A stretch of DNA of 64,000 bases from Haloarcula rubra (GTDB lineage Archaea > Halobacteriota > Halobacteria > Halobacteriales > Haloarculaceae): the NCBI RefSeq assembly GCF_019599465.1, contig NZ_RKLR01000005.1, forward strand, positions 62,001-126,000, read 5' to 3'. Below the pieces are notes generated by a model. It did not search any database, was not told where the DNA came from, and worked only from the letters and a program-made list of their open reading frames with translations. Positions within the stretch are counted from its first letter, which is position 1. Every line of letters starts with the position of its first letter. Shown one piece after another: positions 1-64,000 of the stretch. A program made the position numbers and the translations under genes.

Positions 1-28
1 AAGTGAGTGAGGGCGGTGCTCAGGACAC

Positions 29-628
29 TCACCGCAGTCCGACAACCCGCGACTGCGTGTGCTCGGGAAACACCTCGTCGACGGCCAACGCGCCGTGTTC
101 GTCGGCCAGCAGCGCCCGCAGTTCCACCTCGTAGTCGGCCTTCGGAATCTCGGCGCTCGGACCCGCCTCAACGTCGAGGCGTCGGGCGGCCATCGCGTCG
201 ATGGCACCGCGGCCGACGCCCGCCAGCGGTGCGAGGTAGTCCACGTCGAAGCGGTCCTCGACGCTCTGGGCCAGCGGTCGGTCGACGGTCGGCACCCGGT
301 CGTCCCGGCGGGTCCCGTCGGCGACGGCGTCGAGCGAGTCGGTCCACCCGCCGGCGGCCACCGTCTCGACGGCGTGTTCGTGGACCCGCTGGATGCCGTT
401 GCGAGGGTAGCCGTCCTCGTGCATCCGGTCGACGGCGGCGTGGGCCACGTCGGGGTCCAGGTCGACCGTCTCGTGGGCGAACCCGACCGCGGCGGCCGAC
501 TCGCGGGCCGGCGACGGGTCGACGACGCCGAACGTGCCGCTGACCAGCGTCACGTCGTAGAACGGGTCCAACAAGAGCGCCGCCAGCGTCGAGTCCTTGC
601 CGGCACTGTACAGCAGTCCGCAGTGCAT
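29..628 (-). CDS. PP-loop superfamily ATPase (adenine nucleotide alpha-hydrolase-like)
   Basis: A 199-residue soluble protein. It opens with a short beta strand followed by SAGKDS (residues 8-13), the PP-loop signature of ATP pyrophosphatases that adenylate a substrate, as in tRNA-modifying enzymes and GMP synthetase. The rest resembles a stand-alone haloarchaeal PP-loop family; no zinc-finger or THUMP domain is visible, so the substrate cannot be named. The ATG follows the PDCD5 stop codon without a gap, so the two are co-transcribed, probably from the rps19e promoter. Linkage to a ribosomal protein and a nucleic-acid-binding protein hints at RNA modification, which is inference. Family assignment is secure; function is not. 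Confidence 0.8.
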   Translation of the reverse strand: MHCGLLYSAGKDSTLAALLLDPFYDVTLVSGTFGVVDPSPARESAAAVGFAHETVDLDPDVAHAAVDRMHEDGYPRNGIQRVHEHAVETVAAGGWTDSLDAVADGTRRDDRVPTVDRPLAQSVEDRFDVDYLAPLAGVGRGAIDAMAARRLDVEAGPSAEIPKADYEVELRALLADEHGALAVDEVFPEHTQSRVVGLR

Positions 629-979
629 CTACCGGCGCTTGATGTCGAAGCTCTTCGAGTCGGGGGTGAGTTCCGAGAGGAGTTCCTTCATCTGCTCTTC
701 GTCTATCTGGTCCTGGATGCGGCCGCTCTGGGCCAGCGCGACGACCTGCTGTTCGACCTGCTCGCCGACCTGCGGTTTCGACATCTTGACCGTGTTGAGT
801 CGCTTGCGCGCGCCGTCGCTGAGGTGCTGGCGCAACACCGCCTTCTTCTGGGCTTCGGCCTGTTCCTGTGCGGCCTGTTGGGCCTCGCCGTCGCCCTCGC
901 CCTGCTGCTGTTCTTTGAGCTGTTCCATCTTCTTCTTGCGGAGTTCCTCTAGCTCCTCCTCGCTGGGGTCGCCACTCAT
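629..979 (-). CDS. DNA-binding protein, PDCD5 family
   Basis: A 116-residue, highly charged, largely helical protein. The N-terminal third is a long Glu/Lys/Gln-rich helix, followed by a compact helical bundle with the family segment [20 protein letters not shown] and a basic C-terminal end (FDIKRR). Archaeal PDCD5 homologues are small nucleic-acid-binding proteins of about 110-120 residues, so the length is normal. It lies 66 bp downstream of rps19e and abuts the PP-loop gene. The rps19e-PDCD5 pairing is common in archaea and suggests a role linked to translation or chromatin, although the precise role is unknown. Confidence 0.9.
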
Positions 980-1045
980 GAGTACCAGAAACTACCGGCG
1001 ACGGCCGGAAAACGATTTCGGACCGCCAAACAGGAGAGAGCGGCG

Positions 1046-1507
1046 TTACGCGTAGCGCTCGAGTTCCGGACGGTCGAGGTCCTGGATGACCTCACCGGCC
1101 GTGTCGTCCAGCAGCGCCTGTCCCTCGCCGGTGACGCGGCGGCCGTCGTTCTCGCTGGTCTCGACGTAGCCGGCGTCTTCGAGTTGCTGGAGCGCGGTGC
1201 GGATGATGTTGCCCGACCCCTTCGACTTCTGGTGGGGGCGGACGCGGTAGCGGGTGGTGCCCTGCTTCGAGGTGCCGTACGCCGAGCGGAGGGTACTGAC
1301 GCCGACGGGGCCGTCGACGGCGACCTTCCGGAGGAGGCTGGCGGCACGTCGTGCCCAGAAGTCCTCCTGCTCGGGCGGCAGTTCGCGGTCGACGCCGGTC
1401 TTGGCGACGGCCACCCACTCGGGGGCCTCGATGTCGTCTTCGGCTTCGAGCTTCTCGGTGAGGGCCTCGATGAGGTCCTCGGCGGGCGCGTCGTAGAGTG
1501 TCGTCAT
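1046..1507 (-). CDS. rps19e: 30S ribosomal protein S19e
   Basis: A 153-residue small-subunit ribosomal protein found in archaea and eukaryotes but not bacteria. Recognisable S19e blocks are YDAPAEDLIEALTEKL at the N-terminus, WARRAASLLRKV, a basic segment RYRVRPHQKSKGSGNIIR around residues 86-103, and the winged-helix end LQQLEDAGYV. The ATG at 1507 is chosen because the product matches the family length; the reading frame stays open far upstream but that part overlaps the next gene. A TATA-like GCTTAAATG lies about 27 bases upstream (1530-1538), which fits a leaderless transcript and heads the three-gene run rps19e-PDCD5-PP-loop. Confidence 0.96.
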   Translation of the reverse strand: MTTLYDAPAEDLIEALTEKLEAEDDIEAPEWVAVAKTGVDRELPPEQEDFWARRAASLLRKVAVDGPVGVSTLRSAYGTSKQGTTRYRVRPHQKSKGSGNIIRTALQQLEDAGYVETSENDGRRVTGEGQALLDDTAGEVIQDLDRPELERYA

Positions 1508-1569
1508 TGGCACTTGCTTTCCGTCGGCGTCATTTAAGCGCATCGTTCGCGCCTCCGGGCGTGAACCGT

Positions 1570-2610
1570 TCACTCCCCCGCGCTGGCCGCCGCACGGCCC
1601 GCGCCGAGGGCGCTCGCGACGCCAGCGCCGACGAGCGTCGGGAGCAAGTAGGTCGCACCGCGGTGGATGAGCACCGCCGACGCCGCCGCCGGCCCCGAGA
1701 GCGGCGGCACCGTCGAGACGAGCAGCGTCACCAGCACCGTCTCGATGGCGCCGGACCCACCGGGAAGCGGGACGATGCTCGCGATGCTCCCGACGGGGAC
1801 GACGAGCAACACCGTCGCCACCGGAACGGTGTGGCCGACGGCGTACAGCGACGTCCACAGCGAGGCCGCCAGACACGCCCACCCGAGCGCGGAGAAGCCG
1901 AGCGTCTGGAGCAGCGTCGTCCGGTCGGTGGCGATGCGGTCGATAGCCGCGAAGAAGCTCTCGATGCGCGTCTCGACGACGGCCGTCGTCGGGGGCGACC
2001 GCCGCGGGACCACTTTCCCGAACAGCCGAATCAGCGGTGTGAAAAGCCTGACGACGGCGGCTTCGAGTTCGTAGCGGTAGCGCCACCCCAGATACGCCGC
2101 GACGGGCAACCCCACCGCGAGGACGGCGACGGCGACGGCGGCGAACACGAGGTTCCGTCCCAGCCGGACGGCCCCCGCCGCGACGAACGTGAACCCGACG
2201 ATGGCGTAGCCGATAGAGGGGACGAAGTGGGCGGTGTCGACGCTGGCGATTGCGGCCAGTCCCGTCTCGTACTCGCTGTCGGCCGCCGAGGAGATGAGCA
2301 GCGCCGACAGCGGTTCGCCGCCGGCTTGCCCGAACGGGGTGACGTTGTTCGAGAAGACGGCCGCCGCGTAGACGAGGACGGCGGTGTGGGCCGGAACCGC
2401 CGTCTCGAGTGCCCGGAGCACCGACCAGAGAGCCATCCCCCACGAGGTCAACCAGACGACAGCGATGCCGACGACGACGGCCAGCGCGGCGGGGTCGGCC
2501 ATGAGAAGCGCCTGCAGGGTCCGGTCGACGCCGACGACCCAGACGAGGACGGCGAGGACGAGCGACGCCCCCGCGAACCCCGCGACCGTCGCCACCCGAT
2601 TGCCGTCCAT
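1570..2610 (-). CDS. UPF0104 / LPG synthase-like integral membrane protein
   Basis: A 346-residue polytopic membrane protein with about eight hydrophobic segments. It has features of the UPF0104 family (related to the membrane domain of lysylphosphatidylglycerol synthase): NNVTPFGQAGGEP in the first third and VPLPGGSGAIE in the last third. These two Gly/Pro/Glu motifs are typical of archaeal members of unknown substrate, often suspected of acting on lipids or glycans. The ATG at 2610 is preferred over the upstream GTG at 2685 because the extra 25 residues are polar and the first membrane helix starts right after MDGNR. It is divergent from thiL across a gap of 86 bp. Confidence 0.82.
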   Translation of the reverse strand: MDGNRVATVAGFAGASLVLAVLVWVVGVDRTLQALLMADPAALAVVVGIAVVWLTSWGMALWSVLRALETAVPAHTAVLVYAAAVFSNNVTPFGQAGGEPLSALLISSAADSEYETGLAAIASVDTAHFVPSIGYAIVGFTFVAAGAVRLGRNLVFAAVAVAVLAVGLPVAAYLGWRYRYELEAAVVRLFTPLIRLFGKVVPRRSPPTTAVVETRIESFFAAIDRIATDRTTLLQTLGFSALGWACLAASLWTSLYAVGHTVPVATVLLVVPVGSIASIVPLPGGSGAIETVLVTLLVSTVPPLSGPAAASAVLIHRGATYLLPTLVGAGVASALGAGRAAASAGE

Positions 2611-2696
2611 AGGGTGCCCGTCGGGCGTCTCGGCTTTCAACGTACCGACCGCCGGATATCCCCGAGCGTTTTGCCCCCCGGCCACGACCCACGCGT

Positions 2697-3563
2697 ATGG
2701 ACGAGCAGGCAGCGCTCGCGCTCATCGGCGACCACCTCCCGGCCGCGGGCGACGACTGTGCCGTAGTCGACGGACAGGTCGTCACCACCGACATGCTCCA
2801 CGACCGGACGGACTTTCCCGAGGGGACGACCCGCTACACCGCTGGCTGGCGGGCGGTCGGTGCGTCGCTGTCGGACGTGGCGTCGATGGGCGCCGACGCG
2901 ACGGCCGCGGTGGCCGTCTACGCCGCCCCCGCGTTCGACGCCGACGAACTGACGGCGTTCCTCGACGGGGCCGTCGACGTCTGCGAGTCGGTCGCCGCCG
3001 AGTACGTCGGCGGCGACCTAGACGGGCACGAGGAGTTCACCGTCGCGACGACGGCGCTGGGCGACGCCGACGACCCCGTCCTCCGGTCGGGGGCGTCACC
3101 GGGAGACGCACTGTGTGTCACCGGGACGCTGGGTCGGTCGGGGGCCGCGCTCCGCCTGTTCGAGCGCGGCGAGACCGAGCGAGCGAACGACCTGTTCCGG
3201 TTCGAACCACGGGTGGCGGCGGGCGTCGCCCTGCGAGAATACGCGACGGCGATGCTCGATTCGAGCGACGGACTGGCGCGGTCGGTACATCAACTCTGTG
3301 GGGCCAGCGACTGCGGCGCCGCCCTCTCGGGACCGCTCCCGATAGCCGACGCCGTCGATACGGTGGCCGGAGACGCCGAGGAGCGCCGCGAACTGGGCGT
3401 GTTCTTCGGCGAGGACTTCGAACTGGTGTGTGCGGTACCGGAGACGGACCTCGCGGCCGCACGCGAGGCCGTCCCGTGTCCGCTACACCGTATCGGGACC
3501 GTCACCGAGGACGGGGTGACGCTCGACGGCGAACCGCTCGCGGACCGGGGCTACTCGCACTAG
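2697..3563 (+). CDS. thiL: Thiamine-monophosphate kinase
   Basis: A 288-residue enzyme that phosphorylates thiamine monophosphate to the cofactor thiamine diphosphate with ATP. ThiL motifs are clear: GDDCAVV (residues 18-24), the metal-binding stretch TTDMLHDRTDF, SLSDVASMGADATAA, and LDSSDGLARSVHQL in the second half. The protein is slightly short for the family because the N-terminus is trimmed, but all catalytic blocks are present. A TATA-like GCGTTTTGCC lies about 30 bases upstream of the ATG, consistent with leaderless transcription. No other thiamine genes lie nearby. Confidence 0.93.
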   Translation: MDEQAALALIGDHLPAAGDDCAVVDGQVVTTDMLHDRTDFPEGTTRYTAGWRAVGASLSDVASMGADATAAVAVYAAPAFDADELTAFLDGAVDVCESVAAEYVGGDLDGHEEFTVATTALGDADDPVLRSGASPGDALCVTGTLGRSGAALRLFERGETERANDLFRFEPRVAAGVALREYATAMLDSSDGLARSVHQLCGASDCGAALSGPLPIADAVDTVAGDAEERRELGVFFGEDFELVCAVPETDLAAAREAVPCPLHRIGTVTEDGVTLDGEPLADRGYSH

Positions 3564-3700
3564 CGCTCGCTCGCCAGCGCCGTCGCGACCTGCTCGACGG
3601 CTCTGGCGGCGGCCGTCGCACGCTCTTCGTGGGTTAGTTCGGCCGCCTCGCTGTCGGTACTCGGGTCGTCAGCGGGGGTGCCACAGCGGTGGGAACTCAT
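3560..3700 (-). CDS. Small hypothetical acidic protein (46 aa)
   Basis: A 46-codon ORF overlapping the thiL stop codon tail to tail. It starts MSSHRCGTPADD and continues into a single predicted helix rich in Ala and Glu (residues 22-46). Evidence that it is real: a TATA-like element (GTATAAAC on the plus strand, 3731-3738) about 34 bases before the ATG, acidic composition like the neighbours and GC-biased third codon positions. There is no Shine-Dalgarno sequence, so it would be leaderless. I recognise no domain; one Cys-Gly pair near the N-terminus is the only feature that stands out. Confidence 0.5.
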   Translation of the reverse strand: MSSHRCGTPADDPSTDSEAAELTHEERATAAARAVEQVATALASER

Positions 3701-3901
3701 ACGCCAGTCCCGACTACCGACTGGGGCCTCGTATAAACCGCCGACCGTTGTGACCGCTTAGCGTGCCGTTATGCGCTTAACGTCGCTTTCTCCGTCCCAT
3801 TGGGTATCTTTCGACGGTGAGGCGTCAACAGAGACGTCGAGATAGTTTAAGCCGCCCTCTGAAGCGGTTTAGCGGGTTGCAAAAGTGTGTGTCTCGACGG
3901 G
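3701..3901. other. Intergenic stretch with TATA-like elements and a weak hairpin
   Basis: About 200 bases lie between the small ORF and the 3' end of the next gene. It is more AT-rich than the flanks, with CGCTTAACG (3775-3783) and TAGTTTAAG (3843-3851). AAGCCGC (3849-3855) and GCGGTTT (3864-3870) can pair with one wobble. A short unannotated RNA is possible but not shown; I see no ORF with support. Confidence 0.35.
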
Positions 3902-5086
3902 TCACGCGAGCACGATTTCGAACGGGACCGGCGTGAAACAGGCGATACCGAGCGCGAACGTGGCGACGCCGAGGAGCGTCCGTCGTCGGTCGAGCGGTTC
4001 GTCGACCGTCGGCCGCGCGGGACCGGCGTAGGCCAGTCCGGTCGAGAACAGGCCCCAGAACGCCCACAGCGACCAGACCCCGAACCCGATGGGCGGGGCG
4101 TCACGCGTGAGATACAGGAACCCGGCCAGTGCGAACAGGGCGCCCGGCACCGCCGCCGCGATGGTCTCCTGTCGCTGCCCGACGATGGCACGGACGATGT
4201 GCCCGCCGTCGAGTTGGCCCACGGGCAGGAGGTTCAGGAAGGTGAAGAACATCCCGGCCCACCCGGCGAAGACCACGGGATGGACCGCCTCGTTGGGGCC
4301 GTACTCGACGCCCCAGCCGACGAACTCGACGAACCCCTGCAACCCCTGCATGAGCAGGGGGTCGTGGAAGCGGAACGCGTACTCGGCACCACCGTTCAAG
4401 ACGCTCTGGGGGACGGTTATCGGTTCCAACGTGAGACCGACGACGGTGACCACGACCGTCGCGACCAACCCCGCGAGCGGGCCGGCGACGCCGATGTCGA
4501 ACAGCGCCCGCCGGTCGGGAATCTGCCCGCGGATGTTGATGACCGCACCCAGCGTCCCGAGCAGGGACGGGAACGGGATGAAGTACGGGAGCGTCACGTC
4601 CACGCCGTAGTAGCGGGCGGCGGCGTAGTGGCCGAGTTCGTGGATGCCCAGCACGCCGAGCATCGCCGCCACGAACGGCCACGCCTCGAAGACGCGGAGT
4701 GGTTGCTCGGTGACGGGGATGTAGTACCAACTGCTCGCGCCGACGTACAGCGCCGAACCGATGGTCGCGAGCAACAGGGCGACGTTGAGCCACGGCACGC
4801 CGTCGTGGCCCGTAGTGGCCGGTTCCGCGACCAGCGCGTACGGCTGTGACGGTGCGGAGACGAGGTCGTGCCCGCCGTCGGTCGTCCCCGTCGCGGACTG
4901 GCGTTCGAGCCGGAGGTCGAACCCGCGCCGAGCGAACAGCGGCGCGAGTTCGTCGACGACGGCGTCCGGCGGAACCAGCGGGTCCCCGAAGTATCGGACC
5001 GTGTCGCCGTCCCGACGGACGGCGGCGACGTGGAACGCACCCGCTACGTCGGCGGGTGACGGAGGCTCGTCGGCAGGGCGACTCAT
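3902..5086 (-). CDS. Site-2 protease family zinc metalloprotease (M50)
   Basis: A 394-residue intramembrane protease. After a roughly 95-residue cytoplasmic N-terminal domain come several membrane helices. The zinc-binding HELGH is at residues 149-153 and the second active-site motif LDGGH at about 292-296; both catalytic motifs are intact. The family cleaves membrane-tethered regulators or signal-peptide remnants; the substrate here is unknown. The ATG at 5086 is chosen because a TATA-like CATATTTG sits about 27 bases upstream (5110-5117) and the longer upstream extension is basic and not halophile-like. A second M50 protease with PDZ domains lies 4 kb away. Confidence 0.92.
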   Translation of the reverse strand: MSRPADEPPSPADVAGAFHVAAVRRDGDTVRYFGDPLVPPDAVVDELAPLFARRGFDLRLERQSATGTTDGGHDLVSAPSQPYALVAEPATTGHDGVPWLNVALLLATIGSALYVGASSWYYIPVTEQPLRVFEAWPFVAAMLGVLGIHELGHYAAARYYGVDVTLPYFIPFPSLLGTLGAVINIRGQIPDRRALFDIGVAGPLAGLVATVVVTVVGLTLEPITVPQSVLNGGAEYAFRFHDPLLMQGLQGFVEFVGWGVEYGPNEAVHPVVFAGWAGMFFTFLNLLPVGQLDGGHIVRAIVGQRQETIAAAVPGALFALAGFLYLTRDAPPIGFGVWSLWAFWGLFSTGLAYAGPARPTVDEPLDRRRTLLGVATFALGIACFTPVPFEIVLA

Positions 5087-5184
5087 CACCGAACAGTACA
5101 GCGTGCGGGCACAAATATGCCGTGCCCGCGGACGGAGAACAGGGGGACCGTAGCTGGGGGTCGGGCGGACACCGGACAGCGGCG

Positions 5185-5433
5185 TTACGCGGGTTCGACG
5201 CGCCAGGTGGTCGCGCTCGTGTACGACCACTTCTCGACCTCTATCTCCGAGGCACTGTCCTTGAGTTTCACCATCAGCGCGCCTATCTCTTTCGGGGAGA
5301 GGCCGACCTCGTCCGCGATGAACTTGCTCTTGAAGTACATCTCGCCGTCGGCGGCCTTCTCTGCGAGGAAGGACTTGAGACGCTGTTCTTTGGAGGGCTC
5401 TTCCTCACCGGAGGGCGTTGCAGTAGCGCTCAT
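5185..5433 (-). CDS. Small haloarchaeal protein, DUF7123-like (winged-helix-like)
   Basis: An 82-residue acidic protein. Residues 20-75 (KSFLAEKAADGEMYFKSKFI, then a helix over ADEVGLSPKEIGALMVKL) look like a small winged helix, a fold used for DNA or protein binding, and are conserved in a haloarchaeal DUF family I recall as DUF7123. ATG 5433 is preceded by a good Shine-Dalgarno GAGGTGA at a spacing of about 5, so it is preferred over the in-frame GTG three codons upstream. A strong TATA box (TTTATATAC on the minus strand, 5470-5478) precedes it. The function is unknown; a regulator is plausible. Confidence 0.8.
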   Translation of the reverse strand: MSATATPSGEEEPSKEQRLKSFLAEKAADGEMYFKSKFIADEVGLSPKEIGALMVKLKDSASEIEVEKWSYTSATTWRVEPA

Positions 5434-5771
5434 CTTTGTCACCTCGACTACGCCTTGTGTCGGAGGGAGTATATAAAGAAAGGAAGCTTCGCGTCGCTTC
5501 GGGGTCTTTCAGCCCAAATCAGCGTGAAAGGCATATTTTACGACGGTTCCAGAATCTTTTAGACGTTTTATAATCTGTTTTGAGGTTGTAATCACTACGC
5601 GGTAGATGAGCGCGGTGAACGGTGTGGAACACCCCATTCTCAACGGTTTTCCGGACTTTTGACGGCCCATCTTGCCGGTTTCGTGTCAGACGTCCGTCTG
5701 CCGTCCGGCGGTGTGGGGGGTGTGAGCGGGCTTGATAACCCTTAAGAACGCATCGCGGCTACGGCGAGACA
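5434..5771. other. 338-base intergenic region, AT-enriched, promoter-rich
   Basis: The region holds the TATA box of the DUF7123-like gene (5470-5478, minus strand), TATA-like GCATATTTTA (5531-5540) and TTTTATAATC (5566-5575) on the plus strand, and the pyrH element CCCTTAAG about 28 bases before pyrH. The TTTTATAATC element lies 36 bases before an 18-codon ORF (5606-5662), which is too short to trust. No tRNA or structured RNA was recognised. Confidence 0.5.
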
Positions 5772-6470
5772 ATGAAGACAGTCGTCTCTATCGGTGGCAG
5801 CGTCCTCGTCCCGGACCTGGATGCAGACCGGGTCGCCGCGTACGCCGACGTCGTCGAGTCGCTGGTCGTCGCCGACCAGACGCTCGGCGTCGTCGTCGGT
5901 GGTGGCCCCGTCGCTCGGCAGTACATCGGGGCCGCCCGCTCGCTGGGCGCGAACGAGGGCGAACTCGACCAACTCGGTATCGACACGACGCGGCTGAACG
6001 CTCGCCTCCTCCTGTCGGCGCTCGACGGCGACGTGGCCGCACCTGCTATCCCGGAAGACTACGAGGAGGCCGCGACGGCGCTCCACCGCGACGATGTCGC
6101 CGTCATGGGCGGTGTGGTCCCCGGACAGACCACCGACGCCGTCGCCGCGGCGCTGGCCGAGTACGTCGACGCCGACCGCCTCGTGTTCGCGACGTCGGTC
6201 CCCGGCGTCTTCGACGCCGACCCCAACGAGGACCCCGACGCCGAGCGGTACGACGAGATCCGGGCCTCGGACCTCGTCGAACTGGTCGCCCGTGGCGAGT
6301 CGCTTGGTTCTGCCGGGTCGAACGCCCCCATCGACCTGCTCGCGACGAAGGTGCTCAAGCGCTCGTCCATCACCGCCGCGGTGGTCGACGGTAGCGACCC
6401 CAGCGCGGTCGAACGGGCCGTGCTGAGCGACGACTACGACGGCACCACCATCCTCCCCGACGATGAGTGA
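5772..6470 (+). CDS. pyrH: UMP kinase, archaeal type
   Basis: A 232-residue amino-acid-kinase-fold enzyme converting UMP and ATP to UDP and ADP in pyrimidine nucleotide synthesis. Supporting motifs are SIGGSVLVP (residues 6-14, nucleotide binding), VVVGGGPVARQYI, DQLGIDTTRLNARLL, and the acceptor-site region VPGVFDADPNEDPDAERYDEI. Length and motif order match archaeal hexameric UMP kinases. The 3' end overlaps lysS by 8 bases, so the two are translated from one message. The TATA-like CCCTTAAG about 28 bases upstream suggests a leaderless mRNA. Confidence 0.95.
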   Translation: MKTVVSIGGSVLVPDLDADRVAAYADVVESLVVADQTLGVVVGGGPVARQYIGAARSLGANEGELDQLGIDTTRLNARLLLSALDGDVAAPAIPEDYEEAATALHRDDVAVMGGVVPGQTTDAVAAALAEYVDADRLVFATSVPGVFDADPNEDPDAERYDEIRASDLVELVARGESLGSAGSNAPIDLLATKVLKRSSITAAVVDGSDPSAVERAVLSDDYDGTTILPDDE

Positions 6471-8112
6471 GACGGTGCTCGACCCCTACGAGGTCGGCCG
6501 GAGTTCCGAGCAGGCGTTCTGGGCGGACGCGGTGGCGGATGTCGTCGAATCCCGGGACCTCGAAGACCCTATCGTCATCAAGGGCGGCGTCTCGCCGTCG
6601 GGCGTGCCCCACATCGGTCACTTCAACGAGATAATGCGCGGGTACTTCGTCGCCGAGGCCCTGCGTGACCGGGGCCACGAGGTCCGACAGGTGTTCACCG
6701 CCGACGACAAGGACCGCCTGCGGAAGGTCCCCCGCCAACTCGCGGACCTGGAGTGGAACGTCGTCGGTCTGGGCGAGGTCGACGCGGGCGCACTCGGTCG
6801 GAATCTCGGGAAACCGTACACGGACATCCCGGATCCCTTCGGCTGCTGTGACTCCTACGGCGCGCACTTCACGAACCTGCTGAAGAAGAGTGCCGAACTC
6901 GTCGGCGTCGACGTCGAGTTCGTCTCGAACACTCAACTGTACGAAGACGGCGAGTTCGAGGCCGTCACCCGCCGCGTCCTCGAACGCGCGGACCGTGCCC
7001 GCGACGTGTTGGCCGAGTACCAGAACAAGGTCGACGAGGACTACGTCCCGTTCGTCCCGCAGTGCGAGGAGTGCGGGAGACTCACCGAGGGCGTCACCGA
7101 CGTCGACTTAGAGGCCGGCGAGGTCCACTACGTCTGTGAGGACGTGGAGGCCGGCGACCAGACTATCGAGGGCTGTGGCCACGAGGGCGTCGCCGGCCTG
7201 CGGGACGGTAAACTCCCGTGGCGCTTCGAGTGGCCCGCCCAGTGGGAGATTCTCGGCGTCGACTTCGAACCGTTCGGGAAGGACCACGCCGAGGGGTCGT
7301 GGCCCTCCGGGGAGGATATCGCCCGGAACGTCCTCGACGTCGACCCGCCGGTCCCGATGGTGTACGAGTGGTTCACGCTGGAGGGCGAACCGCTCTCGTC
7401 CTCGTCGGGCAACGTCGTCACCGTCGACGAGGTGCTGGAGATTCTGGAGCCGGAGGTGTTCAAGTACTTCTTCACGAAGAACCCCCGGAAACAGCGGGAC
7501 TTCTCCGTCGAGAGCGTCGACCGGTTGGTCGACGACTTCGACCGCTTCGAGGCCGTCTACTTCGGCGAGGTCGAGCCACGGGACGAGAGCGAGGTCGAAC
7601 GCGCCGAGCGCGCCTACCCGATGGTCGTCGACGACCCCCGAGAAGAGCGTGTCCGCATCCCCTACACCTTCGCCGCGGTGCTGGGGATGACCGACGACCC
7701 CGCCCTGCGCGAGGACATCGCCCGGAAGGAGGGCCACATCCCCGACGACGCCCCCGAGTGGGCCGTCGACGGAGCGCTGGCCCGCGTCGAACGCGCCCGC
7801 AACTGGGCCCGGCGGACGAACAACGAGTTCGACTACGAACTCAAGCGGGCCGAGATGCCCGACGCCGAGTTCGACGACGCCACCGAAGCCGCGCTGGACG
7901 ACCTCGCGGCGTTCGTCGCCGAGGGCCACGACGGCGACGAGATACAGGGCGAGATATACGAGACGGCGAAGCGCCACGACGTCGACATCGGCGAGTTCTT
8001 CGCGGCGGGCTACCGCCTGCTGTTCGACGACACCGAGGGACCACAGCTCGGGCCGTTCGTCGCGAAACTCGACCAGGACTTCGTGGTGCAGCGGTTGCGA
8101 CGCGAGGCGTGA
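6463..8112 (+). CDS. lysS: Lysyl-tRNA synthetase, class I
   Basis: A 549-residue class I aminoacyl-tRNA synthetase, the form used by most archaea in place of the class II enzyme. The ATP-binding PHIGH is at residues 49-53. A zinc-ribbon-like insert with CEECG and a later Cys/Gly/His pair (ENV-like CGHEG) lies near 203-245. The KMSKS loop is replaced by LSSSSGN near 311, a common form in class I LysRS. The C-terminal helical domain recognises the anticodon. It overlaps pyrH by 8 bases. No frameshift or missing motif was seen. Confidence 0.96.
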   Translation: MSETVLDPYEVGRSSEQAFWADAVADVVESRDLEDPIVIKGGVSPSGVPHIGHFNEIMRGYFVAEALRDRGHEVRQVFTADDKDRLRKVPRQLADLEWNVVGLGEVDAGALGRNLGKPYTDIPDPFGCCDSYGAHFTNLLKKSAELVGVDVEFVSNTQLYEDGEFEAVTRRVLERADRARDVLAEYQNKVDEDYVPFVPQCEECGRLTEGVTDVDLEAGEVHYVCEDVEAGDQTIEGCGHEGVAGLRDGKLPWRFEWPAQWEILGVDFEPFGKDHAEGSWPSGEDIARNVLDVDPPVPMVYEWFTLEGEPLSSSSGNVVTVDEVLEILEPEVFKYFFTKNPRKQRDFSVESVDRLVDDFDRFEAVYFGEVEPRDESEVERAERAYPMVVDDPREERVRIPYTFAAVLGMTDDPALREDIARKEGHIPDDAPEWAVDGALARVERARNWARRTNNEFDYELKRAEMPDAEFDDATEAALDDLAAFVAEGHDGDEIQGEIYETAKRHDVDIGEFFAAGYRLLFDDTEGPQLGPFVAKLDQDFVVQRLRREA

Positions 8113-8212
8113 GCAGCCGCGAAGTGGCACCGGTGCACTGGCCGAGTGAGGAGACCCGACGACGGAGGGCGAACCCGAACCCTCTTGCTTTGCTGGCCCC
8201 ACGTTCCGGTAC

Positions 8213-9976
8213 ATGGTGAGCACGCTCACGTGGGTCCTCGCCGGCGTCGTCGCCTACACGCTGGTGGCGATGGCACTGAAGGCCCGCGGTGTGGTTCCCG
8301 ATTTCATCCGTTTCAGCGGTCCGATAACGACGATTCACACGCAGAAGGGGAAGATTCTCCTGGAGCGGCTAGCCAGACCCAAGCGGTTCTGGCGGGCCTG
8401 GACCAACGTCGGGTTCGGCGTCGCGTTAGTCGTGATGGTTGGGTCGTTCCTACTGGTCGTCCTCGGTGCGTATCAGGCCGTGGTCGACCCCCAACCCTCA
8501 CAGCTCACCGAACCCCGAAACGTCCTCGTGATTCCGGGCGTCAACGACTTCCTCCCCCTGTCCGTCGCACCCGAGATCGTCGCCGGGTTCGCCATCACGC
8601 TGCTGGTCCACGAGGGCGGGCACGGCCTCCTCTGTCGGGTGGGCGACATCGACATCGAGTCGATGGGTATCGCGAGCGTCGCGCTCGTCCCGCTCGGCGC
8701 GTTCGTCGAACCCGACGAGGAGGGCGTCCAGAAGGCGGACCGCGGGGCGCAGGCTCGGATGTACGTCGCCGGCGTGACGAACAACTTCGCCGTCGCGTTG
8801 CTGTGTCTGGCGCTGTTGTTCGGCCCCGTCGTCGGCGCCATCTCCGTCGTCGGCGGCGTCCCCATCGGCGGGACGCTCCCCCAGTCGCCGGCCGACGAGG
8901 CCGGCATCGACAGCGGTGCCGTCATCACGACCGTCGACGGCCAGCCGGTCGCGAACAGTAGCGAACTCGACCGGCGACTCGAACGGGCCGGCGGCACCGT
9001 CGACGTGGGCCTCCGCGACGGCGAGACCAGAACTGTCAGGCGGTCGGTGGTGGTCAATAGCGCCGTCGAGGGAAGTCCGCTGGGCATCAACCAGACCGTC
9101 GTCGCCGTGAACGGGACGGAGGTCAGGACGACGACCCAGTTCCGCGAGGCGGTCGAGAACCGGAGCGTCGCGACGTTCACGCTGGACGACGGTGAGACGG
9201 TCACGACGCCCGTGGGCGGCTACGCCCTCGTCGCCGAAGACGGCCCGCTCGCAGCCGAGGGTGCTCCGATCGGCCAGGCGCTGTACATCACCAGCGTCGA
9301 CGGCCAGCGGACGCCCAACGCCAGCGCCGTCTTCGGGTCGCTCTCGGACTCCGGACCCGGCGAGGAGGTTCGTATCACCGGCTACACCGGCGGCGAACGG
9401 CAGGTCTACGACGTCACGCTGACCGAACGCTCCGACCTCGACCCGGGCATCGGCGTCGACTACGTCGCTCGCGGGACGAGCGGGTTCACGGTCAACGACT
9501 TCGGGATACAGGCCTACCCCGCGAACACGTTCCTCGCGCTCATCGGTGGGAACCCGGCCGAGGAGACGCGGTTCGACTCGCTCTCCTTCCCGCAGCTCGT
9601 CGGCGCGTCCATCGCCCTGCCGTTCGCGACGGCCGCGCTGGGGTTCCAGTACAACTTCGCGGGCTTCACCGGTATCGCGACGAACTTCTTCACCGTCTCC
9701 GGCCCGCTGAGCGTCCTCGGGACCGGCGGCGTGTTCCTGCTCGCGAACCTCCTGTTCTGGACCGGGTGGATAAACCTCGTCGCCGGGCAGTTCAACCTCG
9801 TGCCGACGTATCCGCTGGATGGGGGCCACATCCTGCGCGTCTGCTCGGAGTCGGTCGTCTCCAGACTCCCGATTTCGAACCGGCGGCGCGTCGTGACGAC
9901 GACGACGCTCGGCATCTCGCTCGCGATGATAGGCAGTCTCGTGTTCATCATCGCCGCACCCCAGCTACTGGGGTGA
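8213..9976 (+). CDS. Site-2 protease family protein with PDZ domains
   Basis: A 587-residue membrane protease. It has an N-terminal helix, a zinc motif HEGGH (133-137) inside a membrane segment, then a large extracytoplasmic insert with two or three PDZ-like repeats (GTLPQSPADEAGIDSGAVI near 220, GSPLGINQTVVAVNG near 290, and GAPIGQALYITSVDG near 345), and a C-terminal membrane block with the second metal motif PLDGGH near 545. This is the layout of haloarchaeal S2P/RseP-like proteins, where PDZ domains gate substrate access. Glu replaces the usual residue in HExxH as HEGGH, which keeps both His ligands and the Glu. It stands alone between lysS and argS. Confidence 0.9.
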   Translation: MVSTLTWVLAGVVAYTLVAMALKARGVVPDFIRFSGPITTIHTQKGKILLERLARPKRFWRAWTNVGFGVALVVMVGSFLLVVLGAYQAVVDPQPSQLTEPRNVLVIPGVNDFLPLSVAPEIVAGFAITLLVHEGGHGLLCRVGDIDIESMGIASVALVPLGAFVEPDEEGVQKADRGAQARMYVAGVTNNFAVALLCLALLFGPVVGAISVVGGVPIGGTLPQSPADEAGIDSGAVITTVDGQPVANSSELDRRLERAGGTVDVGLRDGETRTVRRSVVVNSAVEGSPLGINQTVVAVNGTEVRTTTQFREAVENRSVATFTLDDGETVTTPVGGYALVAEDGPLAAEGAPIGQALYITSVDGQRTPNASAVFGSLSDSGPGEEVRITGYTGGERQVYDVTLTERSDLDPGIGVDYVARGTSGFTVNDFGIQAYPANTFLALIGGNPAEETRFDSLSFPQLVGASIALPFATAALGFQYNFAGFTGIATNFFTVSGPLSVLGTGGVFLLANLLFWTGWINLVAGQFNLVPTYPLDGGHILRVCSESVVSRLPISNRRRVVTTTTLGISLAMIGSLVFIIAAPQLLG

Positions 9977-10071
9977 CGGGGGCGGCGGTCCGCGGCACCC
10001 GCCGCCGGTCGCCACACCACGCCGCTACTCCGCTTCGTTAAGGCTAAATCGGGGCCTCCGATACACCCGGT

Positions 10072-11808
10072 ATGTTTCTACAGATGCGTGCGGAGGTCGA
10101 GGACGCCCTCGAAGCCGCACTGGACACCCTCGACCTCCCGACGGAGGACCTCGGTATCGAGGAACCGCCGGAAGACGTCGACGCCGTCCTCGCGTCGAGC
10201 GCGGCGTTCCGACTCGCCGGCGAGGTCGGTGCGCCGCCGCCGAAGGTCGCGGCCGACGTCGCCGACGCCATCGACGTCGACTCGCTGACCTACGTCAGTG
10301 CCGCCACGACGCAGGGACCGTACGTCAACTTCCTCCCGAGCGACGCCTACTTCGCCGAGACGCTCGACGCGGCGACCGACGACGACTTCGGCCGCCTCCC
10401 GGACCGCGAGACGAGCGTCGTCGTCGAACACACCTCCGCGAACCCGACCGGCCCGGTCCACGTCGGCCGAGCGCGCAACCCGATCATCGGCGACGCCGTC
10501 GCCCGTGTGCTCGACTACGCCGGCTACGACGTCGACCGGCACTACTACGTCAACGACGCCGGCCGCCAGATAGCGGTGTTCACGTGGGCCTACGAGACGT
10601 TCGACGAGTCCGACCTCCCCGAACCCGAACGTGACTCCCCCGAGTACGAGATGGTCCGCTACTACCGGAAGGGCAACTCGTTCCTCGAAGACGGCGACGC
10701 CGACGAAGTCGAGACGGCCGAAGCCGAGATACAGGCCATCCTGCAGGGCCTAGAGGAGGGCGACGAGGAGACGTACGAGCGCGTCGCCGAAGTCGTCGAC
10801 ACCGTGCTGGGCGGGATGCAGGCGACGCTCGGCCGCCTCCCCGCCGAGTTCGACGAGTTCGTCAAGGAGACGCGGTTCATGCGCGACGGCAGCACCGACG
10901 AACTGGTCGACCGCCTGCAGGGACTCGACTGCGCCGTCTACGAGGACGACGCGTGGCAACTGGACCTGCCCGACTTCGAGAAGAACCTCGTCTTCCTCCG
11001 GTCTGACGGCACCTCGCTGTACACGACGCGTGACCTCGCCCACCACGAGTGGAAGTTCGACAACTACGACCGCGCCGTCACGGTGCTGGGCGAAGACCAC
11101 AAACTGCAGGCCGACCAGCTCTCGGCCGCGCTCGACCTGCTGGGCAACGACACCGACCAGCTCCGGCAGGTGTTCTACTCGTGGGTCAACCTCCCCGAGG
11201 GCGGGATGAGCACCCGCGAGGGGACCGGCATCGACCTCGACGACCTGCTGGACGAGGCCATCGCCCGCGCCCGCGAGGAGGTCGAATCGCGGCTCGACGA
11301 CCGCTCGCGCGGCGAACTAGACGACGAGGACGTAGAACGCATCGCCCATCAGGTCGGTATCGGTGCGGTTCGGTACGACATCGTCTCGAAACAGCCGACG
11401 AAGGGCATCACCTTCGAGTGGGACCGCGCGCTGGACTTCGAGGCCCAGTCCGCCCCCTACGTCCAGTACATCCACGCCCGCTGCTGCGGGATTCTGGACG
11501 AGGTCGAGACGGTCCCGAGCGACGCGGACTTCGACGCGCTGACCGAACCCGAAGCACGGGACCTCCTTCGCGTCATCGCCCAGTTCCCCGCGGTCATCGA
11601 GGAAGCGGCCGAGGACCTCCAGCCCCACAGCGTCGCCACGTACACCCGCACGCTCGCCGAGACGTTCAACGCCTTCTACCGGGAGTGTCCAGTGCTAGAC
11701 GCCGACCCCGAGACGCGGGCGGCACGGCTGGCGCTCGTAGCGGGTACGCGCCACACGGTCGCCAACGCCCTCGACGCCATCGGGGTCGAAGCGCCGACGT
11801 CGATGTGA
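10072..11808 (+). CDS. argS: Arginyl-tRNA synthetase
   Basis: A 578-residue class I synthetase. The N-terminal tRNA-binding (Add1-like) domain covers about residues 1-100. The HIGH motif appears as HVGRARNP near 128, followed by [13 protein letters not shown], a strong ArgRS marker. The KMSKS equivalent is [10 protein letters not shown] near 376. The C-terminal DALR anticodon-binding domain ends around [10 protein letters not shown]. The TATA-like GTTAAGGC lies about 32 bases before the ATG, so the mRNA is probably leaderless. The gene is complete, and its 3' end converges with minD. Confidence 0.97.
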
Positions 11809-11829
11809 GACGGGGTCGAAGCAGAACGG

Positions 11830-12651
11830 CTAGTTGAACAGGCCGAAGACGCCGCCGCCGGACTCTTCCTCGTCCGTGTCCGCCTCCGTTACCTCCTCCT
11901 CGTCGACGAACCAACTGTCGTCGACGATGGTGTCGACGTCCTCCTCGACGGTCGCCCCCTCGAAGAACAGGCCTTCGAGCGCGTCGGTCAGGCGGAGGTA
12001 GGCGTCGGCGGCGGGGCTCTCGGGCCGGTTGAGGACCAGTGGCTCGTCCGTCGTCGCCTGCGGGTCGTCGGGGACGACGGCCAGCAACGGGAACTCCAAC
12101 CGGTCGGCGATGGCGGCGACGTCCGTGTGCCGGGTGACGCGGTTGATGATGGCGCCGATGACCTCGCCGTCGATGCGCTCGGCGAGTTCGGCGGTCTTGA
12201 CGGTGTCACCGACGGCGACGTCGTCGGGCGTGGTCACGAGGACGATGCCGTCGGCCAGTCCCAGCGGGACCGCCACTTCGTGACTCAGCCCCGCACCGGT
12301 GTCGATGAGGACGACGTCGTAGGCGTTACGCAGTGTCTTGATGACCTTCCGGAGTTTCGCCGGGTCGGCGTCGGCGAACGCCTCTAGGGACTGCTCGCCG
12401 GGGATGACCGTCAGACCACCGGCGGCGTCCGTGAGCGCCTCGCTGACCGCCGCGTTGCCCGCCAGAATCTCGTGGAGGCTCTGCTCGGGTTCGACCGCCA
12501 GCATCGCACCGAGGTTCGCCATCCCGAGGTCCGCGTCGACGACGGCCACGTCGTACCCGAGTTCCTGCAGACCGGCACCGACGTTGACCGCGGTCGTCGT
12601 CTTCCCGACGCCGCCTTTTCCGCCCGCGACAGTACATACGTACCCCGCCAT
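11830..12651 (-). CDS. minD: MinD/ParA-family P-loop ATPase
   Basis: A 273-residue ATPase with the deviant Walker A GGKGGVGKTTT (residues 10-20), Walker B-type VLIDTGAGL and the switch region VVDADLGMANLG. MinD-like proteins dimerise on ATP and position other proteins; haloarchaea carry several paralogues linked to cell shape, archaella and chemoreceptor placement. The C-terminus has an acidic tail of about 40 residues ending in GGGVFGLFN, which could be a membrane or partner contact. A strong TATA box (TTTATATG on the minus strand, 12683-12690) lies about 36 bases upstream. Which MinD paralogue this is cannot be decided here. Confidence 0.9.
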   Translation of the reverse strand: MAGYVCTVAGGKGGVGKTTTAVNVGAGLQELGYDVAVVDADLGMANLGAMLAVEPEQSLHEILAGNAAVSEALTDAAGGLTVIPGEQSLEAFADADPAKLRKVIKTLRNAYDVVLIDTGAGLSHEVAVPLGLADGIVLVTTPDDVAVGDTVKTAELAERIDGEVIGAIINRVTRHTDVAAIADRLEFPLLAVVPDDPQATTDEPLVLNRPESPAADAYLRLTDALEGLFFEGATVEEDVDTIVDDSWFVDEEEVTEADTDEEESGGGVFGLFN

Positions 12652-12660
12652 AATCTGATT

Positions 12661-12810
12661 GTGTGTCCCCTGTACGGGAACTCATATAAACCCGGCTGTC
12701 CCTGCGCCGGAGTACCACACCGTGGTCGGGAGTTCGAGTCCACGGAGTTACGACACGGCGCCGAGTGTCCCGACTGCGGCGGGCCACCGGAGCCGGGCTG
12801 GCAGGAGTGA
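12661..12810 (+). other. Possible zinc-ribbon microprotein or its remnant
   Basis: A plus-strand frame of 49 codons beginning at a GTG and containing CPCAG (residues 13-17) and CPDCGG (36-41), ending in WQE. From about 12712 onwards codon use looks coding and the text resembles small haloarchaeal CPxCG zinc-ribbon proteins. The first half runs through the minD promoter and has codons that are rare elsewhere in the window (TCA, TAT, AAA, TTA), and no ATG precedes the first Cys pair in frame. It may be a decayed gene, a gene with a non-standard start, or chance. Confidence 0.3.
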
Positions 12811-12854
12811 CGACGAGATGGGGCTCCTGCACTGTCCGGTGGCTCCGGCGCCGC

Positions 12855-13283
12855 TCACACACGCAGGTGTGCCGGCGGGTCGAAGGCTTCGAGTTGCTCC
12901 AGGAGTCCCAGTCGGTCGGCTTCGAGCCAGATCTCCGCGATTTCGTCGTCGTCGATTCGATACATGACGAGTCCCGTCCACTCGACGGTGTGACCGGTCG
13001 GTTCGATACCCTGATAGGTCCCCGAGTGAGTTCCGTTGACGGTGTATCTGACGACCACCTTGTCGTCCTGGGCGACGACGTGGTCCGTCCGTCCCGCGTA
13101 GTCCGGGAACGCCTCGAAGTGGACGTCGAGGAACTCCAGTATCTCGTCGACGCCACGCAGTGTCTCGTGGGGGCCGTGTTCGACCACGTCGTCGGCGAGG
13201 ATGTCGGTCATCGCCTCGCGGTCACGCCGGTTGAACGCGTCGAGATACCGTCGAACGAGTTCCGTGTTGGCTTCTGTGGACAT
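12855..13283 (-). CDS. SnoaL-like ester cyclase/NTF2-fold protein
   Basis: A 142-residue protein with the SnoaL/NTF2-like cone fold pattern. The N-terminal helix NTELVRRYLDAFNRRD leads into MTDILADDVVEHGP, followed by strands with FPDYAGRTDHVVAQDDKVVVR and GIEPTGHTVEWTGLVMYR. The family includes polyketide cyclases and many proteins of unknown role that act on small hydrophobic molecules. The ATG at 13283 is chosen because a Shine-Dalgarno GAGGT lies six bases upstream and the N-terminal helix begins right after it. There is no operon partner, and the substrate is unknown. Confidence 0.85.
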   Translation of the reverse strand: MSTEANTELVRRYLDAFNRRDREAMTDILADDVVEHGPHETLRGVDEILEFLDVHFEAFPDYAGRTDHVVAQDDKVVVRYTVNGTHSGTYQGIEPTGHTVEWTGLVMYRIDDDEIAEIWLEADRLGLLEQLEAFDPPAHLRV

Positions 13284-13586
13284 TGTCGTACCTCGTGAGC
13301 GCCCTGCCGAGAACGTCGCCGTACGACGAGTGCCGTCGGTGCGCACCTCGGACATCGAACGCCACCACGTTAACTGTTAGCACGCGACAATTTCGCCGGC
13401 TCCGAGTCCGTCGACCGACGCCGTCCAGATGCTCGCCGTCACGCGGCACTCCCGCTGACCGGTACGCAGGCGCACACGCCGCCGGTCCACGACTCGTTCC
13501 ACCCCGTTCGCTCTCCGAGGGCGCTCCCGTTTGTCGCGTCCCTCGCTGTCAACAGGTTCTTACGCAACGTCGGCGAAAACAGAGTA
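13284..13586. other. 303-base divergent intergenic region
   Basis: This lies between the SnoaL-like gene and prf1. I see a Shine-Dalgarno for the minus gene (13290-13294), an AT-richer patch ACGTTAACTGTTAG (13367-13380) that could hold its promoter, and TTCTTACG about 30 bases before prf1. No ORF with halophilic codon use and no RNA structure was recognised. Confidence 0.45.
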
Positions 13587-14840
13587 ATGAGCGAGCAGGA
13601 AGGACAGGAGCAGTCGGACAAACAGAAGTACGAGTTCCGGAAGGTAATCGAGGAACTCAAAGGCTACCAGGGCTCGGGGACACAACTCGTCTCTATCTAC
13701 GTTCCCGAGGACAAGCAGCTGAGCGACGTCGTCGCCCACGTCACCCAGGAGCACTCCGAGGCATCGAACATCAAGTCGAAGGACACCCGCACCGCCGTGC
13801 AGGACGCCTTGACCTCCATCAAGGACCGTCTGCGCTACTACGACAATCCGCCAGAGAACGGGATGGTGTTGTTCTCCGGCGCTATCGACACCGGGGGCGG
13901 CCGCACCGACATGGTGACGAAGGTGCTGGAGAGCCCGCCGGACCCCATCCAGTCGTTCCGGTATCACTGCGACTCGAACTTCCTCACCGGACCGCTGGAG
14001 GAGATGCTGGCCGACAAGGGCCTGTTCGGCCTCGTCGTGCTGGACCGGCGCGAGGCCAACGTCGGGTGGCTCAAGGGCAAGCGCGTCGAACCCGTCAAGT
14101 CCGCCTCCTCGCTGGTGCCCGGGAAACAGCGGAAAGGTGGACAGTCCGCCCAGCGATTCGCCCGCCTCCGTCTGGAAGCCATCGACAACTTCTATCAGGA
14201 GGTGGCCGGGATGGCCAACGAACTGTTCGTCCCCGACCGTCACGAGATGGACGGCGTCCTCGTCGGCGGCCCCTCGCCGACGAAAGACGAGTTCCTCGAC
14301 GGCGACTACCTCCACCACGAACTGCAGGACATGGTGCTGGGGAAGTTCGACGTGGCCTACACCGACGAGTCCGGCCTCTACGACCTCGTCGACGCCGCCG
14401 ACGAGGTGCTGGCCCAGCACGAGATGCTGGAGGACAAGCAGGTCATGGAGGAGTTCTTCAAGCAACTCCACGACGGCGACAAGGCCACCTACGGGTTCGA
14501 CCAGACGCGGCAGAACCTCAACATGGGCGCCGTCGAGACGCTCCTCATCTCCGAGGACCTCCGGAAGGACGTCGTCGCCTACACCTGCGAGAACGGCCAC
14601 GACGAGTTCGACCTAATCGACAGCAGCAAGGCCACGCCCGACCACGACTGTACGCGGTGTGCCGCGAGCGTCGACGCCGAGGAGGGCGAGCGCGAGGACG
14701 CCATCGACCATCTGATGGAACTGGCCGAACAGCGCGGGACCGAGACGATGTTCATCTCGACGGACTTCGAGAAGGGCGAACAACTCCTGACCGCCTTCGG
14801 CGGCGTCGCCGGACTGCTCCGGTACTCGACCGGCGTCTAA
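13587..14840 (+). CDS. prf1: Peptide chain release factor aRF1
   Basis: A 417-residue archaeal class 1 release factor that reads all three stop codons and triggers peptide release. Stop-codon recognition residues NIKS are at 61-64, with the YxCxxxF element seen as YHCDSNF near 129-135. The peptidyl-transferase-reaching GGQ is at 184-186 in KGGQSAQRF. The C-terminal domain carries CENGHDE and CTRCAAS, two Cys motifs of a zinc minidomain. All key residues are present and the length matches archaeal aRF1. The TATA-like TTCTTACG is about 28-30 bases upstream. Confidence 0.97.
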   Translation: MSEQEGQEQSDKQKYEFRKVIEELKGYQGSGTQLVSIYVPEDKQLSDVVAHVTQEHSEASNIKSKDTRTAVQDALTSIKDRLRYYDNPPENGMVLFSGAIDTGGGRTDMVTKVLESPPDPIQSFRYHCDSNFLTGPLEEMLADKGLFGLVVLDRREANVGWLKGKRVEPVKSASSLVPGKQRKGGQSAQRFARLRLEAIDNFYQEVAGMANELFVPDRHEMDGVLVGGPSPTKDEFLDGDYLHHELQDMVLGKFDVAYTDESGLYDLVDAADEVLAQHEMLEDKQVMEEFFKQLHDGDKATYGFDQTRQNLNMGAVETLLISEDLRKDVVAYTCENGHDEFDLIDSSKATPDHDCTRCAASVDAEEGEREDAIDHLMELAEQRGTETMFISTDFEKGEQLLTAFGGVAGLLRYSTGV

Positions 14841-15008
14841 GCACCGTCCGACGCCGACCCGTCGGCACCGTCCGCGACCCGGATTTTCGACAGCTAAGCA
14901 CCGATTACCGACCGGTCGACGGCGAGGACCGACCGTCGGGCGGCCCAAAGATGGTCCTACTCGGAGTGGCGCCTCGATAACAATACGGCCGCTACCTGAC
15001 CGAACGGT

Positions 15009-16274
15009 ATGCGCCGCAAACCGGCCGCGGGACCCGGCACTGCCGTGCTGTACTGTCTCCTCGGACTCGGGCTGTGTGTCGGCCTCACACTGGCCGGCAC
15101 GGGCCTCGCACAGCAGTCGACCGACGGTGGGACGCCGGTGTCGTCGTGTACCGTGGTCGACGACCCCGGCCGGTACGAACTGACCGCGAACCTCTCGGCC
15201 GAGACGGGCGTCTGTCTGTACGTCCGGTCGGACGACGTGACCATCGACGGGAACGGGCACGCCGTCACTGGGAGCGGGACCGCCAACGGGACCGGCATCC
15301 TCGTGTTCAACGGGACCGCCGACCAGCGCCGCCGTGGCCCCGAACTGTCGAACGTCACCGTCCGTGACGTGCGCGTCGATGGCTGGGGGACCGGCGTCGC
15401 GTTCGGCGTCTTCGCCCGCGACGGTCCCCGGGCGACGCTCCGGAACGTCACCGCGAGCAGCAACCGGTTCGGCGTCCGTCTGCTGGACGCCGACGGGTCG
15501 ACGCTCCGCAACGTCACCGCGACCGGCGGGTCCGACGGACTCGTCCTCTGGGAGACGGCCGACGTCCGCGCCACGGATATCGTGGTAGCCGGGAACGACG
15601 ACACCGGCCTGTATCTGGCACAGGAGGTCACGAACGGGACGTTCCGCCGTGTGACTGCGGTCGACAACGACGACGAGGGTGTCTACTTCTCGACGTCCGT
15701 CGCCCGGAACCGACTGTCCGAGGCGCGCGTGATGGCCAACCGCGGCCCCGGTATCGAGTTCGCCGACAGCGACCGGAACGTCGTCGAGAACGCGACGGTG
15801 GTGGGTAACAGCGGCCCCGGCGTCCTGAGCGACCCCGCGAACGCGGACCGCCTCAGGAACGTGACGGTTCGGGACAACGGTGGCGGTGCCTACCTGAGCA
15901 GGAGTGCCGTCGGCGGCGTCGTCGCCGAGAACGTCCGCCTCGGTACCCGGACGACGGTCGACTGGACCAGCGGGGTCGAGCGGGTAGCCGTGGTGTCCCC
16001 ACCACCCGTCTCGCCAGCGAACACGACTGTTGTCAGCGACAGCGTGCGTATCGGAACGGCCGACGGGCGCAACGCCACGGTCGACGTTCGTCTCGGCTAC
16101 GACCGGCAGGCAGTCACGCGGACGGGCGAGCGCGTCGCACTCTGGCAGTGGACGGCCGGGAACTGGACGCGTCGCTCGAACGCGACGGTCGACGAACGCA
16201 CGGGCACGGTCTCCGGGTCGGTCGGCGGCGACGGCGTCGTCGCCGTCCTGTCCGGTGGTGACGATACGAACTGA
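15009..16274 (+). CDS. Secreted right-handed beta-helix (NosD-like) protein
   Basis: A 421-residue exported protein. Residues 14-38 form a hydrophobic signal segment ending near AQQ. It is followed by the common haloarchaeal motif DDPGRYELTANLS and DDVTIDGNGHAVTGSG, then about ten 22-24-residue repeats with the pattern LRNVTxxxN/DGVxL, which stack into a right-handed parallel beta helix. Asn-x-Thr/Ser sequons are abundant, so surface N-glycosylation is likely. The C-terminal 100 residues form a separate beta-rich domain. Members resemble NosD/CASH-domain carbohydrate-binding proteins; I see no catalytic signature that would name a substrate. ATG 15009 has a TATA-like GATAACAATA about 29 bases upstream. 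Confidence 0.82.
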   Translation: MRRKPAAGPGTAVLYCLLGLGLCVGLTLAGTGLAQQSTDGGTPVSSCTVVDDPGRYELTANLSAETGVCLYVRSDDVTIDGNGHAVTGSGTANGTGILVFNGTADQRRRGPELSNVTVRDVRVDGWGTGVAFGVFARDGPRATLRNVTASSNRFGVRLLDADGSTLRNVTATGGSDGLVLWETADVRATDIVVAGNDDTGLYLAQEVTNGTFRRVTAVDNDDEGVYFSTSVARNRLSEARVMANRGPGIEFADSDRNVVENATVVGNSGPGVLSDPANADRLRNVTVRDNGGGAYLSRSAVGGVVAENVRLGTRTTVDWTSGVERVAVVSPPPVSPANTTVVSDSVRIGTADGRNATVDVRLGYDRQAVTRTGERVALWQWTAGNWTRRSNATVDERTGTVSGSVGGDGVVAVLSGGDDTN

Positions 16275-16311
16275 GACGCGACTGCCACGACGCTGGTCGG
16301 GGAGTCAGAAT

Positions 16312-16354
16312 GGGGAACGGGGGTGGACGGGACGGCGTAGTGGGGGTAGTGGGG
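16312..16354 (+). repeat. G-run cluster (possible G-quadruplex) between convergent genes
   Basis: Within 43 bases there are five G runs: GGGG (16312-16315), GGGGG (16319-16323), GGG (16329-16331), GGGGG (16342-16346) and GGGG (16351-16354). The loops are 3, 5, 10 and 4 bases. It sits just after the beta-helix stop codon. In such a GC-rich genome chance is possible. Confidence 0.35.
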
Positions 16355-16453
16355 AGACCGCCCGTCCGCGAAGGGATACACACGCTCGGATACTGCACTT
16401 GGATACAGTCGCCGTCACCACTAACTCGTTGTACCTAACTAGTGAGGTTCAGT

Positions 16454-16846
16454 TCAGAGTAACTGTTCGAGCTGGTGGCGTCGGCGCGCGAGGTCGACGT
16501 GGGCGTCGTCGCCGTAGCTGTCGGCCAGTCGGTCGACGACGAGCAGCGGGTCGGTCCCGGCCCGTTCGACGCGTTCGAGCAGCGCCGTGATCTCCTGTCG
16601 GTGGAGCGCCAGCGAGTCCAGCAACCCCAGCAACAGCACCATCGGGACGCCGGCCGCGGCGTCGCTGGGCATCGCGTCGTCGAGCGTCGTCAAGTCGGGC
16701 GTCGACTCGGGCGGGTCCTCGGACGGCCCCATCGCCAGACAGATCCGACAGATGGTCGCGCCAGTGGCGTTTCCGGGGAGGTACTCGCGGAGTTCGGCGG
16801 GCACTGGGACGGCGAGCGTCTCGCCACCACACTCGGCACAGGACAT
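16454..16846 (-). CDS. DUF6276-like zinc-ribbon protein
   Basis: A 130-residue haloarchaeal protein with CAEC at residues 3-6 and CRIC near 33-36, which together can form one zinc ribbon. After this, a PE/D-rich linker leads into a helical domain with VPMVLLLGLLDSLALHRQEI and DPLLVVDRLADSYGDDAHVDL. I recall this arrangement as DUF6276, of unknown function and restricted to haloarchaea. The gene ends 39 bp downstream of the atpD 3' side neighbour and is transcribed in the same direction. Function not assignable. Confidence 0.78.
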   Translation of the reverse strand: MSCAECGGETLAVPVPAELREYLPGNATGATICRICLAMGPSEDPPESTPDLTTLDDAMPSDAAAGVPMVLLLGLLDSLALHRQEITALLERVERAGTDPLLVVDRLADSYGDDAHVDLARRRHQLEQLL

Positions 16847-16885
16847 AGAGAACAGACGGACGGCGTGTGGATAGGCGTACCGGCC

Positions 16886-17578
16886 TCAGTCGTCCGCGGC
16901 CAGCGGTTCGACTTCCTCGTCTTCTTCTTCCTCGGCGGCGAGCGCGTCCTCCTCTTCCTCCTTCTTGGCCTTGATCTTCTTCATCCGGAATATCTCCTCA
17001 CGCTCCTGTTCTTCGAGCTTCTGCTCGATGTACTCCTTGTTGTCGTAGAGGTCCGGGAGCAGTTTGAACTCCAGCGCGTTGACACGGCGCTTCGTCGTCT
17101 CTATCTCCTCTAGCATCTTCTTCATCGCCGTCTCGACTTCGGCCGCGAGGATGATGTTCTCGATGAGTTCCTCGTAGGCGTCGGCCGCCTCGTCGATGCG
17201 GGCGGAGGTCCCCATCACGCCGTATCCGCGCTCGTCCAGCGACTTGCGGACGCCTTTCGAGTCGATCTGCGGGACGACGACGCCCATGATGTTCTTCGAC
17301 TGGGTGGTCAGTTCGGGGTGCTCTTTCAGTGCGGCCGCCGCGCCCCGGACGGCGACGTCGCCCTCCATCGCACGGGCCATGTTGATGGCACGCTGTGCGC
17401 GGTCGTAGGAGTCGTCTAGGTCGTCACGGACGTCCTGTGCCTGGTCGAGGATGTCCATGAACTCCATGATGAGGCCGTCACGCTTCTTCTCCAGCGTGTC
17501 GTGCCCACGCTCGGAGAGCTCGATGCGGTCCTCTATCTGCATCAAGTTCTTCCGGGTGGGTTTGACGTCCTTCGCCAT
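16886..17578 (-). CDS. atpD: A/V-type ATP synthase subunit D
   Basis: A 230-residue central-stalk subunit forming the long coiled-coil rotor that turns inside the A3B3 head. The N-terminal [17 protein letters not shown] and the C-terminal [17 protein letters not shown] are family hallmarks; both long helices are present. A halophilic acidic tail (about 25 Glu/Asp-rich residues) ends the protein. Unusually it is cut off from the main operon by the rhodopsin gene and has its own TATA-like GTTAACTGG about 28 bases upstream (17604-17612), so D may be transcribed separately from the other subunits. Confidence 0.96.
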
Positions 17579-17580
17579 TA

Positions 17581-17627
17581 CCGGGCCGTTTCGGGCGTAG
17601 CCAGTTAACCGTTTTCAGTCGGCCCGG
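17581..17627 (-). promoter_or_regulatory. atpD promoter flanked by an 8-bp inverted repeat
   Basis: The element GTTAAC (17604-17609) sits about 28 bases before the atpD ATG. It lies inside an inverted repeat, CCGGGCCG (17581-17588) and CGGCCCGG (17620-17627). The repeat could bind a regulator or be chance in GC-rich DNA. Confidence 0.45.
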
Positions 17628-17815
17628 GGCGATAGCGGTGGCTATCCGGTGTGGACGGCGAAAAAGCGGGGGTCGACCGCTCGTCGGGCACTGCGCGACG
17701 CCTGTCGTCGAGCCCCGCGACGGCTGGTTAGCCGGATGGAGGCGGTCTGCCGTCACTGCCCACCATCCCCGCGACGGGACTCGGAGTGAGTCCCCGCGGT
17801 CTACCGTTCTATCGA

Positions 17816-17845
17816 CGCGAGGACCGCTCGAAGCGGCGTCCTCGC
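17816..17845 (-). terminator. Hairpin just downstream of the rhodopsin gene
   Basis: GCGAGGAC (17816-17823) pairs with GTCCTCGC (17838-17845), and the inner CGCT/AGCG can extend the stem with a small bulge. It begins 15 bases after the rhodopsin stop codon. No long T tract follows, so it may stabilise the mRNA 3' end and not stop transcription. Confidence 0.45.
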
Positions 17846-17860
17846 TCCGCTCGAGTCACC

Positions 17861-18616
17861 CTAGTCGTCGGCGGGCGTCGCGCCCGTCGGCGCGCTCTCC
17901 GCGGCGCCGTCGAGGACGCTGTGGCTCCGCAGGAGGATGAACCCGAAGCCGACCTTCGCGACGAGGTCGATGACCATGAACCCGGCCGTCTCGATACCGA
18001 TGCCGACGAGACCGAGTCCCTCGGTGCCGACGAGCCACCAGACCGGGTATATCAGCCAGACTACCGTCACGAGGTTCCGCAACGTCTTGAACGTGCTCTG
18101 TGTGTCGCTCGGCAAGTCGCTGACCCGACCGGACAGCGAACTGAACAGGAAGTACAGCAGCACGAGCAGGAACGCCGTGCTGATACCCCACCACACGAGG
18201 CGTTCGGCGCCGGGCGAGAGGACGCCGCTCCCGGCCGACAGCGTCGCGAGGACGCCGGTGCCGATCATCAGCACGTCGAGGCTGACCAGCGTCGCGATGG
18301 TGTTACGGTCCGCCCCGGCGAGCAACCCGAGGTCGTACAGCAACAGCGGCGTCGTGAACAGCCAGTCGGTGTACCGTGCCCAGTAGATGGGCGCTTCGGG
18401 GTCGTTGGGCAACTCGATTATCGTCAGCCCGAACCCGAGTGCCATCGCGAGATAGTTTACGAACGCTATCGCCGTTATCAGTATCGTGGCGATATAGAAC
18501 TTCTGTCGCCGTTCGTTGGTCTCTCCCCACCCTCGGCCGATGAAGTACAGCATGCCGAGGAACATGCCTGCTGTGCCGAGCCAAAGCCATATCGATTCGC
18601 CTCCTGGTTGTGGCAT
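17861..18616 (-). CDS. bop: Bacteriorhodopsin-type light-driven proton pump (cruxrhodopsin-like)
   Basis: A 251-residue seven-helix retinal protein. Aligned by eye to bacteriorhodopsin, it keeps R81 (R82), the proton acceptor D84 (D85), the donor D95 (D96), the release pair E199 and E209 (E194, E204), D217 (D212) and the retinal Schiff-base lysine K221 (K216). That set predicts an outward proton pump, not a chloride pump or sensor. The sequence [17 protein letters not shown] and the [20 protein letters not shown] block resemble Haloarcula-type rhodopsins. ATG 18616 matches the family start. It lies between atpB and atpD on the same strand, which links a proton-motive source to its consumer. 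Confidence 0.97.
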
Positions 18617-18649
18617 AGTGCATCCGTACTTTAGACTCCACAAGTGAAG

Positions 18650-18673
18650 TTTAATGTACCCAAACAGTTCGGT
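18650..18673 (-). promoter_or_regulatory. bop promoter with a Bat-UAS-like element
   Basis: On the minus strand ACCGAACTGTTTGG (18660-18673) is followed directly by a TATA-like TACATTAAAC (18650-18659), some 35 bases before the start codon. The first element resembles the upstream activator sequence of the Halobacterium bop regulon, which I remember as ACC, seven bases, then TTnGG. Here the spacer is six bases. In Halobacterium that site is bound by the oxygen- and light-responsive activator Bat; no bat gene is in this window. Confidence 0.55.
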
Positions 18674-18811
18674 AACGGTCGACAAATATTGCGGACCGGG
18701 TATCGCTCCGACTGTTCGGGCGGTGGCGAGTCCCGTCGAAGAATCGGCGAACCGTTCGGCCCCGGCGGCGACCGGAACGGCGGTCGGCAGAAGGGCGACG
18801 ACTCCGGCCGG

Positions 18812-20227
18812 TCAGTCCGCGGCGACTTCTTCGGCCTGCTCTTCCTCGCGGTAGTGCTCCTCGATGAGCTCCTCGTCGATGCGGTTGAGTGCGTCCTTCG
18901 GGAGCATCGAGAGCAGGTCCCAGCCGAGTTCGAGCGTCTCGTCGATGTCGCGGTCCTCGTCGAAGCCCTGGTCGACGAACTCGTCCTCGAAGCGGTCCGC
19001 GAAGTCGAGGTACTTGTTGTCGAGTTCCGACAGCGCCTCGCGACCGACGATGTTCACGAGGTCGCGCAGGTCTTCACCCTCCGCGTAGGCGGCGAAGATC
19101 TGGTCTTTGACGTCGGCGTGGTCGGCGCGGGTCAGGCCCTCGCCGATACCGTCGTCCATCAGGCGCGACAGCGACGGCAGGACGTTGATCGGCGGCTGGA
19201 CGCCCTGACTGTTGAGGTCGCGGTCGATGTAGATCTGGCCCTCGGTGATGTAGCCGGTCAGGTCCGGGATGGGGTGCGTGTCGTCGTCGCCCGGCATCGT
19301 GAGGATCGGAATCTGGGTGACAGACCCCTCGCGGCCCTCGATACGGCCCGCCCGCTCGTAGAGCTGGGCCAGGTCCGTGTACATGTACCCGGGGTAGCCA
19401 CGCCGGCCGGGGACCTCCTCACGTGCGGCACCGATCTCTCGGAGCGCCTCACAGTAGTTGGTCATGTCCGTCAGGATGACCAGCACGTGATAGTCCTTCT
19501 CGAAGGCGAGGTACTCGGCTGTGGTGAGCGCGAGTCGCGGCGTGATCGTCCGCTCGACAGCCGGGTCGTCCGCGAGGTTCATGAAGACGACCGACCGTTC
19601 GAGTGCACCGGTGCGCTCGAAGTCGTCCATGAACTCGTTGGCCTCCTCGGCCGTGATACCCATCGCGCCGAAGATGACGGCGAACTCGGAGCCGTCCTCG
19701 TCGTCGCCCTCTTCCTCTTCGGGCACACTCGCCTGTCGGGCGATCTGGAGTGCGAGGTCGTTGTGGGGCAGCCCCGACGCCGAGAAGATGGGCAGTTTCT
19801 GCCCGCGGACGAGCGTGTTCATGCCGTCGATGGCCGACACGCCCGTCTGGATGAACTCCTCGGGGTACTCACGCGAGTACGGGTTGATGGCTGCGCCGAC
19901 GATGTCCTGTCGCTCGTCGGGGACGATCTCGGGTCCGCCGTCGATAGGCTGGCCGGTCCCGTCCATGACCCGCCCGAGGAGGTCCTCGGTGACGGGCATC
20001 TTCATCGTCTCGCCGAGGAAGCGAACGGAGGCGTTGCGGTCGATACCCTCCGTGCCCTCGAACACCTGGATGGCGACGTAGTCGCTCGCGGATTCGAGCA
20101 CCTGGCCACGGCGGGTCTGGCCGTCGCCGGTCTCGATCTCGACGATCTCGTCGTAGCCGACGGGCTCGTCGGTCTCGACGAAGACCAGCGGTCCGCTGAT
20201 CTCTGTGATTGTCTGATACTCTTTCAT
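18812..20227 (-). CDS. atpB: A/V-type ATP synthase subunit B
   Basis: A 471-residue non-catalytic nucleotide-binding subunit of the A3B3 hexamer. The N-terminal beta barrel begins [15 protein letters not shown]; the region [20 protein letters not shown] replaces a true P-loop, as is normal for B. The segments [28 protein letters not shown] and [20 protein letters not shown] are diagnostic. It starts 2 bp after atpA, so it is translated from the same message. It is the last gene of the main ATP synthase run before the rhodopsin. Confidence 0.97.
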
Positions 20228-20229
20228 TG

Positions 20230-21990
20230 TTAGTACATCTCCCGGATCTCGGAGGTGATGTCGTCCTCTAGGTCGTCGATATACTCGTTGTAGTCTTCCT
20301 GGACGCCGATACGGTTGAGCCGCGGTGCGGCGTCGATGTCGGTGATCTCCTCGACGGGGACGCCGGCTTCGAGCGCCTCGAAGGCCGCGTCGTTGTACGT
20401 CTTGATGGCGTCCATGATGCGGTAGGTCTTCTCGGGCTCACAGTAGGTGTCCGTCGGGTGGAACGCGTTCTGCTGGAGCCACGCCTCGCGCAGGTAGCGG
20501 GCGATCTCCAGCGTGAGCTGCTGGTCCTCGGGCAGCGCGTCCTTCCCGACGAGCTGGACGATCTCCTGCAGTTCCGCTTCCTCGTCGAGGGTGTCGATAG
20601 CCCACTGGCGCGTCTCCGGCCAGTCCTCGCGGACGTTCTCGACGAACCACGGGTCGAGCTGGTCCCGGTAGAGGGAGTACGACTCGTTCCAGTTGATAGA
20701 GGGGAAGTGCCGGCGTTCGGCGAGGTCGGCGTCCAGCGCCCAGAACGTCTTGACGATACGCAGCGTGTTCTGGGTGACCGGTTCCGAGAAGTCCCCACCG
20801 GGCGGGGAGACGGCCCCGATGACGCTCACGGAGCCCTCGGTGTCGTTGATGTTCTGGAAGTAGCCGGCGCGCTCGTAGAACTCACTGAGGCGAGCCGAGA
20901 GGTACGCGGGGTACCCCTCCTCGCCGGGCATCTCCTCGAGACGCGAGGAGATTTCGCGCATGGCCTCGGCCCACCGGGAGGTGGAGTCGGCCATCAGCGC
21001 CACGTCGTACCCCATGTCGCGGAAGTACTCCGCGATGGTGATACCCGTGTACACGCAGGATTCACGCGCCGCGACGGGCATGTTCGACGTGTTCGCGATG
21101 AGGCAGGTCCGGTCCATCAGGGCGTTGCCCGTGATGGGGTCTTCCAGTTCCGGGAAGTCCTCGATGACCTCGGTCATCTCGTTGCCACGCTCGCCACAGC
21201 CGACGTAGACGACGATGTCCGCGTCGGCCCACTTCGCGAGCTGGTGCTGGGTGACCGTCTTCCCCGACCCGAACGGTCCGGGGATGGCGGCCGTCCCGCC
21301 CTTCGCGATGGGGAACAGGCCGTCCAGCACGCGCTGGCCGGAGATGAGCGGTTCCGTCGGCGTCTCTTTATCCTTGGCCGGGCGCTGACTGCGGACCGGC
21401 CACTCCTGACGCATCTGGATCTCCTCGCCGTTGTCCAGTTCGACGACCGTCTCCTCGACGGTGAAGTTCCCGGACTCGGTCGCGGTGACCTCGCCACCCT
21501 CGTAGTCGGGCGGGACCATCACTTTGTGGTCGATGCTGGGCGTCTCGGGGACGGTGCCGACGATGTCGCCGGACTCGACCGTGTCGCCCTCCTCGACGGT
21601 CGGCTCGAACTCCCAGGTCTTCTCCAGGTCGATACCCGGCGCGTCGACACCGCGGTCGAGGTACGGCGAGCCCATCTTCTCCTCGAGGACGTCGAGCGGG
21701 CGCTGGACGCCGTCGTAGATGGCGTCGAGCATCCCCGGCCCGAGGTCCACGGAGAGGGGTGCGCCGGTCCCTTCGACTGGCTCACCCGGGGAGACGCCGG
21801 ACGTCTCCTCGTACACCTGGATGGTGGTGATGTTGCCTTCGATCTCGATGACCTCGCCCATCAACCCTTCCGAACCGACGTAAACGACGTCGTTCATCCG
21901 GGCGTCGAGGTCTCGAGCCGTTACGACCGGTCCCGAGACGCTTTCGATGATACCGTCCTCGCGGACGTCGGATTCTGTTGCTTGACTCAT
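20230..21990 (-). CDS. atpA: A/V-type ATP synthase catalytic subunit A
   Basis: A 586-residue catalytic subunit where ATP is made or hydrolysed. Its Walker A is [11 protein letters not shown] near residues 231-241; the catalytic GERGNE motif and [27 protein letters not shown] region (shortened here as two neighbouring blocks) follow. The non-homologous bulge domain typical of archaeal A subunits occupies about residues 115-190. There is no intein in the P-loop region, where some archaea carry one. It lies 2 bp after atpF and 2 bp before atpB. Confidence 0.97.
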
Positions 21991-21992
21991 AG

Positions 21993-22316
21993 TTAGTCTT
22001 CGTCCATCAGGTCGATACCGATGGCTCGTTTGATCTGTTCACGCAGTCCACCGCTACCGGTGCCGCCGCCGAGCGTCACCAAGACGGGTTCGACGCTCGT
22101 CTCGGCGTCCTTCCGGACGCCACGGGAGAGATGCGATAGGTCGTCGTCGTGCATCACGACGATGCCGACGTCGTCGTCCGTGAGCATCTCCTCGACGGCG
22201 CCGTCCAGCTGCTCGTCCTTCTCGTCTGCGGGCACGTCCGCGAACTTGCGGACGCCTGCCAGTCGGAACCCCGTCGTGAACTCCGGGCTCCCGATGACTG
22301 CTATCTCCTGGCTCAT
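21993..22316 (-). CDS. atpF: A/V-type ATP synthase subunit F
   Basis: A 107-residue central-stalk subunit. It has the Rossmann-like pattern [19 protein letters not shown] at the N-terminus, then [17 protein letters not shown] and the C-terminal flexible helix [14 protein letters not shown]. In archaeal A-ATPases subunit F contacts D and modulates ATP hydrolysis. The start overlaps the atpC stop by 4 bases (ATGA), a tight translational coupling. Confidence 0.95.
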
Positions 22317-23389
22317 AGTATCACCAGTTCCTGTTCGATCTCGTCGGGTCCGAGGCCGGCCTCCCGACCACGTGCGATGGCGCGGATGTTGTCGACCTCG
22401 CGCTCCTTCGCGAGGATGTACGACAGCACCGGGCAGACCGACAGCGGGTACCGGTTCGAGAGCTTGTCGGCGTACTCCAGCAGCGCCGCGTCCAGTGCCC
22501 GCTCGAACTCGACGAGGTTCTCCGCGTCTTCGAGGTCGCCAAGGGCCTGGTCGAGGTCGTCGCCGTAGGTGCTCTCGCGCACGGCGGCGACCAGTCCGTC
22601 GAAGTTCGACGCGAGCTGTGCGAGCGACTGTTCGTCGAACAGCTTGCCTCCCTCGATGTAGTACTCGGAGGGGTCGACGTCGGCGCCGCTCCGTGCCAGC
22701 CGAAGGGCGTTCCGGAGGTTCCGGAAGTCGACTTCGGCTTCGAGGAACTCGATGTAGAGGCCGGTCGGACTGTCTATCTCCGGGTTGTCCGGCAGCCCGT
22801 CCAGCAGCGTCTCGTAGAACGCGCGGTCGATGGCGTTCTCGAGGGGGACGAGAACCTCGGTCTCCTCGTATATCTCGTAGGCCGCCGCTAGCGGGTCACC
22901 GAAGATGGTGTCGTCGAGTTGCTCGACGACGTCCTCGATAGAGCCGGCGTTCAGTAGCTGGTCGATACGACGCTCGCTGAACTCGCCGGCGCGGATGAGG
23001 TCGTCTTCGACCTCGGTGGCGTCCGAGCCGGCGTAGAGGCCACGGATGACCGTCTTGACGTTCCAGACGTCGAACTTCCGCAGGTATCGGGCGATGTAGT
23101 CGTACAGGGCGCCCTCCGACCAGCGGAGCAAGTCCTCGAAGTGCTTCGCGAGGTTGCGGTTCAGCGCGTACTCGACGAGGTCGACGCCGGAGTACCGTGA
23201 GCCCAGCGCGTTCATCTCGGACTCGTACTCGGTCTCCTCCATGAAGCGGGCGATTTCGCCCGTCCCCATGCGGACCAGTTTGCGGTAGTCGTCGTCGTCG
23301 AACAGCGAGGCACGACGGGAGCGAACCCGAGCGATGACGTACTCGTAATTCGAGCTCCGGCCGCGTTTTGCCGTCCCTTGGCTGCTCAT
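22313..23389 (-). CDS. atpC: A/V-type ATP synthase subunit C
   Basis: A 358-residue socket subunit (eukaryotic V-ATPase d type) that connects the c ring to the D/F stalk. The N-terminal YEYVIARVRSRRASLFDDDD and MGTGEIARFMEETEYE match archaeal C subunits, which are all-helical with an internal threefold repeat. ATG 23389 is used because it gives the family N-terminus and overlaps the atpE stop by 4 bases; the longer frame runs into atpE. A normal length and no disruption. Confidence 0.95.
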   Translation of the reverse strand: MSSQGTAKRGRSSNYEYVIARVRSRRASLFDDDDYRKLVRMGTGEIARFMEETEYESEMNALGSRYSGVDLVEYALNRNLAKHFEDLLRWSEGALYDYIARYLRKFDVWNVKTVIRGLYAGSDATEVEDDLIRAGEFSERRIDQLLNAGSIEDVVEQLDDTIFGDPLAAAYEIYEETEVLVPLENAIDRAFYETLLDGLPDNPEIDSPTGLYIEFLEAEVDFRNLRNALRLARSGADVDPSEYYIEGGKLFDEQSLAQLASNFDGLVAAVRESTYGDDLDQALGDLEDAENLVEFERALDAALLEYADKLSNRYPLSVCPVLSYILAKEREVDNIRAIARGREAGLGPDEIEQELVIL

Positions 23390-23970
23390 TGTGCTTCGAA
23401 GAGTCGGTCGCTGATTTCTTTCAGATTGTCCTCCCAGACGCTCTCCAGCACGGAGTCGAACGTGTTGTTCACACGGACGCGGGAGGCCTCGCTCTCGACA
23501 ACCACACCGCCGAGACACTCGTGTTCCCCGGCGAACTCTGCGTCGTCGTAGTCGGTGAGGATATCCTCGATGAGGGCCTGATCGTCGGCACGACCGAACA
23601 CGCGAAGCGAGTCGCCGTCGTCGAACTCCTCGGCGGCGGCGTCGACGAGCGAGCGCGTCAACTCCTCGCGACGGTCACCGTCGAGGTCGGCGACGGCCTG
23701 TTCGACGTCGTCGTGGACGTCCTCTAAGACGTCACGGCGGGCGCCGAGTCGGGCCTGCTTGGCCTCGAGTTTCGCCGACGAGAGACGCTGCTCGCGTTCC
23801 TGCTCTATCTCGCGCTCGACTTCGGCCTCGCGGTCCTCGTGGATCTGCTCGGCGTCGGCCTCGGCCTCGGAGATTATCTCCTCGGCACGCTCGTCGGCCT
23901 CGGCGCGTATCTCGTCTGCACGCGCGCGGGCCTCGTCTCGGATGTCCTCTACGACTGTATCAAGGCTCAT
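23386..23970 (-). CDS. atpE: A/V-type ATP synthase subunit E
   Basis: A 194-residue peripheral-stalk subunit. The first 110 residues form an Ala/Glu/Arg-rich helix (VVEDIRDEARARADEIRAEA and following heptads) that pairs with subunit H as a right-handed coiled coil. The C-terminal domain, with CLGGVVVESEASRVRVNNTF, binds the head. It sits 21 bp after atpK. The stop codon overlaps the atpC start, so E and C are coupled. Confidence 0.95.
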   Translation of the reverse strand: MSLDTVVEDIRDEARARADEIRAEADERAEEIISEAEADAEQIHEDREAEVEREIEQEREQRLSSAKLEAKQARLGARRDVLEDVHDDVEQAVADLDGDRREELTRSLVDAAAEEFDDGDSLRVFGRADDQALIEDILTDYDDAEFAGEHECLGGVVVESEASRVRVNNTFDSVLESVWEDNLKEISDRLFEAQ

Positions 23971-23991
23971 TGTTGGAAAAGGGGGTGTAGT

Positions 23992-24255
23992 TTAGACGAC
24001 GAAGACGACGACCAGCGCGAGGATGACGAGTGTCTCCGGCAGGACCGTCAGGATGAGGCCACGACCGAACATGCTGTCGTCCTCGGCGATGGCGCCGACT
24101 GCGGCGGCACCGATACCGCGCTCTGCGTACCCCGAACCGAGCGCGGCCAGCCCGACGGCGAGGGCGGCAGCGGCGGAAGCCGGGATTGCCGGCGCGGCGC
24201 CGGTGGTACCTTCCTGCAGTACAGCGTTGACAACGAGTGCGATAGTTTCAATCAT
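23992..24255 (-). CDS. atpK: A/V-type ATP synthase subunit K (proteolipid ring, c)
   Basis: An 87-residue two-helix hairpin that forms the rotating membrane ring. The helices are about residues 28-54 (AAAALAVGLAALGSGYAERG) and 66-87. The ion-carrying carboxylate is E74 in LPETLVILAL; no Na-binding extra residues are obvious, so proton coupling is likely, which is inference. It has its own promoter-like element upstream although it lies inside the operon. That makes sense because many copies of K are needed per complex. Confidence 0.94.
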   Translation of the reverse strand: MIETIALVVNAVLQEGTTGAAPAIPASAAAALAVGLAALGSGYAERGIGAAAVGAIAEDDSMFGRGLILTVLPETLVILALVVVFVV

Positions 24256-24315
24256 GTTGTTGAAGTCCTCTGTGGGGTTGCTCGTGTCCGAACAGGCGTA
24301 TGTGACGCCACGGAG

Positions 24316-24325
24316 TTCATAAAGG
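24316..24325 (-). promoter_or_regulatory. Internal TATA-like element upstream of atpK
   Basis: The minus-strand element CCTTTATGAA lies 61-70 bases before the atpK ATG, within the 219-bp atpI-atpK gap. A transcript starting about 27 bases downstream would carry a leader of roughly 39 bases. It would raise K over the single-copy subunits. Confidence 0.5.
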
Positions 24326-24474
24326 TTCCCAAAACTGTTCGGCGAGACGCTGTTCGACCGGTTTAGTCCCTCTCTCGGGTGGGGTTGTGGGCTGGTACCA
24401 GCCGACTGTCAGACGGAACCGGCGCAGACGCTACCCTCGTGGGAACAGCAGCGATAAAGAGAAGCGGCGGGCGC

Positions 24475-26694
24475 TCAGTCGTCGGTCGTGTAGGTCCGCT
24501 CGTAGCCGAACGGGTTGTAGGCCTTGCCGCCGCCCTCGAAGAACTTGCCGAAGAACTCGACGTACTCGAGACGCACACCCTGCAGGCCTGCGCTGGTGAC
24601 ACCCAGCACGAGGACGAGGACGTGGCCCAGCACGAGGACGAGGAGGCCACCGACGACGCCGGCGATACCCGAGTGCATCAGACCGGGGAACATGATGGCT
24701 TCCTGCCCGTACTCGGCGATAGCCCACTCGGGACCGTGTCCGATGAGGAAGTGGAACTCACCGTCGTGAGTGTACGCCCCGAAGAACAGCAGGTTGACCA
24801 CGAAGGCCATCCCGGCCTTCGCGAGCAACACTGCGGCCAGTCGCGTGTACGACAGGACGTTCACGAGGACGTTCAGGAACTCGACGACTTCGATAGGGTC
24901 CGCGAGTGCCAGCAGGACGAGTCCCGCGAAGAACGGGACGAGCCACGCCGAGAACGGCGCGCCCAGCAGCGGTAGCTCGAAGAGGTTGATTGCGGGCACA
25001 CCGGCGAACCCGAAGGCGTAGGGATTCCCGGCGAAGACGCCGGCGTCGGCGGTGTAGAGGAAGTCGGGTGCGGCGCCGTTCGCGCCGGAGAACACCCACC
25101 CCCACAGACCGAAGAGCATCAACAGCCACGACCCGCTCTCGGTGACGGCGTCCCAGAGCCCGTGGCCGAGGTTCTCGACGAAGTCGAATATCCAGCCAGC
25201 CGCGAGGTGAACCATCCCGGCCAGCAGACTGAGCGTCAGCCACGCCAGCGCGTAGTCGGCGTAGTGAGGCTGGAGGCCTTTGTGCATCGGCGGACTGCCG
25301 CCGAACAGCACTTCACCGACCGTGTGTAAGCCGAATATCTCACCGTAGAGGATACCGAACAGCGCGGTGAACCCACCGGCCCACATCGCGACGCCGCCGA
25401 GACTCTTCAGGACGTCGCTGTCGACGTTCGAGTACAGGAAGTATCCAGCGAGGAAGTACAGCAGCCCGTACCCGAGGTCACCGATCATGAACCCGTAGAA
25501 CGCCGGGAACGTCAGGAAGAACGCGACCGTCGGGTCGAACTCGCCGTACTTCGGGCGGTTGACGACCTCGACGAGGTCCTCGAACGGCCGGACTCCGCGC
25601 GGGTTGTCTTGGATGACCGGTGGTTCGTCGGCGCTCATCGTCACGAGACCGCCGTCGGCGACGGCCTCCTGAGAGGTGTCGTCGGCTTCGGTGATGGTGG
25701 CGCCCTCCTCTTCGGCGCTCCCGCCGTCGCCGCCCTCGTGTTCGACTTCCTCACGGGAGTGGACGTGGCCGTCGTCGTACTCGGCGACTTCGAGTTTCTC
25801 GATGTCGACGGCTTCCGAAACCTCGGCCTCGACGGCGGTCTCGAACTCGTCGTAGCTGTCGTTGGGAATCCACCCCTCGGCGATGAAGGCGTTCTCCGTC
25901 GTCGCGAAGGTCAGCGGTGCCTCGGCCTTCTGGACCTCGATGGCCAGTTTCTCCTCCGCGGCCAGCAGGAAGCCCGCGTAGTCGAGTCGGAGGTCGTCGA
26001 GTTCGTCCTCGACGGTCGCGAGTTTGGACTCGAGCTTCTGCTTCTGGTGCTGGAGTTCTTCGAGGTACTCCGACGGGTCACCGTCGCCCTCGGGCACCTC
26101 GAGTTGCGAGAACGTCGCGCCGACGAGCACGTCCTGGAGCGTGCTCTCGTCGGTCCTGGCGAAGACGGCGACGACGTCGTCCTCGGACCGGACCTCGAAC
26201 GTGTCGACGTCGCTGTCTGCCAGCGCTATCTTCACCTCGTCGACGTCGCCCTCGCCGACGGCGACCGAGAGCGAGTCGTAGTCACGGAGCAGGTCGAGGT
26301 CGATACCGAGCGTGACGAACGGCTCCATCGTGTCGATGCGCTCCTCTACGTCCCGGAGGTCGTCGCGGACGTCGTCACGTCGGTCGTCGAGTTCGTTGAC
26401 CTGCGTCCGGACCTCTTCGAGGTCCTCTTCGAGCGCGTCGTCGGTGACGAGCCGCGTCGGGCCGGCGTCCTCCTCGTCGACGCCGAGGATGGACTGCAGC
26501 GACCGGACAGTGACGAGTTGGTCGGAGGCAGAGTCTGCCCCCTCGACCGGGTTCCCGGGTTCGAACCCTTCCCAGGACCCATCGTACTCGGTGACGTGGA
26601 GCATGTCGAGGTCGTGGACCGCCTCGATAGCCTGCTCCATGACACGCTTCGACCCCGTCATCGAGACGCGGCACATCTTCTCAGGTCTGAGCAT
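24475..26694 (-). CDS. atpI: A/V-type ATP synthase subunit I (membrane a subunit)
   Basis: A 739-residue stator subunit. The first half (1 to about 385) is cytoplasmic, with an extended coiled coil and an acidic stretch of roughly 50 residues near 320-360. The second half has about eight membrane helices beginning FFLTFPAFYGFMIGDLGYG. The conserved arginine of the proton half-channels is in LSYTRLAAVLLAKAGMA. The halophilic acidic insert is longer than in non-halophiles. Its start overlaps atpH by 14 bases, and a 219-bp gap separates it from atpK. Confidence 0.95.
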   Translation of the reverse strand: MLRPEKMCRVSMTGSKRVMEQAIEAVHDLDMLHVTEYDGSWEGFEPGNPVEGADSASDQLVTVRSLQSILGVDEEDAGPTRLVTDDALEEDLEEVRTQVNELDDRRDDVRDDLRDVEERIDTMEPFVTLGIDLDLLRDYDSLSVAVGEGDVDEVKIALADSDVDTFEVRSEDDVVAVFARTDESTLQDVLVGATFSQLEVPEGDGDPSEYLEELQHQKQKLESKLATVEDELDDLRLDYAGFLLAAEEKLAIEVQKAEAPLTFATTENAFIAEGWIPNDSYDEFETAVEAEVSEAVDIEKLEVAEYDDGHVHSREEVEHEGGDGGSAEEEGATITEADDTSQEAVADGGLVTMSADEPPVIQDNPRGVRPFEDLVEVVNRPKYGEFDPTVAFFLTFPAFYGFMIGDLGYGLLYFLAGYFLYSNVDSDVLKSLGGVAMWAGGFTALFGILYGEIFGLHTVGEVLFGGSPPMHKGLQPHYADYALAWLTLSLLAGMVHLAAGWIFDFVENLGHGLWDAVTESGSWLLMLFGLWGWVFSGANGAAPDFLYTADAGVFAGNPYAFGFAGVPAINLFELPLLGAPFSAWLVPFFAGLVLLALADPIEVVEFLNVLVNVLSYTRLAAVLLAKAGMAFVVNLLFFGAYTHDGEFHFLIGHGPEWAIAEYGQEAIMFPGLMHSGIAGVVGGLLVLVLGHVLVLVLGVTSAGLQGVRLEYVEFFGKFFEGGGKAYNPFGYERTYTTDD

Positions 26695-27013
26695 GTACCG
26701 CCTCCTCGAACAGGTCTGTGACGTATTCGACCACCTCGTCGGTACGGCCTTCGGCCTGCTCTTCGAGTTCGGCGCGGGCCTCCTCGCCCTCGGCGATGAG
26801 TTCCTCGCGCTCGGCCTCGATGTCCTCGCGAGCGTCCTCGAGACGCTCGTCGGCCGCCGATTGGGCCTCCGCCTCGGCCTCCTCTCGGATCTCGTCGGCC
26901 CGTTCTCGGGCCTCTGCGAGCCGCTCTTCGCGGTACTCTTCGGCCTCAGCGACGATGTCGTCGGCCTCCTGCTCGGCCTCCTTTATCCGGTCTAGAACTT
27001 CTGGCCGTGGCAT
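26681..27013 (-). CDS. atpH: A/V-type ATP synthase subunit H (peripheral stalk)
   Basis: A 110-residue, almost wholly helical protein with heptads such as DRIKEAEQEADDIVAEAEEY and REEAEAEAQSAADERLEDA. It pairs with subunit E as the peripheral stalk. Length and composition fit archaeal AhaH. It is the first gene of the operon; a TATA-like ACCAAATAG is about 35 bases upstream, leaving a leader of only a few bases. Confidence 0.9.
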   Translation of the reverse strand: MPRPEVLDRIKEAEQEADDIVAEAEEYREERLAEARERADEIREEAEAEAQSAADERLEDAREDIEAEREELIAEGEEARAELEEQAEGRTDEVVEYVTDLFEEAVHAQT

Positions 27014-27043
27014 TCTCTAATCGTGTGCTCGTTGCTAGAGCGG

Positions 27044-27052
27044 CTATTTGGT
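27044..27052 (-). promoter_or_regulatory. Main ATP synthase operon promoter (TATA-like)
   Basis: The minus-strand element ACCAAATAG lies about 35 bases before the atpH ATG. The expected transcription start is about 8 bases before the start codon, which fits the near-leaderless pattern in this window. The upstream 115 bases are shared with the divergent methyltransferase gene. Confidence 0.5.
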
Positions 27053-27168
27053 AGTTGCGAAGTTTGCGCGCCTGCGTGAGAGAGACTGGCACCCGACGAA
27101 TCGGACCGGCGGGCGGCCCCAGACCGAAATCCGGGGAATTATGACCGCGAACCCCTAACGAGTGGGTA

Positions 27169-27789
27169 ATGGGAGTCCTCGAGAACAAAGCCCGCGCGCG
27201 GACGTTCTACAAGTATCTCTCGAAGGTGTACGATACCATCAACCCATTCATCTGGGACGAGCGGATGCGTGACGAGGCCATCGAGATGCTGGACCTGACC
27301 CCCGAGGACCGCGTTCTGGACGTCGGCTGTGGCACCGGCTTCGCCACCGAAGGACTGCTCCAGCACGTCGACACCGTGTACGGACTCGACCAGAGCCCCC
27401 ACCAACTCTCGAAGGCCTACCAGAAGTTCGGCAAACACGGGGACGTGCGGTTCCACATGGGCGACGCCGAACGGCTCCCGTTCAAAGACGATAGCTTCGA
27501 CGTCGTCTGGTCGTCGGGCTCTATCGAGTACTGGCCCAACCCCGTCGACGCGCTCGAAGAGTGTCGCCGCATCACGAAACCCGGCGGCAAGGTTCTCATC
27601 GTCGGCCCGGACTACCCCAACTCCTCCATCTTCCAGAAGGTTGCCGACGCCATCATGCTGTTCTACGACGAGGCGGAGGCCGACCGGATGTTCGAGGCCG
27701 CCGGCTACGAGGAGTTCGAACACCACATCCAGCAGTCCCGACCCGGTAGTCCGCGGGCGATTACGACCATCGCCGACGTGCCGGAGTAG
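27169..27789 (+). CDS. SAM-dependent methyltransferase (UbiE/MPBQ-type)
   Basis: A 206-residue class I methyltransferase. Motif I is VLDVGCGTGFATEGL (around residues 47-61), the acidic end of strand 2 is VYGLDQS, and the ADRMFEAAGYEEFEHH end is near the C-terminus. GDAERLPFKDDSFDVVWSSG is typical of UbiE/MenG and methylated-quinol enzymes. A role in methylating menaquinone or another isoprenoid quinone is the best guess. The N-terminal NKARARTFYKYLSKVYDTIN fits that group. The TATA-like GAATTATGA is about 30 bases upstream. The last 18 codons are echoed in a second copy 173 bases downstream. Confidence 0.88.
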   Translation: MGVLENKARARTFYKYLSKVYDTINPFIWDERMRDEAIEMLDLTPEDRVLDVGCGTGFATEGLLQHVDTVYGLDQSPHQLSKAYQKFGKHGDVRFHMGDAERLPFKDDSFDVVWSSGSIEYWPNPVDALEECRRITKPGGKVLIVGPDYPNSSIFQKVADAIMLFYDEAEADRMFEAAGYEEFEHHIQQSRPGSPRAITTIADVPE

Positions 27790-27814
27790 GCCGATTGGCC
27801 GACGTGACTGGCCC

Positions 27815-27854
27815 GAGACGAGCGAAGCGAGTCTCGCTTTTTCGCCCACGTTTT
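27815..27854 (+). terminator. Hairpin plus two T tracts after the methyltransferase
   Basis: GAGAC (27815-27819) can pair with GTCTC (27831-27835), with an inner GC pair and tandem G-A mismatches. It is followed by TTTTT (27838-27842) and a second TTTTT (27851-27855 region). This resembles an intrinsic or T-rich archaeal terminator. A second perfect hairpin, GGTGGCC/GGCCACC, follows at 27865-27881. Confidence 0.6.
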
Positions 27855-27905
27855 TGCCGTGAGTGGTGGCCGCAGGCCACCCGAACGGGAAAAAAGGTGG
27901 TCTGG

Positions 27906-27962
27906 CAGTCTCGGCCGGGCAGTCCACGCGCGATTACGACCATCGCCGACGTGCCGGAGTAG
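27906..27962 (+). pseudogene. Orphan 3' end of a second methyltransferase copy
   Basis: The 19 codons here encode QSRPGSPRAITTIADVPE and a stop, the same peptide as the end of the intact methyltransferase (27733-27789). The first nine codons differ at seven silent third positions, while the last 11 codons are identical in DNA. Similarity continues about 20 bases past the stop codon with a small insertion, but stops abruptly at 27905 upstream. It is therefore the cut-off tail of a diverged homologue and not a recent tandem slip. Confidence 0.75.
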
Positions 27963-28026
27963 GTCGACGTTGCCGATTGGTCGGTCTCGTTCATCGGGCA
28001 GTTACGACCCGGTTACCAACCGGTGA

Positions 28027-29271
28027 CTACCGTGCCGGCACGGTGACCGACGTCCGGGTGCCGTCGGCGGCCGTCACTGTCACCGTGTACTGCCCGCGCG
28101 GTTCGACGGTCCAGAGGACGCCGTCGGCCCCGCTGGCACCGACGCGGTGGCCGTCGACGTGCACGGTCACTCCGACCGGCGACCCGGTCTCGTTGTTCGT
28201 GGCCGAGACGTAGAGGGGGCCGGTCTGATACGCTCGCTGGACCTGCAAGCGGAGCGACCCGTTGACCGCCTGCTGGGAGTCGGTGGGCTGGACGGTCGCC
28301 AACTGGCGGTGCTGGAGTTCGTAGAAGACGTTCGTCGTCCCGCCGTCGAGGTAGGCAGTGAGTCTGCCGGTGGGGTGATTGGCGGTCAGTTCGTAGATAC
28401 CGGAGGTGCCGTAGTACGTGAAACTCGGCCGCTGGCGCTCGTAGAGCCACGTGTACAGTTCCGAGGCGCGGTTGTCGGCCAGGTCGAGACGGTTCGTATC
28501 CTCGGAGGTCCCCTCGACGAACTGGTCGGGTTCCGTCGGTCGCCGCTCGCTGCCGAGATACGTCTCGCGGACGTACGCGTCGTCGTCGACGGTCGCGAGC
28601 ATGTACCCCTCCGTGGCGCCTTCGACGTACACGACGCTCGGGTCGGCGGCACCCGCGACGCTCGCGCGCACCTGCTCGCTGACCGGCCCGTGCAGTAGCT
28701 GTAAGTTCCCCTCGACGTTTCGCAGACGAGTCTCCATGCCGCTGGTCATCGAGTAGTCGGGTTCGAGTTGCTGGGCCGACGAGATGCGGTCGAGCGTGTC
28801 GAGCAGGACGCGTGACTCCGCGTCGACGAGCACGCGGACGCGGAGCAGTTCGCTCTCGGATATCTCGCCCGCGGCGTAGCGACGGACGGCCGTCTGCTGG
28901 CGTCGTTGGAGCTGGGCCGCCTTGGTTTCGGCGTCCGACATCGTTTCGCGGACGAGTTGCCGTCGTTCGAACTCCGAGTCGGCACGCCGGAACCGCTTCT
29001 CGAACGCCGACGCCTCGTGACGCTGGTGGAGCTGTCGGGACCCGGCCGCCACCGCCGTGCTGACGTCGACGCCGGTCTCGTTGAACCCGGACGACTGAAC
29101 CTCGCTGGAGGGGATGGCGAGGTGGTTCGTCGTGTTCGGAATCGGAGTTATACGCGGAGAGACTGACGTCTCCTGAACCGACTGCGCCGGCGTCGCGTCC
29201 CAGGCAGCGGCGGGGGCCGCCGTCGCACTGGCCAACAGCAGTGCGACGAGGAGGGCAGGGAGGACTCGCAT
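28027..29271 (-). CDS. Secreted haloarchaeal protein of unknown function (DUF7096-like)
   Basis: A 414-residue protein with a signal peptide (residues 1-24, ending AAPAAAW). A long helical region with the pattern SAFEKRFRRADSEFERRQLV and AETKAAQLQRRQQTAVRRYA follows at about 90-170. The C-terminal third is beta-rich and ends in an Ig-like module (SPVGVTVHVDGHRVG, then WTVEPRGQYTVTV). N-glycosylation sequons are present. I recall related haloarchaeal proteins under DUF7096/DUF7094. The ATG at 29271 is used; two GTG codons precede it. The gene is divergent from a membrane-anchored regulator, with 154 bp between them. Confidence 0.72.
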   Translation of the reverse strand: MRVLPALLVALLLASATAAPAAAWDATPAQSVQETSVSPRITPIPNTTNHLAIPSSEVQSSGFNETGVDVSTAVAAGSRQLHQRHEASAFEKRFRRADSEFERRQLVRETMSDAETKAAQLQRRQQTAVRRYAAGEISESELLRVRVLVDAESRVLLDTLDRISSAQQLEPDYSMTSGMETRLRNVEGNLQLLHGPVSEQVRASVAGAADPSVVYVEGATEGYMLATVDDDAYVRETYLGSERRPTEPDQFVEGTSEDTNRLDLADNRASELYTWLYERQRPSFTYYGTSGIYELTANHPTGRLTAYLDGGTTNVFYELQHRQLATVQPTDSQQAVNGSLRLQVQRAYQTGPLYVSATNNETGSPVGVTVHVDGHRVGASGADGVLWTVEPRGQYTVTVTAADGTRTSVTVPAR

Positions 29272-29425
29272 CACCACCGGGTTGATGGTGAGAGTACAAA
29301 AATCCCCCTATTGCTCTAGCACGGATAGACGGCAGAGAGGCCGCGAAACGTTTCAAAAAGGGTGCTGACGTTTTATTCTCGGATGGAAAGGGTTTTGCCG
29401 ACGGACTGAGCATCCACGTGTGGAA

Positions 29426-30556
29426 ATGTCCTCGCGGATATCCGCCGCCCTCCTCGTCGTCCTCGTCGCGGCGCTCGCGACGACGTCGGTCGCAGCGACG
29501 CCCGCCCTACAGAGCGGCGTCGCCGCCTCGCAGACGACGGCGACCGAGACCCCGACGCCGGTCACCGAGAACACCACGTTCTACCTCCAGTTACAGCGGA
29601 ACGGCGACGCGCGTTGGACGGTCACGGACACGTACGCGCTCGACGACCAGAACGACACGGAGGCCTTCGAAGAACTCGCCCAGCAGTACGTCGACGGCGA
29701 GGCCGATACCGGGTGGGAGACGGCGTTCCGGGAGGCAAACGAGGCCGCGACGGCGGCGACGGGCCGCGAGATGAACATCACCGGGATGAACAAGGACTAC
29801 GTCGTCAACGAGCAGCGCGGGACCCTCGTGCTCGAGTTCACGTGGGAGAACTTCGCCACGGTCGAAGACGGCCGTCTCGTCATCGACGACGCGTTCGATA
29901 CGCCCAGCGGGACGTGGCTCGGCAGTCTCACGGCGAACCAGACGCTCGTCATCTCGGCACCGGCGGGCTACGGCGTCCAGAGTTCGCCCCCGACGATGGG
30001 CGTCCAGAACGGCGAACTCCGGTTCGTCGGCCCCCGGACGTTCGAACCCGGCTACCTCGAAATCGTCTACACCGGCGACGACGAGACGTCGGTCCCGGGG
30101 ACCGAGGAGACGCCGGGCGGTGGGTTGCTCGGTGACCCGCCGCTGTGGATAGGGGCCGCCCTGATGCTCGTCATCGGGCTCGTGGTGGCCGCGAGGTACA
30201 TCGACCGGGACGGCGACGTGCCGGCGGCCGGTGCGGCGAGTACGACCGGCGACGGCGGTTCGGACGCGGGGACCGCCGAGGCGACCAACGGTGCGTCGGC
30301 GGAGTCGACCGACGCGGCGGAGGATGACGTCGACCTCACCCTGCTGAGCGACGAGGAGCGCGTCGAGCACCTCCTCGAACAGAACGGCGGCCGGATGAAG
30401 CAGGCCCGCATCGTCAAGGAGACCGGGTGGTCGAACGCGAAGGTGTCGCAACTGCTCTCGGCGATGGACGAGGACGACCGCATCGACAAGCTCCGTATCG
30501 GCCGCGAGAACCTCATCTCCTTCCCCGACGAGGACGTCACCGAGATAGACGAGTAG
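29426..30556 (+). CDS. Membrane-anchored winged-helix regulator with extracytoplasmic sensor
   Basis: A 376-residue protein with three parts. A signal peptide (1-24) leads to an extracytoplasmic domain (about 30-235) with the segments NTTFYLQLQRNGDARWTVTD and FEPGYLEIVYTGDD. One membrane helix follows (WIGAALMLVIGLVVAARYI, about 239-258). After an acidic Ala/Thr linker comes a cytoplasmic winged helix at about 305-370 with VEHLLEQNGGRMKQARIVKE and SNAKVSQLLSAMDEDD. Such proteins (I recall DUF7345/DUF7343) are thought to pass an outside signal to DNA-binding domains. ATG 29426 is preferred to the GTG two codons upstream. The divergent secreted protein is a natural candidate partner or target. 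Confidence 0.85.
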   Translation: MSSRISAALLVVLVAALATTSVAATPALQSGVAASQTTATETPTPVTENTTFYLQLQRNGDARWTVTDTYALDDQNDTEAFEELAQQYVDGEADTGWETAFREANEAATAATGREMNITGMNKDYVVNEQRGTLVLEFTWENFATVEDGRLVIDDAFDTPSGTWLGSLTANQTLVISAPAGYGVQSSPPTMGVQNGELRFVGPRTFEPGYLEIVYTGDDETSVPGTEETPGGGLLGDPPLWIGAALMLVIGLVVAARYIDRDGDVPAAGAASTTGDGGSDAGTAEATNGASAESTDAAEDDVDLTLLSDEERVEHLLEQNGGRMKQARIVKETGWSNAKVSQLLSAMDEDDRIDKLRIGRENLISFPDEDVTEIDE

Positions 30557-30627
30557 TCGGGGTAAACCCCAGCTCAGTGGTTTCTGGTTCGGAAACGTTT
30601 ATTCGCCGTGCGGCCCCACTGCGTGGT

Positions 30628-31419
30628 ATGAAAATACTTGTCACGGTGAAGGAGGTGGCAGACGTCGACGACGAGTTCGAGATAGACGGACTCGGTATCG
30701 ACGACCGCTACGTCACGTACGACCTCAACGAGTGGGACGACTACGCCGTCGAGGCGGCCGTCCAGATACAGGAGGCCGGCGAGGACGTCGAAGTCGTGGC
30801 CGTGACCATCGGTGACACCGACACCGAAGACACGATTCGGCAGGCGCTGGCGAAGGGGGCCGACCGCGCGGTCCGCGTGTGGGACGACGCACTCGCGGCG
30901 GCGGGACTGCTGGACCCCGAGACGAAAGCTCGGCTTATCGCCGCCGTGGCCGCCGAGGAGGACCCCGACCTCGTACTCACCGGCGTACAGTCGGCCGACG
31001 ACGGGTTCGGTGCGACCGGCGTGACGCTGGCCGAACACCTCGGCTTCGAGTGGGCGGCCGTCGTCAACGACCTCGACCTCGACCGCGAGGCCGGCGTCGC
31101 ACACGTCCACCGCGAACTGGAGGGCGGTGTCGAGGAACTGACCGACGTGGAACTCCCGGCGGTGCTGACCATCCAGACCGGCATCAACGAGCCACGCTAC
31201 GCCAGCCTCCGCGGCATCCGGCAGGCCCAGAGCAAGGAACTGGCCGAGTACACGCTCGCCGACCTCGGCCTCACGGCGGCCGACATCGAGAGTCCGCTGG
31301 AACAGACCGACCTCTACGAACCCGAGAGCGAGGGCGACGCGACGGTGTTCGAGGGGAGCGCCGAGGAGACGGCCAGCGAGTTGGCCGGGCTACTCCGCGA
31401 GAAGGGGGTGGGGAGCTGA
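30628..31419 (+). CDS. etfB: Electron transfer flavoprotein subunit beta
   Basis: A 263-residue FixA/EtfB-type subunit. It begins MKILVTVKEVADVDDEF and has the AMP/FAD-contacting segment DDGFGATGVTLAEHLGF and the ETF-beta signature near LRGIRQAQSKELAEYTLADL. With EtfA it carries electrons from acyl-CoA or other dehydrogenases to a quinone reductase. ATG 30628 is chosen because the TATA-like ACGTTTATTC lies about 28 bases upstream and the product matches the family N-terminus. It overlaps etfA by one base (TGATG). Confidence 0.95.
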   Translation: MKILVTVKEVADVDDEFEIDGLGIDDRYVTYDLNEWDDYAVEAAVQIQEAGEDVEVVAVTIGDTDTEDTIRQALAKGADRAVRVWDDALAAAGLLDPETKARLIAAVAAEEDPDLVLTGVQSADDGFGATGVTLAEHLGFEWAAVVNDLDLDREAGVAHVHRELEGGVEELTDVELPAVLTIQTGINEPRYASLRGIRQAQSKELAEYTLADLGLTAADIESPLEQTDLYEPESEGDATVFEGSAEETASELAGLLREKGVGS

Positions 31420-32369
31420 TGACGGTCCTCACCGTCGCGGAACATCGCCGGGGCGAACTGCGCGACGTGAGCCTCGAACTACTGACCGCGGGCCGCGAAC
31501 TGGCCGACGCGACCGGCGGCGAACTGCACACGGCCGTCGTCGGCGGCGACGTCGAGGCGTTCGCCGAGCGACTGGACCGCGAGGGCGTCGACGCGATACA
31601 CACCGTCGACGAGGGCGAGGAGTTCAACCACGACGTGTACACACAGGTCGTGCACCAACTGGCCGACGCCGTCGACGCCGACCTGCTCGTCGTGCCGAAC
31701 AGCGTCAACGGCCTCGACTACGCGCCCGCGGTGGCCAGCCGCCTCGACTGGCCGCTGGTGACCGACGTCGTCGACCTCAGCTACGACGACGAACTCACGG
31801 CGACCCGCGAACTGTACGGGTCGAAGGTCGAGACGACCATCGACGTCCACGCCGACCGAGCGGCGGTGACGGTCCGACCCGCCGAGTGGCCGGCCGCCGA
31901 GGGGACCGGCGACGCGACCGTCGACGCGTTCGACGCCGACGTCGACGAGTCGGCGGTCCGGTCGACGGTCACCGGGTTCGAAGAGGTCGGTGGCGGCGAG
32001 GTGGACATCACCGACGCCGACGTCCTCGTCTCGGTCGGCCGCGGTATCGAGGAGGAGGAGAACCTCAACCTCATTTTCGACCTCGCGGAGGCGCTGGACG
32101 CGACGGTGTCGGCCTCCCGGCCGCTCATCGACAACGGGTGGCTGGCGAAGGACCGGCAGGTCGGGCAGTCGGGGAAGGTCGTCACGCCCGACGTGTACAT
32201 CGCCATCGGCATCTCAGGGGCGGTCCAGCACGTCGCCGGCATGAAGGGCAGCGACACCATCGTCGCCATCAACACCGACCCCAACGCGCCCATCTTCGAC
32301 ATCGCCGACTACGGTATCCAGGACGACCTGTTCGAGGTCGTCCCCGCGCTCATCGAGGAGTTCCAGTAG
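31419..32369 (+). CDS. etfA: Electron transfer flavoprotein subunit alpha
   Basis: A 316-residue FixB/EtfA-type subunit. The C-terminal FAD domain is complete: [36 protein letters not shown], then [20 protein letters not shown] and [17 protein letters not shown]. It forms the heterodimer with EtfB. No fixC or fixX quinone reductase follows in this window, so the electron acceptor must be encoded elsewhere. Start overlap with etfB shows coupled translation. Confidence 0.95.
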
Positions 32370-32384
32370 TCCGCGCCGGCGGTC

Positions 32385-33263
32385 TCAGTCGCCGGTCGCC
32401 TCGCGTTCGACCTGTACCGACCCGGACAGTTCGCGGCCGGACGGAGGTGCGAGTATGAGGCCCTCCTCGTCGAACCGCCGTTTCACTCGGCGGCGGAAAT
32501 CGGAGCGGACGTCGGCGACACCGCCGCGCGCCGGGTCGTCGATCCAGAACTCCGCTTGTACCGTGATGGCGTCGGGCCCGAGGTCGAGGATTCGGGTGGT
32601 CGGTTCCGGGTCCGTGACGACGCGGTCGTGGTTCCCGGCCACGTCGCGCACCGCGAACAGCGCACGTTCGGTGTCCTCCTCGTAGGCCACCTGCATCTGT
32701 TCGGTGACTCGGTACGTATCCCGACCGAACGGCCGGACCAGCGCGTTCGTCGTCAGTTCCGTGTTCGGGACGGTGATAGTCTCGTTGTTCGGCGACCGGA
32801 CCCGCGTCACCCGGAAGTCTACGGCCTCGACGACGCCCTCGCCACCCGGCCACGAAATCCAGTCACCGACGTTGAAATCGGGGTCGGCGACCAGAAAGAA
32901 GCCGCTGACCAGCGACCCCAGCACTTCCTGTCCGGCGACGCCGAACGCGAAGGTGAGCGCGGCGACGAGGATAGCCGAGTCCGTCGAGAGGAGGACGTCG
33001 CCGTGCCCCGCGCCGACTAGCCCGACGAAGCCCGCGAGTCCGACGAGCGTGACCTGCAGGTACGTCTCCATCGCAGTCACCAGCGTCGGGTTGTTCTTGT
33101 TCCGAGAACGAACGACCCGGATGACGACCGGCACGACCAACACTCGACCCAGCAGATAGACGGCACCTGTCACCGCGAGGAAGACGAAAACCTCAGTGAT
33201 ACTCTGACTGTAATCCAGCACCGAATCGGGAAGCCAACTCGGTGGGCGCAACTGAGCGACCAT
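32385..33263 (-). CDS. Small-conductance mechanosensitive channel (MscS family)
   Basis: A 292-residue channel protein with three membrane helices (about 18-40, 60-85 and 95-120). The pore-lining helix includes LTFAFGVAGQEVLGSLVSGF, and the beta domain shows the MscS signature SPNNETITVPNTELTTN. The C-terminal alpha/beta domain is present. Such channels release solutes on hypo-osmotic shock, which a halophile needs when salinity falls. ATG 33263 is chosen over an upstream start because a TATA-like GGCTTTTCC lies about 26 bases upstream. Confidence 0.92.
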   Translation of the reverse strand: MVAQLRPPSWLPDSVLDYSQSITEVFVFLAVTGAVYLLGRVLVVPVVIRVVRSRNKNNPTLVTAMETYLQVTLVGLAGFVGLVGAGHGDVLLSTDSAILVAALTFAFGVAGQEVLGSLVSGFFLVADPDFNVGDWISWPGGEGVVEAVDFRVTRVRSPNNETITVPNTELTTNALVRPFGRDTYRVTEQMQVAYEEDTERALFAVRDVAGNHDRVVTDPEPTTRILDLGPDAITVQAEFWIDDPARGGVADVRSDFRRRVKRRFDEEGLILAPPSGRELSGSVQVEREATGD

Positions 33264-33528
33264 ACGGTCCGAAGACACGCGCGCCGGAAAAGCCCACAGA
33301 CACGGACGGACCGCTCGTCGGGTGTCGAGCAGGACCACGACAGGCGTGATGGCCCCCCAGCCAGTCGCTCGAGCGGTTCAGTCGACTCTCGACGGTCCGG
33401 TACCGAGAGTCCCCTGTCGATAGTGAAGGTTGGGAGACCGAGTCCTTCGATACGTCTCCGATTACCGTGACGACGAGCAGGGAAGCGGGTCGTCAGGTAC
33501 TTTTTCGGGAGGTCCTAACTGGTACCTA
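33264..33528. other. 265-base divergent intergenic region
   Basis: It separates mscS from the isoprenyl diphosphate synthase. It contains the mscS element (33285-33293) and TACTTTTTC about 27 bases before the synthase ATG. No coding or RNA feature was recognised. Confidence 0.4.
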
Positions 33529-34371
33529 ATGGAGTATCTGGAGCGGCGTCGTGACCGCGTCGAGGAGCGACTGGAGGCGGTCTTAGACGGTGTCGAACCG
33601 GAGGAACTCGCCGACGAGGTCCGTCACGTCGCGCTCTCGGGTGGGAAACGCGTGCGACCGACGGTGACGGTCCTCGTCTGCGAAGCGCTGGGTGGGGACC
33701 CCGCCGACGCCGTCGACTTCGCCGTCGGCATCGAACTGGTCCACAACGCCTCGCTGGTCATCGACGACATCATCGACGAGTCCGAGTTGCGCCGCGGCAC
33801 CCCGGCGGCGTGGGCGGAGTTCGGCCACGGTCCGGCCATCATCGCCTCGGACGGCCTGCTCGGAGAGGCCTTCGCCCTCTTCTCGGCCGACGAGCGGGCG
33901 ATGCAGACCGTCTCCGAGGCGATGGTCGAACTCGGCGAGGGCGAGGCGACGGAACTGGTCGCCCAGCCCACCAACGAGGAGGAGTACATGCAACTGGCCC
34001 GCCGGAAGACCGGCGCGTTGTTCCGGGCCGCCGCGGAACTGGGTGCCATCGCCGCCGACGCCGACGCCTACACCGTCGAGGCGATGGGCGAGTACGCCGA
34101 ACGCGTCGGCGTCGCCTTCCAGATGCGCGACGACGTGCTTGACGCGACGGCCGACGCCGAGACGCTGGGCAAGCCCACGGGCCACGACGCCGAGATGGAA
34201 CGGCCCTCACTGGTCGAGGTGACCGAACTGACCACCGAGGAGGCGAACGACCGTGCCCGCGCCGAGTCCGACGCCGCACTGGACGCCCTCTCGACGGTCA
34301 ACGCGCCGGACTCGCAGTCGATGGAGTACCTGCGCGACCTCGCGGAGTTCGTCGTCGTCCGCGAGCGGTGA
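33529..34371 (+). CDS. Isoprenyl diphosphate synthase (GGPP/FGPP synthase type)
   Basis: A 280-residue trans-prenyltransferase that joins isopentenyl units for archaeal lipids and quinones. The first aspartate-rich motif is DDIIDE (near residue 79), preceded by VHNASLVI; the second is RDDVLD near 203; GGKRVRP near residue 40 binds the pyrophosphate. All catalytic residues are present. The chain length (C20 or C25) cannot be set reliably by eye. The ATG at 33529 is used because TACTTTTTC lies 27 bases upstream; a longer frame exists but its first 33 residues are not family-like. UPF0200 follows after 68 bp. Confidence 0.93.
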   Translation: MEYLERRRDRVEERLEAVLDGVEPEELADEVRHVALSGGKRVRPTVTVLVCEALGGDPADAVDFAVGIELVHNASLVIDDIIDESELRRGTPAAWAEFGHGPAIIASDGLLGEAFALFSADERAMQTVSEAMVELGEGEATELVAQPTNEEEYMQLARRKTGALFRAAAELGAIAADADAYTVEAMGEYAERVGVAFQMRDDVLDATADAETLGKPTGHDAEMERPSLVEVTELTTEEANDRARAESDAALDALSTVNAPDSQSMEYLRDLAEFVVVRER

Positions 34372-34439
34372 CCGAGACGAGCAGACCGACGACTGCGAGA
34401 ACAGCAGGTCTTTAGCCCGCTGTCGACAAACCGCAGGCA

Positions 34440-35003
34440 ATGACAGTCATCGGTATCGTCGGGCTACCGGGCAGCGGCAAGAGCGAGGCGGCCAACGTCG
34501 CCGCCGACATGGGGGTGCCGGTCGTGACGATGGGCGACGTCATCCGCGAGGAGTGTCGTGAGCGGGGGTTAGACCCCGCGACCCACCACGGCGAAGTCGC
34601 GAAGGCCCTGCGCGAGGAGAACGGGCCGGGCGCCATCGCCGAGCGGTCGCTCCCGGTCATCGAACGCGAACGCGCCGACAGCGACACCGTCCTCGTCGAC
34701 GGCATCCGCTCGGACGTCGAAGTCGACGCCTTCCGCGACGCCTTCGGCGAGTCGTTCCTGCTCGTGAAAGTGGACGCCCCCTTCGAACTGCGCGCACAGC
34801 GACTCGACCTGCGCGGCCGTGACGCCGGCGGCGACGACGGCGGCGAGTCGCTGGCGGCCCGGGACGAACGGGAACTCGGCTTCGGCATGGGCGAGGCCAT
34901 GGACATGGCCGACCTCGAACTGGACAACACCGAGTCGCTGGCGGCCTTCCAGCGGAAAGTGCGTACGCTGTTGCGCGACGGCCCGGAGGCGGTCGACTCG
35001 TGA
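34440..35003 (+). CDS. UPF0200 AAA/adenylate-kinase-like NTPase
   Basis: A 187-residue P-loop nucleotide kinase-like protein. Its Walker A is GLPGSGKSEAAN (residues 8-19); VTMGDVIREECRERGL gives the lid-side pattern, and RLDLRGRDAG with an acidic loop follows near 120. Archaeal UPF0200 members were long annotated as dephospho-CoA kinase-like, but their substrate is unsettled. The stop overlaps the next start by 4 bases, making a coupled trio with the UPF0201 and HAD genes. Confidence 0.88.
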   Translation: MTVIGIVGLPGSGKSEAANVAADMGVPVVTMGDVIREECRERGLDPATHHGEVAKALREENGPGAIAERSLPVIERERADSDTVLVDGIRSDVEVDAFRDAFGESFLLVKVDAPFELRAQRLDLRGRDAGGDDGGESLAARDERELGFGMGEAMDMADLELDNTESLAAFQRKVRTLLRDGPEAVDS

Positions 35004-35416
35004 GCGCCGTGTACAGCGTCGACGTGTCCATCACGGCACCGGTCAACGACACCGAGGTGACCGCCCGCGTCGCCGACGCCATCCGAAACCTGTTCCCCGA
35101 GGCCGACCCCGTCCACCGCGAGGGGGAACTCGTCGCCGAGGTGCACACGATGGAGGGGTTCTCCGAGGAACTCCACCGCGCCGAGATTCTCGACACCGCG
35201 CGGTCCATCTTCTTCGACTCGCTCTCGGGAGACACCTTCGTGTTCGACCTGAAGAAGCAGGCGGCCTTCGAGGGCCGGGTCAACTTCGCCGTCGGCGACC
35301 CGTCGGAACTGGGCGACGTCCACGTCGAGGTCACCGTCCGGGAGCCCGACGCCGAGAGCTACGTCGACTACGTCGCGCCGCCGACGGAGGACGGCCAGCC
35401 CCTCGACCCCGAATGA
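35000..35416 (+). CDS. UPF0201 RNA-binding domain protein
   Basis: A 138-residue protein with a GTG start inside the overlap with the preceding stop codon. It shows the UPF0201 pattern: SVDVSITAPVNDTEVTARVA, then DAIRNLFPEADP, LDTARSIFFDS and GDTFVFDLKKQAAFEGRVNF. This family is described as RNA-binding and has been linked to exosome-type or translation functions. The last 20 residues are acidic and proline-rich. The UPF0200-UPF0201 pair is conserved in archaea, so their roles are probably linked. Confidence 0.87.
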   Translation: MSAVYSVDVSITAPVNDTEVTARVADAIRNLFPEADPVHREGELVAEVHTMEGFSEELHRAEILDTARSIFFDSLSGDTFVFDLKKQAAFEGRVNFAVGDPSELGDVHVEVTVREPDAESYVDYVAPPTEDGQPLDPE

Positions 35417-36027
35417 CGACCGCACTCTGTTTCGACCTCGACGGCACGCTGGTCCACTACACGCGCCCCTACGGCGACGTGGTGGAAGCCACCTTCGAGG
35501 CCCACGGCATCACCCACGACGACGACCTCGAAGCCGTCGGCCGGTCGGCCTACCAGCGCGCCTTCGACGGACTCGAACCAGACCCCCACCGCACGGCGAT
35601 GGCCGCCGTCGTCGCGGAGGCGGGCGTCGACGCCGACCCCGACGCGATGGTCGAGACGTTGCGCCGGAACGACTACGCCGCGACGGAGGTGCCCGACGCC
35701 GCCCGCGAGAGTCTGACCACGCTCGCCGAGGACAACCAACTCGCCGTCGTCACGAACGGGGTCCGGGACTGGCAGGTCGGGAAACTCGACCACCACGACC
35801 TGACCGACCTGTTCGACGTCGTCGTCGCCTCCTACGAGGCCGGGGCGCACAAGCCCGACGCCGCGCCGTTCGACCTCCTGCGCGAACGCCTGCCGGCCGA
35901 CGAGTACGTCATGGTCGGCGACGAGTACGAGGCCGACGTGGAGGGCGCTCGGGCCGCCGGGTTCGTCCCCATCCACTACGAGGAGGAGGGGCCGGACCTC
36001 TGGGCGACCATCGAGGCGTTGCTGTAG
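35413..36027 (+). CDS. HAD superfamily hydrolase
   Basis: A 204-residue phosphatase-fold enzyme. Motif I is CFDLDGTLV with nucleophile D8 and D10; motif II is VVTNGVR; motif III is the Lys in AHKPDAAPF; motif IV is MVGDEYEADVEGARAAG. The helical cap of about 65 residues lies between motifs I and II (C1 type). The substrate is a phosphorylated small molecule that cannot be named. The start overlaps the UPF0201 stop (ATGA). Confidence 0.92.
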   Translation: MTTALCFDLDGTLVHYTRPYGDVVEATFEAHGITHDDDLEAVGRSAYQRAFDGLEPDPHRTAMAAVVAEAGVDADPDAMVETLRRNDYAATEVPDAARESLTTLAEDNQLAVVTNGVRDWQVGKLDHHDLTDLFDVVVASYEAGAHKPDAAPFDLLRERLPADEYVMVGDEYEADVEGARAAGFVPIHYEEEGPDLWATIEALL

Positions 36028-36029
36028 GC

Positions 36030-37085
36030 TCAGAGACCGCTGACGAATATCGCCAGCCACTCGCCGAGTTCACGGCGCTCGGTGACCCGCACTTCTTCGA
36101 CCCACTTCACCCACTGGAAGCCCCGCCGTCCCGGCGCGACGAGTCGGAGCGGGAAGCCGTGCCCGTGCGAGAGACGCTCGCCGTCGACGTGCGTGGCGAG
36201 GACGACGTCCCGAGCCTCCTCGATAGGGAGGCTCCACCGGTAGCCCGTCACCGACCGGAACTGCACCCACCTCGCGGCGTCGTCGGCCGCGGCCGCGTCC
36301 AGTAGTTCACCCACGCCGACGCCCTGCCACTCGTGGCCCGAGTACCACCCACTCGTACAGTCGAGCACCACGTCCTCGCTCGCGTCCTCCGGGATGTCGT
36401 CGAGCGTGTACGTCCGCTCGTTCTCGACCCGACCCGTGACCGCCAACCGCCACGTCGCGGCGTCGACGGGGTCCGGGTCGTCGGCGACCCAACTGGTCAC
36501 CGGGAAGCGGTTTCCCGCGTCGGTCCCCTCCTCGCGGGACCCGGTGTAGCGCCGGTCGGCCCCAGCCGTCTCGAAGGCGTCGTTGACCGGCCCCTGAAGC
36601 CGCCACACGAGCGCGCCCGCCGTGACGAGGCCAGCGTAGCGAATTGCGTCGCGCCGCCCGCGACGCGTCACACTCGACGGCGAGTGGAACCGGTAGCGGA
36701 GGTGTGCGAGCAGGAGCGGCGGGACGAGCAGACCGAGGCCGACGTGGAGGTGAAACAGCCCCCACGGGCCCAAATCGAGCGTCCCGCCGAATATCCACCA
36801 GACGCCGGTCGCGAGCGCCGCCGCCGCGTCGGCGGCCAGCAGGAGCGAGAAGAGGCGTCGCCCCGTCAGGCGGTCGGGCGCGACCCGTCGTCGGACCCGC
36901 CACAGTTTCACCGGGAGCAGGCAGACGAGGACGACCCCCGCGACGGCGTGGAGGTCGACGACCCACGCCGTGCTAGGGGTCCCGGTGAACATCGTCGCCA
37001 CGCCCGTCGTCAGCAGGACGGCGACGGAGGCGAACAGCCCCCAGTCGACCGCCCGCGGCGACGGGGAGTACCGTCCGACGTCCAT
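36030..37085 (-). CDS. Molybdopterin-dependent oxidoreductase with fused cytochrome-b-like membrane domain
   Basis: A 351-residue protein. The N-terminal 170 residues hold four membrane helices with His pairs (DLHAVAGVVL, then FHLHVGLGLL and LAHLRYRFH) that could ligate heme b. A linker with one more helix leads to a sulfite-oxidase-type molybdopterin domain (about 200-351). That domain has the Mo-ligand Cys in VVLDCTSGWYSGHEW near residue 241, and LSHGHGFPLRLVAPG. Substrates could be sulfite, sulfoxides or related oxyanions. ATG 37085 has TATA-like GCAATATAAG about 26 bases upstream on the minus strand. The 3' end lies 2 bp from the HAD gene on the other strand. Confidence 0.88.
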   Translation of the reverse strand: MDVGRYSPSPRAVDWGLFASVAVLLTTGVATMFTGTPSTAWVVDLHAVAGVVLVCLLPVKLWRVRRRVAPDRLTGRRLFSLLLAADAAAALATGVWWIFGGTLDLGPWGLFHLHVGLGLLVPPLLLAHLRYRFHSPSSVTRRGRRDAIRYAGLVTAGALVWRLQGPVNDAFETAGADRRYTGSREEGTDAGNRFPVTSWVADDPDPVDAATWRLAVTGRVENERTYTLDDIPEDASEDVVLDCTSGWYSGHEWQGVGVGELLDAAAADDAARWVQFRSVTGYRWSLPIEEARDVVLATHVDGERLSHGHGFPLRLVAPGRRGFQWVKWVEEVRVTERRELGEWLAIFVSGL

Positions 37086-37246
37086 ACGCCCGTGTTGGCC
37101 CTCGACGCGCTTATATTGCCGGTCGTCGGTCCCGTCTGCGAGCGCCGGCGAGCGGTACGTCGGGCTTACTGTCACTGTGTCACTCTGTGCCTCGTAGACA
37201 CGGCTCTCGCGCCGCTTAACCGCCTCTAGCGCCGAGCTAGACCACG

Positions 37247-37465
37247 ATGAAGACACTGCAAACACGACTGCTCGGCGGGCACGTGCTCGCCCTGCTGACG
37301 CTGGTAGCGGCCGACGTCGCGGGGTCGGCCCCGCTCACGACCGCCGCGTTCGCCGCGGCGTTCCTCACCCTCACGGCGCTGTTCGCCGCGATGACCGGGA
37401 CACTGGTCGGCGGCGTCACGGGCCGACCGACGTCACCGCTCGCGACGAGACGCCCCGGGCAGTAA
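37247..37465 (+). CDS. Small membrane protein (72 aa), unknown
   Basis: A 72-residue protein with two hydrophobic helices (about 10-30 and 32-55) and a short basic tail. No family was recognised. Reality is supported by a TATA-like CGCTTAACC about 30 bases before the ATG and by a frame that stays apart from both neighbours. It lies between the molybdopterin enzyme and a lipoprotein, with no operon partner. Confidence 0.55.
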   Translation: MKTLQTRLLGGHVLALLTLVAADVAGSAPLTTAAFAAAFLTLTALFAAMTGTLVGGVTGRPTSPLATRRPGQ

Positions 37466-37495
37466 CGAGACGTACAGCGACGAAACCGACCGTTC

Positions 37496-38461
37496 TCAGT
37501 ACTCGCGTTCGAGGACGAGCCGACCGTCGGCGTCCCGGACGACGACCGTATCGCCGCCGTTGTTCCAGACCGCACCCGTGCGACCCCAGTAGCGGTCGGT
37601 CCGGGTGTCGGTGCCGCGGCCGGTGTGGAGGGTGACAGTCTCGCCGGGGCCGAGCGTGTAGTTCCGGAAGGTGTAGACGTGGCCGGCCTCGTCGGCGACG
37701 GTCCACCCCGTGAGTGTCAGCGGGGCGTCCCCGCGGTTCGCGAGGACGACGTACTCGTCGTTCAGGTTCTCGTTGTCGTCGCCCTCGGCGTCGGCGTGTA
37801 TCTCGGTGACGGCGAGTCCGGACTCGCTGGCGGTGTCCATCGGCGTCGTCTGCGTCACCAAGTCGGGGTCGACACACCGCCAGAGGCCGCGGCGGGCCTC
37901 GCGGGCGGCCGACTCGGCCGCGAGGAAGCGGTCCCTCCGGGAGAAGGGGCTCTCGTCGTAGACGCGGGCGTGGCCGGTCGCCACGAGGCGGTAGTTGAAC
38001 AGGCGGTCGTCGACGACGAGGTACGCCAGCAGGCGGTCGTAGTACCCCCGACGGTCGGTGTCGGGGTCGAACGCGAGGCCGACCGTCTCGCCCAGCAGGC
38101 GCTCCTTCGCGTGCGTCGAGGCGTCGACGCCCGCGCCGTGGAGACAACCGGCCCCGGCCTCGGTGTCGGGCACGCCCTCGAACTCGCTCGGGTCGTTCTC
38201 GGCGGTGACCTCCGGGGTGTCGACACCGACCAGTCGCACCGTGTCTCTGGTGCCGTTGGCGTACTCGACGCGGACGGTGTCGCCGTCGACGACGGCGGTG
38301 ACCGACACCGTGGTCGTCGCGTCGGGAAGCGGGCCGGCGGTCGGGACGCCAGCGGCGGTCGAACCGGGCGTCCGCGCGGGGTCGGCCGGGGCACCGAACC
38401 CGGCACACCCGGCGAGGACGAGGAGTAGCACGACCACGACACCGGACGGGACTCGTCGCAT
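37496..38461 (-). CDS. Lipoprotein with thermonuclease (SNase) and lamin-tail domains
   Basis: A 321-residue exported lipoprotein. The signal peptide ends in the lipobox LAGC (Cys near residue 19). A staphylococcal-nuclease fold covers about 55-200, with DGDTVRVEY, VRLVGVDTPE and the second catalytic Arg in DRRGYYDRLLAYLVV. A lamin-tail domain follows at about 218-321, with VTEIHADAEGDD and LNDEYVVLANRGDAPLTL. The catalytic Arg/Glu set appears intact, so it may degrade extracellular DNA. ATG 38461 is chosen because it directly precedes the basic start of the signal peptide; an extra nine residues are possible upstream. Confidence 0.9.
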   Translation of the reverse strand: MRRVPSGVVVVLLLVLAGCAGFGAPADPARTPGSTAAGVPTAGPLPDATTTVSVTAVVDGDTVRVEYANGTRDTVRLVGVDTPEVTAENDPSEFEGVPDTEAGAGCLHGAGVDASTHAKERLLGETVGLAFDPDTDRRGYYDRLLAYLVVDDRLFNYRLVATGHARVYDESPFSRRDRFLAAESAAREARRGLWRCVDPDLVTQTTPMDTASESGLAVTEIHADAEGDDNENLNDEYVVLANRGDAPLTLTGWTVADEAGHVYTFRNYTLGPGETVTLHTGRGTDTRTDRYWGRTGAVWNNGGDTVVVRDADGRLVLEREY

Positions 38462-38536
38462 TGCCGGAGCGAGGGGGCCCACGAACACAAGTCTGCCGGG
38501 CGGAGTTTATGGGCCTGCACCGAGAGGGTCCAGACG

Positions 38537-39430
38537 ATGCTCGTCCCACTGCCCGTCAGGGAGGTCATGCAGTCACCGGCCCACACCATCGGCCCGGAGA
38601 GTCCCGTCGTGGAGGCCGCACAGCGCCTTCGTGACGAGGGAATCGGCTCGCTCGTCGTCGAGCGAGACGGCGAGTGCGTCGGTATCGTCACGGAGAGCGA
38701 CATCGTCGCCGTCGCCGCAGAGGAGGGCGACACCCGCGCCCTGACCGTCGGGGACGTGATGGCCACGGCGCTGGTCACCATCGACCCCGACGCGGACGTC
38801 GAGACGGCGGTCGAGCGCCTCCGCACACACGGTGTCAAGAAACTCCCCGTCGTCGACGACGGCGACCTCGTCGGCATCGTCACGACGACGGACATCTCCC
38901 GGTACGTCCCGCACCTCGCCCACCCCTCCCCGTCCCGAGAGGTGCGACCGGAGCGTCGCCGGTTCACCCGACCGGACACGCTGTACGAGAACGAGGACTG
39001 GGAGTTCGAGAGCTACGGCACCGCCGACGGCATCGACGTGGGCGACCACGTCCGCTTCTCGAAGACGCTGTCGGAGAGCGACGTCGAGCGGTTCGCGGAG
39101 GTCAGCGGCGACACCAACCGCCTCCACTTGGACGACGCCTTCGCCGAGGGGAGTCGGTTCGGCCGCCGCATCGTCCACGGGACGCTCGTCTCCGGCATCA
39201 TCAGCGCCGCACTCGCTCGCTTGCCGGGCGTGACCATCTACCTCTCGCAGGAACTCAGCTACCGCGGCCCCGTCGACGTCGGCGAGCGAGTTACGGCCCA
39301 CTGCGAGGTGGTCGAGCAGTTACAGGCGAACCGGTTCCGCCTCGCGACGGCCGTCGACGACGCCGACGGCGACTGCGTCGTGGAGGGCGACGCCGTCGTC
39401 ATCTCGGACCCCATCCCCGAGACGGGGTGA
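38537..39430 (+). CDS. CBS-domain/MaoC-hydratase fusion protein
   Basis: A 297-residue protein. Two CBS motifs fill the first 120 residues (VREVMQSPAHTIGPESPV and TVGDVMATALVTIDPDAD), each ending in the VGIVTxxDI pattern. After an Arg-rich linker and DWEFESYGTADGIDVGD, a MaoC hot-dog domain covers about 160-297. The hydratase motif is SGDTNRLHLDDAFAEGSRFG followed by RIVHGTLVSG, with the catalytic Asp/His in place. CBS pairs bind adenosyl ligands (AMP, ATP, SAM), so the fusion suggests an enoyl-CoA hydratase or dehydratase under energy-state control. The TATA-like GAGTTTATG is about 33 bases upstream. Confidence 0.9.
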   Translation: MLVPLPVREVMQSPAHTIGPESPVVEAAQRLRDEGIGSLVVERDGECVGIVTESDIVAVAAEEGDTRALTVGDVMATALVTIDPDADVETAVERLRTHGVKKLPVVDDGDLVGIVTTTDISRYVPHLAHPSPSREVRPERRRFTRPDTLYENEDWEFESYGTADGIDVGDHVRFSKTLSESDVERFAEVSGDTNRLHLDDAFAEGSRFGRRIVHGTLVSGIISAALARLPGVTIYLSQELSYRGPVDVGERVTAHCEVVEQLQANRFRLATAVDDADGDCVVEGDAVVISDPIPETG

Positions 39431-39491
39431 GTAGTGCGTGGATTGTTAACTGGTAGCAATAATTAAGCACGCGCCACGTCGTGTCATACGT

Positions 39492-40226
39492 ATGGACGCT
39501 TTCGAGCGGCCGACGTTCGAGACGAGTGCGGCGAGGACGGTGTATCAGTACGTCGAGCGACACGGGACGGCGGCACGACACCGGGCGCGGACGGCGACGG
39601 AGTTGGACAGCGAGACGTTCGACGAGGCGCTGGAACACTTGCTCTCGAAGGGGTATCTGAAAGACGACGGCGGGACGCTGGCGCTGGCGCTGGACGTCGG
39701 CTCCGTCGAGACGCACCAGTCGGACGGCGTCGACTACGTCATCCGGCCGGCCCAACCAGACGACTTCGAGGGACTGGTCGAGGCTATCCGCGACGTCTCC
39801 GCGGAGAGCACCTACGTCGTCGCCGAGAGCGTCGCCGAGCAGTTGCTGTACGAGGACGCCGTCACCCGGCACAACACCGTCCAGTCCCGCGTGTTCCTCG
39901 TCGCCACCGTCGACGAGGAGGTGGTGGGCTGGTGCCATCTGGACCTGCCGCAACTGGACAAACTCCGCGAGACGGCCCAGTTGACCGTCGGCGTCGTCGA
40001 AGCGTACCGGGACCACGGCATCGGGAGCCAACTCATGGAACGCGGGATGGAGTGGGCGCGGGCCAACGGCTACCGGAAACTGTACAACAGCGTCCCCGCC
40101 GTCTCCGAGAACGCGCTGGCGTTCCTCGAGGCCCACGGCTGGCACACCGAGGGCATCCGCCGGAACCACTACACCGTCGGCGACGAGGAAGTCGACGAGG
40201 TGATGATGGCCTACACGTTCGACTAG
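39492..40226 (+). CDS. GNAT acetyltransferase with N-terminal helical/winged-helix domain
   Basis: A 244-residue protein. Residues 1-75 look like a small winged helix (ARTVYQYVERHGTAARHRA, then TFDEALEHLLSKGYL), and residues 83-244 are a GNAT domain. Acetyl-CoA motif A is VGVVEAYRDHGIGSQLME; motif B is AVSENALAFLEAHGW. The substrate could be a protein or a small amine. ATG 39492 has AATAATTAAG about 30 bases upstream. It converges with the next gene, overlapping by four bases. Confidence 0.86.
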   Translation: MDAFERPTFETSAARTVYQYVERHGTAARHRARTATELDSETFDEALEHLLSKGYLKDDGGTLALALDVGSVETHQSDGVDYVIRPAQPDDFEGLVEAIRDVSAESTYVVAESVAEQLLYEDAVTRHNTVQSRVFLVATVDEEVVGWCHLDLPQLDKLRETAQLTVGVVEAYRDHGIGSQLMERGMEWARANGYRKLYNSVPAVSENALAFLEAHGWHTEGIRRNHYTVGDEEVDEVMMAYTFD

Positions 40227-41269
40227 GCCAGCAGGACGACCAGCGCGAGCGCTATCCAGAGGATTTTCAGCCCCGTGTTGACGGCGACGACCTTCGAGCC
40301 AAAGTCCCGGCCCCAGATACCGTACTGGAAGGGAATCGAGCGCTTGAACGTCGAGACGGCGAAGGAGACGATGCCGCCGACCAGCATCGTCGCCACGGCG
40401 GTGCGGGCGGTGAACGTGCCGTCCCGAATCAGCGGCGCGATGACCACGGCCCCGGAGGTCGTGTCCAGCGCGAAGGCGGCCACGACGGGCACCGCCGCGC
40501 CGGGCAGGCCGAGCAGTCCGGTCAGGTCGCCCGCGGCACCGACGACGCTCGCTCCGCCCGCGCCGAACAGCGCGAGTATCTGGTCGCTGTAGGCCACCAG
40601 CAGGGAGACGACGACGTAGATGGCGGCCAGTCGGGGGAGGATATCCCGGACCTTCGCCACCGTCTCGCCAGCGGCCTCCCGGACCTTCGCCCCGCGAGTC
40701 GTCGCCTCGTCGTCCGCCGGGGCCGGGTCGTGGCCGCCGTCGGGACTCGCCTCGTAGTCGCTCGGCACCGTCCCGGCGTCGACGTTGGACTCGTCCAGCA
40801 GGAGCGCTCCGGCCGCGATGCCGGTCAGGGTGATAGCGAGGGCGACGAGGCCGCGCGTCGTCACGTAGAGGACGCCGACTCGCGCGCCGAGAATCGGAAT
40901 CAGGATGGGTGCGTAGAACGTGACGATGTGCTGGGCGAACCCGAAGAACGTGTTGATGGTCACCGCGACCAGCGTCGCCCGGTCGTCCAGCACGCCCGAC
41001 TCCCGGAAGTCCGCGAGCATCCCGTACCCCGCCGTCGGCGACGCCGTCGTCGTCAGGATGGCCGTCCCCACCTCGTCCGGGAGGTTGGCCGGTTCCGTCA
41101 GGTACTGGGAGACGGCCGCGATCTTGTCGACGAGGCCGAACGCCACCGCGAGGTTCGCGAGGAACACCCCCAGCGAGAGGAAGACGGTGATGCGGAGCAC
41201 CCGATAGCCGACGTCGGCGAGCAGTCCCGCGACCGGGTGTGTCGGGAGGTCGGCGACGACTGACTGCAC
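40223..41269 (-). CDS. Nucleoside-recognition domain membrane protein
   Basis: A 348-residue membrane protein with two Gate/nucleoside-recognition domains (about 30-140 and 210-330), as in SpmA/SpmB, FeoB and archaeal homologues. Markers are NTFFGFAQHIVTFYAPILIP and ALDTTSGAVVIAPLIRDG. An acidic cytoplasmic loop lies between the halves (about 165-200). The name Gate reflects a structural motif; no substrate is proven. The start is a GTG with CCTTTGCCG about 27-30 bases upstream. It is followed on the same strand, across a divergent gap, by none of its own operon; the next upstream genes are two MgtE-like proteins. Confidence 0.85.
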   Translation of the reverse strand: MQSVVADLPTHPVAGLLADVGYRVLRITVFLSLGVFLANLAVAFGLVDKIAAVSQYLTEPANLPDEVGTAILTTTASPTAGYGMLADFRESGVLDDRATLVAVTINTFFGFAQHIVTFYAPILIPILGARVGVLYVTTRGLVALAITLTGIAAGALLLDESNVDAGTVPSDYEASPDGGHDPAPADDEATTRGAKVREAAGETVAKVRDILPRLAAIYVVVSLLVAYSDQILALFGAGGASVVGAAGDLTGLLGLPGAAVPVVAAFALDTTSGAVVIAPLIRDGTFTARTAVATMLVGGIVSFAVSTFKRSIPFQYGIWGRDFGSKVVAVNTGLKILWIALALVVLLA

Positions 41270-41332
41270 GGGTGCAAATCAGGCCGAAGGCGGCAAAGGT
41301 CCGTCGGTCGGGACAGCGCGTCGGGACCGTGC

Positions 41333-41905
41333 TCAGACCACGAAGAGTCGAACCACACCGAACAGCACCAGCACCCCCAGCACGTCGCAGACGTTCGTGA
41401 CGACGGGGATGACCACGTCGTCGGGGTCGAGTTCGAACCGGTAGGCCGCGTACGTCGTCAGCGTGGTGACGGCGATAGCCAGCACCGCCAGCGTGACGCC
41501 GCTGGTGAGGGCGACGGCGACGACCAGCGTCGGCGAGAGACGGGTGCCGCCGAGGACGGCCTGTAACGCCCACGCACCGGCGCCGACCAGCGGGAAGACG
41601 GTGACGGCGAGGCCGACGGTGGCGACGGCGTTGCCGGCCAGTCGGTCGTCCGTCGGATCGAAGGAGAGCAGGCCGAGGTGGAACGCCGTCGAGAGACGGG
41701 CCGCGAGGATGCTCCCGAGGTTGCCGGCCATCCCGATGGTCACCGGGACGAGGACGAGCAACGACGGGTACCGCAACAGCGTCGACTCGAACGTGTCCAG
41801 CACGAGGCCGCTCCCGAGTTCGATGGCGGTGAGCACGACCAGCACGGGCAGCATCCGGCGGACGATGCCGCGGACCCGCCACTCCGAGGCGGCCACGTCA
41901 GCCAC
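41333..41905 (-). CDS. Half-size MgtE/SLC41-type membrane transporter (I)
   Basis: A 190-residue membrane protein matching only the membrane domain of MgtE/SLC41 magnesium transporters, with five helices. The metal-site helix ends VTNVCDVLG (the family usually shows TTxxDxxG) after DPDDVVIP. There is no CBS or N domain. It overlaps the other half by 8 bases and starts at GTG 41905. The two halves probably form a heterodimer that binds Mg2+ or another divalent cation. Confidence 0.85.
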   Translation of the reverse strand: MADVAASEWRVRGIVRRMLPVLVVLTAIELGSGLVLDTFESTLLRYPSLLVLVPVTIGMAGNLGSILAARLSTAFHLGLLSFDPTDDRLAGNAVATVGLAVTVFPLVGAGAWALQAVLGGTRLSPTLVVAVALTSGVTLAVLAIAVTTLTTYAAYRFELDPDDVVIPVVTNVCDVLGVLVLFGVVRLFVV

Positions 41906-42476
41906 CCCCCAGCGCGAGGACGAGTCGGGTCGCCGCCAACAGCGTCGCGATGCCGACGACGTCGCCGGTCGTCGTCACGACGGGGCCGGCCAGCGTGTCC
42001 GGGTTCAGCCCCCGGCGGTAGCCGACGAAGACGACGGAGACGACGGCGATGGTCAACAGGACGCCCGAGACGAGGCCGGCGACCAGCGCGATGCCCACGA
42101 GGGTCAGCAGCGGGGCCGACGGCCGGCCGAGCGCCACCAGCAGGGCGACGGCCAGCACCGCCGCCACGCCGCTGACGAGCACGCCGTTTGCCAGCGCCGC
42201 CGCGACGGCGGCGTTCACGCGGTGGTCCGCCAGCGAGAAGCGCGGTTCGACGAGCCCCTGATGCAGTGCAGAGCCGAGTCGCGCGCCGAGCGACCCGTAG
42301 ACGTTGCCACGGGTCGCGAGCAGGGCCGGGACGAGGACCAGCAGTCCGGCGACCCGCTCCAGTTCCGCGTCCATCCCCCCGAGGACGACGCCCGCGAACA
42401 GGCCCCCCGCCGCACTGAGCAGCAACACCGGAATCGACTCCCGATAGGCCTCGACGGCGACCTCGCGGACGGTCAT
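41898..42476 (-). CDS. Half-size MgtE/SLC41-type membrane transporter (II)
   Basis: A 192-residue partner of the preceding protein. It shares the same helical order, with LLVLVPALLATRGNVYGSLG (matching PSLLVLVPVTIGMAGNLGSI in the first half) and the metal-site motif VVTTTGDVVG near the C-terminus. The acidic residues that line the pore are better conserved here than in the first half. The ATG at 42476 is the upstream end of the two-gene unit and gives the normal N-terminus; a longer frame runs into surE antisense. Confidence 0.85.
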   Translation of the reverse strand: MTVREVAVEAYRESIPVLLLSAAGGLFAGVVLGGMDAELERVAGLLVLVPALLATRGNVYGSLGARLGSALHQGLVEPRFSLADHRVNAAVAAALANGVLVSGVAAVLAVALLVALGRPSAPLLTLVGIALVAGLVSGVLLTIAVVSVVFVGYRRGLNPDTLAGPVVTTTGDVVGIATLLAATRLVLALGGG

Positions 42477-42593
42477 TGTCGGGTCCAACCGCCCCCACTC
42501 GCAAAAAGAGGGGTGTTCGGAGGCGGTCGGGCGGGCTGGCGACGGGCAGTTGGGACCGAAGCGTTCACGCTCACAGGGTCGAACCCACACCCG

Positions 42594-43466
42594 ATGGACG
42601 AGCCACGGGTCCTCCTGACGAACGACGACGGAATCGACGCGCCGGGGCTTGCGAGCCTCTACGAGGAACTGACCGCCGTCGCGGACGTGACGGTCGTCGC
42701 GCCCGCCGAGAACCAGAGCGGCGTCGGTCGGACCCGGAGTCACCGCACCGCCCGCGAGTCCCACCCGTGGGGCTACGCCCTCGACGGCACGCCCGCCGAC
42801 TGCGTGGCCTACGGCCTTCGCGGCCTCGACGCGTCGTTCGACCTCGTGGTGTCGGGGTGTAACCACGGCCCCAACGCCGGCAACTACGTCGTCGGCCGGT
42901 CGGGCACCGTCGGCGCCTGCGTCGAAGCGGGGTTTCTCGGCACGCCCGGCGTGGCCGTCTCGGCGTACCACTGCGAGGACTTCTTCGTCTCGCCACCCGA
43001 AGCCTACGACTTCGACCGGCCCGCACGCGTCGCGACCGAAGTCGTCGTCCGGGCGCTCTCGGGCGACGTCTTCGAGACGGCCGACTTCCTCAACGTCAAC
43101 GTCCCCGTCGACGTGGCCGATCCGGCGATGCGCCTGACGGAACCCGACCACGACTACGATCTGCAGGTCGAACACGACACCGACGAGGCCGTCGACGAGC
43201 AGTCGAATCTCGGCACCGAGGGCGACATCGCCCTCAGAGACGTGGTCTGGCCCGACACCGTCGGCTGGGAGAACCCCTTCGCGAACGACGTGGACTTAGA
43301 CGACCGCTACCCTGTCGGCACCGACCGCCGCGCACTCGTCGACGGCGAGGTCAGCGTCTCGCCGCTGACCGCTCCGGCAGTGGGCGTCCAGTCGAGTGCA
43401 CTCGAAACGCTGGTGGCCGGGTTCAACGAGAACGAGGCCGCCCGCGCACGGGGCGACACCGAGTGA
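42594..43466 (+). CDS. surE: 5'/3'-nucleotidase SurE
   Basis: A 290-residue survival-protein-E nucleotidase. It has the metal site TNDDGID (N9/D10/D11 region), APAENQSGVGRT, GTPADCVAYGL and VSGCNHGPNAG, all SurE hallmarks. The family removes phosphate from nucleoside monophosphates and is linked to stationary-phase survival. The C-terminal half is longer and more acidic than in bacteria. ATG 42594 gives the family N-terminus; the frame stays open upstream but is not family-like. Confidence 0.95.
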   Translation: MDEPRVLLTNDDGIDAPGLASLYEELTAVADVTVVAPAENQSGVGRTRSHRTARESHPWGYALDGTPADCVAYGLRGLDASFDLVVSGCNHGPNAGNYVVGRSGTVGACVEAGFLGTPGVAVSAYHCEDFFVSPPEAYDFDRPARVATEVVVRALSGDVFETADFLNVNVPVDVADPAMRLTEPDHDYDLQVEHDTDEAVDEQSNLGTEGDIALRDVVWPDTVGWENPFANDVDLDDRYPVGTDRRALVDGEVSVSPLTAPAVGVQSSALETLVAGFNENEAARARGDTE

Positions 43467-43471
43467 AACTG

Positions 43472-44365
43472 TCAGGGCGGCGCCGTCGGGGTCGACCGGA
43501 CGGAGTCGGTCCCCGCCGGCCCCACGTCGCTACCGACCGCCCGGTCGTACCACGCTGGCCGACCCACCGTGGTGTTCCCGACGGCCTCGACCCGCACCGT
43601 TCGGGTCACGTGGACCGTCGTCTCGTCGGGCGTGTCCGTCCGGTACGTGACACGGTAGAAGCGGACGAGGCCGTCGGGTTCGACGCGGGCCACCAGCGAG
43701 GCGTTCGCGGTGTCCGTGACGAGTTCGTCCCCGACCCGGTCGTCCCGTAGTTCCGTGCCGCCGACGGTGACGGTCCCGTCTCGCGTCGCTCCGACCGTCC
43801 GTGTCCGGAACGCGCCGATAGTCTCGGTCACGTCGTCGGCCGGCCGGCCGTCGAGCGCGACGTCGTGGACCCAGTAGCGCCACGTCCCCGCGTAACTGTC
43901 CGGCGGCGTGTACTCGTTGTAGATAGTCCGGTCGTCCCGTTCCAGCCGACGGAGGAACCGGTCGCCGTCGGACCAGAACGTCGCACTCGCCGGCGGCCGA
44001 CCCAGCAGGACGGGTGCACCGGGACCCTGCGTCGAGATTCGCACGCTGTGGGTCCGGTTGGGCGCCAGTTCGACCCGGACCCGGTGCCGTGAGTAGAGCG
44101 TCCCGTTCGGATAGCGCGCCGTCCGGTTGGCCGTCAGGACGTACCCGGTGCCGTTGAGGGCATCTCCGTGTGCCTCGCCGAGCGCTCCGGGGTTGAGAAC
44201 CCCCTCGGGCCCGATTCCGGGCGGATACGCGGTCGCGTTTTCGGGGACGGGGGCCGGCGTCACCGTGTCGGCGGACCGGCCGGTCAGGTCGCCGCCGAAC
44301 CCGGCACACCCGGCCGACAGCAGAACGAGCAGGACCAGTCCCACGGGGCGCGGGTCCCCGTACAT
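43472..44365 (-). CDS. Haloarchaeal surface lipoprotein (DUF7537-like)
   Basis: A 297-residue lipoprotein with a signal peptide ending in LSAGC (lipobox Cys near residue 20). It is followed by TPAPVPENATAYPPGIGPEG, a typical start of haloarchaeal DUF7537-like lipoproteins, then a beta-rich region of about 220 residues with N-glycosylation sequons. Function unknown. The TATA-like AACTTATG lies about 28 bases upstream on the minus strand. The gene is divergent from the Liv operon across 136 bp rich in palindromes. Confidence 0.8.
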   Translation of the reverse strand: MYGDPRPVGLVLLVLLSAGCAGFGGDLTGRSADTVTPAPVPENATAYPPGIGPEGVLNPGALGEAHGDALNGTGYVLTANRTARYPNGTLYSRHRVRVELAPNRTHSVRISTQGPGAPVLLGRPPASATFWSDGDRFLRRLERDDRTIYNEYTPPDSYAGTWRYWVHDVALDGRPADDVTETIGAFRTRTVGATRDGTVTVGGTELRDDRVGDELVTDTANASLVARVEPDGLVRFYRVTYRTDTPDETTVHVTRTVRVEAVGNTTVGRPAWYDRAVGSDVGPAGTDSVRSTPTAPP

Positions 44366-44402
44366 ACGCTAACGATGGGGGTGATGGAACATAAGTTATC
44401 AT

Positions 44403-44482
44403 ACAACGTTGTGTTAAGGTACCTAATCAGCCAACAACTACTGTGAAACGTGTGGTTCACCTTCCATAACTATTATGAAGGT
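44403..44482. promoter_or_regulatory. Palindrome cluster over the liv promoter
   Basis: Three inverted repeats lie in 80 bases: ACAACGTTGT (44403-44412, perfect), TTAAGGTACCTAA (44414-44426) and ACCTTCCATAA-CTA-TTATGAAGGT (44459-44482, one base missing in one arm). The last covers the TATA region, about 30 bases before the ABC substrate-binding-protein ATG. The last two share an AAGGT half-site. This is a good candidate for an operator that represses the operon. Confidence 0.55.
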
Positions 44483-44501
44483 TAAAGCGTACCGTGAGTG
44501 T

Positions 44502-45899
44502 ATGTCACAGGATGACAGTTCTGTTAGTCGTCGAAGGCTACTGAAAACCGCAGGTGCAGCGAGCACGATTGGCCTCGCTGGTCTGGCCGGGTGTTCCGGT
44601 GACGGGGGCGGCGGTGGCGACGGCGGCGATGGCGATGGCGGTGGCGACGGCGGCGGCGGTGACGGCGGCAGCGACTATCCCGCCCTCGGGAACTTCCCGG
44701 TGGAGGGAGACACCGTCACGTTCGGGTTCAACGTCCCCACCTCCGGTCCGTACTCCTCGGAGGGCCAGGACGAACTCCGGGCGTACAACCTCGCGAAGAA
44801 ACACCTCAACAACGGGGGTGGCTGGGTGGAGTCGTTCCCGGACCTCAGCGGCGACGGCGTCCTCGGCAAGACAGTCGAGTCCGTCGAGGGTGACACAGCG
44901 ACCGACGCCGACACGGCTCGCCAGTCCGCACAGCGGATGATCAACCGGGACGACGCGGTGATGATCTCCGGCGGCTCTTCGAGCGCCGTCGCCATCGCCG
45001 TCCAGGGCCTCTGTCAGGAGGAGAAGGTCATGTTCATGGCCTGCCTGACCCACTCCAACGACACTACCGGGAAAGACTGTGTCCGGTACGGGTTCCGGGA
45101 GATGTTCAACGCCTACATGACCGGACAGGCGCTAGCACCCGTCCTGGAGCGCGAGTACGGCTCGGACAACAAGTTCTACCAGCTGTACGCCGACTACAGC
45201 TGGGGACAGACCGTCCAGGAGTCGATGAACCAGTTCCTCACCGAGATCGGCTGGGAGCAGATCGACAGCGTGCCGACGCCACTGGGGACCAGCGACTTCT
45301 CGTCGTACCTCTCGGAGGCGGCAAACAGCGACGCCGACGTCCTCCTGCTCGACCACTACGGGCTCGACGGCGCGAACTCCGTCTCCCAAGCCGTCGACGC
45401 CGGGCTGGACGAGGACATGGAGATCGTCGTCCCGCTGTACAACCGCCCGATGGCACAGGCCGCCGGCGGCGCCATCGAGGGCGTGTTCGGCACCATCGCG
45501 TGGGACTCACAGATCGACAACGAGCCCTCGAACACCTTCACGCAGGCGTTCCAGGACGAGTACGACCGCGTCCCCTCGGGGCCGGCCCAACTCGCATACG
45601 CCCAGACGCTGCAGTACGCGGCGGCCGTCGAGCGGGCCGGGACGTTCTACCCGCCCGAGGTCATCCGGCAGCTCGAGGGCTACGAGTACAACAACATCGG
45701 GATGGGCGAGGAGCTGATGCGTGCCTGCGACCACCAGGCACAGCGGGCGATTCCGGTGGCACGTGGCCTCCCCGAGAGCGAACAGTCCAGCGGAAACTTC
45801 ATCGAGATAGTGGAGCTGACCGCGCGCGGCGACGTCGGCTACGGCTGTGACTCCGGTCCAGCCGCGGAGTGCGAGCTCGGCGAGTACGGAGACGAGTAG
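44502..45899 (+). CDS. livJ: Branched-chain-amino-acid-type ABC substrate-binding lipoprotein
   Basis: A 465-residue periplasmic-binding-type (Peripl_BP_6) protein. The Tat signal SRRRLLKTAG is at residues 9-18 and the lipobox LAGC sets the anchor Cys near residue 31. A Gly/Asp repeat linker (about 28 residues) leads to the two-lobe binding domain, beginning TVTFGFNVPTSGPYSSEGQ. The later half has DVLLLDHYGLDGANSVSQ. The ligand may be a branched-chain amino acid or another amide such as urea; the sequence alone cannot decide. ATG 44502 is used because the upstream start at 44475 lies inside the TATA region. Confidence 0.93.
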   Translation: MSQDDSSVSRRRLLKTAGAASTIGLAGLAGCSGDGGGGGDGGDGDGGGDGGGGDGGSDYPALGNFPVEGDTVTFGFNVPTSGPYSSEGQDELRAYNLAKKHLNNGGGWVESFPDLSGDGVLGKTVESVEGDTATDADTARQSAQRMINRDDAVMISGGSSSAVAIAVQGLCQEEKVMFMACLTHSNDTTGKDCVRYGFREMFNAYMTGQALAPVLEREYGSDNKFYQLYADYSWGQTVQESMNQFLTEIGWEQIDSVPTPLGTSDFSSYLSEAANSDADVLLLDHYGLDGANSVSQAVDAGLDEDMEIVVPLYNRPMAQAAGGAIEGVFGTIAWDSQIDNEPSNTFTQAFQDEYDRVPSGPAQLAYAQTLQYAAAVERAGTFYPPEVIRQLEGYEYNNIGMGEELMRACDHQAQRAIPVARGLPESEQSSGNFIEIVELTARGDVGYGCDSGPAAECELGEYGDE

Positions 45900-46016
45900 G
45901 GCCGCACCGTCGCAAATTCATCAGTATTTATTTCCATGAAGCGTGTTATGCCATACGATACCGATACGCATGTGTAAGACCGTACAATCGACAGACAGCT
46001 TCGGAGGGCGTCGACG

Positions 46017-46955
46017 GTGAGTCTCCTCTCACAGATACTGACGATCCTGCTCAACGGACTCCAGCAGGGGGCTATCTACGTCCTGCTCGCGGTGGGGCTC
46101 TCTATCATCCTGGGGACGCTGAAGTTCGTCAACTTCGCCCACGGTGCGTTGTACCTGCTGGGGGCGTACCTCGGGTTGTTCATCACGACCGAGGTACAGT
46201 TGACGAACGGGATGCTCCCGGAGTGGGGCATCACGACGTTCGGCCTCGGACTGGGCTTTCTCGCCGCACTCCTCATCGTTCCGCTCGTCACGTTCGTCGT
46301 CGGCATCGTGATGGAGCGGTTCGTGGCCAAACCGTTCTACGACAGGCCGGATACGGACCAGATACTGGTCACGTTCGGGCTGGCGGTCATCTTCCAGGAA
46401 GCGCTGCGGGCGCTCATCGGCGGCGACAGCCAGTCGCTCCCCCAACCCGCCTGGGCCTCGGGCCCCATCGCCCTGCCCATCATCGGGAACTTCCCGCGGT
46501 GGCGGCTCGGCGTCATCGTCATCACGGCGCTGCTGGTGCTGTTCGTCTACGCGCTCGTCGAGTACACCGACTTCGGCCTCATCGTCCGCGCGGGGACGAT
46601 GGACAGTGAGATGGTCCGGCTACTGGGTATCCGGCTCGACCGGCCCTACCTGGTGGTCTTCGGCATCGGCGCGGCGCTGGCGGGTATCGCCGGCGTCGTC
46701 GGCGGTCCGCTGGCGAACGTCAACCCCAACATCGGCACCGAACAGTTGGTGCCCGCGTTCCTGACCGTCGTCATCGGCGGCGTCGGGAAGATAGAGGGCG
46801 CCGTACTCGCGGGACTGTTGCTGGGGACGTTACAGGTGTTGCTCATCCAGACCGGCTTCGCCGCCTGGAACCGGGTCGGCATCTACGTCCTCGCGGCCGT
46901 CATCCTACTGGTCCGGCCCCAGGGACTGCTCGGCTCGGAGGTGGACGTCGAATGA
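46017..46955 (+). CDS. livH: Liv-type ABC permease LivH
   Basis: A 312-residue membrane permease with about eight helices. Typical LivH text includes GLQQGAIYVLLAVGLSIILG at the N-terminus and GTMDSEMVRLLGI, the cytoplasmic loop that contacts the ATPase. The GTG start at 46017 is supported by a Shine-Dalgarno GGAGGG about 11 bases upstream. A gap of 117 bp after livJ contains an AT-rich stretch (TATTTATTTCC near 45923) that may carry a second promoter. It overlaps livM by four bases. Confidence 0.93.
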   Translation: MSLLSQILTILLNGLQQGAIYVLLAVGLSIILGTLKFVNFAHGALYLLGAYLGLFITTEVQLTNGMLPEWGITTFGLGLGFLAALLIVPLVTFVVGIVMERFVAKPFYDRPDTDQILVTFGLAVIFQEALRALIGGDSQSLPQPAWASGPIALPIIGNFPRWRLGVIVITALLVLFVYALVEYTDFGLIVRAGTMDSEMVRLLGIRLDRPYLVVFGIGAALAGIAGVVGGPLANVNPNIGTEQLVPAFLTVVIGGVGKIEGAVLAGLLLGTLQVLLIQTGFAAWNRVGIYVLAAVILLVRPQGLLGSEVDVE

Positions 46956-48028
46956 GCGACGAACCGAGCGATGCGACGGCGGCCGCCGAGATATCCGAGG
47001 AGGCCGGTCTAGACGGCCGACTCGAGGCGATACAGGACAGCGAGCTCGCCGTCGTGGGCATCGCCGTCGTCGGCGTGCTCCTCTTCCCACTCGTGTTCAA
47101 CAACCTGCTGAACGGCTACACCCAGCTCGCGACGCTCGTGCTCGTCTGGGGCATCTTCGCGCTCGGGTTCGACATCCTGCTGGGGTACACCGGCCTGCTG
47201 TCGTTCGGGCACGCCCTCTTCTGGGGGGGCGCCGCGTACGCGGCCGGTATCTTCAGTGCCAGCGTCAGCGGCCAACCGGTGCTGGTCATCCTCTTCGGGA
47301 CGCTCATCGCGGTGCTGCTGGCCTGGATTATCGGCTTCCTCTCCCTGCGCCGAGGGGGTATCTACTTCGCCATCCTGACGCTGACGTTCGGCCAGATGGC
47401 GTTCTACCTCTCTTCGTCGCCGCTGGCGTTCCTCACCAACGGGGAGAACGGCTTCACCTCCGTCAGCATCGCCCCGCTGTTCGGGGTCCTCGACCTCCAC
47501 GGGTCGCTCGGTGGCCCGCTGGCGATGCTGCCGGGCAACACCCTCTACCTGTTCGTCGGCGCGGTCACCGTGCTGACCATCGCGCTGGCGAACCGCATCC
47601 TGAACTCCCCGTACGGCATCGTGTTCAAGGCCATCCGCGAGAACGAGTCCCGCGCGGAGTTCGTCGGACTCGACGTCTGGCGGTACAAGCTGATGGCGTT
47701 CATCATCTCCGCGCTGTTCGCCGGCATCTCCGGGAGCCTCTTCGCCATCGAGGGCAACTACGTCCCGCTGAGTTCGCTGTACTGGACCACCTCCGGCGAA
47801 GTCGTCATCATGACCGTCCTGGGCGGCGTCGGCTCGCTGTTCGGGCCGCTGTTCGGGGCCGCGGTGTACCTCTACATCGAGTTCATCGTCAGCGGGATGG
47901 ACGTCGTCGGCCCGTTCTGGCACCTCATCCTCGGGCTGGTGTTCGTCGTCGTCGTCGTGCTGTTCCCCGACGGCATCTGGGGCGGCGTCACAGCCATCCG
48001 CGACTACATCGGAGGTGAGCGCCGATGA
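46952..48028 (+). CDS. livM: Liv-type ABC permease LivM
   Basis: A 358-residue permease with an acidic N-terminal tail of about 35 residues before the first helix. It has about ten helices and the family text LLGYTGLLSFGHALFWGGAA and FKAIRENESRAEFVGL, the EAA-like contact to the ATPase. It overlaps livH at the start and livG at the end by four bases each, so the operon is translated as one unit. Confidence 0.93.
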   Translation: MSDEPSDATAAAEISEEAGLDGRLEAIQDSELAVVGIAVVGVLLFPLVFNNLLNGYTQLATLVLVWGIFALGFDILLGYTGLLSFGHALFWGGAAYAAGIFSASVSGQPVLVILFGTLIAVLLAWIIGFLSLRRGGIYFAILTLTFGQMAFYLSSSPLAFLTNGENGFTSVSIAPLFGVLDLHGSLGGPLAMLPGNTLYLFVGAVTVLTIALANRILNSPYGIVFKAIRENESRAEFVGLDVWRYKLMAFIISALFAGISGSLFAIEGNYVPLSSLYWTTSGEVVIMTVLGGVGSLFGPLFGAAVYLYIEFIVSGMDVVGPFWHLILGLVFVVVVVLFPDGIWGGVTAIRDYIGGERR

Positions 48029-48783
48029 CGGTCCTGCAGACGGACGGACTGACCAAGCGCTTCGGCGGCCTCACCGCCGTCGACGAAGTCGACATGAGCA
48101 TCGACAAGGGCGAGGGCGTGAGCCTCATCGGCCCCAACGGCGCGGGCAAGTCGACGTTCATCAACCTCGTCACCCGGCGGCTGGAACCCAGCGAGGGCGA
48201 CATTCAGTTCAACGAGCAGTCCATCCTCGGGCTGGACCCTCACGAGGTGGTCCAGCGGGGGATGAGCAAGTCCTTCCAGACGGCGTCCATCTTCCCGGAC
48301 CTCTCCGTCGAGGAGAACGCCATCATCGCCGCGCTCGCGGCCGAACACGGCTCGTTCCGGTTCAACTTCCTCCGGCACCGCAACGCGTACCCGGAGGTGA
48401 CGCGGGTGGCCGACGAGGTGCTCGAGTCCGTCGGCCTCTACGAGCAGCGCAACGCGACCGCGAAGAACTTAGACTACGGGAACAAACGCCGGCTGGAGAT
48501 AGGCATCGCGCTGGCGGCCGAACCGGACATGCTCCTGATGGACGAGCCGACCGCGGGGATGTCCCCCGAGGAGACCGAGTCGACGGTCGAACTCATCAAG
48601 GAGGTCAAGGAGGAACTCGACCTGACCTTCCTGCTCGTCGAGCACGACATGGAGATCGTCTTCGACATCTCCGATCGCATCGTCGTGTTGAACCGCGGGC
48701 AGGTCATCGCGCAGGGCACGCCGGCGGAGGTCCAGGACGACCCCGCCGTGCAGGACGCCTACCTAGGAGGTGCCGAGGAATGA
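48025..48783 (+). CDS. livG: Liv-type ABC ATP-binding protein LivG
   Basis: A 252-residue ATPase. Walker A is GPNGAGKST (near residues 36-44); the signature motif reads LDYGNKRRLEI in place of LSGGQ, as in many LivG proteins; Walker B is MLLMDEPTAG, with the switch His in LLVEHDM. All catalytic parts are present. It overlaps both livM and livF by four bases. Confidence 0.94.
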   Translation: MTVLQTDGLTKRFGGLTAVDEVDMSIDKGEGVSLIGPNGAGKSTFINLVTRRLEPSEGDIQFNEQSILGLDPHEVVQRGMSKSFQTASIFPDLSVEENAIIAALAAEHGSFRFNFLRHRNAYPEVTRVADEVLESVGLYEQRNATAKNLDYGNKRRLEIGIALAAEPDMLLMDEPTAGMSPEETESTVELIKEVKEELDLTFLLVEHDMEIVFDISDRIVVLNRGQVIAQGTPAEVQDDPAVQDAYLGGAEE

Positions 48784-49523
48784 CGCTCCTGGACGTCGAC
48801 GGCATCGACGGCTACTACGGCGAGAGCCACATCATCCAGGACGTCTCGATGACCGTCGACGAAGGGGAGATAACGGCGCTGCTGGGCCGTAACGGCGCCG
48901 GCAAGACGTCGACGCTCCGGTGTATCTCCGGGGCGACGCCCCCCGAGGTGCGGGACGGCACCATCCGGTTCGACGGGACGGACATCACGAACCAGCCCCC
49001 GGAAGACATCGCCGTCCGGGGCATCTCGCTGGTGCCCGAAGAGCGGCGGGTGTTCACCGACCTCACCGTCGCCGAGAACCTCCATCTCGCGGAGACGGTC
49101 CGGAACAAGTCCAACACCTGGAACCGGGGACTGGAGTTCAAAGACGAGGGCATGTCGACCGACGAGATATACGAGTTCTTCCCCCGTCTCGACGAGCGCC
49201 GCGAGCAGAAGGCCGGCACGCTGTCGGGCGGCGAGCAACAGATGCTCGCCATCGCCCGGGCGCTCCACCAGAGCACGGACCTCCTGATGCTGGACGAGCC
49301 CTACGAGGGGCTGGCGCCACAGATCATCGAAGCCGTCGAGAACGCCATCGAGCGAATCAGCGAGAACGGAACGACCGTCCTCCTGGTCGAGCAGAACGCC
49401 GTCGCGGCGATGAAGATAGCCGACCGGTGTTACGTGCTCGACCGCGGGGAAGTAGTCTTCGAGGGCGCCGCCGACGAGCTACGGGCCAACGACGAGATTC
49501 GCGACCGGTACCTGGGGGTCTGA
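48780..49523 (+). CDS. livF: Liv-type ABC ATP-binding protein LivF
   Basis: A 247-residue ATPase. Walker A is GRNGAGKTS, the signature is LSGGEQQMLAIARAL, Walker B is LLMLDEPYEGL. The ATG at 48780 is used because it overlaps the livG stop by four bases. It is the last classical gene of the importer; a thioredoxin-like gene follows after one base. Confidence 0.94.
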   Translation: MTLLDVDGIDGYYGESHIIQDVSMTVDEGEITALLGRNGAGKTSTLRCISGATPPEVRDGTIRFDGTDITNQPPEDIAVRGISLVPEERRVFTDLTVAENLHLAETVRNKSNTWNRGLEFKDEGMSTDEIYEFFPRLDERREQKAGTLSGGEQQMLAIARALHQSTDLLMLDEPYEGLAPQIIEAVENAIERISENGTTVLLVEQNAVAAMKIADRCYVLDRGEVVFEGAADELRANDEIRDRYLGV

Positions 49524-49524
49524 G

Positions 49525-50199
49525 ATGGCGGTCGAACACTCACCCGAGGAGATGCTCGAGACGCTCGTCGAGGAGGACGTCGTCACCGTCGACCCCGAGA
49601 CCGACCTCGTCAGCACGACCGACGAGTTCGAGTCCCACCGGTCGGTGTACTACGACACCTACCTGACGATGCCCGACGCGGAGTTCCACGAGTCCGTCGC
49701 CGACGTGTTCGGACTCCCCTCCGCGGAGGCGGCCGCCGAGCGGGTCGCGGAGCTAGAGGTCAGCCGGGAGGAGTTCGCGACGTTCCTCACGCTGCGGTCC
49801 CGGCTGGAGGGGTACGACCAGTCGGAACTGACCGTGATGGCCCAGCTGGCCACCGAGGCCGGCCCGTCGACGCCGGTCCCCGACGGCGTCGAACACCTCG
49901 ACGACGACACGTGGGCCGAGTTCGTCGACCGGGACCGGGCCATCGTCACCGTCTGGAAGATGTTCTGTGACCCCTGTGAGGCGATGAAAGACGAACTCGA
50001 CGACGTGCTGGCGACCTTCGACGGTATCCCGGTCGGCGGCGTCGACGGCGAGCAGTGTCCCGAGTTCTGCCGGTCGGTCGGCGTCAACGCCGCGCCCGGA
50101 TTCGTCTTCTTCGAAGACGGCGAACCGATAGAAATCGTCACCGGCCGGACCGACCCCGACGCACTGGCGGCGCGCGCCGACGAAGTGTACGGTCGCTGA
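49525..50199 (+). CDS. Thioredoxin-fold protein attached to the liv operon
   Basis: A 224-residue cytoplasmic protein. The first 115 residues are helical, acidic and unlike a known domain. Residues 125-224 are a thioredoxin fold with the redox motif CDPC in MFCDPCEAMKDEL, a cis-proline equivalent in NAAPGFVFFEDGE and a second Cys pair CPEFC nearby. It begins one base after livF, so it is surely co-transcribed. There is no signal peptide, so it would not act on the binding protein directly outside; reducing the importer or a sensor is possible. Confidence 0.85.
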   Translation: MAVEHSPEEMLETLVEEDVVTVDPETDLVSTTDEFESHRSVYYDTYLTMPDAEFHESVADVFGLPSAEAAAERVAELEVSREEFATFLTLRSRLEGYDQSELTVMAQLATEAGPSTPVPDGVEHLDDDTWAEFVDRDRAIVTVWKMFCDPCEAMKDELDDVLATFDGIPVGGVDGEQCPEFCRSVGVNAAPGFVFFEDGEPIEIVTGRTDPDALAARADEVYGR

Positions 50200-50228
50200 C
50201 GCGGCCGGCGGCGACGCACTGGGCCGGT

Positions 50229-50630
50229 TCAGTCCTCTTCTTCGCCGCTACACACGAGCACCGGTCGGTTGGTGCCGAGGATGACGCTCTGTGTGACGCT
50301 GCCGAACAGCACCTTCCCGGTCGGCGTCCGTTTGCGCCCGGCGACGACGATGAGGTCGGCGTCCCGTTCGTCCGCTATCTCGAGGATGGCCGCCGCCGGG
50401 TCACCGCTGGATTCGGAGAGCGAGACGGTGACGCCGGCCTCCTCTAGGATGTTCTTCGCGCGGCGCACCGAGGACACCTGTTCGACCGACGCCCCCTCCG
50501 GATTGTCCTGAAAGTCGTGCAGGAGCGTCACGTGGACCTCGTCGTGGTCCATCGGCATCCCGGTAATCTCTCTGGCCTGGGCCCGTGCGCGTGCCTCGCT
50601 CGTGTCGATGCCGGCAACTATCTCGTACAT
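50229..50630 (-). CDS. Universal stress protein UspA family
   Basis: A 133-residue single-domain Usp. It starts YEIVAGIDTSEARARAQA and has the ATP-binding motif GxxGxxxxxxxxxGS seen as GRKRTPTGKVLFGSVTQ, with the C-terminal strand NRPVLVCSG. Members bind ATP and affect stress survival. No partner gene adjoins it; it lies between the liv operon and ffh, converging with the former. Confidence 0.92.
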   Translation of the reverse strand: MYEIVAGIDTSEARARAQAREITGMPMDHDEVHVTLLHDFQDNPEGASVEQVSSVRRAKNILEEAGVTVSLSESSGDPAAAILEIADERDADLIVVAGRKRTPTGKVLFGSVTQSVILGTNRPVLVCSGEEED

Positions 50631-50727
50631 ACGTGATAGTTTGCGCGCCCATCACCTTACTTTACTGGTCAGAATCGGCCGAACGACCCAGCCTGCGCCC
50701 TGCCAGCGTCGGGTCGACGGGCCAGTC

Positions 50728-52128
50728 TCAGAACGGACCGGGACCGCCGCCGCCCATACCGCCCATGCCGCCACCGCCGCCACCGCCCTGTTGCATCTGT
50801 TTCATCATCCGCTCCATGTCGCCGTCGCCCATCCCCTGGAACTGCTTGAGCATCTGCTCCATCTGCTTGTGTTGCTGGAGCAGTTCACGGATGCGCTCCT
50901 CGGGCTTGCCGGACCCGCGAGCGATGCGCTCGGTGCGGGACTGGCCGACGACGCGGGGGTTCTCCAGTTCCTCCTCGGTCATCGACTCCATGATGACCTC
51001 GAAGTCACGCATCCGTTCCTGGGTGACGTCCATGGCGTTGTCGGGCAACTGGTCCATCAGTCCCCCACCGAGGCCCGGAATCATGTCCATCACCTGGTCG
51101 AGCGGCCCCATGTTGTTCATCGTCTCCATCTGCTTGCGCATGTCCTTGAGGGTGAACTGGCCCTCCAGCATGTCCTCGGGGTCCCAGTCTTCCTCGTCCT
51201 CGCCCGTCTCCTCCATCGCCCGCTCGACGCGTTCGGTCAGTTGCTTCAGGTCGCCCATCCCGAGCAGTCGGGAGATGAAGCCCGAGGGCTCGAAGCGCTC
51301 GATGTCCTTGACCGTCTCACCGGACCCGAGGAAGGCGATGGTCGAGTCCGTCTCGTCGACGGCCGCGAGTGCGCCCCCACCTTTCGCCGTCCCGTCGAGT
51401 TTCGTGATGACGACGCCGTCGATACCGATGGCCTCCTGGAAGTCCGCGGCCTGACTCTTCGCGCTCTGGCCCATCGCCGCGTCCAGCACGAGGAGGTTCC
51501 GGTCCGGGTTCACCTCGGCCTCGATGCGCTCTATCTGCTCGATGAGTTCCTCGTTCAGGCCGTCACGACCGGCCGTGTCGACGATGCGGACGTCGGCGTC
51601 CTGGGTCGCGCCGAGGCCCTCGCGGGCTATCTTCACCGGGTCGTCCTCGTCGGGGTCGCCGTAGAACTCCACCTCGGCCCGGTCGGCCATCTCTTTGGCC
51701 TGGTCGTACGCGCCGGGGCGGTCGGTGTCGGTCTGGATGATAGCCGGTCGAAGCCCCTTCGTCGAGAACCACCACGCCATCTTCGCCGCCGTCGTGGTCT
51801 TCCCCGACCCGTAGAGGCCGGCGAGCATGATGGTCTGCTCCTCCAGCGGGATGTCCGTCGACTCCCCCACGAGGTCGACCAGTTCCTCGTAGACGATGCG
51901 GAGCACCCAGTCACGCGGCGTGGTGCCCGCGGGCGGTTCCTCGTCGAGTGCGCGCGACTTGATGTTCTGTGAGAGTTCCTGCACCAGCGAGACGTCGACG
52001 TCGGCCTGCAACAGCGACCGCTGTATCTCTTTGACGACGTCCTCGATGTCCTCCTCGGAGATGCGAGATTTGCCCCGGAGGTCGTCGAGAGTCCCCCGCA
52101 GGGAACTCCCCAGATCGTCGAGTACCAT
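50728..52128 (-). CDS. ffh: Signal recognition particle protein SRP54
   Basis: A 466-residue GTPase that binds 7S RNA and signal sequences at the ribosome. The N domain is residues 1-95; the G domain has G1 [13 protein letters not shown] near 105-117, DTAGRDG, and [10 protein letters not shown]; the methionine-rich M domain spans about 300-435. A Gly/Met-rich tail (after residue 440) ends the protein. It partners with FtsY, encoded 8 kb away in the same window. A TATA-like CTTTACCC lies about 30 bases upstream. Confidence 0.97.
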
Positions 52129-52234
52129 TGTTGGCCCGAGGTACGCGACCGCACGGGTAAAGGCTTGTTGTCACCGGGAGTCGGGGCCACGGCGGGGACG
52201 AAAGGGACAAGAGGACCAACCGGCTGGAACCGGT

Positions 52235-53143
52235 ATGGCCGTCCTCGGACAGCTAGCGTACATGCTCGCCTTCCTCGCGGCCGGCGTCGGCTTGCGTCGC
52301 GTCGGCGTCCTGAACGAGGAGCGGACGGGCCTGCTGACCGGGGTCGCGTTCTACGTCGCCCTCCCGGCGCTCGTGTTCGCCTCGACGTACGACCGACCGC
52401 TGGGCGAACTCGTCTCGCCGGCCCTGCTGGGCGGGTTCTGGCTCGTGCTCGCGCTGACGCTGGCCGTCGGCTGGGTCGTCCACCGCGACCACGACAGCGA
52501 CGCCCGGCGGAGCGTCGCCATGGTGCAGTCCTACCACGGGAACATGGGCTTTCTCGGCCTCCCGCTGGTGGCCGCGACGCTCGGTGGCGAGGCCGCCGCC
52601 GTCGCCAGCGTCGTCCTCGGCGTCGGGGCGCTGACCCACGTCCCCATCACCGTCTTCCTGCTCGTCCGGTTCAACGACAGCGAGGCCTCGCTCGCGGGGG
52701 AGCTCCGAGAACTGCTGACCAACCCGGTGCTGGTCGCCCTCGCCGCCGGCATCCTCGCCTCGCTGGCCGGCGTCGGCGTCCCGGCAACGGCCCTCGCGGG
52801 ACTGGAGGCCGTCTCGACGCTCGCACTCCCGCTAGCGCTCGTCTGCGTCGGCGGCACGCTCGACACCGACCTCTCGCTGTCGTCGCTGGACGAGAGCGTC
52901 GGCGTCGTCGCGATGAAAGTGGTCTGGATGCCCGTCCTCGCGTGGGCGGTGTTCTCGGCGCTGGGGCTAGAGTCGACGGCGCTGGCCGCGGCCGTCGTGA
53001 TGCTCGGCGTCCCGACGGCCGTCTCGACGTACGTCTACACGAGCGAACTCGGCGGCGACGAAGCGTTCGCGTCGCTGAACGTCTTCACGACGACGCTCGC
53101 CTCCCTCGGGACGCTGTCGGTGCTGGTCTGGCTGTTCGGCTGA
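52235..53143 (+). CDS. AEC-family (auxin efflux carrier-like) transporter
   Basis: A 302-residue membrane protein with ten helices. It has the family features YMLAFLAAGVGLRRVGVLNE near the start, HGNMGFLGLPLV in helix 4 and LPLALVCVGGTLDTDL near residue 205. Bacterial and archaeal AEC proteins export or import malate and other small carboxylates; the substrate here is unknown. ATG 52235 is chosen because the upstream frame runs antisense to ffh. Confidence 0.86.
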   Translation: MAVLGQLAYMLAFLAAGVGLRRVGVLNEERTGLLTGVAFYVALPALVFASTYDRPLGELVSPALLGGFWLVLALTLAVGWVVHRDHDSDARRSVAMVQSYHGNMGFLGLPLVAATLGGEAAAVASVVLGVGALTHVPITVFLLVRFNDSEASLAGELRELLTNPVLVALAAGILASLAGVGVPATALAGLEAVSTLALPLALVCVGGTLDTDLSLSSLDESVGVVAMKVVWMPVLAWAVFSALGLESTALAAAVVMLGVPTAVSTYVYTSELGGDEAFASLNVFTTTLASLGTLSVLVWLFG

Positions 53144-53180
53144 CCACATCCTTTTGCCCGCCGGGGCCGCCACGTCGGCT

Positions 53181-53555
53181 ATGGGCTACCACCACCTCGA
53201 TCCCGACGACCTCCCGGCGACCGAGGACTACCCCTGTGACCGGCGAGGCATCTCGGACGCCGCCGAACTCCACACGCTCCACGCCGGCACCTACGAGATG
53301 GCGCCCGGCGAGCAGTTGCCCCGGACGTACCACTACCACAAGCAGCGCGAGGAACTGTTCTACGTCGTCTCCGGGACGCTCCACGTCGAGACACCCGAGG
53401 GGGAGTTCGTCGTCCCCGCCGACGAGGTGTTCGTCGCCGAACCCGAGAGTCCCCACCGCGCGTTCAATCCCGCGGACGCCGACGGCCCGACGAAAGTGCT
53501 GGGCGTCGGTGCGCCGAAGACGGACATCGCGCTGCCGTACGACCCCGACGGCTGA
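53181..53555 (+). CDS. Cupin-domain protein
   Basis: A 124-residue single-domain cupin. The metal-binding motif 1 is YHYHKQREELFYVVSGTLHV, with two His and a Glu, and motif 2 is ESPHRAFN. Such proteins bind sugars or act as isomerases. ATG 53181 has TATA-like ATCCTTTTGC about 30 bases upstream; an earlier in-frame start lies inside that element. No partner is adjacent in operon distance, though kdgA starts 45 bp later. Confidence 0.86.
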   Translation: MGYHHLDPDDLPATEDYPCDRRGISDAAELHTLHAGTYEMAPGEQLPRTYHYHKQREELFYVVSGTLHVETPEGEFVVPADEVFVAEPESPHRAFNPADADGPTKVLGVGAPKTDIALPYDPDG

Positions 53556-53600
53556 GGCCTTTCACCTACGTTTTTGCCCCCTGCCCGCACACGCTCTCTC

Positions 53601-54251
53601 ATGACGAACAAACAGGCAGTCCAGCAACAACTCGTAGACAGCGGGGTCACGGCCGTCCTCCGTGGCATCCCCGAGGAGAAGATGGTCGACGTGGCGAAAG
53701 CCGTCCACGAGGGCGGGGTCACGGCGCTCGAACTCACCGCCGACGCCAAGCGGTGTTCGGACATGATAGCGGCCGTCGACAAGGAACTCGAGAGCACGGA
53801 CGCCGTCATCGGCGCCGGGACCGTGATGGACGCCGCCGCCGCGCGCAACGTCATCGAGGCCGGCGCGGAGTTCGTCCTCGCGCCGAACCTCAACGAGGAC
53901 GTCGTCGACGTCTGCAACCGCGAGGGTGTCGTCTGCGTCCCCGGCGTCATGACGCCCAGCGAGGCCGCCGACGCGATGGAGGCCGGCGCGGACATCCTGA
54001 AGATGTTCCCCGCCTCCACCGTCGGCCCGGGCCACATCGGCGCGCTACAGGGACCGCTGGGCGACGTCCCCATCATGCCGACCGGCGGCGTCTCCACGGA
54101 CAACGTCGCGGAGTACTTCGACGCGGGTGCCGTGGCCGTCGGTGCCGGGTCCGCGCTGGTGGACTACGAGGCCATCGAGAACGACGACATGGATCAGGTC
54201 CGTGAGAGCGCCGCCGAGTTCGTCGAGGCCGTCGAGGCCGCGAGAGAGTAG
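53601..54251 (+). CDS. kdgA: KDPG aldolase (2-keto-3-deoxy-6-phosphogluconate aldolase)
   Basis: A 216-residue class I aldolase of the (semi-phosphorylated) Entner-Doudoroff pathway used by haloarchaea to split KDPG into pyruvate and glyceraldehyde 3-phosphate. The catalytic Glu is E44 in ALELTADAK and the Schiff-base lysine is K134 in ILKMFPAST. GAGTVMDAAAARNVIEAGA and MPTGGVS complete the fold. TATA-like TACGTTTTTGC is about 30 bases upstream of the ATG. A strong hairpin follows the stop codon. Confidence 0.93.
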   Translation: MTNKQAVQQQLVDSGVTAVLRGIPEEKMVDVAKAVHEGGVTALELTADAKRCSDMIAAVDKELESTDAVIGAGTVMDAAAARNVIEAGAEFVLAPNLNEDVVDVCNREGVVCVPGVMTPSEAADAMEAGADILKMFPASTVGPGHIGALQGPLGDVPIMPTGGVSTDNVAEYFDAGAVAVGAGSALVDYEAIENDDMDQVRESAAEFVEAVEAARE

Positions 54252-54343
54252 CGTGGTTCCGACTGCAAGGAGGAACCACGTTCAGGCGACGCGGTGAGCG
54301 GAGCGAACCGCGGAGCAATAGCGAGGCACCCGGCGGAGCCTCG
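54252..54343 (+). terminator. Three successive hairpins after kdgA
   Basis: CGTGGTTCC/GGAACCACG (54252-54280, 9 bp stem) starts right after the stop codon. It is followed by CGCGGT/ACCGCG (54290-54312) and CGAGGC/GCCTCG (54322-54343). The first is a likely transcript end. No gene is visible in the stretch from here to 54451; the next 150 bases hold the promoter and leader of the transducer gene. Confidence 0.6.
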
Positions 54344-54451
54344 AAGTAGACGAGCGACGAACGCCGGACGCAGTGAGGACCCTGACACCGTTTTCTACCG
54401 TAGAGACCGACAGGCACAGGACTACGCTCACCAGCCGAAAGGAGCAAAACA

Positions 54452-54478
54452 ATTATGAAATAGTATTTCACACATAAT
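54452..54478 (+). promoter_or_regulatory. Nested palindrome over a TATA region
   Basis: TGAAATA-G-TATTTCA (54456-54470) is a perfect inverted repeat, and ATTATG (54452-54457) with CATAAT (54473-54478) forms a second one around it. The AT-rich centre is about 27 bases before an ATG at 54482, which fits a TATA box. The sequence may be a promoter with an operator. Confidence 0.5.
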
Positions 54479-54481
54479 CGC

Positions 54482-54604
54482 ATGCCAACGGATGGCGCAG
54501 TAAGCGGGGGGATAGCACCGACGCGGTGGGGCCGCGTGGGGACCGAGACCGGGGTTCGACCGGTCGAGCCGGGTATCGCTTCGGCGGGGGAGACAGATGA
54601 GTGA
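54482..54604 (+). CDS. Candidate 40-codon leader ORF coupled to the transducer gene
   Basis: A short frame, MPTDGAVSGGIAPTRWG at its start, ends in GAGTGA and overlaps the transducer ATG (ATGAGTGA, 54597-54604). It begins about 27 bases after the AT-rich palindrome, the distance expected for a leaderless start. It could be translated and couple the start of the downstream gene. The protein has no recognisable domain and may be only a leader. Confidence 0.35.
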   Translation: MPTDGAVSGGIAPTRWGRVGTETGVRPVEPGIASAGETDE

Positions 54605-56441
54605 CGGCGGGTTGATAGGCGTCGTGCGGTCCGTGACGCCGGCGTTCGTCCGCCGCAGTTTCGCGCTCAAGTTTTTCATCGCGCTGCTGTGTATCGGCGT
54701 CCTCGTCGGCAGCGTCGGGGCCATCGGGACCCAGCAGATGACCGCCGAGTTCGAACAGCAGGTGCTGGACGAGCACGCGACGACGGCCAAGCAGGAGGCC
54801 GACAGCCTCTCGAACTGGAACACGCAGAACTCGCTGTTCGTCGAGACGATGGCTCGCTCACAGCCGGTTCGGGCCGGGAACGTCTCCGAGATACAGTCGC
54901 GGTTCGACCGGGAGATGCGCGAGCGCGACTTCGACGCCGACGACCAGCCGAATCTCCACTACGTCGACGCCGACGCCGGCGTGGTCGCCGCCTCGACGAA
55001 GTCGAACTACCGCGGCGAGTCCGCCGACGTCCTGAACGAGACGGTCAGAGCGGCCTTCGACTCGGGAGCAGAGACGGTGGTCACCGAGCCCTACACCGAC
55101 ACGCCGACGCTCGAATCGCCACAGCCGCGTATCGCCTACGTCACGCCCGCAGACAACGGGGCCGGCGACTACGTGGTCTACACCGTCCCGTTGCAGATGC
55201 GCACCGGGACGCTCTCGGGCACCGGGAGCAGCACCACGCTGGTGGTCGACGGCTCGAACGACGTGCTGTTCCACCAGTCGAACACCGACCTGTTCCTCCA
55301 GCCCTACGGCGAGGACAACGGCGCGCCGACCGCAGCCCGCGAGAGCGGCCCCGCCGACCCCGGTGCGCTCCGGGCCGGCCCCGCAGCAGCGGCGCTCGAC
55401 GGGTCCGCGAGCATGGCCGGGAAAGAGTACGTCGTCGGCTACGCGCAGGTGCTGGACACTGATTGGGTCGTGCTCGTCCACACCGACGTCCAGACGGCCT
55501 ACGGCACCGTCCGAAGCGTCGCCGACCGCGGCCTCCTGGCGACGGTGCTGGGTATCGCCGCTATCGGTGCCATCGGCGCCGTCCTCGGTCGCAACACGGC
55601 CAGCGCACTCAACCGCCTGACTCGCAAGACCGAACGGATGCAGGACGGCGAACTCGACGTGGAGATACAGTCCGGCCGAGTCGACACCGTCGGCCGACTG
55701 TACGACGGGTTCGGGGCGATGCGTGACGCCTTACAGGAACGCATGGCCGAGGTCGAACGCGAACGCAAACGCGCGGAAGTCGCCCACGAGGAGGTCGTCG
55801 AGACGAACGCCTACCTCCAGCAGACGGCCGCCACCTACTCCGAGGTGATGGAACGGGCCGCCGCCGGCGACCTGACACAGCGTATGGGGACCGACGGCCA
55901 GCACGACGCGATGGACGCCATCGCCACCGACTTCAACGAGATGATTACCGAACTGGAGAAGACGACGGGACAGCTCAAGAGCTTCGCCGGACAGGTCGAG
56001 GAATCCGGGGAAGTCGTCGGGGCCAGCGCCGCCAGCGTCAAGGACGCCGCCGAACAGGTGGCCGAGTCCATCCAGAAGATATCCGACGACGCCCACGTCC
56101 AGCGCGAGCGCCTGCAAGACGCCACCGAGACGGTCGATGCGGCCGTCGCCGCACTCGACGAGGGTGACGTCGAACGCGCCCGCGACAGCCTCGGCGACGT
56201 CGCCGGGACGCTCAACGACGTGGCCGACGCCACCGACCACACGATGTCCGAGGCCGAGAACGTCGCCGGCGCCGCCGAGGAACAGGCCGCCGAACTCAAC
56301 GAGGTCAGTAGCCGGGCCGACGAACTCGTCCGCTACGTCAATCCGCTGTACGACGTGCTCGACCGGTTCGAGACCGAAGCCGAACACCAGTTCGTCTTCA
56401 CCGGCGGCCCGTCACTGGGCGAGGGCGAGACGGACGACTGA
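54597..56441 (+). CDS. Tip-less methyl-accepting-transducer-like membrane protein
   Basis: A 614-residue protein. TM1 is about residues 24-44; an extracytoplasmic sensor of about 265 residues (cache-like) reaches TM2 at 313-331. A HAMP domain follows at 332-385, then a coiled coil and a second HAMP-like segment at 415-470. From 470 there is a helix with Ala/Glu/Gln heptads as in Htr proteins, then only a 35-residue link, then SEAENVAGAAEEQAAELNEV (551-570), the C-terminal helix of the signalling bundle. The conserved tip that binds CheA and CheW (normally a region with MLALNASIEAARAG) is missing. It has a G-rich Shine-Dalgarno (GGGGGAG) before the ATG. Confidence 0.86.
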   Translation: MSDGGLIGVVRSVTPAFVRRSFALKFFIALLCIGVLVGSVGAIGTQQMTAEFEQQVLDEHATTAKQEADSLSNWNTQNSLFVETMARSQPVRAGNVSEIQSRFDREMRERDFDADDQPNLHYVDADAGVVAASTKSNYRGESADVLNETVRAAFDSGAETVVTEPYTDTPTLESPQPRIAYVTPADNGAGDYVVYTVPLQMRTGTLSGTGSSTTLVVDGSNDVLFHQSNTDLFLQPYGEDNGAPTAARESGPADPGALRAGPAAAALDGSASMAGKEYVVGYAQVLDTDWVVLVHTDVQTAYGTVRSVADRGLLATVLGIAAIGAIGAVLGRNTASALNRLTRKTERMQDGELDVEIQSGRVDTVGRLYDGFGAMRDALQERMAEVERERKRAEVAHEEVVETNAYLQQTAATYSEVMERAAAGDLTQRMGTDGQHDAMDAIATDFNEMITELEKTTGQLKSFAGQVEESGEVVGASAASVKDAAEQVAESIQKISDDAHVQRERLQDATETVDAAVAALDEGDVERARDSLGDVAGTLNDVADATDHTMSEAENVAGAAEEQAAELNEVSSRADELVRYVNPLYDVLDRFETEAEHQFVFTGGPSLGEGETDD

Positions 56442-56468
56442 CGACGCCGGGACTGCGGCCGCCGCCGC

Positions 56469-58052
56469 TCAGTGGTCCGCCTCGTGGGGGTGCAGTTCCG
56501 TGCCGTACTGTTCGGCGTGGTCAGCGTAGTCGATGAACCGCGGGGCGTCGGGGTCGAACGGCCGCTCCAGCGACTCGAAGGCCTTCTTCTTGTCCCAGCT
56601 CTGGAGGCCGCCGATGGCGCTGCGGTCCTCCAGGTCGTGGTAGTCGAGGTCCGGTTCGGTCAGTTCCCACGCCCGCAGGCCCTGTTCGGTCCGGACGATG
56701 ACCGAGGAGTACTCGTCGCTGGACCCGACGGAGCCGACGGTGAGGTCCGCACAGTAGCCCGTGAAGTCGGCACACTCGTCACACCCCTTGAGCGCGGCGT
56801 CGTGGAACGCCTCGACATCCTCGACGAGGATGGGGTCGCCGTCGTGGTCGTACACCCGCATCTCGCCGTCGAGGACGTCGAGTTTGCCGATGTCCTCTGG
56901 CTGGATGTCCCGCTTCTCGGCCAGTTGCTCGCCGACGAGCGAGTAGTAGTTGAAGTTCTTCGTACACATCAGGGCGATGGTGTAGTCGATCGCCCGGACG
57001 CCGTCCTCTTGGGCCGCGTAGTCCCACTCGAAGTCCTGCAGGGCACGGATGCCCTCGATTTCACACGGCGTGCCGACGAGGGCGAGGGACGCCTCGGAGA
57101 GCGGGACGTCGAGTTTGTGCGCCCACCGCGAGAGGTCCAGATTGCCCAGCGCCAGCGTCTGATTGTAGAAACTCCCGGCGTTCGCAATGCACTCCTCGGG
57201 CGTCGTCGCGAGGAACGACTCGGCCTTCCACGTCTCCTCGTCGCTCTCGGTAGCGACGAGCGCGCCGTCTATCTCGTCCGCCTCCAGCAGGTGGCAGAGA
57301 ACCGACGTGACGAGGCCGCCGTCCTGCGCGTTCTCGCTCCAGTCGTCTTCGACCTTCGCCGAGAACTCCGTGATGGGGTCGCCGGCGCCCTTGACGTTGT
57401 CCTCGCCGCCGGTAATCTTCCACTGTCGCTCGTAGCGCAGGCCACCCCGTGGACACATGTCCCAGCACAGCGAGCAGCCAGTACACATCTTGACCAGTTC
57501 GGGCAGGTCGTCGTCGCCGATGCCGATGGAGTCGCTGGGACAGGCGGCGACGCAGGTGCCACACTGGATACAGCGGTCGTCCTGGATGACCGCCTCGTCG
57601 AGTTCCATGAACCACGTCTTGCCGTCGGGTTCCTCGATGTCGCTCATCTCGGCGCGGATGCCGTACCCCGGGGTATCGAGGTCCGCGCCGTCGGGGACGT
57701 TCACCCGCTCGTCGGGTGGCCCGCTCTCGACGTCCTGACTGACGCCGGCGGCGGGTTCGGTGAATTCCACGGACTCGAGTTTGCCGTGCTCGTCGACGTT
57801 GCTGGCCGCCGCGCCGCCGTCGGACCGGACGGTCTCGTCGTGGCCGCCACAGCCACACGAGTCGCCACAGCCACAGCCGTCGTCGGCCGAGTCTGTGGCC
57901 GGAACGCCCGGCAACGGGCTGGTGTCGCGGCCGCCGTCGGTGACGAGACGGCGCTCGTCGTCGGGCCCTTCGTAGGGACGGGACGGCTCGACGAGTTCCG
58001 GAGCGGCGTCGGCGGGCGCGACCTGTGGGTCGTCTCGCTCGCGGTCAGTCAT
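56469..58052 (-). CDS. FrhB-like iron-sulfur flavoprotein (coenzyme F420 hydrogenase/dehydrogenase beta type)
   Basis: A 527-residue protein. An N-terminal extension of about 150 residues has a Cys-rich cluster, CGCGDSCGCGG (near 60-70). Two [4Fe-4S] ferredoxin motifs follow: CIQCGTCVAACP and CTGCSLCWDMCP (about 155-200). The rest is the F420/flavin domain of the FrhB/FpoF type, with VGTPCEIEGIRALQDF and CADFTGYCADLTVG, which adds further Cys. Such proteins pass electrons between F420H2, flavin and iron-sulfur clusters. Its stop-side neighbour is none; its start overlaps the siroheme reductase by 8 bases, which makes it the likely electron donor to that enzyme. Confidence 0.88.
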   Translation of the reverse strand: MTDRERDDPQVAPADAAPELVEPSRPYEGPDDERRLVTDGGRDTSPLPGVPATDSADDGCGCGDSCGCGGHDETVRSDGGAAASNVDEHGKLESVEFTEPAAGVSQDVESGPPDERVNVPDGADLDTPGYGIRAEMSDIEEPDGKTWFMELDEAVIQDDRCIQCGTCVAACPSDSIGIGDDDLPELVKMCTGCSLCWDMCPRGGLRYERQWKITGGEDNVKGAGDPITEFSAKVEDDWSENAQDGGLVTSVLCHLLEADEIDGALVATESDEETWKAESFLATTPEECIANAGSFYNQTLALGNLDLSRWAHKLDVPLSEASLALVGTPCEIEGIRALQDFEWDYAAQEDGVRAIDYTIALMCTKNFNYYSLVGEQLAEKRDIQPEDIGKLDVLDGEMRVYDHDGDPILVEDVEAFHDAALKGCDECADFTGYCADLTVGSVGSSDEYSSVIVRTEQGLRAWELTEPDLDYHDLEDRSAIGGLQSWDKKKAFESLERPFDPDAPRFIDYADHAEQYGTELHPHEADH

Positions 58053-59766
58053 CGTCGGCCACCTCCTCGCGGGCCACGCCACCGGCGACGTTGGCGTCTG
58101 CTCGCTGCATGATCCGCCGTAGCCGGTCGTTCTCGACCCCGCGGCACCACTGATAGAAGCGCTCGCCGTCCTCGCGTTCGGCGGCGTATCGCTCGAACAG
58201 TTCTTCGAGGGCGGGAATCACGGCGTCGGCGGGGACGGCGTGTTCGACCCAATCGAGGAACTCGTTGTCCGTCCCGAGGCTCCCGCCGAGGCCGAAGTCC
58301 ATCCCCTCGACGATATTGTCTCCTTCCTCGTTGGTGGTCCCCTCGGGGTCGTCGATTTGGACCGTCTCTCCGCGGAAGCCGATGCCGGCTATCTGTGGCT
58401 GGGCGCAGGAGGCCGAACACCCGGACATGTGCATCCGGACCACCTCGACGTCGTCGGGCGTGTCGATTCGTTTGTCGAGCGCCTTCGCCCACCGACGGAC
58501 GCGCTGTTTCGTCTCGATGATGCCGTAGTTACAGAACTCGGAGCCGGTACAGCCCACGGCCCCGCGGGAGAACGGGCCGGGGTCGGGCCGGTAGTTCCGG
58601 GCGAACGGTTCGTTCAGCAGATCGCCGAGATTCGTCTCGGGGACGTGGGTGACGAGGAAGTTCTGGTCGGTCGCGAGTCGTATGGACGCGTCGTCGGTGC
58701 CGTACGTCTCGGCGGCGTCGGCCGCCGCGACGAACTCGTCGCCGCCCATCCGCCCGGCAATGACGTTGAAACCAACGTACTTGAGGCCGTCTTCGCGCTG
58801 GTCGTGGACGCCGACGTGGTCGCCGCGGTACCCCTCCGTGAGGTCGGTCCCGCGGGTCGGCAAGTCGACGGTACAGCGGTCCCTGACGGCTTCCTCGAAC
58901 GTTTCGGCACCCATCTGCTGGACGAGGTAGCGCATCCGGCAGACCCCGCGGTTGGTCCGGTCGCCCAGTTCCTTGAACGTCTGGGCGACGGCCCGGCAGA
59001 ACTCGACGGCGTCCTCGGGCGGGACGAACACGTCGAGGTTCGAGGCCATCCGGGGCCCGTCCGAGAGGCCGCCCCCGACGCGGACGTGGAAGCCGTACTG
59101 CGGCGCGCCGTCGACCGTCCGTTTCGCGGGCGTCATCCCCACGTCGTTTATCTGGGACTGGGCGCAGTCGGCCCGACACCCGGTGATGGTCATCTTGAAC
59201 TTCCGGGGGAGGTTGGCGTACTCGCGGTTCTCCGTGAAGTACTCCGAGACGGCGTCGACGACGGGTTGGGCGTCGAAGCACTCGTGGTCGTGCAGTCCCG
59301 CGGCGGGACACCCGAGGACGTTCCGTGCGGAGTCGCCACAGCCCTGAATCGTCGTCAGTCCCACCTCGTCGTAGCGGGCCCATATCTCGGGGACGTCCTC
59401 GACTGCTATCCAGTGCATCTGGACGTCCTGCCGGGTCGTGATGTCGAGGAAGGCGTCGCCCCAGACTGGGTTCTGTTCGTCGCCGCCGTACTGTTCGGGC
59501 GCCGTGGCGAACTCGTCGGCCACCTCACCGACGACGCGGGCCTGTTCGGGCGTCAGGCGGCCGCCGGGCACCTTCGTCCGCAGCATGAAGTACCCGTCCT
59601 GCCGGCCGTGGGCGTACAGTCCGGCCCACTTCAGGCGCTCCCACTCGCCGTCGCCGGCCGCGGCCTCTATCTCGTCGAAGGTCATCTCCGCGTCGGCGTA
59701 CCGCTTGACGTCCTTGACGACGTCGAGTGGGTGTTTCTCCTGTTTCCATCGTTCGACTGTGTTCAT
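58045..59766 (-). CDS. Siroheme and [4Fe-4S] sulfite/nitrite reductase
   Basis: A 573-residue reductase that makes sulfide from sulfite or ammonium from nitrite by six-electron steps. The C-terminal half has the cofactor motif CTGSEFC (CX5C) followed by CSASC (CX3C), which holds the cluster and siroheme. The N-terminal half has the analogous GCGDSARNVLGCP and GCRADC. Haloarchaeal assimilatory nitrite reductases look like this, but sulfite reductase cannot be excluded by sequence alone. ATG 59766 has a Shine-Dalgarno GAGGTGG about eight bases upstream. It is coupled to the FrhB-like gene by an 8-base overlap. Confidence 0.88.
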   Translation of the reverse strand: MNTVERWKQEKHPLDVVKDVKRYADAEMTFDEIEAAAGDGEWERLKWAGLYAHGRQDGYFMLRTKVPGGRLTPEQARVVGEVADEFATAPEQYGGDEQNPVWGDAFLDITTRQDVQMHWIAVEDVPEIWARYDEVGLTTIQGCGDSARNVLGCPAAGLHDHECFDAQPVVDAVSEYFTENREYANLPRKFKMTITGCRADCAQSQINDVGMTPAKRTVDGAPQYGFHVRVGGGLSDGPRMASNLDVFVPPEDAVEFCRAVAQTFKELGDRTNRGVCRMRYLVQQMGAETFEEAVRDRCTVDLPTRGTDLTEGYRGDHVGVHDQREDGLKYVGFNVIAGRMGGDEFVAAADAAETYGTDDASIRLATDQNFLVTHVPETNLGDLLNEPFARNYRPDPGPFSRGAVGCTGSEFCNYGIIETKQRVRRWAKALDKRIDTPDDVEVVRMHMSGCSASCAQPQIAGIGFRGETVQIDDPEGTTNEEGDNIVEGMDFGLGGSLGTDNEFLDWVEHAVPADAVIPALEELFERYAAEREDGERFYQWCRGVENDRLRRIMQRADANVAGGVAREEVADDD

Positions 59767-59868
59767 GGGAAGTCCACCTCGTGGGCGTGTGGTGTGGTAC
59801 ACAACACCGCGCACAATCAACGCGCCCGTGGCGGCGAATACGGCCCCACCTCCCCCGACGCGGACAAT

Positions 59869-59980
59869 ATTGCCGGTACGTGGTCGACGGCGGCCTCGCT
59901 GCCGTCGGCCAATCGGGGGTAGAGTTCGACCGCTACCGAGCGCTCAGCGTCGTCGGTCGTGGAAAGAATTGCCGGTACGT
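59869..59980. repeat. 13-bp direct repeat pair upstream of the siroheme reductase gene
   Basis: ATTGCCGGTACGT occurs at 59869-59881 and 59968-59980, 99 bases apart and otherwise not similar nearby. Both copies are in the 222-bp gap between the reductase start and the 3' end of ftsY. Two identical 13-mers spaced by about nine helical turns suggest a regulator-binding pair, possibly for nitrogen or sulfur control. Confidence 0.5.
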
Positions 59981-59988
59981 CGCGGCGG

Positions 59989-61245
59989 CTACTCGTCGAA
60001 CAGACTGTCGACGATTCGTTCCGGGTCGAACGGTTCGAGGTCGTCGTAGTCCTGTCCCGTCCCGAGGAAGAGGATGGGCTTGCCCGTGACGTGGGCCACG
60101 GAGATAGCCGCGCCGCCCTGCGGGTCGGCGTCGGCCTTCGTCAGCACCGCGCCGTCTATCTCGGCGGCGTCGTCGAACTCGCGGGCGCGGTTGACCGCGT
60201 CCTGTCCGGCGACGGCCTCGTCTACGAAGATGGTCATGTCCGGGTCGATGTTCCGGTCTATCTTCTCCAGTTGGGCCATCAGGTCGTCGGAGGTGTGGAG
60301 GCGACCGGCGGTGTCGCCAAGCACCACGTCGACGTCGTTGGCCTTCGCGTACTCGACGGCGTCGTAGACGACCGCCGTCGGGTCCGAGCCCTGCTCGTGG
60401 GTGATGATCTTCTTGCCGAGGTTCTCGGCGTGTTTCTGGAGTTGCTCGTTCGCGCCGGCACGGTAGGTGTCGCCGTTCGCGAGCACCGTCGACATGCCGC
60501 GGTCCTCGAAGTACTGAGCCATCTTCGCGATGGTCGTCGTCTTCCCGACGCCGTTGACGCCGGTGAAGATGATGACGACCGGACTGTCCGCCTGCTGGAC
60601 GCGCTCGTCGAAGTCGAACTGGCCGACGCTGATGACGTCGTACAGTGCTTCTCGCAGCGCGTCCCGGACGAGGTTCCCCGTACTGGAGAGCCGTCGCCGC
60701 GTCTGTCCGGTGAGGTTCTCCTCGACCCCGGTCAGAATCTCGTTGGCGACGGACATCTCGACGTCGCTGGACAGCAGGGCCAGTTCGAGGTCGTCGAGGT
60801 GTTTCTGGAGGTCCTCCTCCTCGATGACCGTCTTCCCGGAGGCCATCAGTTTGGCCTTCTCGGTCAGACTGCGCCCGCCGCTCTCGTCGTCGGGCGTCGC
60901 CCCGCCCTCCGGTTCGTCCTCGACGGTGGGCGCGTCGCTCTCGGTGGGCGTGTCGCTCTCGGCGGCCTCGTCCTCTGTGTCGACGCCGCTGGGCGGTTCT
61001 TCGGCCGCCGTGTCGACGTCGGCCGCCGTCTCCGGCGACGCGACTGCTTCGGCGGTCGGTTCGACCGTCTCCTCGCCGGGTCCGCCTTCCGGCGTGTGAC
61101 CGTCGATTTCGGCCTCGGCGGGCGACTCGTCGACGGGCTGCTCGTCGGCGGCGTCGTCCTCGTCGCCCTCGACGGCCTCCTCGTCGACGTCTTCCTCGAC
61201 GTCACTGGTGAACCCGCTGAGTTTGTCCTTCAGTCCGTCGAACAT
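59989..61245 (-). CDS. ftsY: SRP receptor FtsY
   Basis: A 418-residue GTPase that receives the SRP-ribosome complex at the membrane. The first 125 residues are a low-complexity acidic A domain. The NG domains follow: GVNGVGKTTTIAKM (G1, near 228-241), DTAGRLHTSDDLMAQ and TKADADPQGGAAIS. It is complete and longer than bacterial FtsY because of the acidic part. It begins 7 bp after pfdA, in the archaeal cluster rpl18a-pfdA-ftsY. Confidence 0.97.
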   Translation of the reverse strand: MFDGLKDKLSGFTSDVEEDVDEEAVEGDEDDAADEQPVDESPAEAEIDGHTPEGGPGEETVEPTAEAVASPETAADVDTAAEEPPSGVDTEDEAAESDTPTESDAPTVEDEPEGGATPDDESGGRSLTEKAKLMASGKTVIEEEDLQKHLDDLELALLSSDVEMSVANEILTGVEENLTGQTRRRLSSTGNLVRDALREALYDVISVGQFDFDERVQQADSPVVIIFTGVNGVGKTTTIAKMAQYFEDRGMSTVLANGDTYRAGANEQLQKHAENLGKKIITHEQGSDPTAVVYDAVEYAKANDVDVVLGDTAGRLHTSDDLMAQLEKIDRNIDPDMTIFVDEAVAGQDAVNRAREFDDAAEIDGAVLTKADADPQGGAAISVAHVTGKPILFLGTGQDYDDLEPFDPERIVDSLFDE

Positions 61246-61252
61246 GGCGGCC

Positions 61253-61723
61253 TTACTCGTCGTCGCCCTGCTCTTCCTGCTGCTGTTGCATCATCTGCTG
61301 CATCTGCTGTTGTTGCATCTGCTGGGCCTGCTGTTCGAGTTCCTCCTTCTCGGTCTCGACCTCGGCGATCTCGGACTGGAGGTCCTCGATGCGGTCGTCC
61401 AGCGTCTCCTTCTTCGTCTCCAGAGAGCTGACGGCACCCTCCTGGTCGCGTTCGGCGGCGTAGCCGCCACCCAGCGAGACGACGATCTCGTCGATGTCGT
61501 CGACGGTCGCTCGGATGTACGCGTCGCCGCCGACCGGGACCTGCACGGTCGACCCGGACTCCAGCGTCTCGATGGCCTCGATGGCCTCGTCGGCCTCGGT
61601 CTTCTCCTGACGGAGGCTCTCGATTTCGTTCTCGATGGCCTCTATCTCCTGGTCCATCTGCTCGATCTCCTGGGAGATCTGCTGCATCTGACCGCCGCCG
61701 CCACCGCCACCGCCACCCATCAT
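61253..61723 (-). CDS. pfdA: Prefoldin subunit alpha
   Basis: A 156-residue hexameric chaperone subunit. Two long helices (about 12-55 and 92-140, with EIEQMDQEIEAIENEIESLR and DRIEDLQSEIAEVETEKEEL) are separated by beta hairpins with VQVPVGGDAYIRATVDD, the prefoldin alpha hallmark. A Gly-run N-terminus and a Gln-rich C-terminus are unusual low-complexity ends. It overlaps rpl18a by 4 bases; two adjacent ATGs (61723 and 61720) are both possible starts. Confidence 0.95.
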   Translation of the reverse strand: MMGGGGGGGGGQMQQISQEIEQMDQEIEAIENEIESLRQEKTEADEAIEAIETLESGSTVQVPVGGDAYIRATVDDIDEIVVSLGGGYAAERDQEGAVSSLETKKETLDDRIEDLQSEIAEVETEKEELEQQAQQMQQQQMQQMMQQQQEEQGDDE

Positions 61724-61893
61724 GCTGCCACCTCGTCGATGGTGACCTGGGTGCGCTTGAGGTTGTGCTGGGAGCCGAGGTTGCTGAGGATGCGCTCCTC
61801 GGCGACGTCCTCGTTGGGCGCCTCGACCTCTGTCTCGAACTCCTGGGGCCCGTCGCGGGCCGGGAAGCTACCGCGAACAGTGTACGTGCTCAT
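61720..61893 (-). CDS. rpl18a: 50S ribosomal protein L18Ae/LX
   Basis: A 57-residue ribosomal protein, YTVRGSFPARDGPQEFETEV at the N-terminus and ERILSNLGSQHNLKR in the middle, matching archaeal LX (the half-size relative of eukaryotic L18a/L20e). It is short and acidic for the family, as expected for halophiles. The ATG lies 30 bases from a palindrome that may include its TATA region. Its stop overlaps the prefoldin start by four bases. Confidence 0.95.
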   Translation of the reverse strand: MSTYTVRGSFPARDGPQEFETEVEAPNEDVAEERILSNLGSQHNLKRTQVTIDEVAA

Positions 61894-61915
61894 ACCCACC
61901 GATGCGGGCAGGACA

Positions 61916-61930
61916 GGGAAGTATCTTCCC
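61916..61930 (-). promoter_or_regulatory. Palindrome GGGAAG-TAT-CTTCCC at the rpl18a promoter
   Basis: GGGAAG (61916-61921) and CTTCCC (61925-61930) with a TAT spacer form a perfect inverted repeat. Its centre lies 30 bases before the rpl18a ATG, where a TATA box is expected, so it may be both promoter and operator. Confidence 0.4.
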
Positions 61931-62011
61931 TTTCCTCACGTTTCGCCGTCCCGCTCGTGACCCGTCCGCCGACGGGACGGGCGAGCTTTATTACCGCCGC
62001 TGGCGTCGGTC

Positions 62012-62383
62012 GTGACCAGACGAGTGGGACCCGACTGGTCATTGTTCGAGCGCGACGCGCGGGGGCGACTGCCGATGGAGCGACAGCTCTCGGAGTCCCA
62101 CGCCGTCCTCTGGACCGTCGTCATCCTCGCCTCGCTGTTCGACATCGTGACGACGATAGTGGGTCTCGAACGCGGGTTGACGGAGGGGAACGCCGTCGCT
62201 CGCGCGTTCGTCGAGACCTACGGCACGCCGGGCATCGGGCTGCTGAAGTTCAGTGCTCTCGTCCTCGTGGTCGTCTGCTGGGCGTGGTTCGACGACCGAC
62301 GGGCGACGGCCGTCCTCGCCGCCTTCGCGCTCGTCTCGCTCCTCGTCGTCGCGTCGAACGCGCTGACGCTGGCCTCGCTCTGA
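62012..62383 (+). CDS. DUF5658-like small membrane protein
   Basis: A 123-residue protein with three or four helices. Features are VVILASLFDIVTTIVGLERGL near the start and TEGNAVARAFVETYGTPGIG, then two more helices. I recall this as DUF5658-like, of unknown function. The GTG start at 62012 is supported by TATA-like GCTTTATTA about 24 bases upstream. The ATG at 62075 is an alternative that would drop 21 residues. Confidence 0.7.
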   Translation: MTRRVGPDWSLFERDARGRLPMERQLSESHAVLWTVVILASLFDIVTTIVGLERGLTEGNAVARAFVETYGTPGIGLLKFSALVLVVVCWAWFDDRRATAVLAAFALVSLLVVASNALTLASL

Positions 62384-62388
62384 GCCGC

Positions 62389-62523
62389 TCACTCCTCCCG
62401 GGCGGCGGCTATCATGTCGCCGCCACACTCCGGACAGGACGGCCGGAGCACCTCCGTCGTGTACTCACACTTCCGGCAGACGAGCACCTTCCGGCCTGTC
62501 GCGGACGACTCTCGCTGGACCAT
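62389..62523 (-). CDS. Zinc-ribbon microprotein (44 aa)
   Basis: A 44-residue protein with VCRKC (residues 15-19) and CPECGG (30-35), a rubredoxin-like or CPxCG zinc ribbon able to bind one zinc. The TATA-like TTAATATCC (minus strand, about 62543-62551) lies 25 bases before the ATG, a clear leaderless arrangement. It converges with the DUF5658-like gene. It may regulate or support other proteins; nothing more can be said. Confidence 0.75.
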   Translation of the reverse strand: MVQRESSATGRKVLVCRKCEYTTEVLRPSCPECGGDMIAAAREE

Positions 62524-62607
62524 GGTCGAACGTTCACACTAGTGGATATTAACAGTTGACACGACCCCGCCGTGCGAGTTTAGCCGGTTCCGACCCAACC
62601 TGCAGGT

Positions 62608-62769
62608 ATGACCACGACGTACGAGTGTCTCTGTGGGGCGACGCTCAGGTACCGACAGGACATGACTCGGGAGCGTGGTGGGACCGGTCGCACGTGGTCC
62701 TGCTCGGACTGCGGGACGCCCGTCCCGGGGATGGTCGCCGAGCGACTCAGCCACCAGCACCCGTCGTGA
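62608..62769 (+). CDS. Zinc-ribbon microprotein (53 aa)
   Basis: A 53-residue protein with CLCG (residues 7-10, CxC) and CSDCG (32-36), about 22 residues apart, so one zinc site is possible. It is rich in Arg and Gly between them. The TATA-like AGTTTAGCC lies about 28 bases upstream. It is divergent from the 44-aa zinc ribbon with 84 bp between them; the two together look like a pair. Confidence 0.72.
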   Translation: MTTTYECLCGATLRYRQDMTRERGGTGRTWSCSDCGTPVPGMVAERLSHQHPS

Positions 62770-62788
62770 GAAACGTCGAGACGAGTGG

Positions 62789-63454
62789 TCAGTCGATGTA
62801 GCCCAGCGCCGCGTCGATGCGGCCCAGTTCCGGCCCGGAGGTGTCCGACCCGCAGACGTAGCCGTGGTCGTTGGCGACGAGGCCGGACCCGACCAGCGGT
62901 CCGCCGTAGTTGACGGTGCCGATGTCGGCGGGCACGTCCAGGAGGTCCTCCAGCGCGTCGAGTTCGCCGTCGGTGGCTTTCGGGTGACAGAGGACGCCGC
63001 TGTTGGTGGCGACGGCGGCGGTGCCGACGGTGTTGACGCCGGCGATGACGCCCCGTTCGACGGGGACGCCGAGGCCGTCGCTGACGGCCTGGACGGCCTC
63101 CCGGGAGAGGTCCGGGTGGACGTACGCGCCCGCGTCGTTACAGCAGACGACGTTGCCGGCCGCGTTGATGCGGCCCGGCAGTTCCGTCACCGGGACGTCG
63201 ACGACGTCCTGGATGCGCTCGATTTCGGGCTCGCGGACGCGAGAGGAGACGAGCAACCCGTTCTCGTTGCCCGTCGCGAGGGCGCCGACGGTGGCCGAGC
63301 GGCCGACCGTCGTCTGGACGACGGGCACGTCGAGTTCCTCGCCGACGTCCTCGCAGAGCGATTCGTCTAAGTCGGGGCGGACCAGCACGCAGTCGTCGGT
63401 CGCACGAGCGAAGACACCGACGTACGACGACCCGGAGAATGCCGCGCGGAGCAA
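62789..63454 (-). CDS. tif6: Translation initiation factor 6 (aIF6)
   Basis: A 221-residue factor that binds the 50S subunit and prevents premature joining, also used in ribosome biogenesis. The five-fold repeat core shows [46 protein letters not shown]-like text and [19 protein letters not shown]. The start is TTG at 63454, two bases after the rpl31e stop, because the family N-terminus [11 protein letters not shown] begins there and no ATG or GTG lies nearby. Translation therefore probably depends on ribosomes arriving from rpl31e. Confidence 0.95.
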
Positions 63455-63456
63455 CG

Positions 63457-63735
63457 TTACTCTGCGGTCTCGGCTTCGACGACTGCTTCGCCCTCTTCCT
63501 CGAATCGGGCGGCGCGCACGCGAAGCTTACTCGGCGGACTCGACCGGCCCTTGGCCCACGTCGTCTCGTTGATGGAGGGGTCGATGCGGACGGCCTCCTC
63601 GTCGACGGAGAAGTGTTTGGCCAGGTGCTCGCGGACGAGTACCATCGCCTTGTCGGCGCGCTTGTGCTTCGGTTCGGCTCGAACGTCTCGGAGCGGAATC
63701 GTGACGACGCGCTCCTCGAAATCACCGGCGCTCAT
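63457..63735 (-). CDS. rpl31e: 50S ribosomal protein L31e
   Basis: A 92-residue archaeal and eukaryotic ribosomal protein. It shows [38 protein letters not shown] and [20 protein letters not shown], the family hallmarks, then an acidic tail. The ATG overlaps the rpl39e stop by one base, and the next gene tif6 starts two bases after the stop. Confidence 0.97.
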
Positions 63736-63887
63736 TATTCGTCAGTGTCGTTCCGCCGCCAGTGGCGACGCTTGTGGTTGCGCTGGACCTCGCGGTCGGT
63801 CTTGAGCATGACCCAGGCCGGAACGCGGCTGTTCTGGTTGTCGAGTTTGGCCAGACGCTTCTTCTTGGCCTTCGACTTCTTACTCAT
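63735..63887 (-). CDS. rpl39e: 50S ribosomal protein L39e
   Basis: A 50-residue basic ribosomal protein, [17 protein letters not shown] at the N-terminus, then [20 protein letters not shown] and HWRRNDTDE. It threads into the 50S near the exit tunnel. It is the first gene of the rpl39e-rpl31e-tif6 run. A TATA-like ATTTAAG lies about 30 bases upstream. Confidence 0.97.
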
Positions 63888-63910
63888 GGTGTCCCGAGTG
63901 TTCCGCGCCA

Positions 63911-63923
63911 CGACTTAAATTCC
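63911..63923 (-). promoter_or_regulatory. TATA-like promoter of the rpl39e operon
   Basis: On the minus strand GGAATTTAAGTCG centres about 30 bases before the rpl39e ATG. It would give a near-leaderless transcript of rpl39e-rpl31e-tif6. The remaining 77 bases to the window end hold no recognisable gene. Confidence 0.55.
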
Positions 63924-64000
63924 TTCCTTTTCAGGCCGCGTCGTGTGGCGACGTCGGCCGGTCCCCCTTCGTTATCAGGGTTTGTAAGCGGGCGCGTAGA

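Follow-up and report, generated by a model that had tools for sequence, protein, structure and literature searches.

Duplicated gene ends beside an interspersed hairpin family in Haloarcula and other haloarchaea

A methyltransferase gene end encoded twice

The window analyzed here, a stretch of 64,000 nucleotides from Haloarcula rubra, contains a methyltransferase gene whose 3' end is encoded a second time a short distance downstream. We asked how such a copy arises and why the two versions differ at silent sites. The features of the locus are as follows, where X denotes the gene end, X' its copy and E the element between them.

27169-27789, + strand: class I SAM-dependent methyltransferase gene, 206 aa (Pfam Methyltransf_11, UbiE-like)
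27690-27761, + strand: probable recombination tract, with silent sites like those of genomes G013 and G022 and not like those of G016 (from sliding identity; borders approximate)
27732-27789, + strand: X, functional 3' end of the methyltransferase gene, 18 codons and stop, first member of the duplication
27814-27843, + strand: hairpin CGAGAC..GTCTCG and then CTTTTTC (T5C), which together resemble a terminator for the methyltransferase gene
27837-27900 (64 nt), + strand: E, interspersed hairpin element, CTTTTTCGCCCACGTTTTT..hairpin..AAAAAAGGTGG, with T-runs on both strands
27846-27900: palindrome proper of E
27901-27904, + strand: junction TCTG, 4 unmatched nt between E and X'
27905-27962, + strand: X', truncated duplicate of the gene end, 18 codons and stop
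28027-29277, - strand: DUF7096-DUF7094-Fn3_arc gene, convergent, with a transcript expected to arrive at E from its right side

A sequence-only reading of this locus had claimed that the same 18-residue peptide and stop codon are encoded twice, 173 nt apart, and this was confirmed. Positions 27732-27794 and 27905-27967 form a direct repeat with 56 of 63 positions identical (89%) and that start-to-start spacing; its alignment score is 91, compared with at most 23 for shuffled flanks, and both X and X' code in frame for QSRPGSPRAITTIADVPE followed by a stop. The reported silent divergence of the upstream codons also stood, with corrected counts: six codons rather than seven differ silently, all among the first eight (X/X' pairs TCC/TCT, CGA/CGG, CCC/CCG, GGT/GGC, CCG/CCA and CGG/CGC), and the identical block comprises the last 10 codons and the stop. 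The seventh mismatch of the 63-nt repeat lies 3' of the stop codon. A terminator-like hairpin and a second hairpin are indeed present between the copies, but the second (27846-27900), which had been described as perfect, contains internal mismatches and a bulge and belongs to a repeat family. The score of the methyltransferase itself lies below every NCBIfam equivalog cut-off shown.

A hairpin family with duplicated flanks

A search of the same genome with the DNA between the two copies returned seven further places matching over about 65-90 nt, all with a common layout: a host segment, a hairpin, E and a copy of the host segment. A covariance model detected 18 copies of E in this genome (E-value ≤0.001), and almost every well-assembled genome among 32 from Haloarcula holds 11-34 copies; incomplete assemblies hold fewer, and one fragmentary genome has none. 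Under a stricter limit than that of the Haloarcula count, E was found in 129 of 195 sampled genomes of the order, representing 44 of 66 genera. The copies are 62-84 nt long and consist of CTTTTTCGCCCACGTTTTT, a variable hairpin and then AAAAAGGTGG. Their termini, CCACGTTTTT..AAAAAGGTGG, are terminal inverted repeats, and T-runs occur on both strands (CTTTTTC, and CCTTTTTC opposite). Among 113 distinct copies, 98.7% of cells were paired and 13 of 19 pairs showed two-sided changes (0 of 500 shuffles); since the alignment was fitted to the covariance model, the covariation count leans toward that model, and slid controls fall to 45-59%. E is an interspersed, structurally constrained hairpin family. 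Rfam returned nothing above gathering score for the window stretch and four further loci, and no match to E was found in phages; haloarchaeal plasmids gave three matches at about 80%. No description of E was found in the literature searched by title and abstract, which covered only a minority of subscription papers.

The immediate flank was duplicated, over 19-235 nt, in about 70 of 103 strong copies of E examined, with scores of 38-380, where the cross-locus 95% null is 27. With few exceptions among these cases, the duplicate starts 0-9 nt after the right end of E (GGTGG, in AAAAAGGTGG). Removal of near-duplicates left 62 loci, at which the median duplication length was 56 nt and the median identity 95%. 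Mismatches at these loci cluster next to E, affecting 34-66% of loci at positions +1 to +4, 15-21% at +5 to +8 and 3-7% thereafter; the peak lies at +4, with G and C common at +3 and +4. Many of the duplicated targets are the ends of housekeeping genes, including ileS, gyrA, pheT and purM (names assigned from reading the translated ends), and the same duplication was found outside Haloarcula beside E at ileS, gyrA and other genes. For about a third of E copies a duplication was not detectable; such copies often lie immediately next to the stop of a convergent gene, and in some the left part is longer and consists of hairpins. These data showed that gene end X, one or more hairpins, E and X' form a recurrent structure at dozens of unrelated genes.

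The sequence-only reading had proposed either replacement of the resident gene by an incoming allele or decay of a tandem paralogue. The latter is not supported: at the loci examined, orthologous or unrelated, a short end of the gene, never the whole gene, stands duplicated next to the hairpin. Neither history serves as a full explanation, because the duplication accompanies E at many genes. Allele replacement accounts neither for the presence of a second tail nor for the start of the copy immediately behind the same hairpin in the roughly 70 cases above; we assign the duplication to E.

Several related arrangements were observed. The longer left form extends about 200 nt upstream of E and reads GGCCGGGAGCG..CGGGGAAGGGCAGG..AGCATACCG, hairpin, GGTTTCAC, hairpin; it occurs at L092, L114, L139, L148, L020, L033, L035 and L038, at several places in one genome, and gave no Rfam match in the loci tried. 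Inverted pairs of E enclose 0.7-0.9 kb at L225 (G205:C1, 911036 and 911759; also 629425 and 630366), and no recognizable transposase ORF lies inside the first pair, which was for that reason set aside as a candidate autonomous element. In Halorubrum aquaticum (L311, L314) the methyltransferase end stands in a 25/25 tandem copy with no E, and at L177 and L178 tandem or partial tail repeats follow the 3' ends of ileS, again with no E.

Orthologous loci and silent divergence

The sequence-only reading had proposed aligning the locus across strains. Of 30 species compared at the methyltransferase locus, 14 have E together with X' and one a decayed instance; the others have none or E alone. In G014, the methyltransferase tail appears by eye to combine the X and X' types of its relatives, as excision by recombination would leave. 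At pheT, E and X' occupy one junction in six scattered species, and neither is present in most of the others read. Halorientalis persicus carries E and a 50/51 duplication at the methyltransferase gene with a different starting codon. Tandem arrays of the form X-E-X-E-X' occur at L005/L006, L093, L118 and L227. The orthologous loci thus show gain and loss of E, and the tandem arrays show amplification. No insertion of E was seen between near-identical strains. In a genome of another family (G100, L224), ileS carries E at the junction used in Haloarcula, GGTGG-CAGC-GAGATGCGCAAGGA.

The tandem arrays, as well as a partial second E after X' in L121, would also be expected if E were a pre-existing terminator between convergent genes at whose right end replication slippage or breakage had duplicated the gene end, the hairpin and E, with later loss of the outer E. 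The location of many unduplicated copies directly against a convergent stop codon agrees with this scheme as well. However, most empty sites lack any E, and the outer E would have to be lost repeatedly, so that we consider such an origin quite unlikely.

We then turn to the silent differences. At 49 gene-end loci, X and X' differ at first, second and third codon positions in 28/33/149 cases (71% third), with p=1e-28 for a null of one third and 6e-10 for a null of one half if the differences are taken as independent, although orthologous loci share history. This third-position share is greater than expected from decay of the downstream copy alone. In the window, the methyltransferase is over its full length most similar to the G016 gene, yet the first 30 nt of X, the part in which it differs from X', equal the G013 tail exactly; the same stretch of X' is at most 90% identical to any species. 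Because the gene is G016-like overall but its end matches G013, X was probably rewritten by recombination with another lineage, X' representing the earlier state. At ileS of G023 and G024, the tree places X' among the ileS genes of relatives and puts X in a different clade, that of the G004/G030 allele. The allele replacement suggested by the sequence-only reading would accordingly keep a role in the silent divergence, and exchange between functional alleles is partly supported as its source by the tract in the window and by ileS. Recombination between haloarchaeal species is frequent and gene conversion is efficient (PMC4500145, PMC8223754). G016 also has a second methyltransferase paralogue (G016:C3:440650-441255), 68% identical, a level not seen in the other congeners.

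The foreign X and native X' at ileS, the third-position bias and the imported tract in the window would likewise follow from a ragged gene replacement, in which an incoming allele arrives with its own end, terminator and E, is joined by homology on the left and illegitimately on the right, and leaves the resident end behind. The duplication would then be a by-product of gene transfer and not of E insertion. We judge this unlikely: X and X' match fully or almost fully in many pairs (63/63 in L117, 59/59 at pheT of G004, 36/36 in L110), which would require duplication of the same allele or later conversion, and the right junction is nearly always the same hairpin end, at the same codon across species.

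Origin of the duplication and known systems

We also searched for an enzyme that might act on E. Reverse transcriptase (PF00078, RVT_1) was found in 0 of 32 Haloarcula genomes, and retro-insertion or a diversity-generating retroelement was rejected on that ground. A reverse-transcribed, SINE-like element would share the fixed right end of E, its left part of several sizes and the variable length of the duplications; given the same lack of RVT_1, we hold this to be highly improbable. The IS1634 transposase (NF033559) gave no match above cut-off in the 32 genomes, with weak partial matches in 15, and was rejected as a partner. Derivation from a TnpB omega-RNA or IS200-605 element was rejected as well, no E lying near the ten TnpB (OrfB) loci read in the H. 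rubra genome, which are unrelated to E. No autonomous transposon with E-type ends was seen at the E loci read.

The explanation we favor, and think probably correct, is that E is a terminator hairpin that inserts with a long target duplication, after which homologous recombination spreads, removes and multiplies it. The motif T5C terminates transcription with 95% efficiency in Haloferax volcanii (PMC7237163), and because T-runs stand on both strands of E, its natural reading is that of a bidirectional terminator, which would serve neighboring genes on either side. E appears to be mobile: together with a variable left hairpin stretch, it would be inserted beside or just after a gene end, of which 19-235 nt would be duplicated. 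The unit could then be deleted or multiplied when X and X' cross over, and the flanking homology could bring E from species to species at the same site. Import of a foreign allele would change X and not X', leaving X' as a fossil of the earlier allele. At the locus studied here, a G013-like allele would have taken the place of the upstream portion of X as far as about 27761, X' retaining the older sequence. The empty orthologous sites at pheT and at the methyltransferase locus favor insertion. Against it, the first four nt after E mismatch X (in 34-66% of loci) where a clean target duplication would match, and about a third of copies have no detectable duplication. The negative outcome of the enzyme searches above and of the comparison of near-identical strains likewise counts against it. 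We propose more tentatively that E may represent a class of mobile haloarchaeal terminator hairpins not described before. These would insert at gene ends with long target duplications, spread between species via self-duplicated homology arms and leave earlier alleles behind as fossils next to core genes.

If this explanation is right, a structured hairpin family resides at core gene ends across the sampled haloarchaeal order, accompanied by long duplications not accounted for by any partner enzyme found in this analysis. Every X' would be a small fossil of a former allele, and these loci would record gene exchange between species as well as gene conversion.

Among known systems, certain fungal mitochondrial elements supply a gene with a new 3' end, the old one remaining downstream. 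The order of new gene end, element and old gene end, with silent divergence between the two, resembles that described here, whereas E is a short hairpin insert with no homing endonuclease gene. Like archaeal T5C and hairpin terminators (PMC7237163), E combines hairpins at gene ends with an adjacent T5C on each strand; it differs from them in being a specific conserved family with an adjoining duplication. E resembles MITE and REP elements in being short, non-coding, palindromic, interspersed, mostly located at gene ends and present in low tens of copies, and it shares with MITEs the terminal inverted repeats. However, its target duplications are variable (19-235 nt) instead of short and of fixed length, and they reach into coding sequence; no partner transposase was found at the loci read. 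IS1549/IS1634 generate direct repeats of 8-514 bp at their insertions by a mechanism that was not explained (PMC2266710). E shares such long, variable direct repeats, and its ends (CCACGTTT.. and CCACCTTT..) are compatible with the weak C-----YT consensus for the ends, although E is only 62-84 nt long and non-coding. Insertion with a long target duplication, for which these elements are a precedent, fits best for the origin of the duplication, and if it is right the long direct repeats of IS1549/IS1634 would gain a second, more numerous example.
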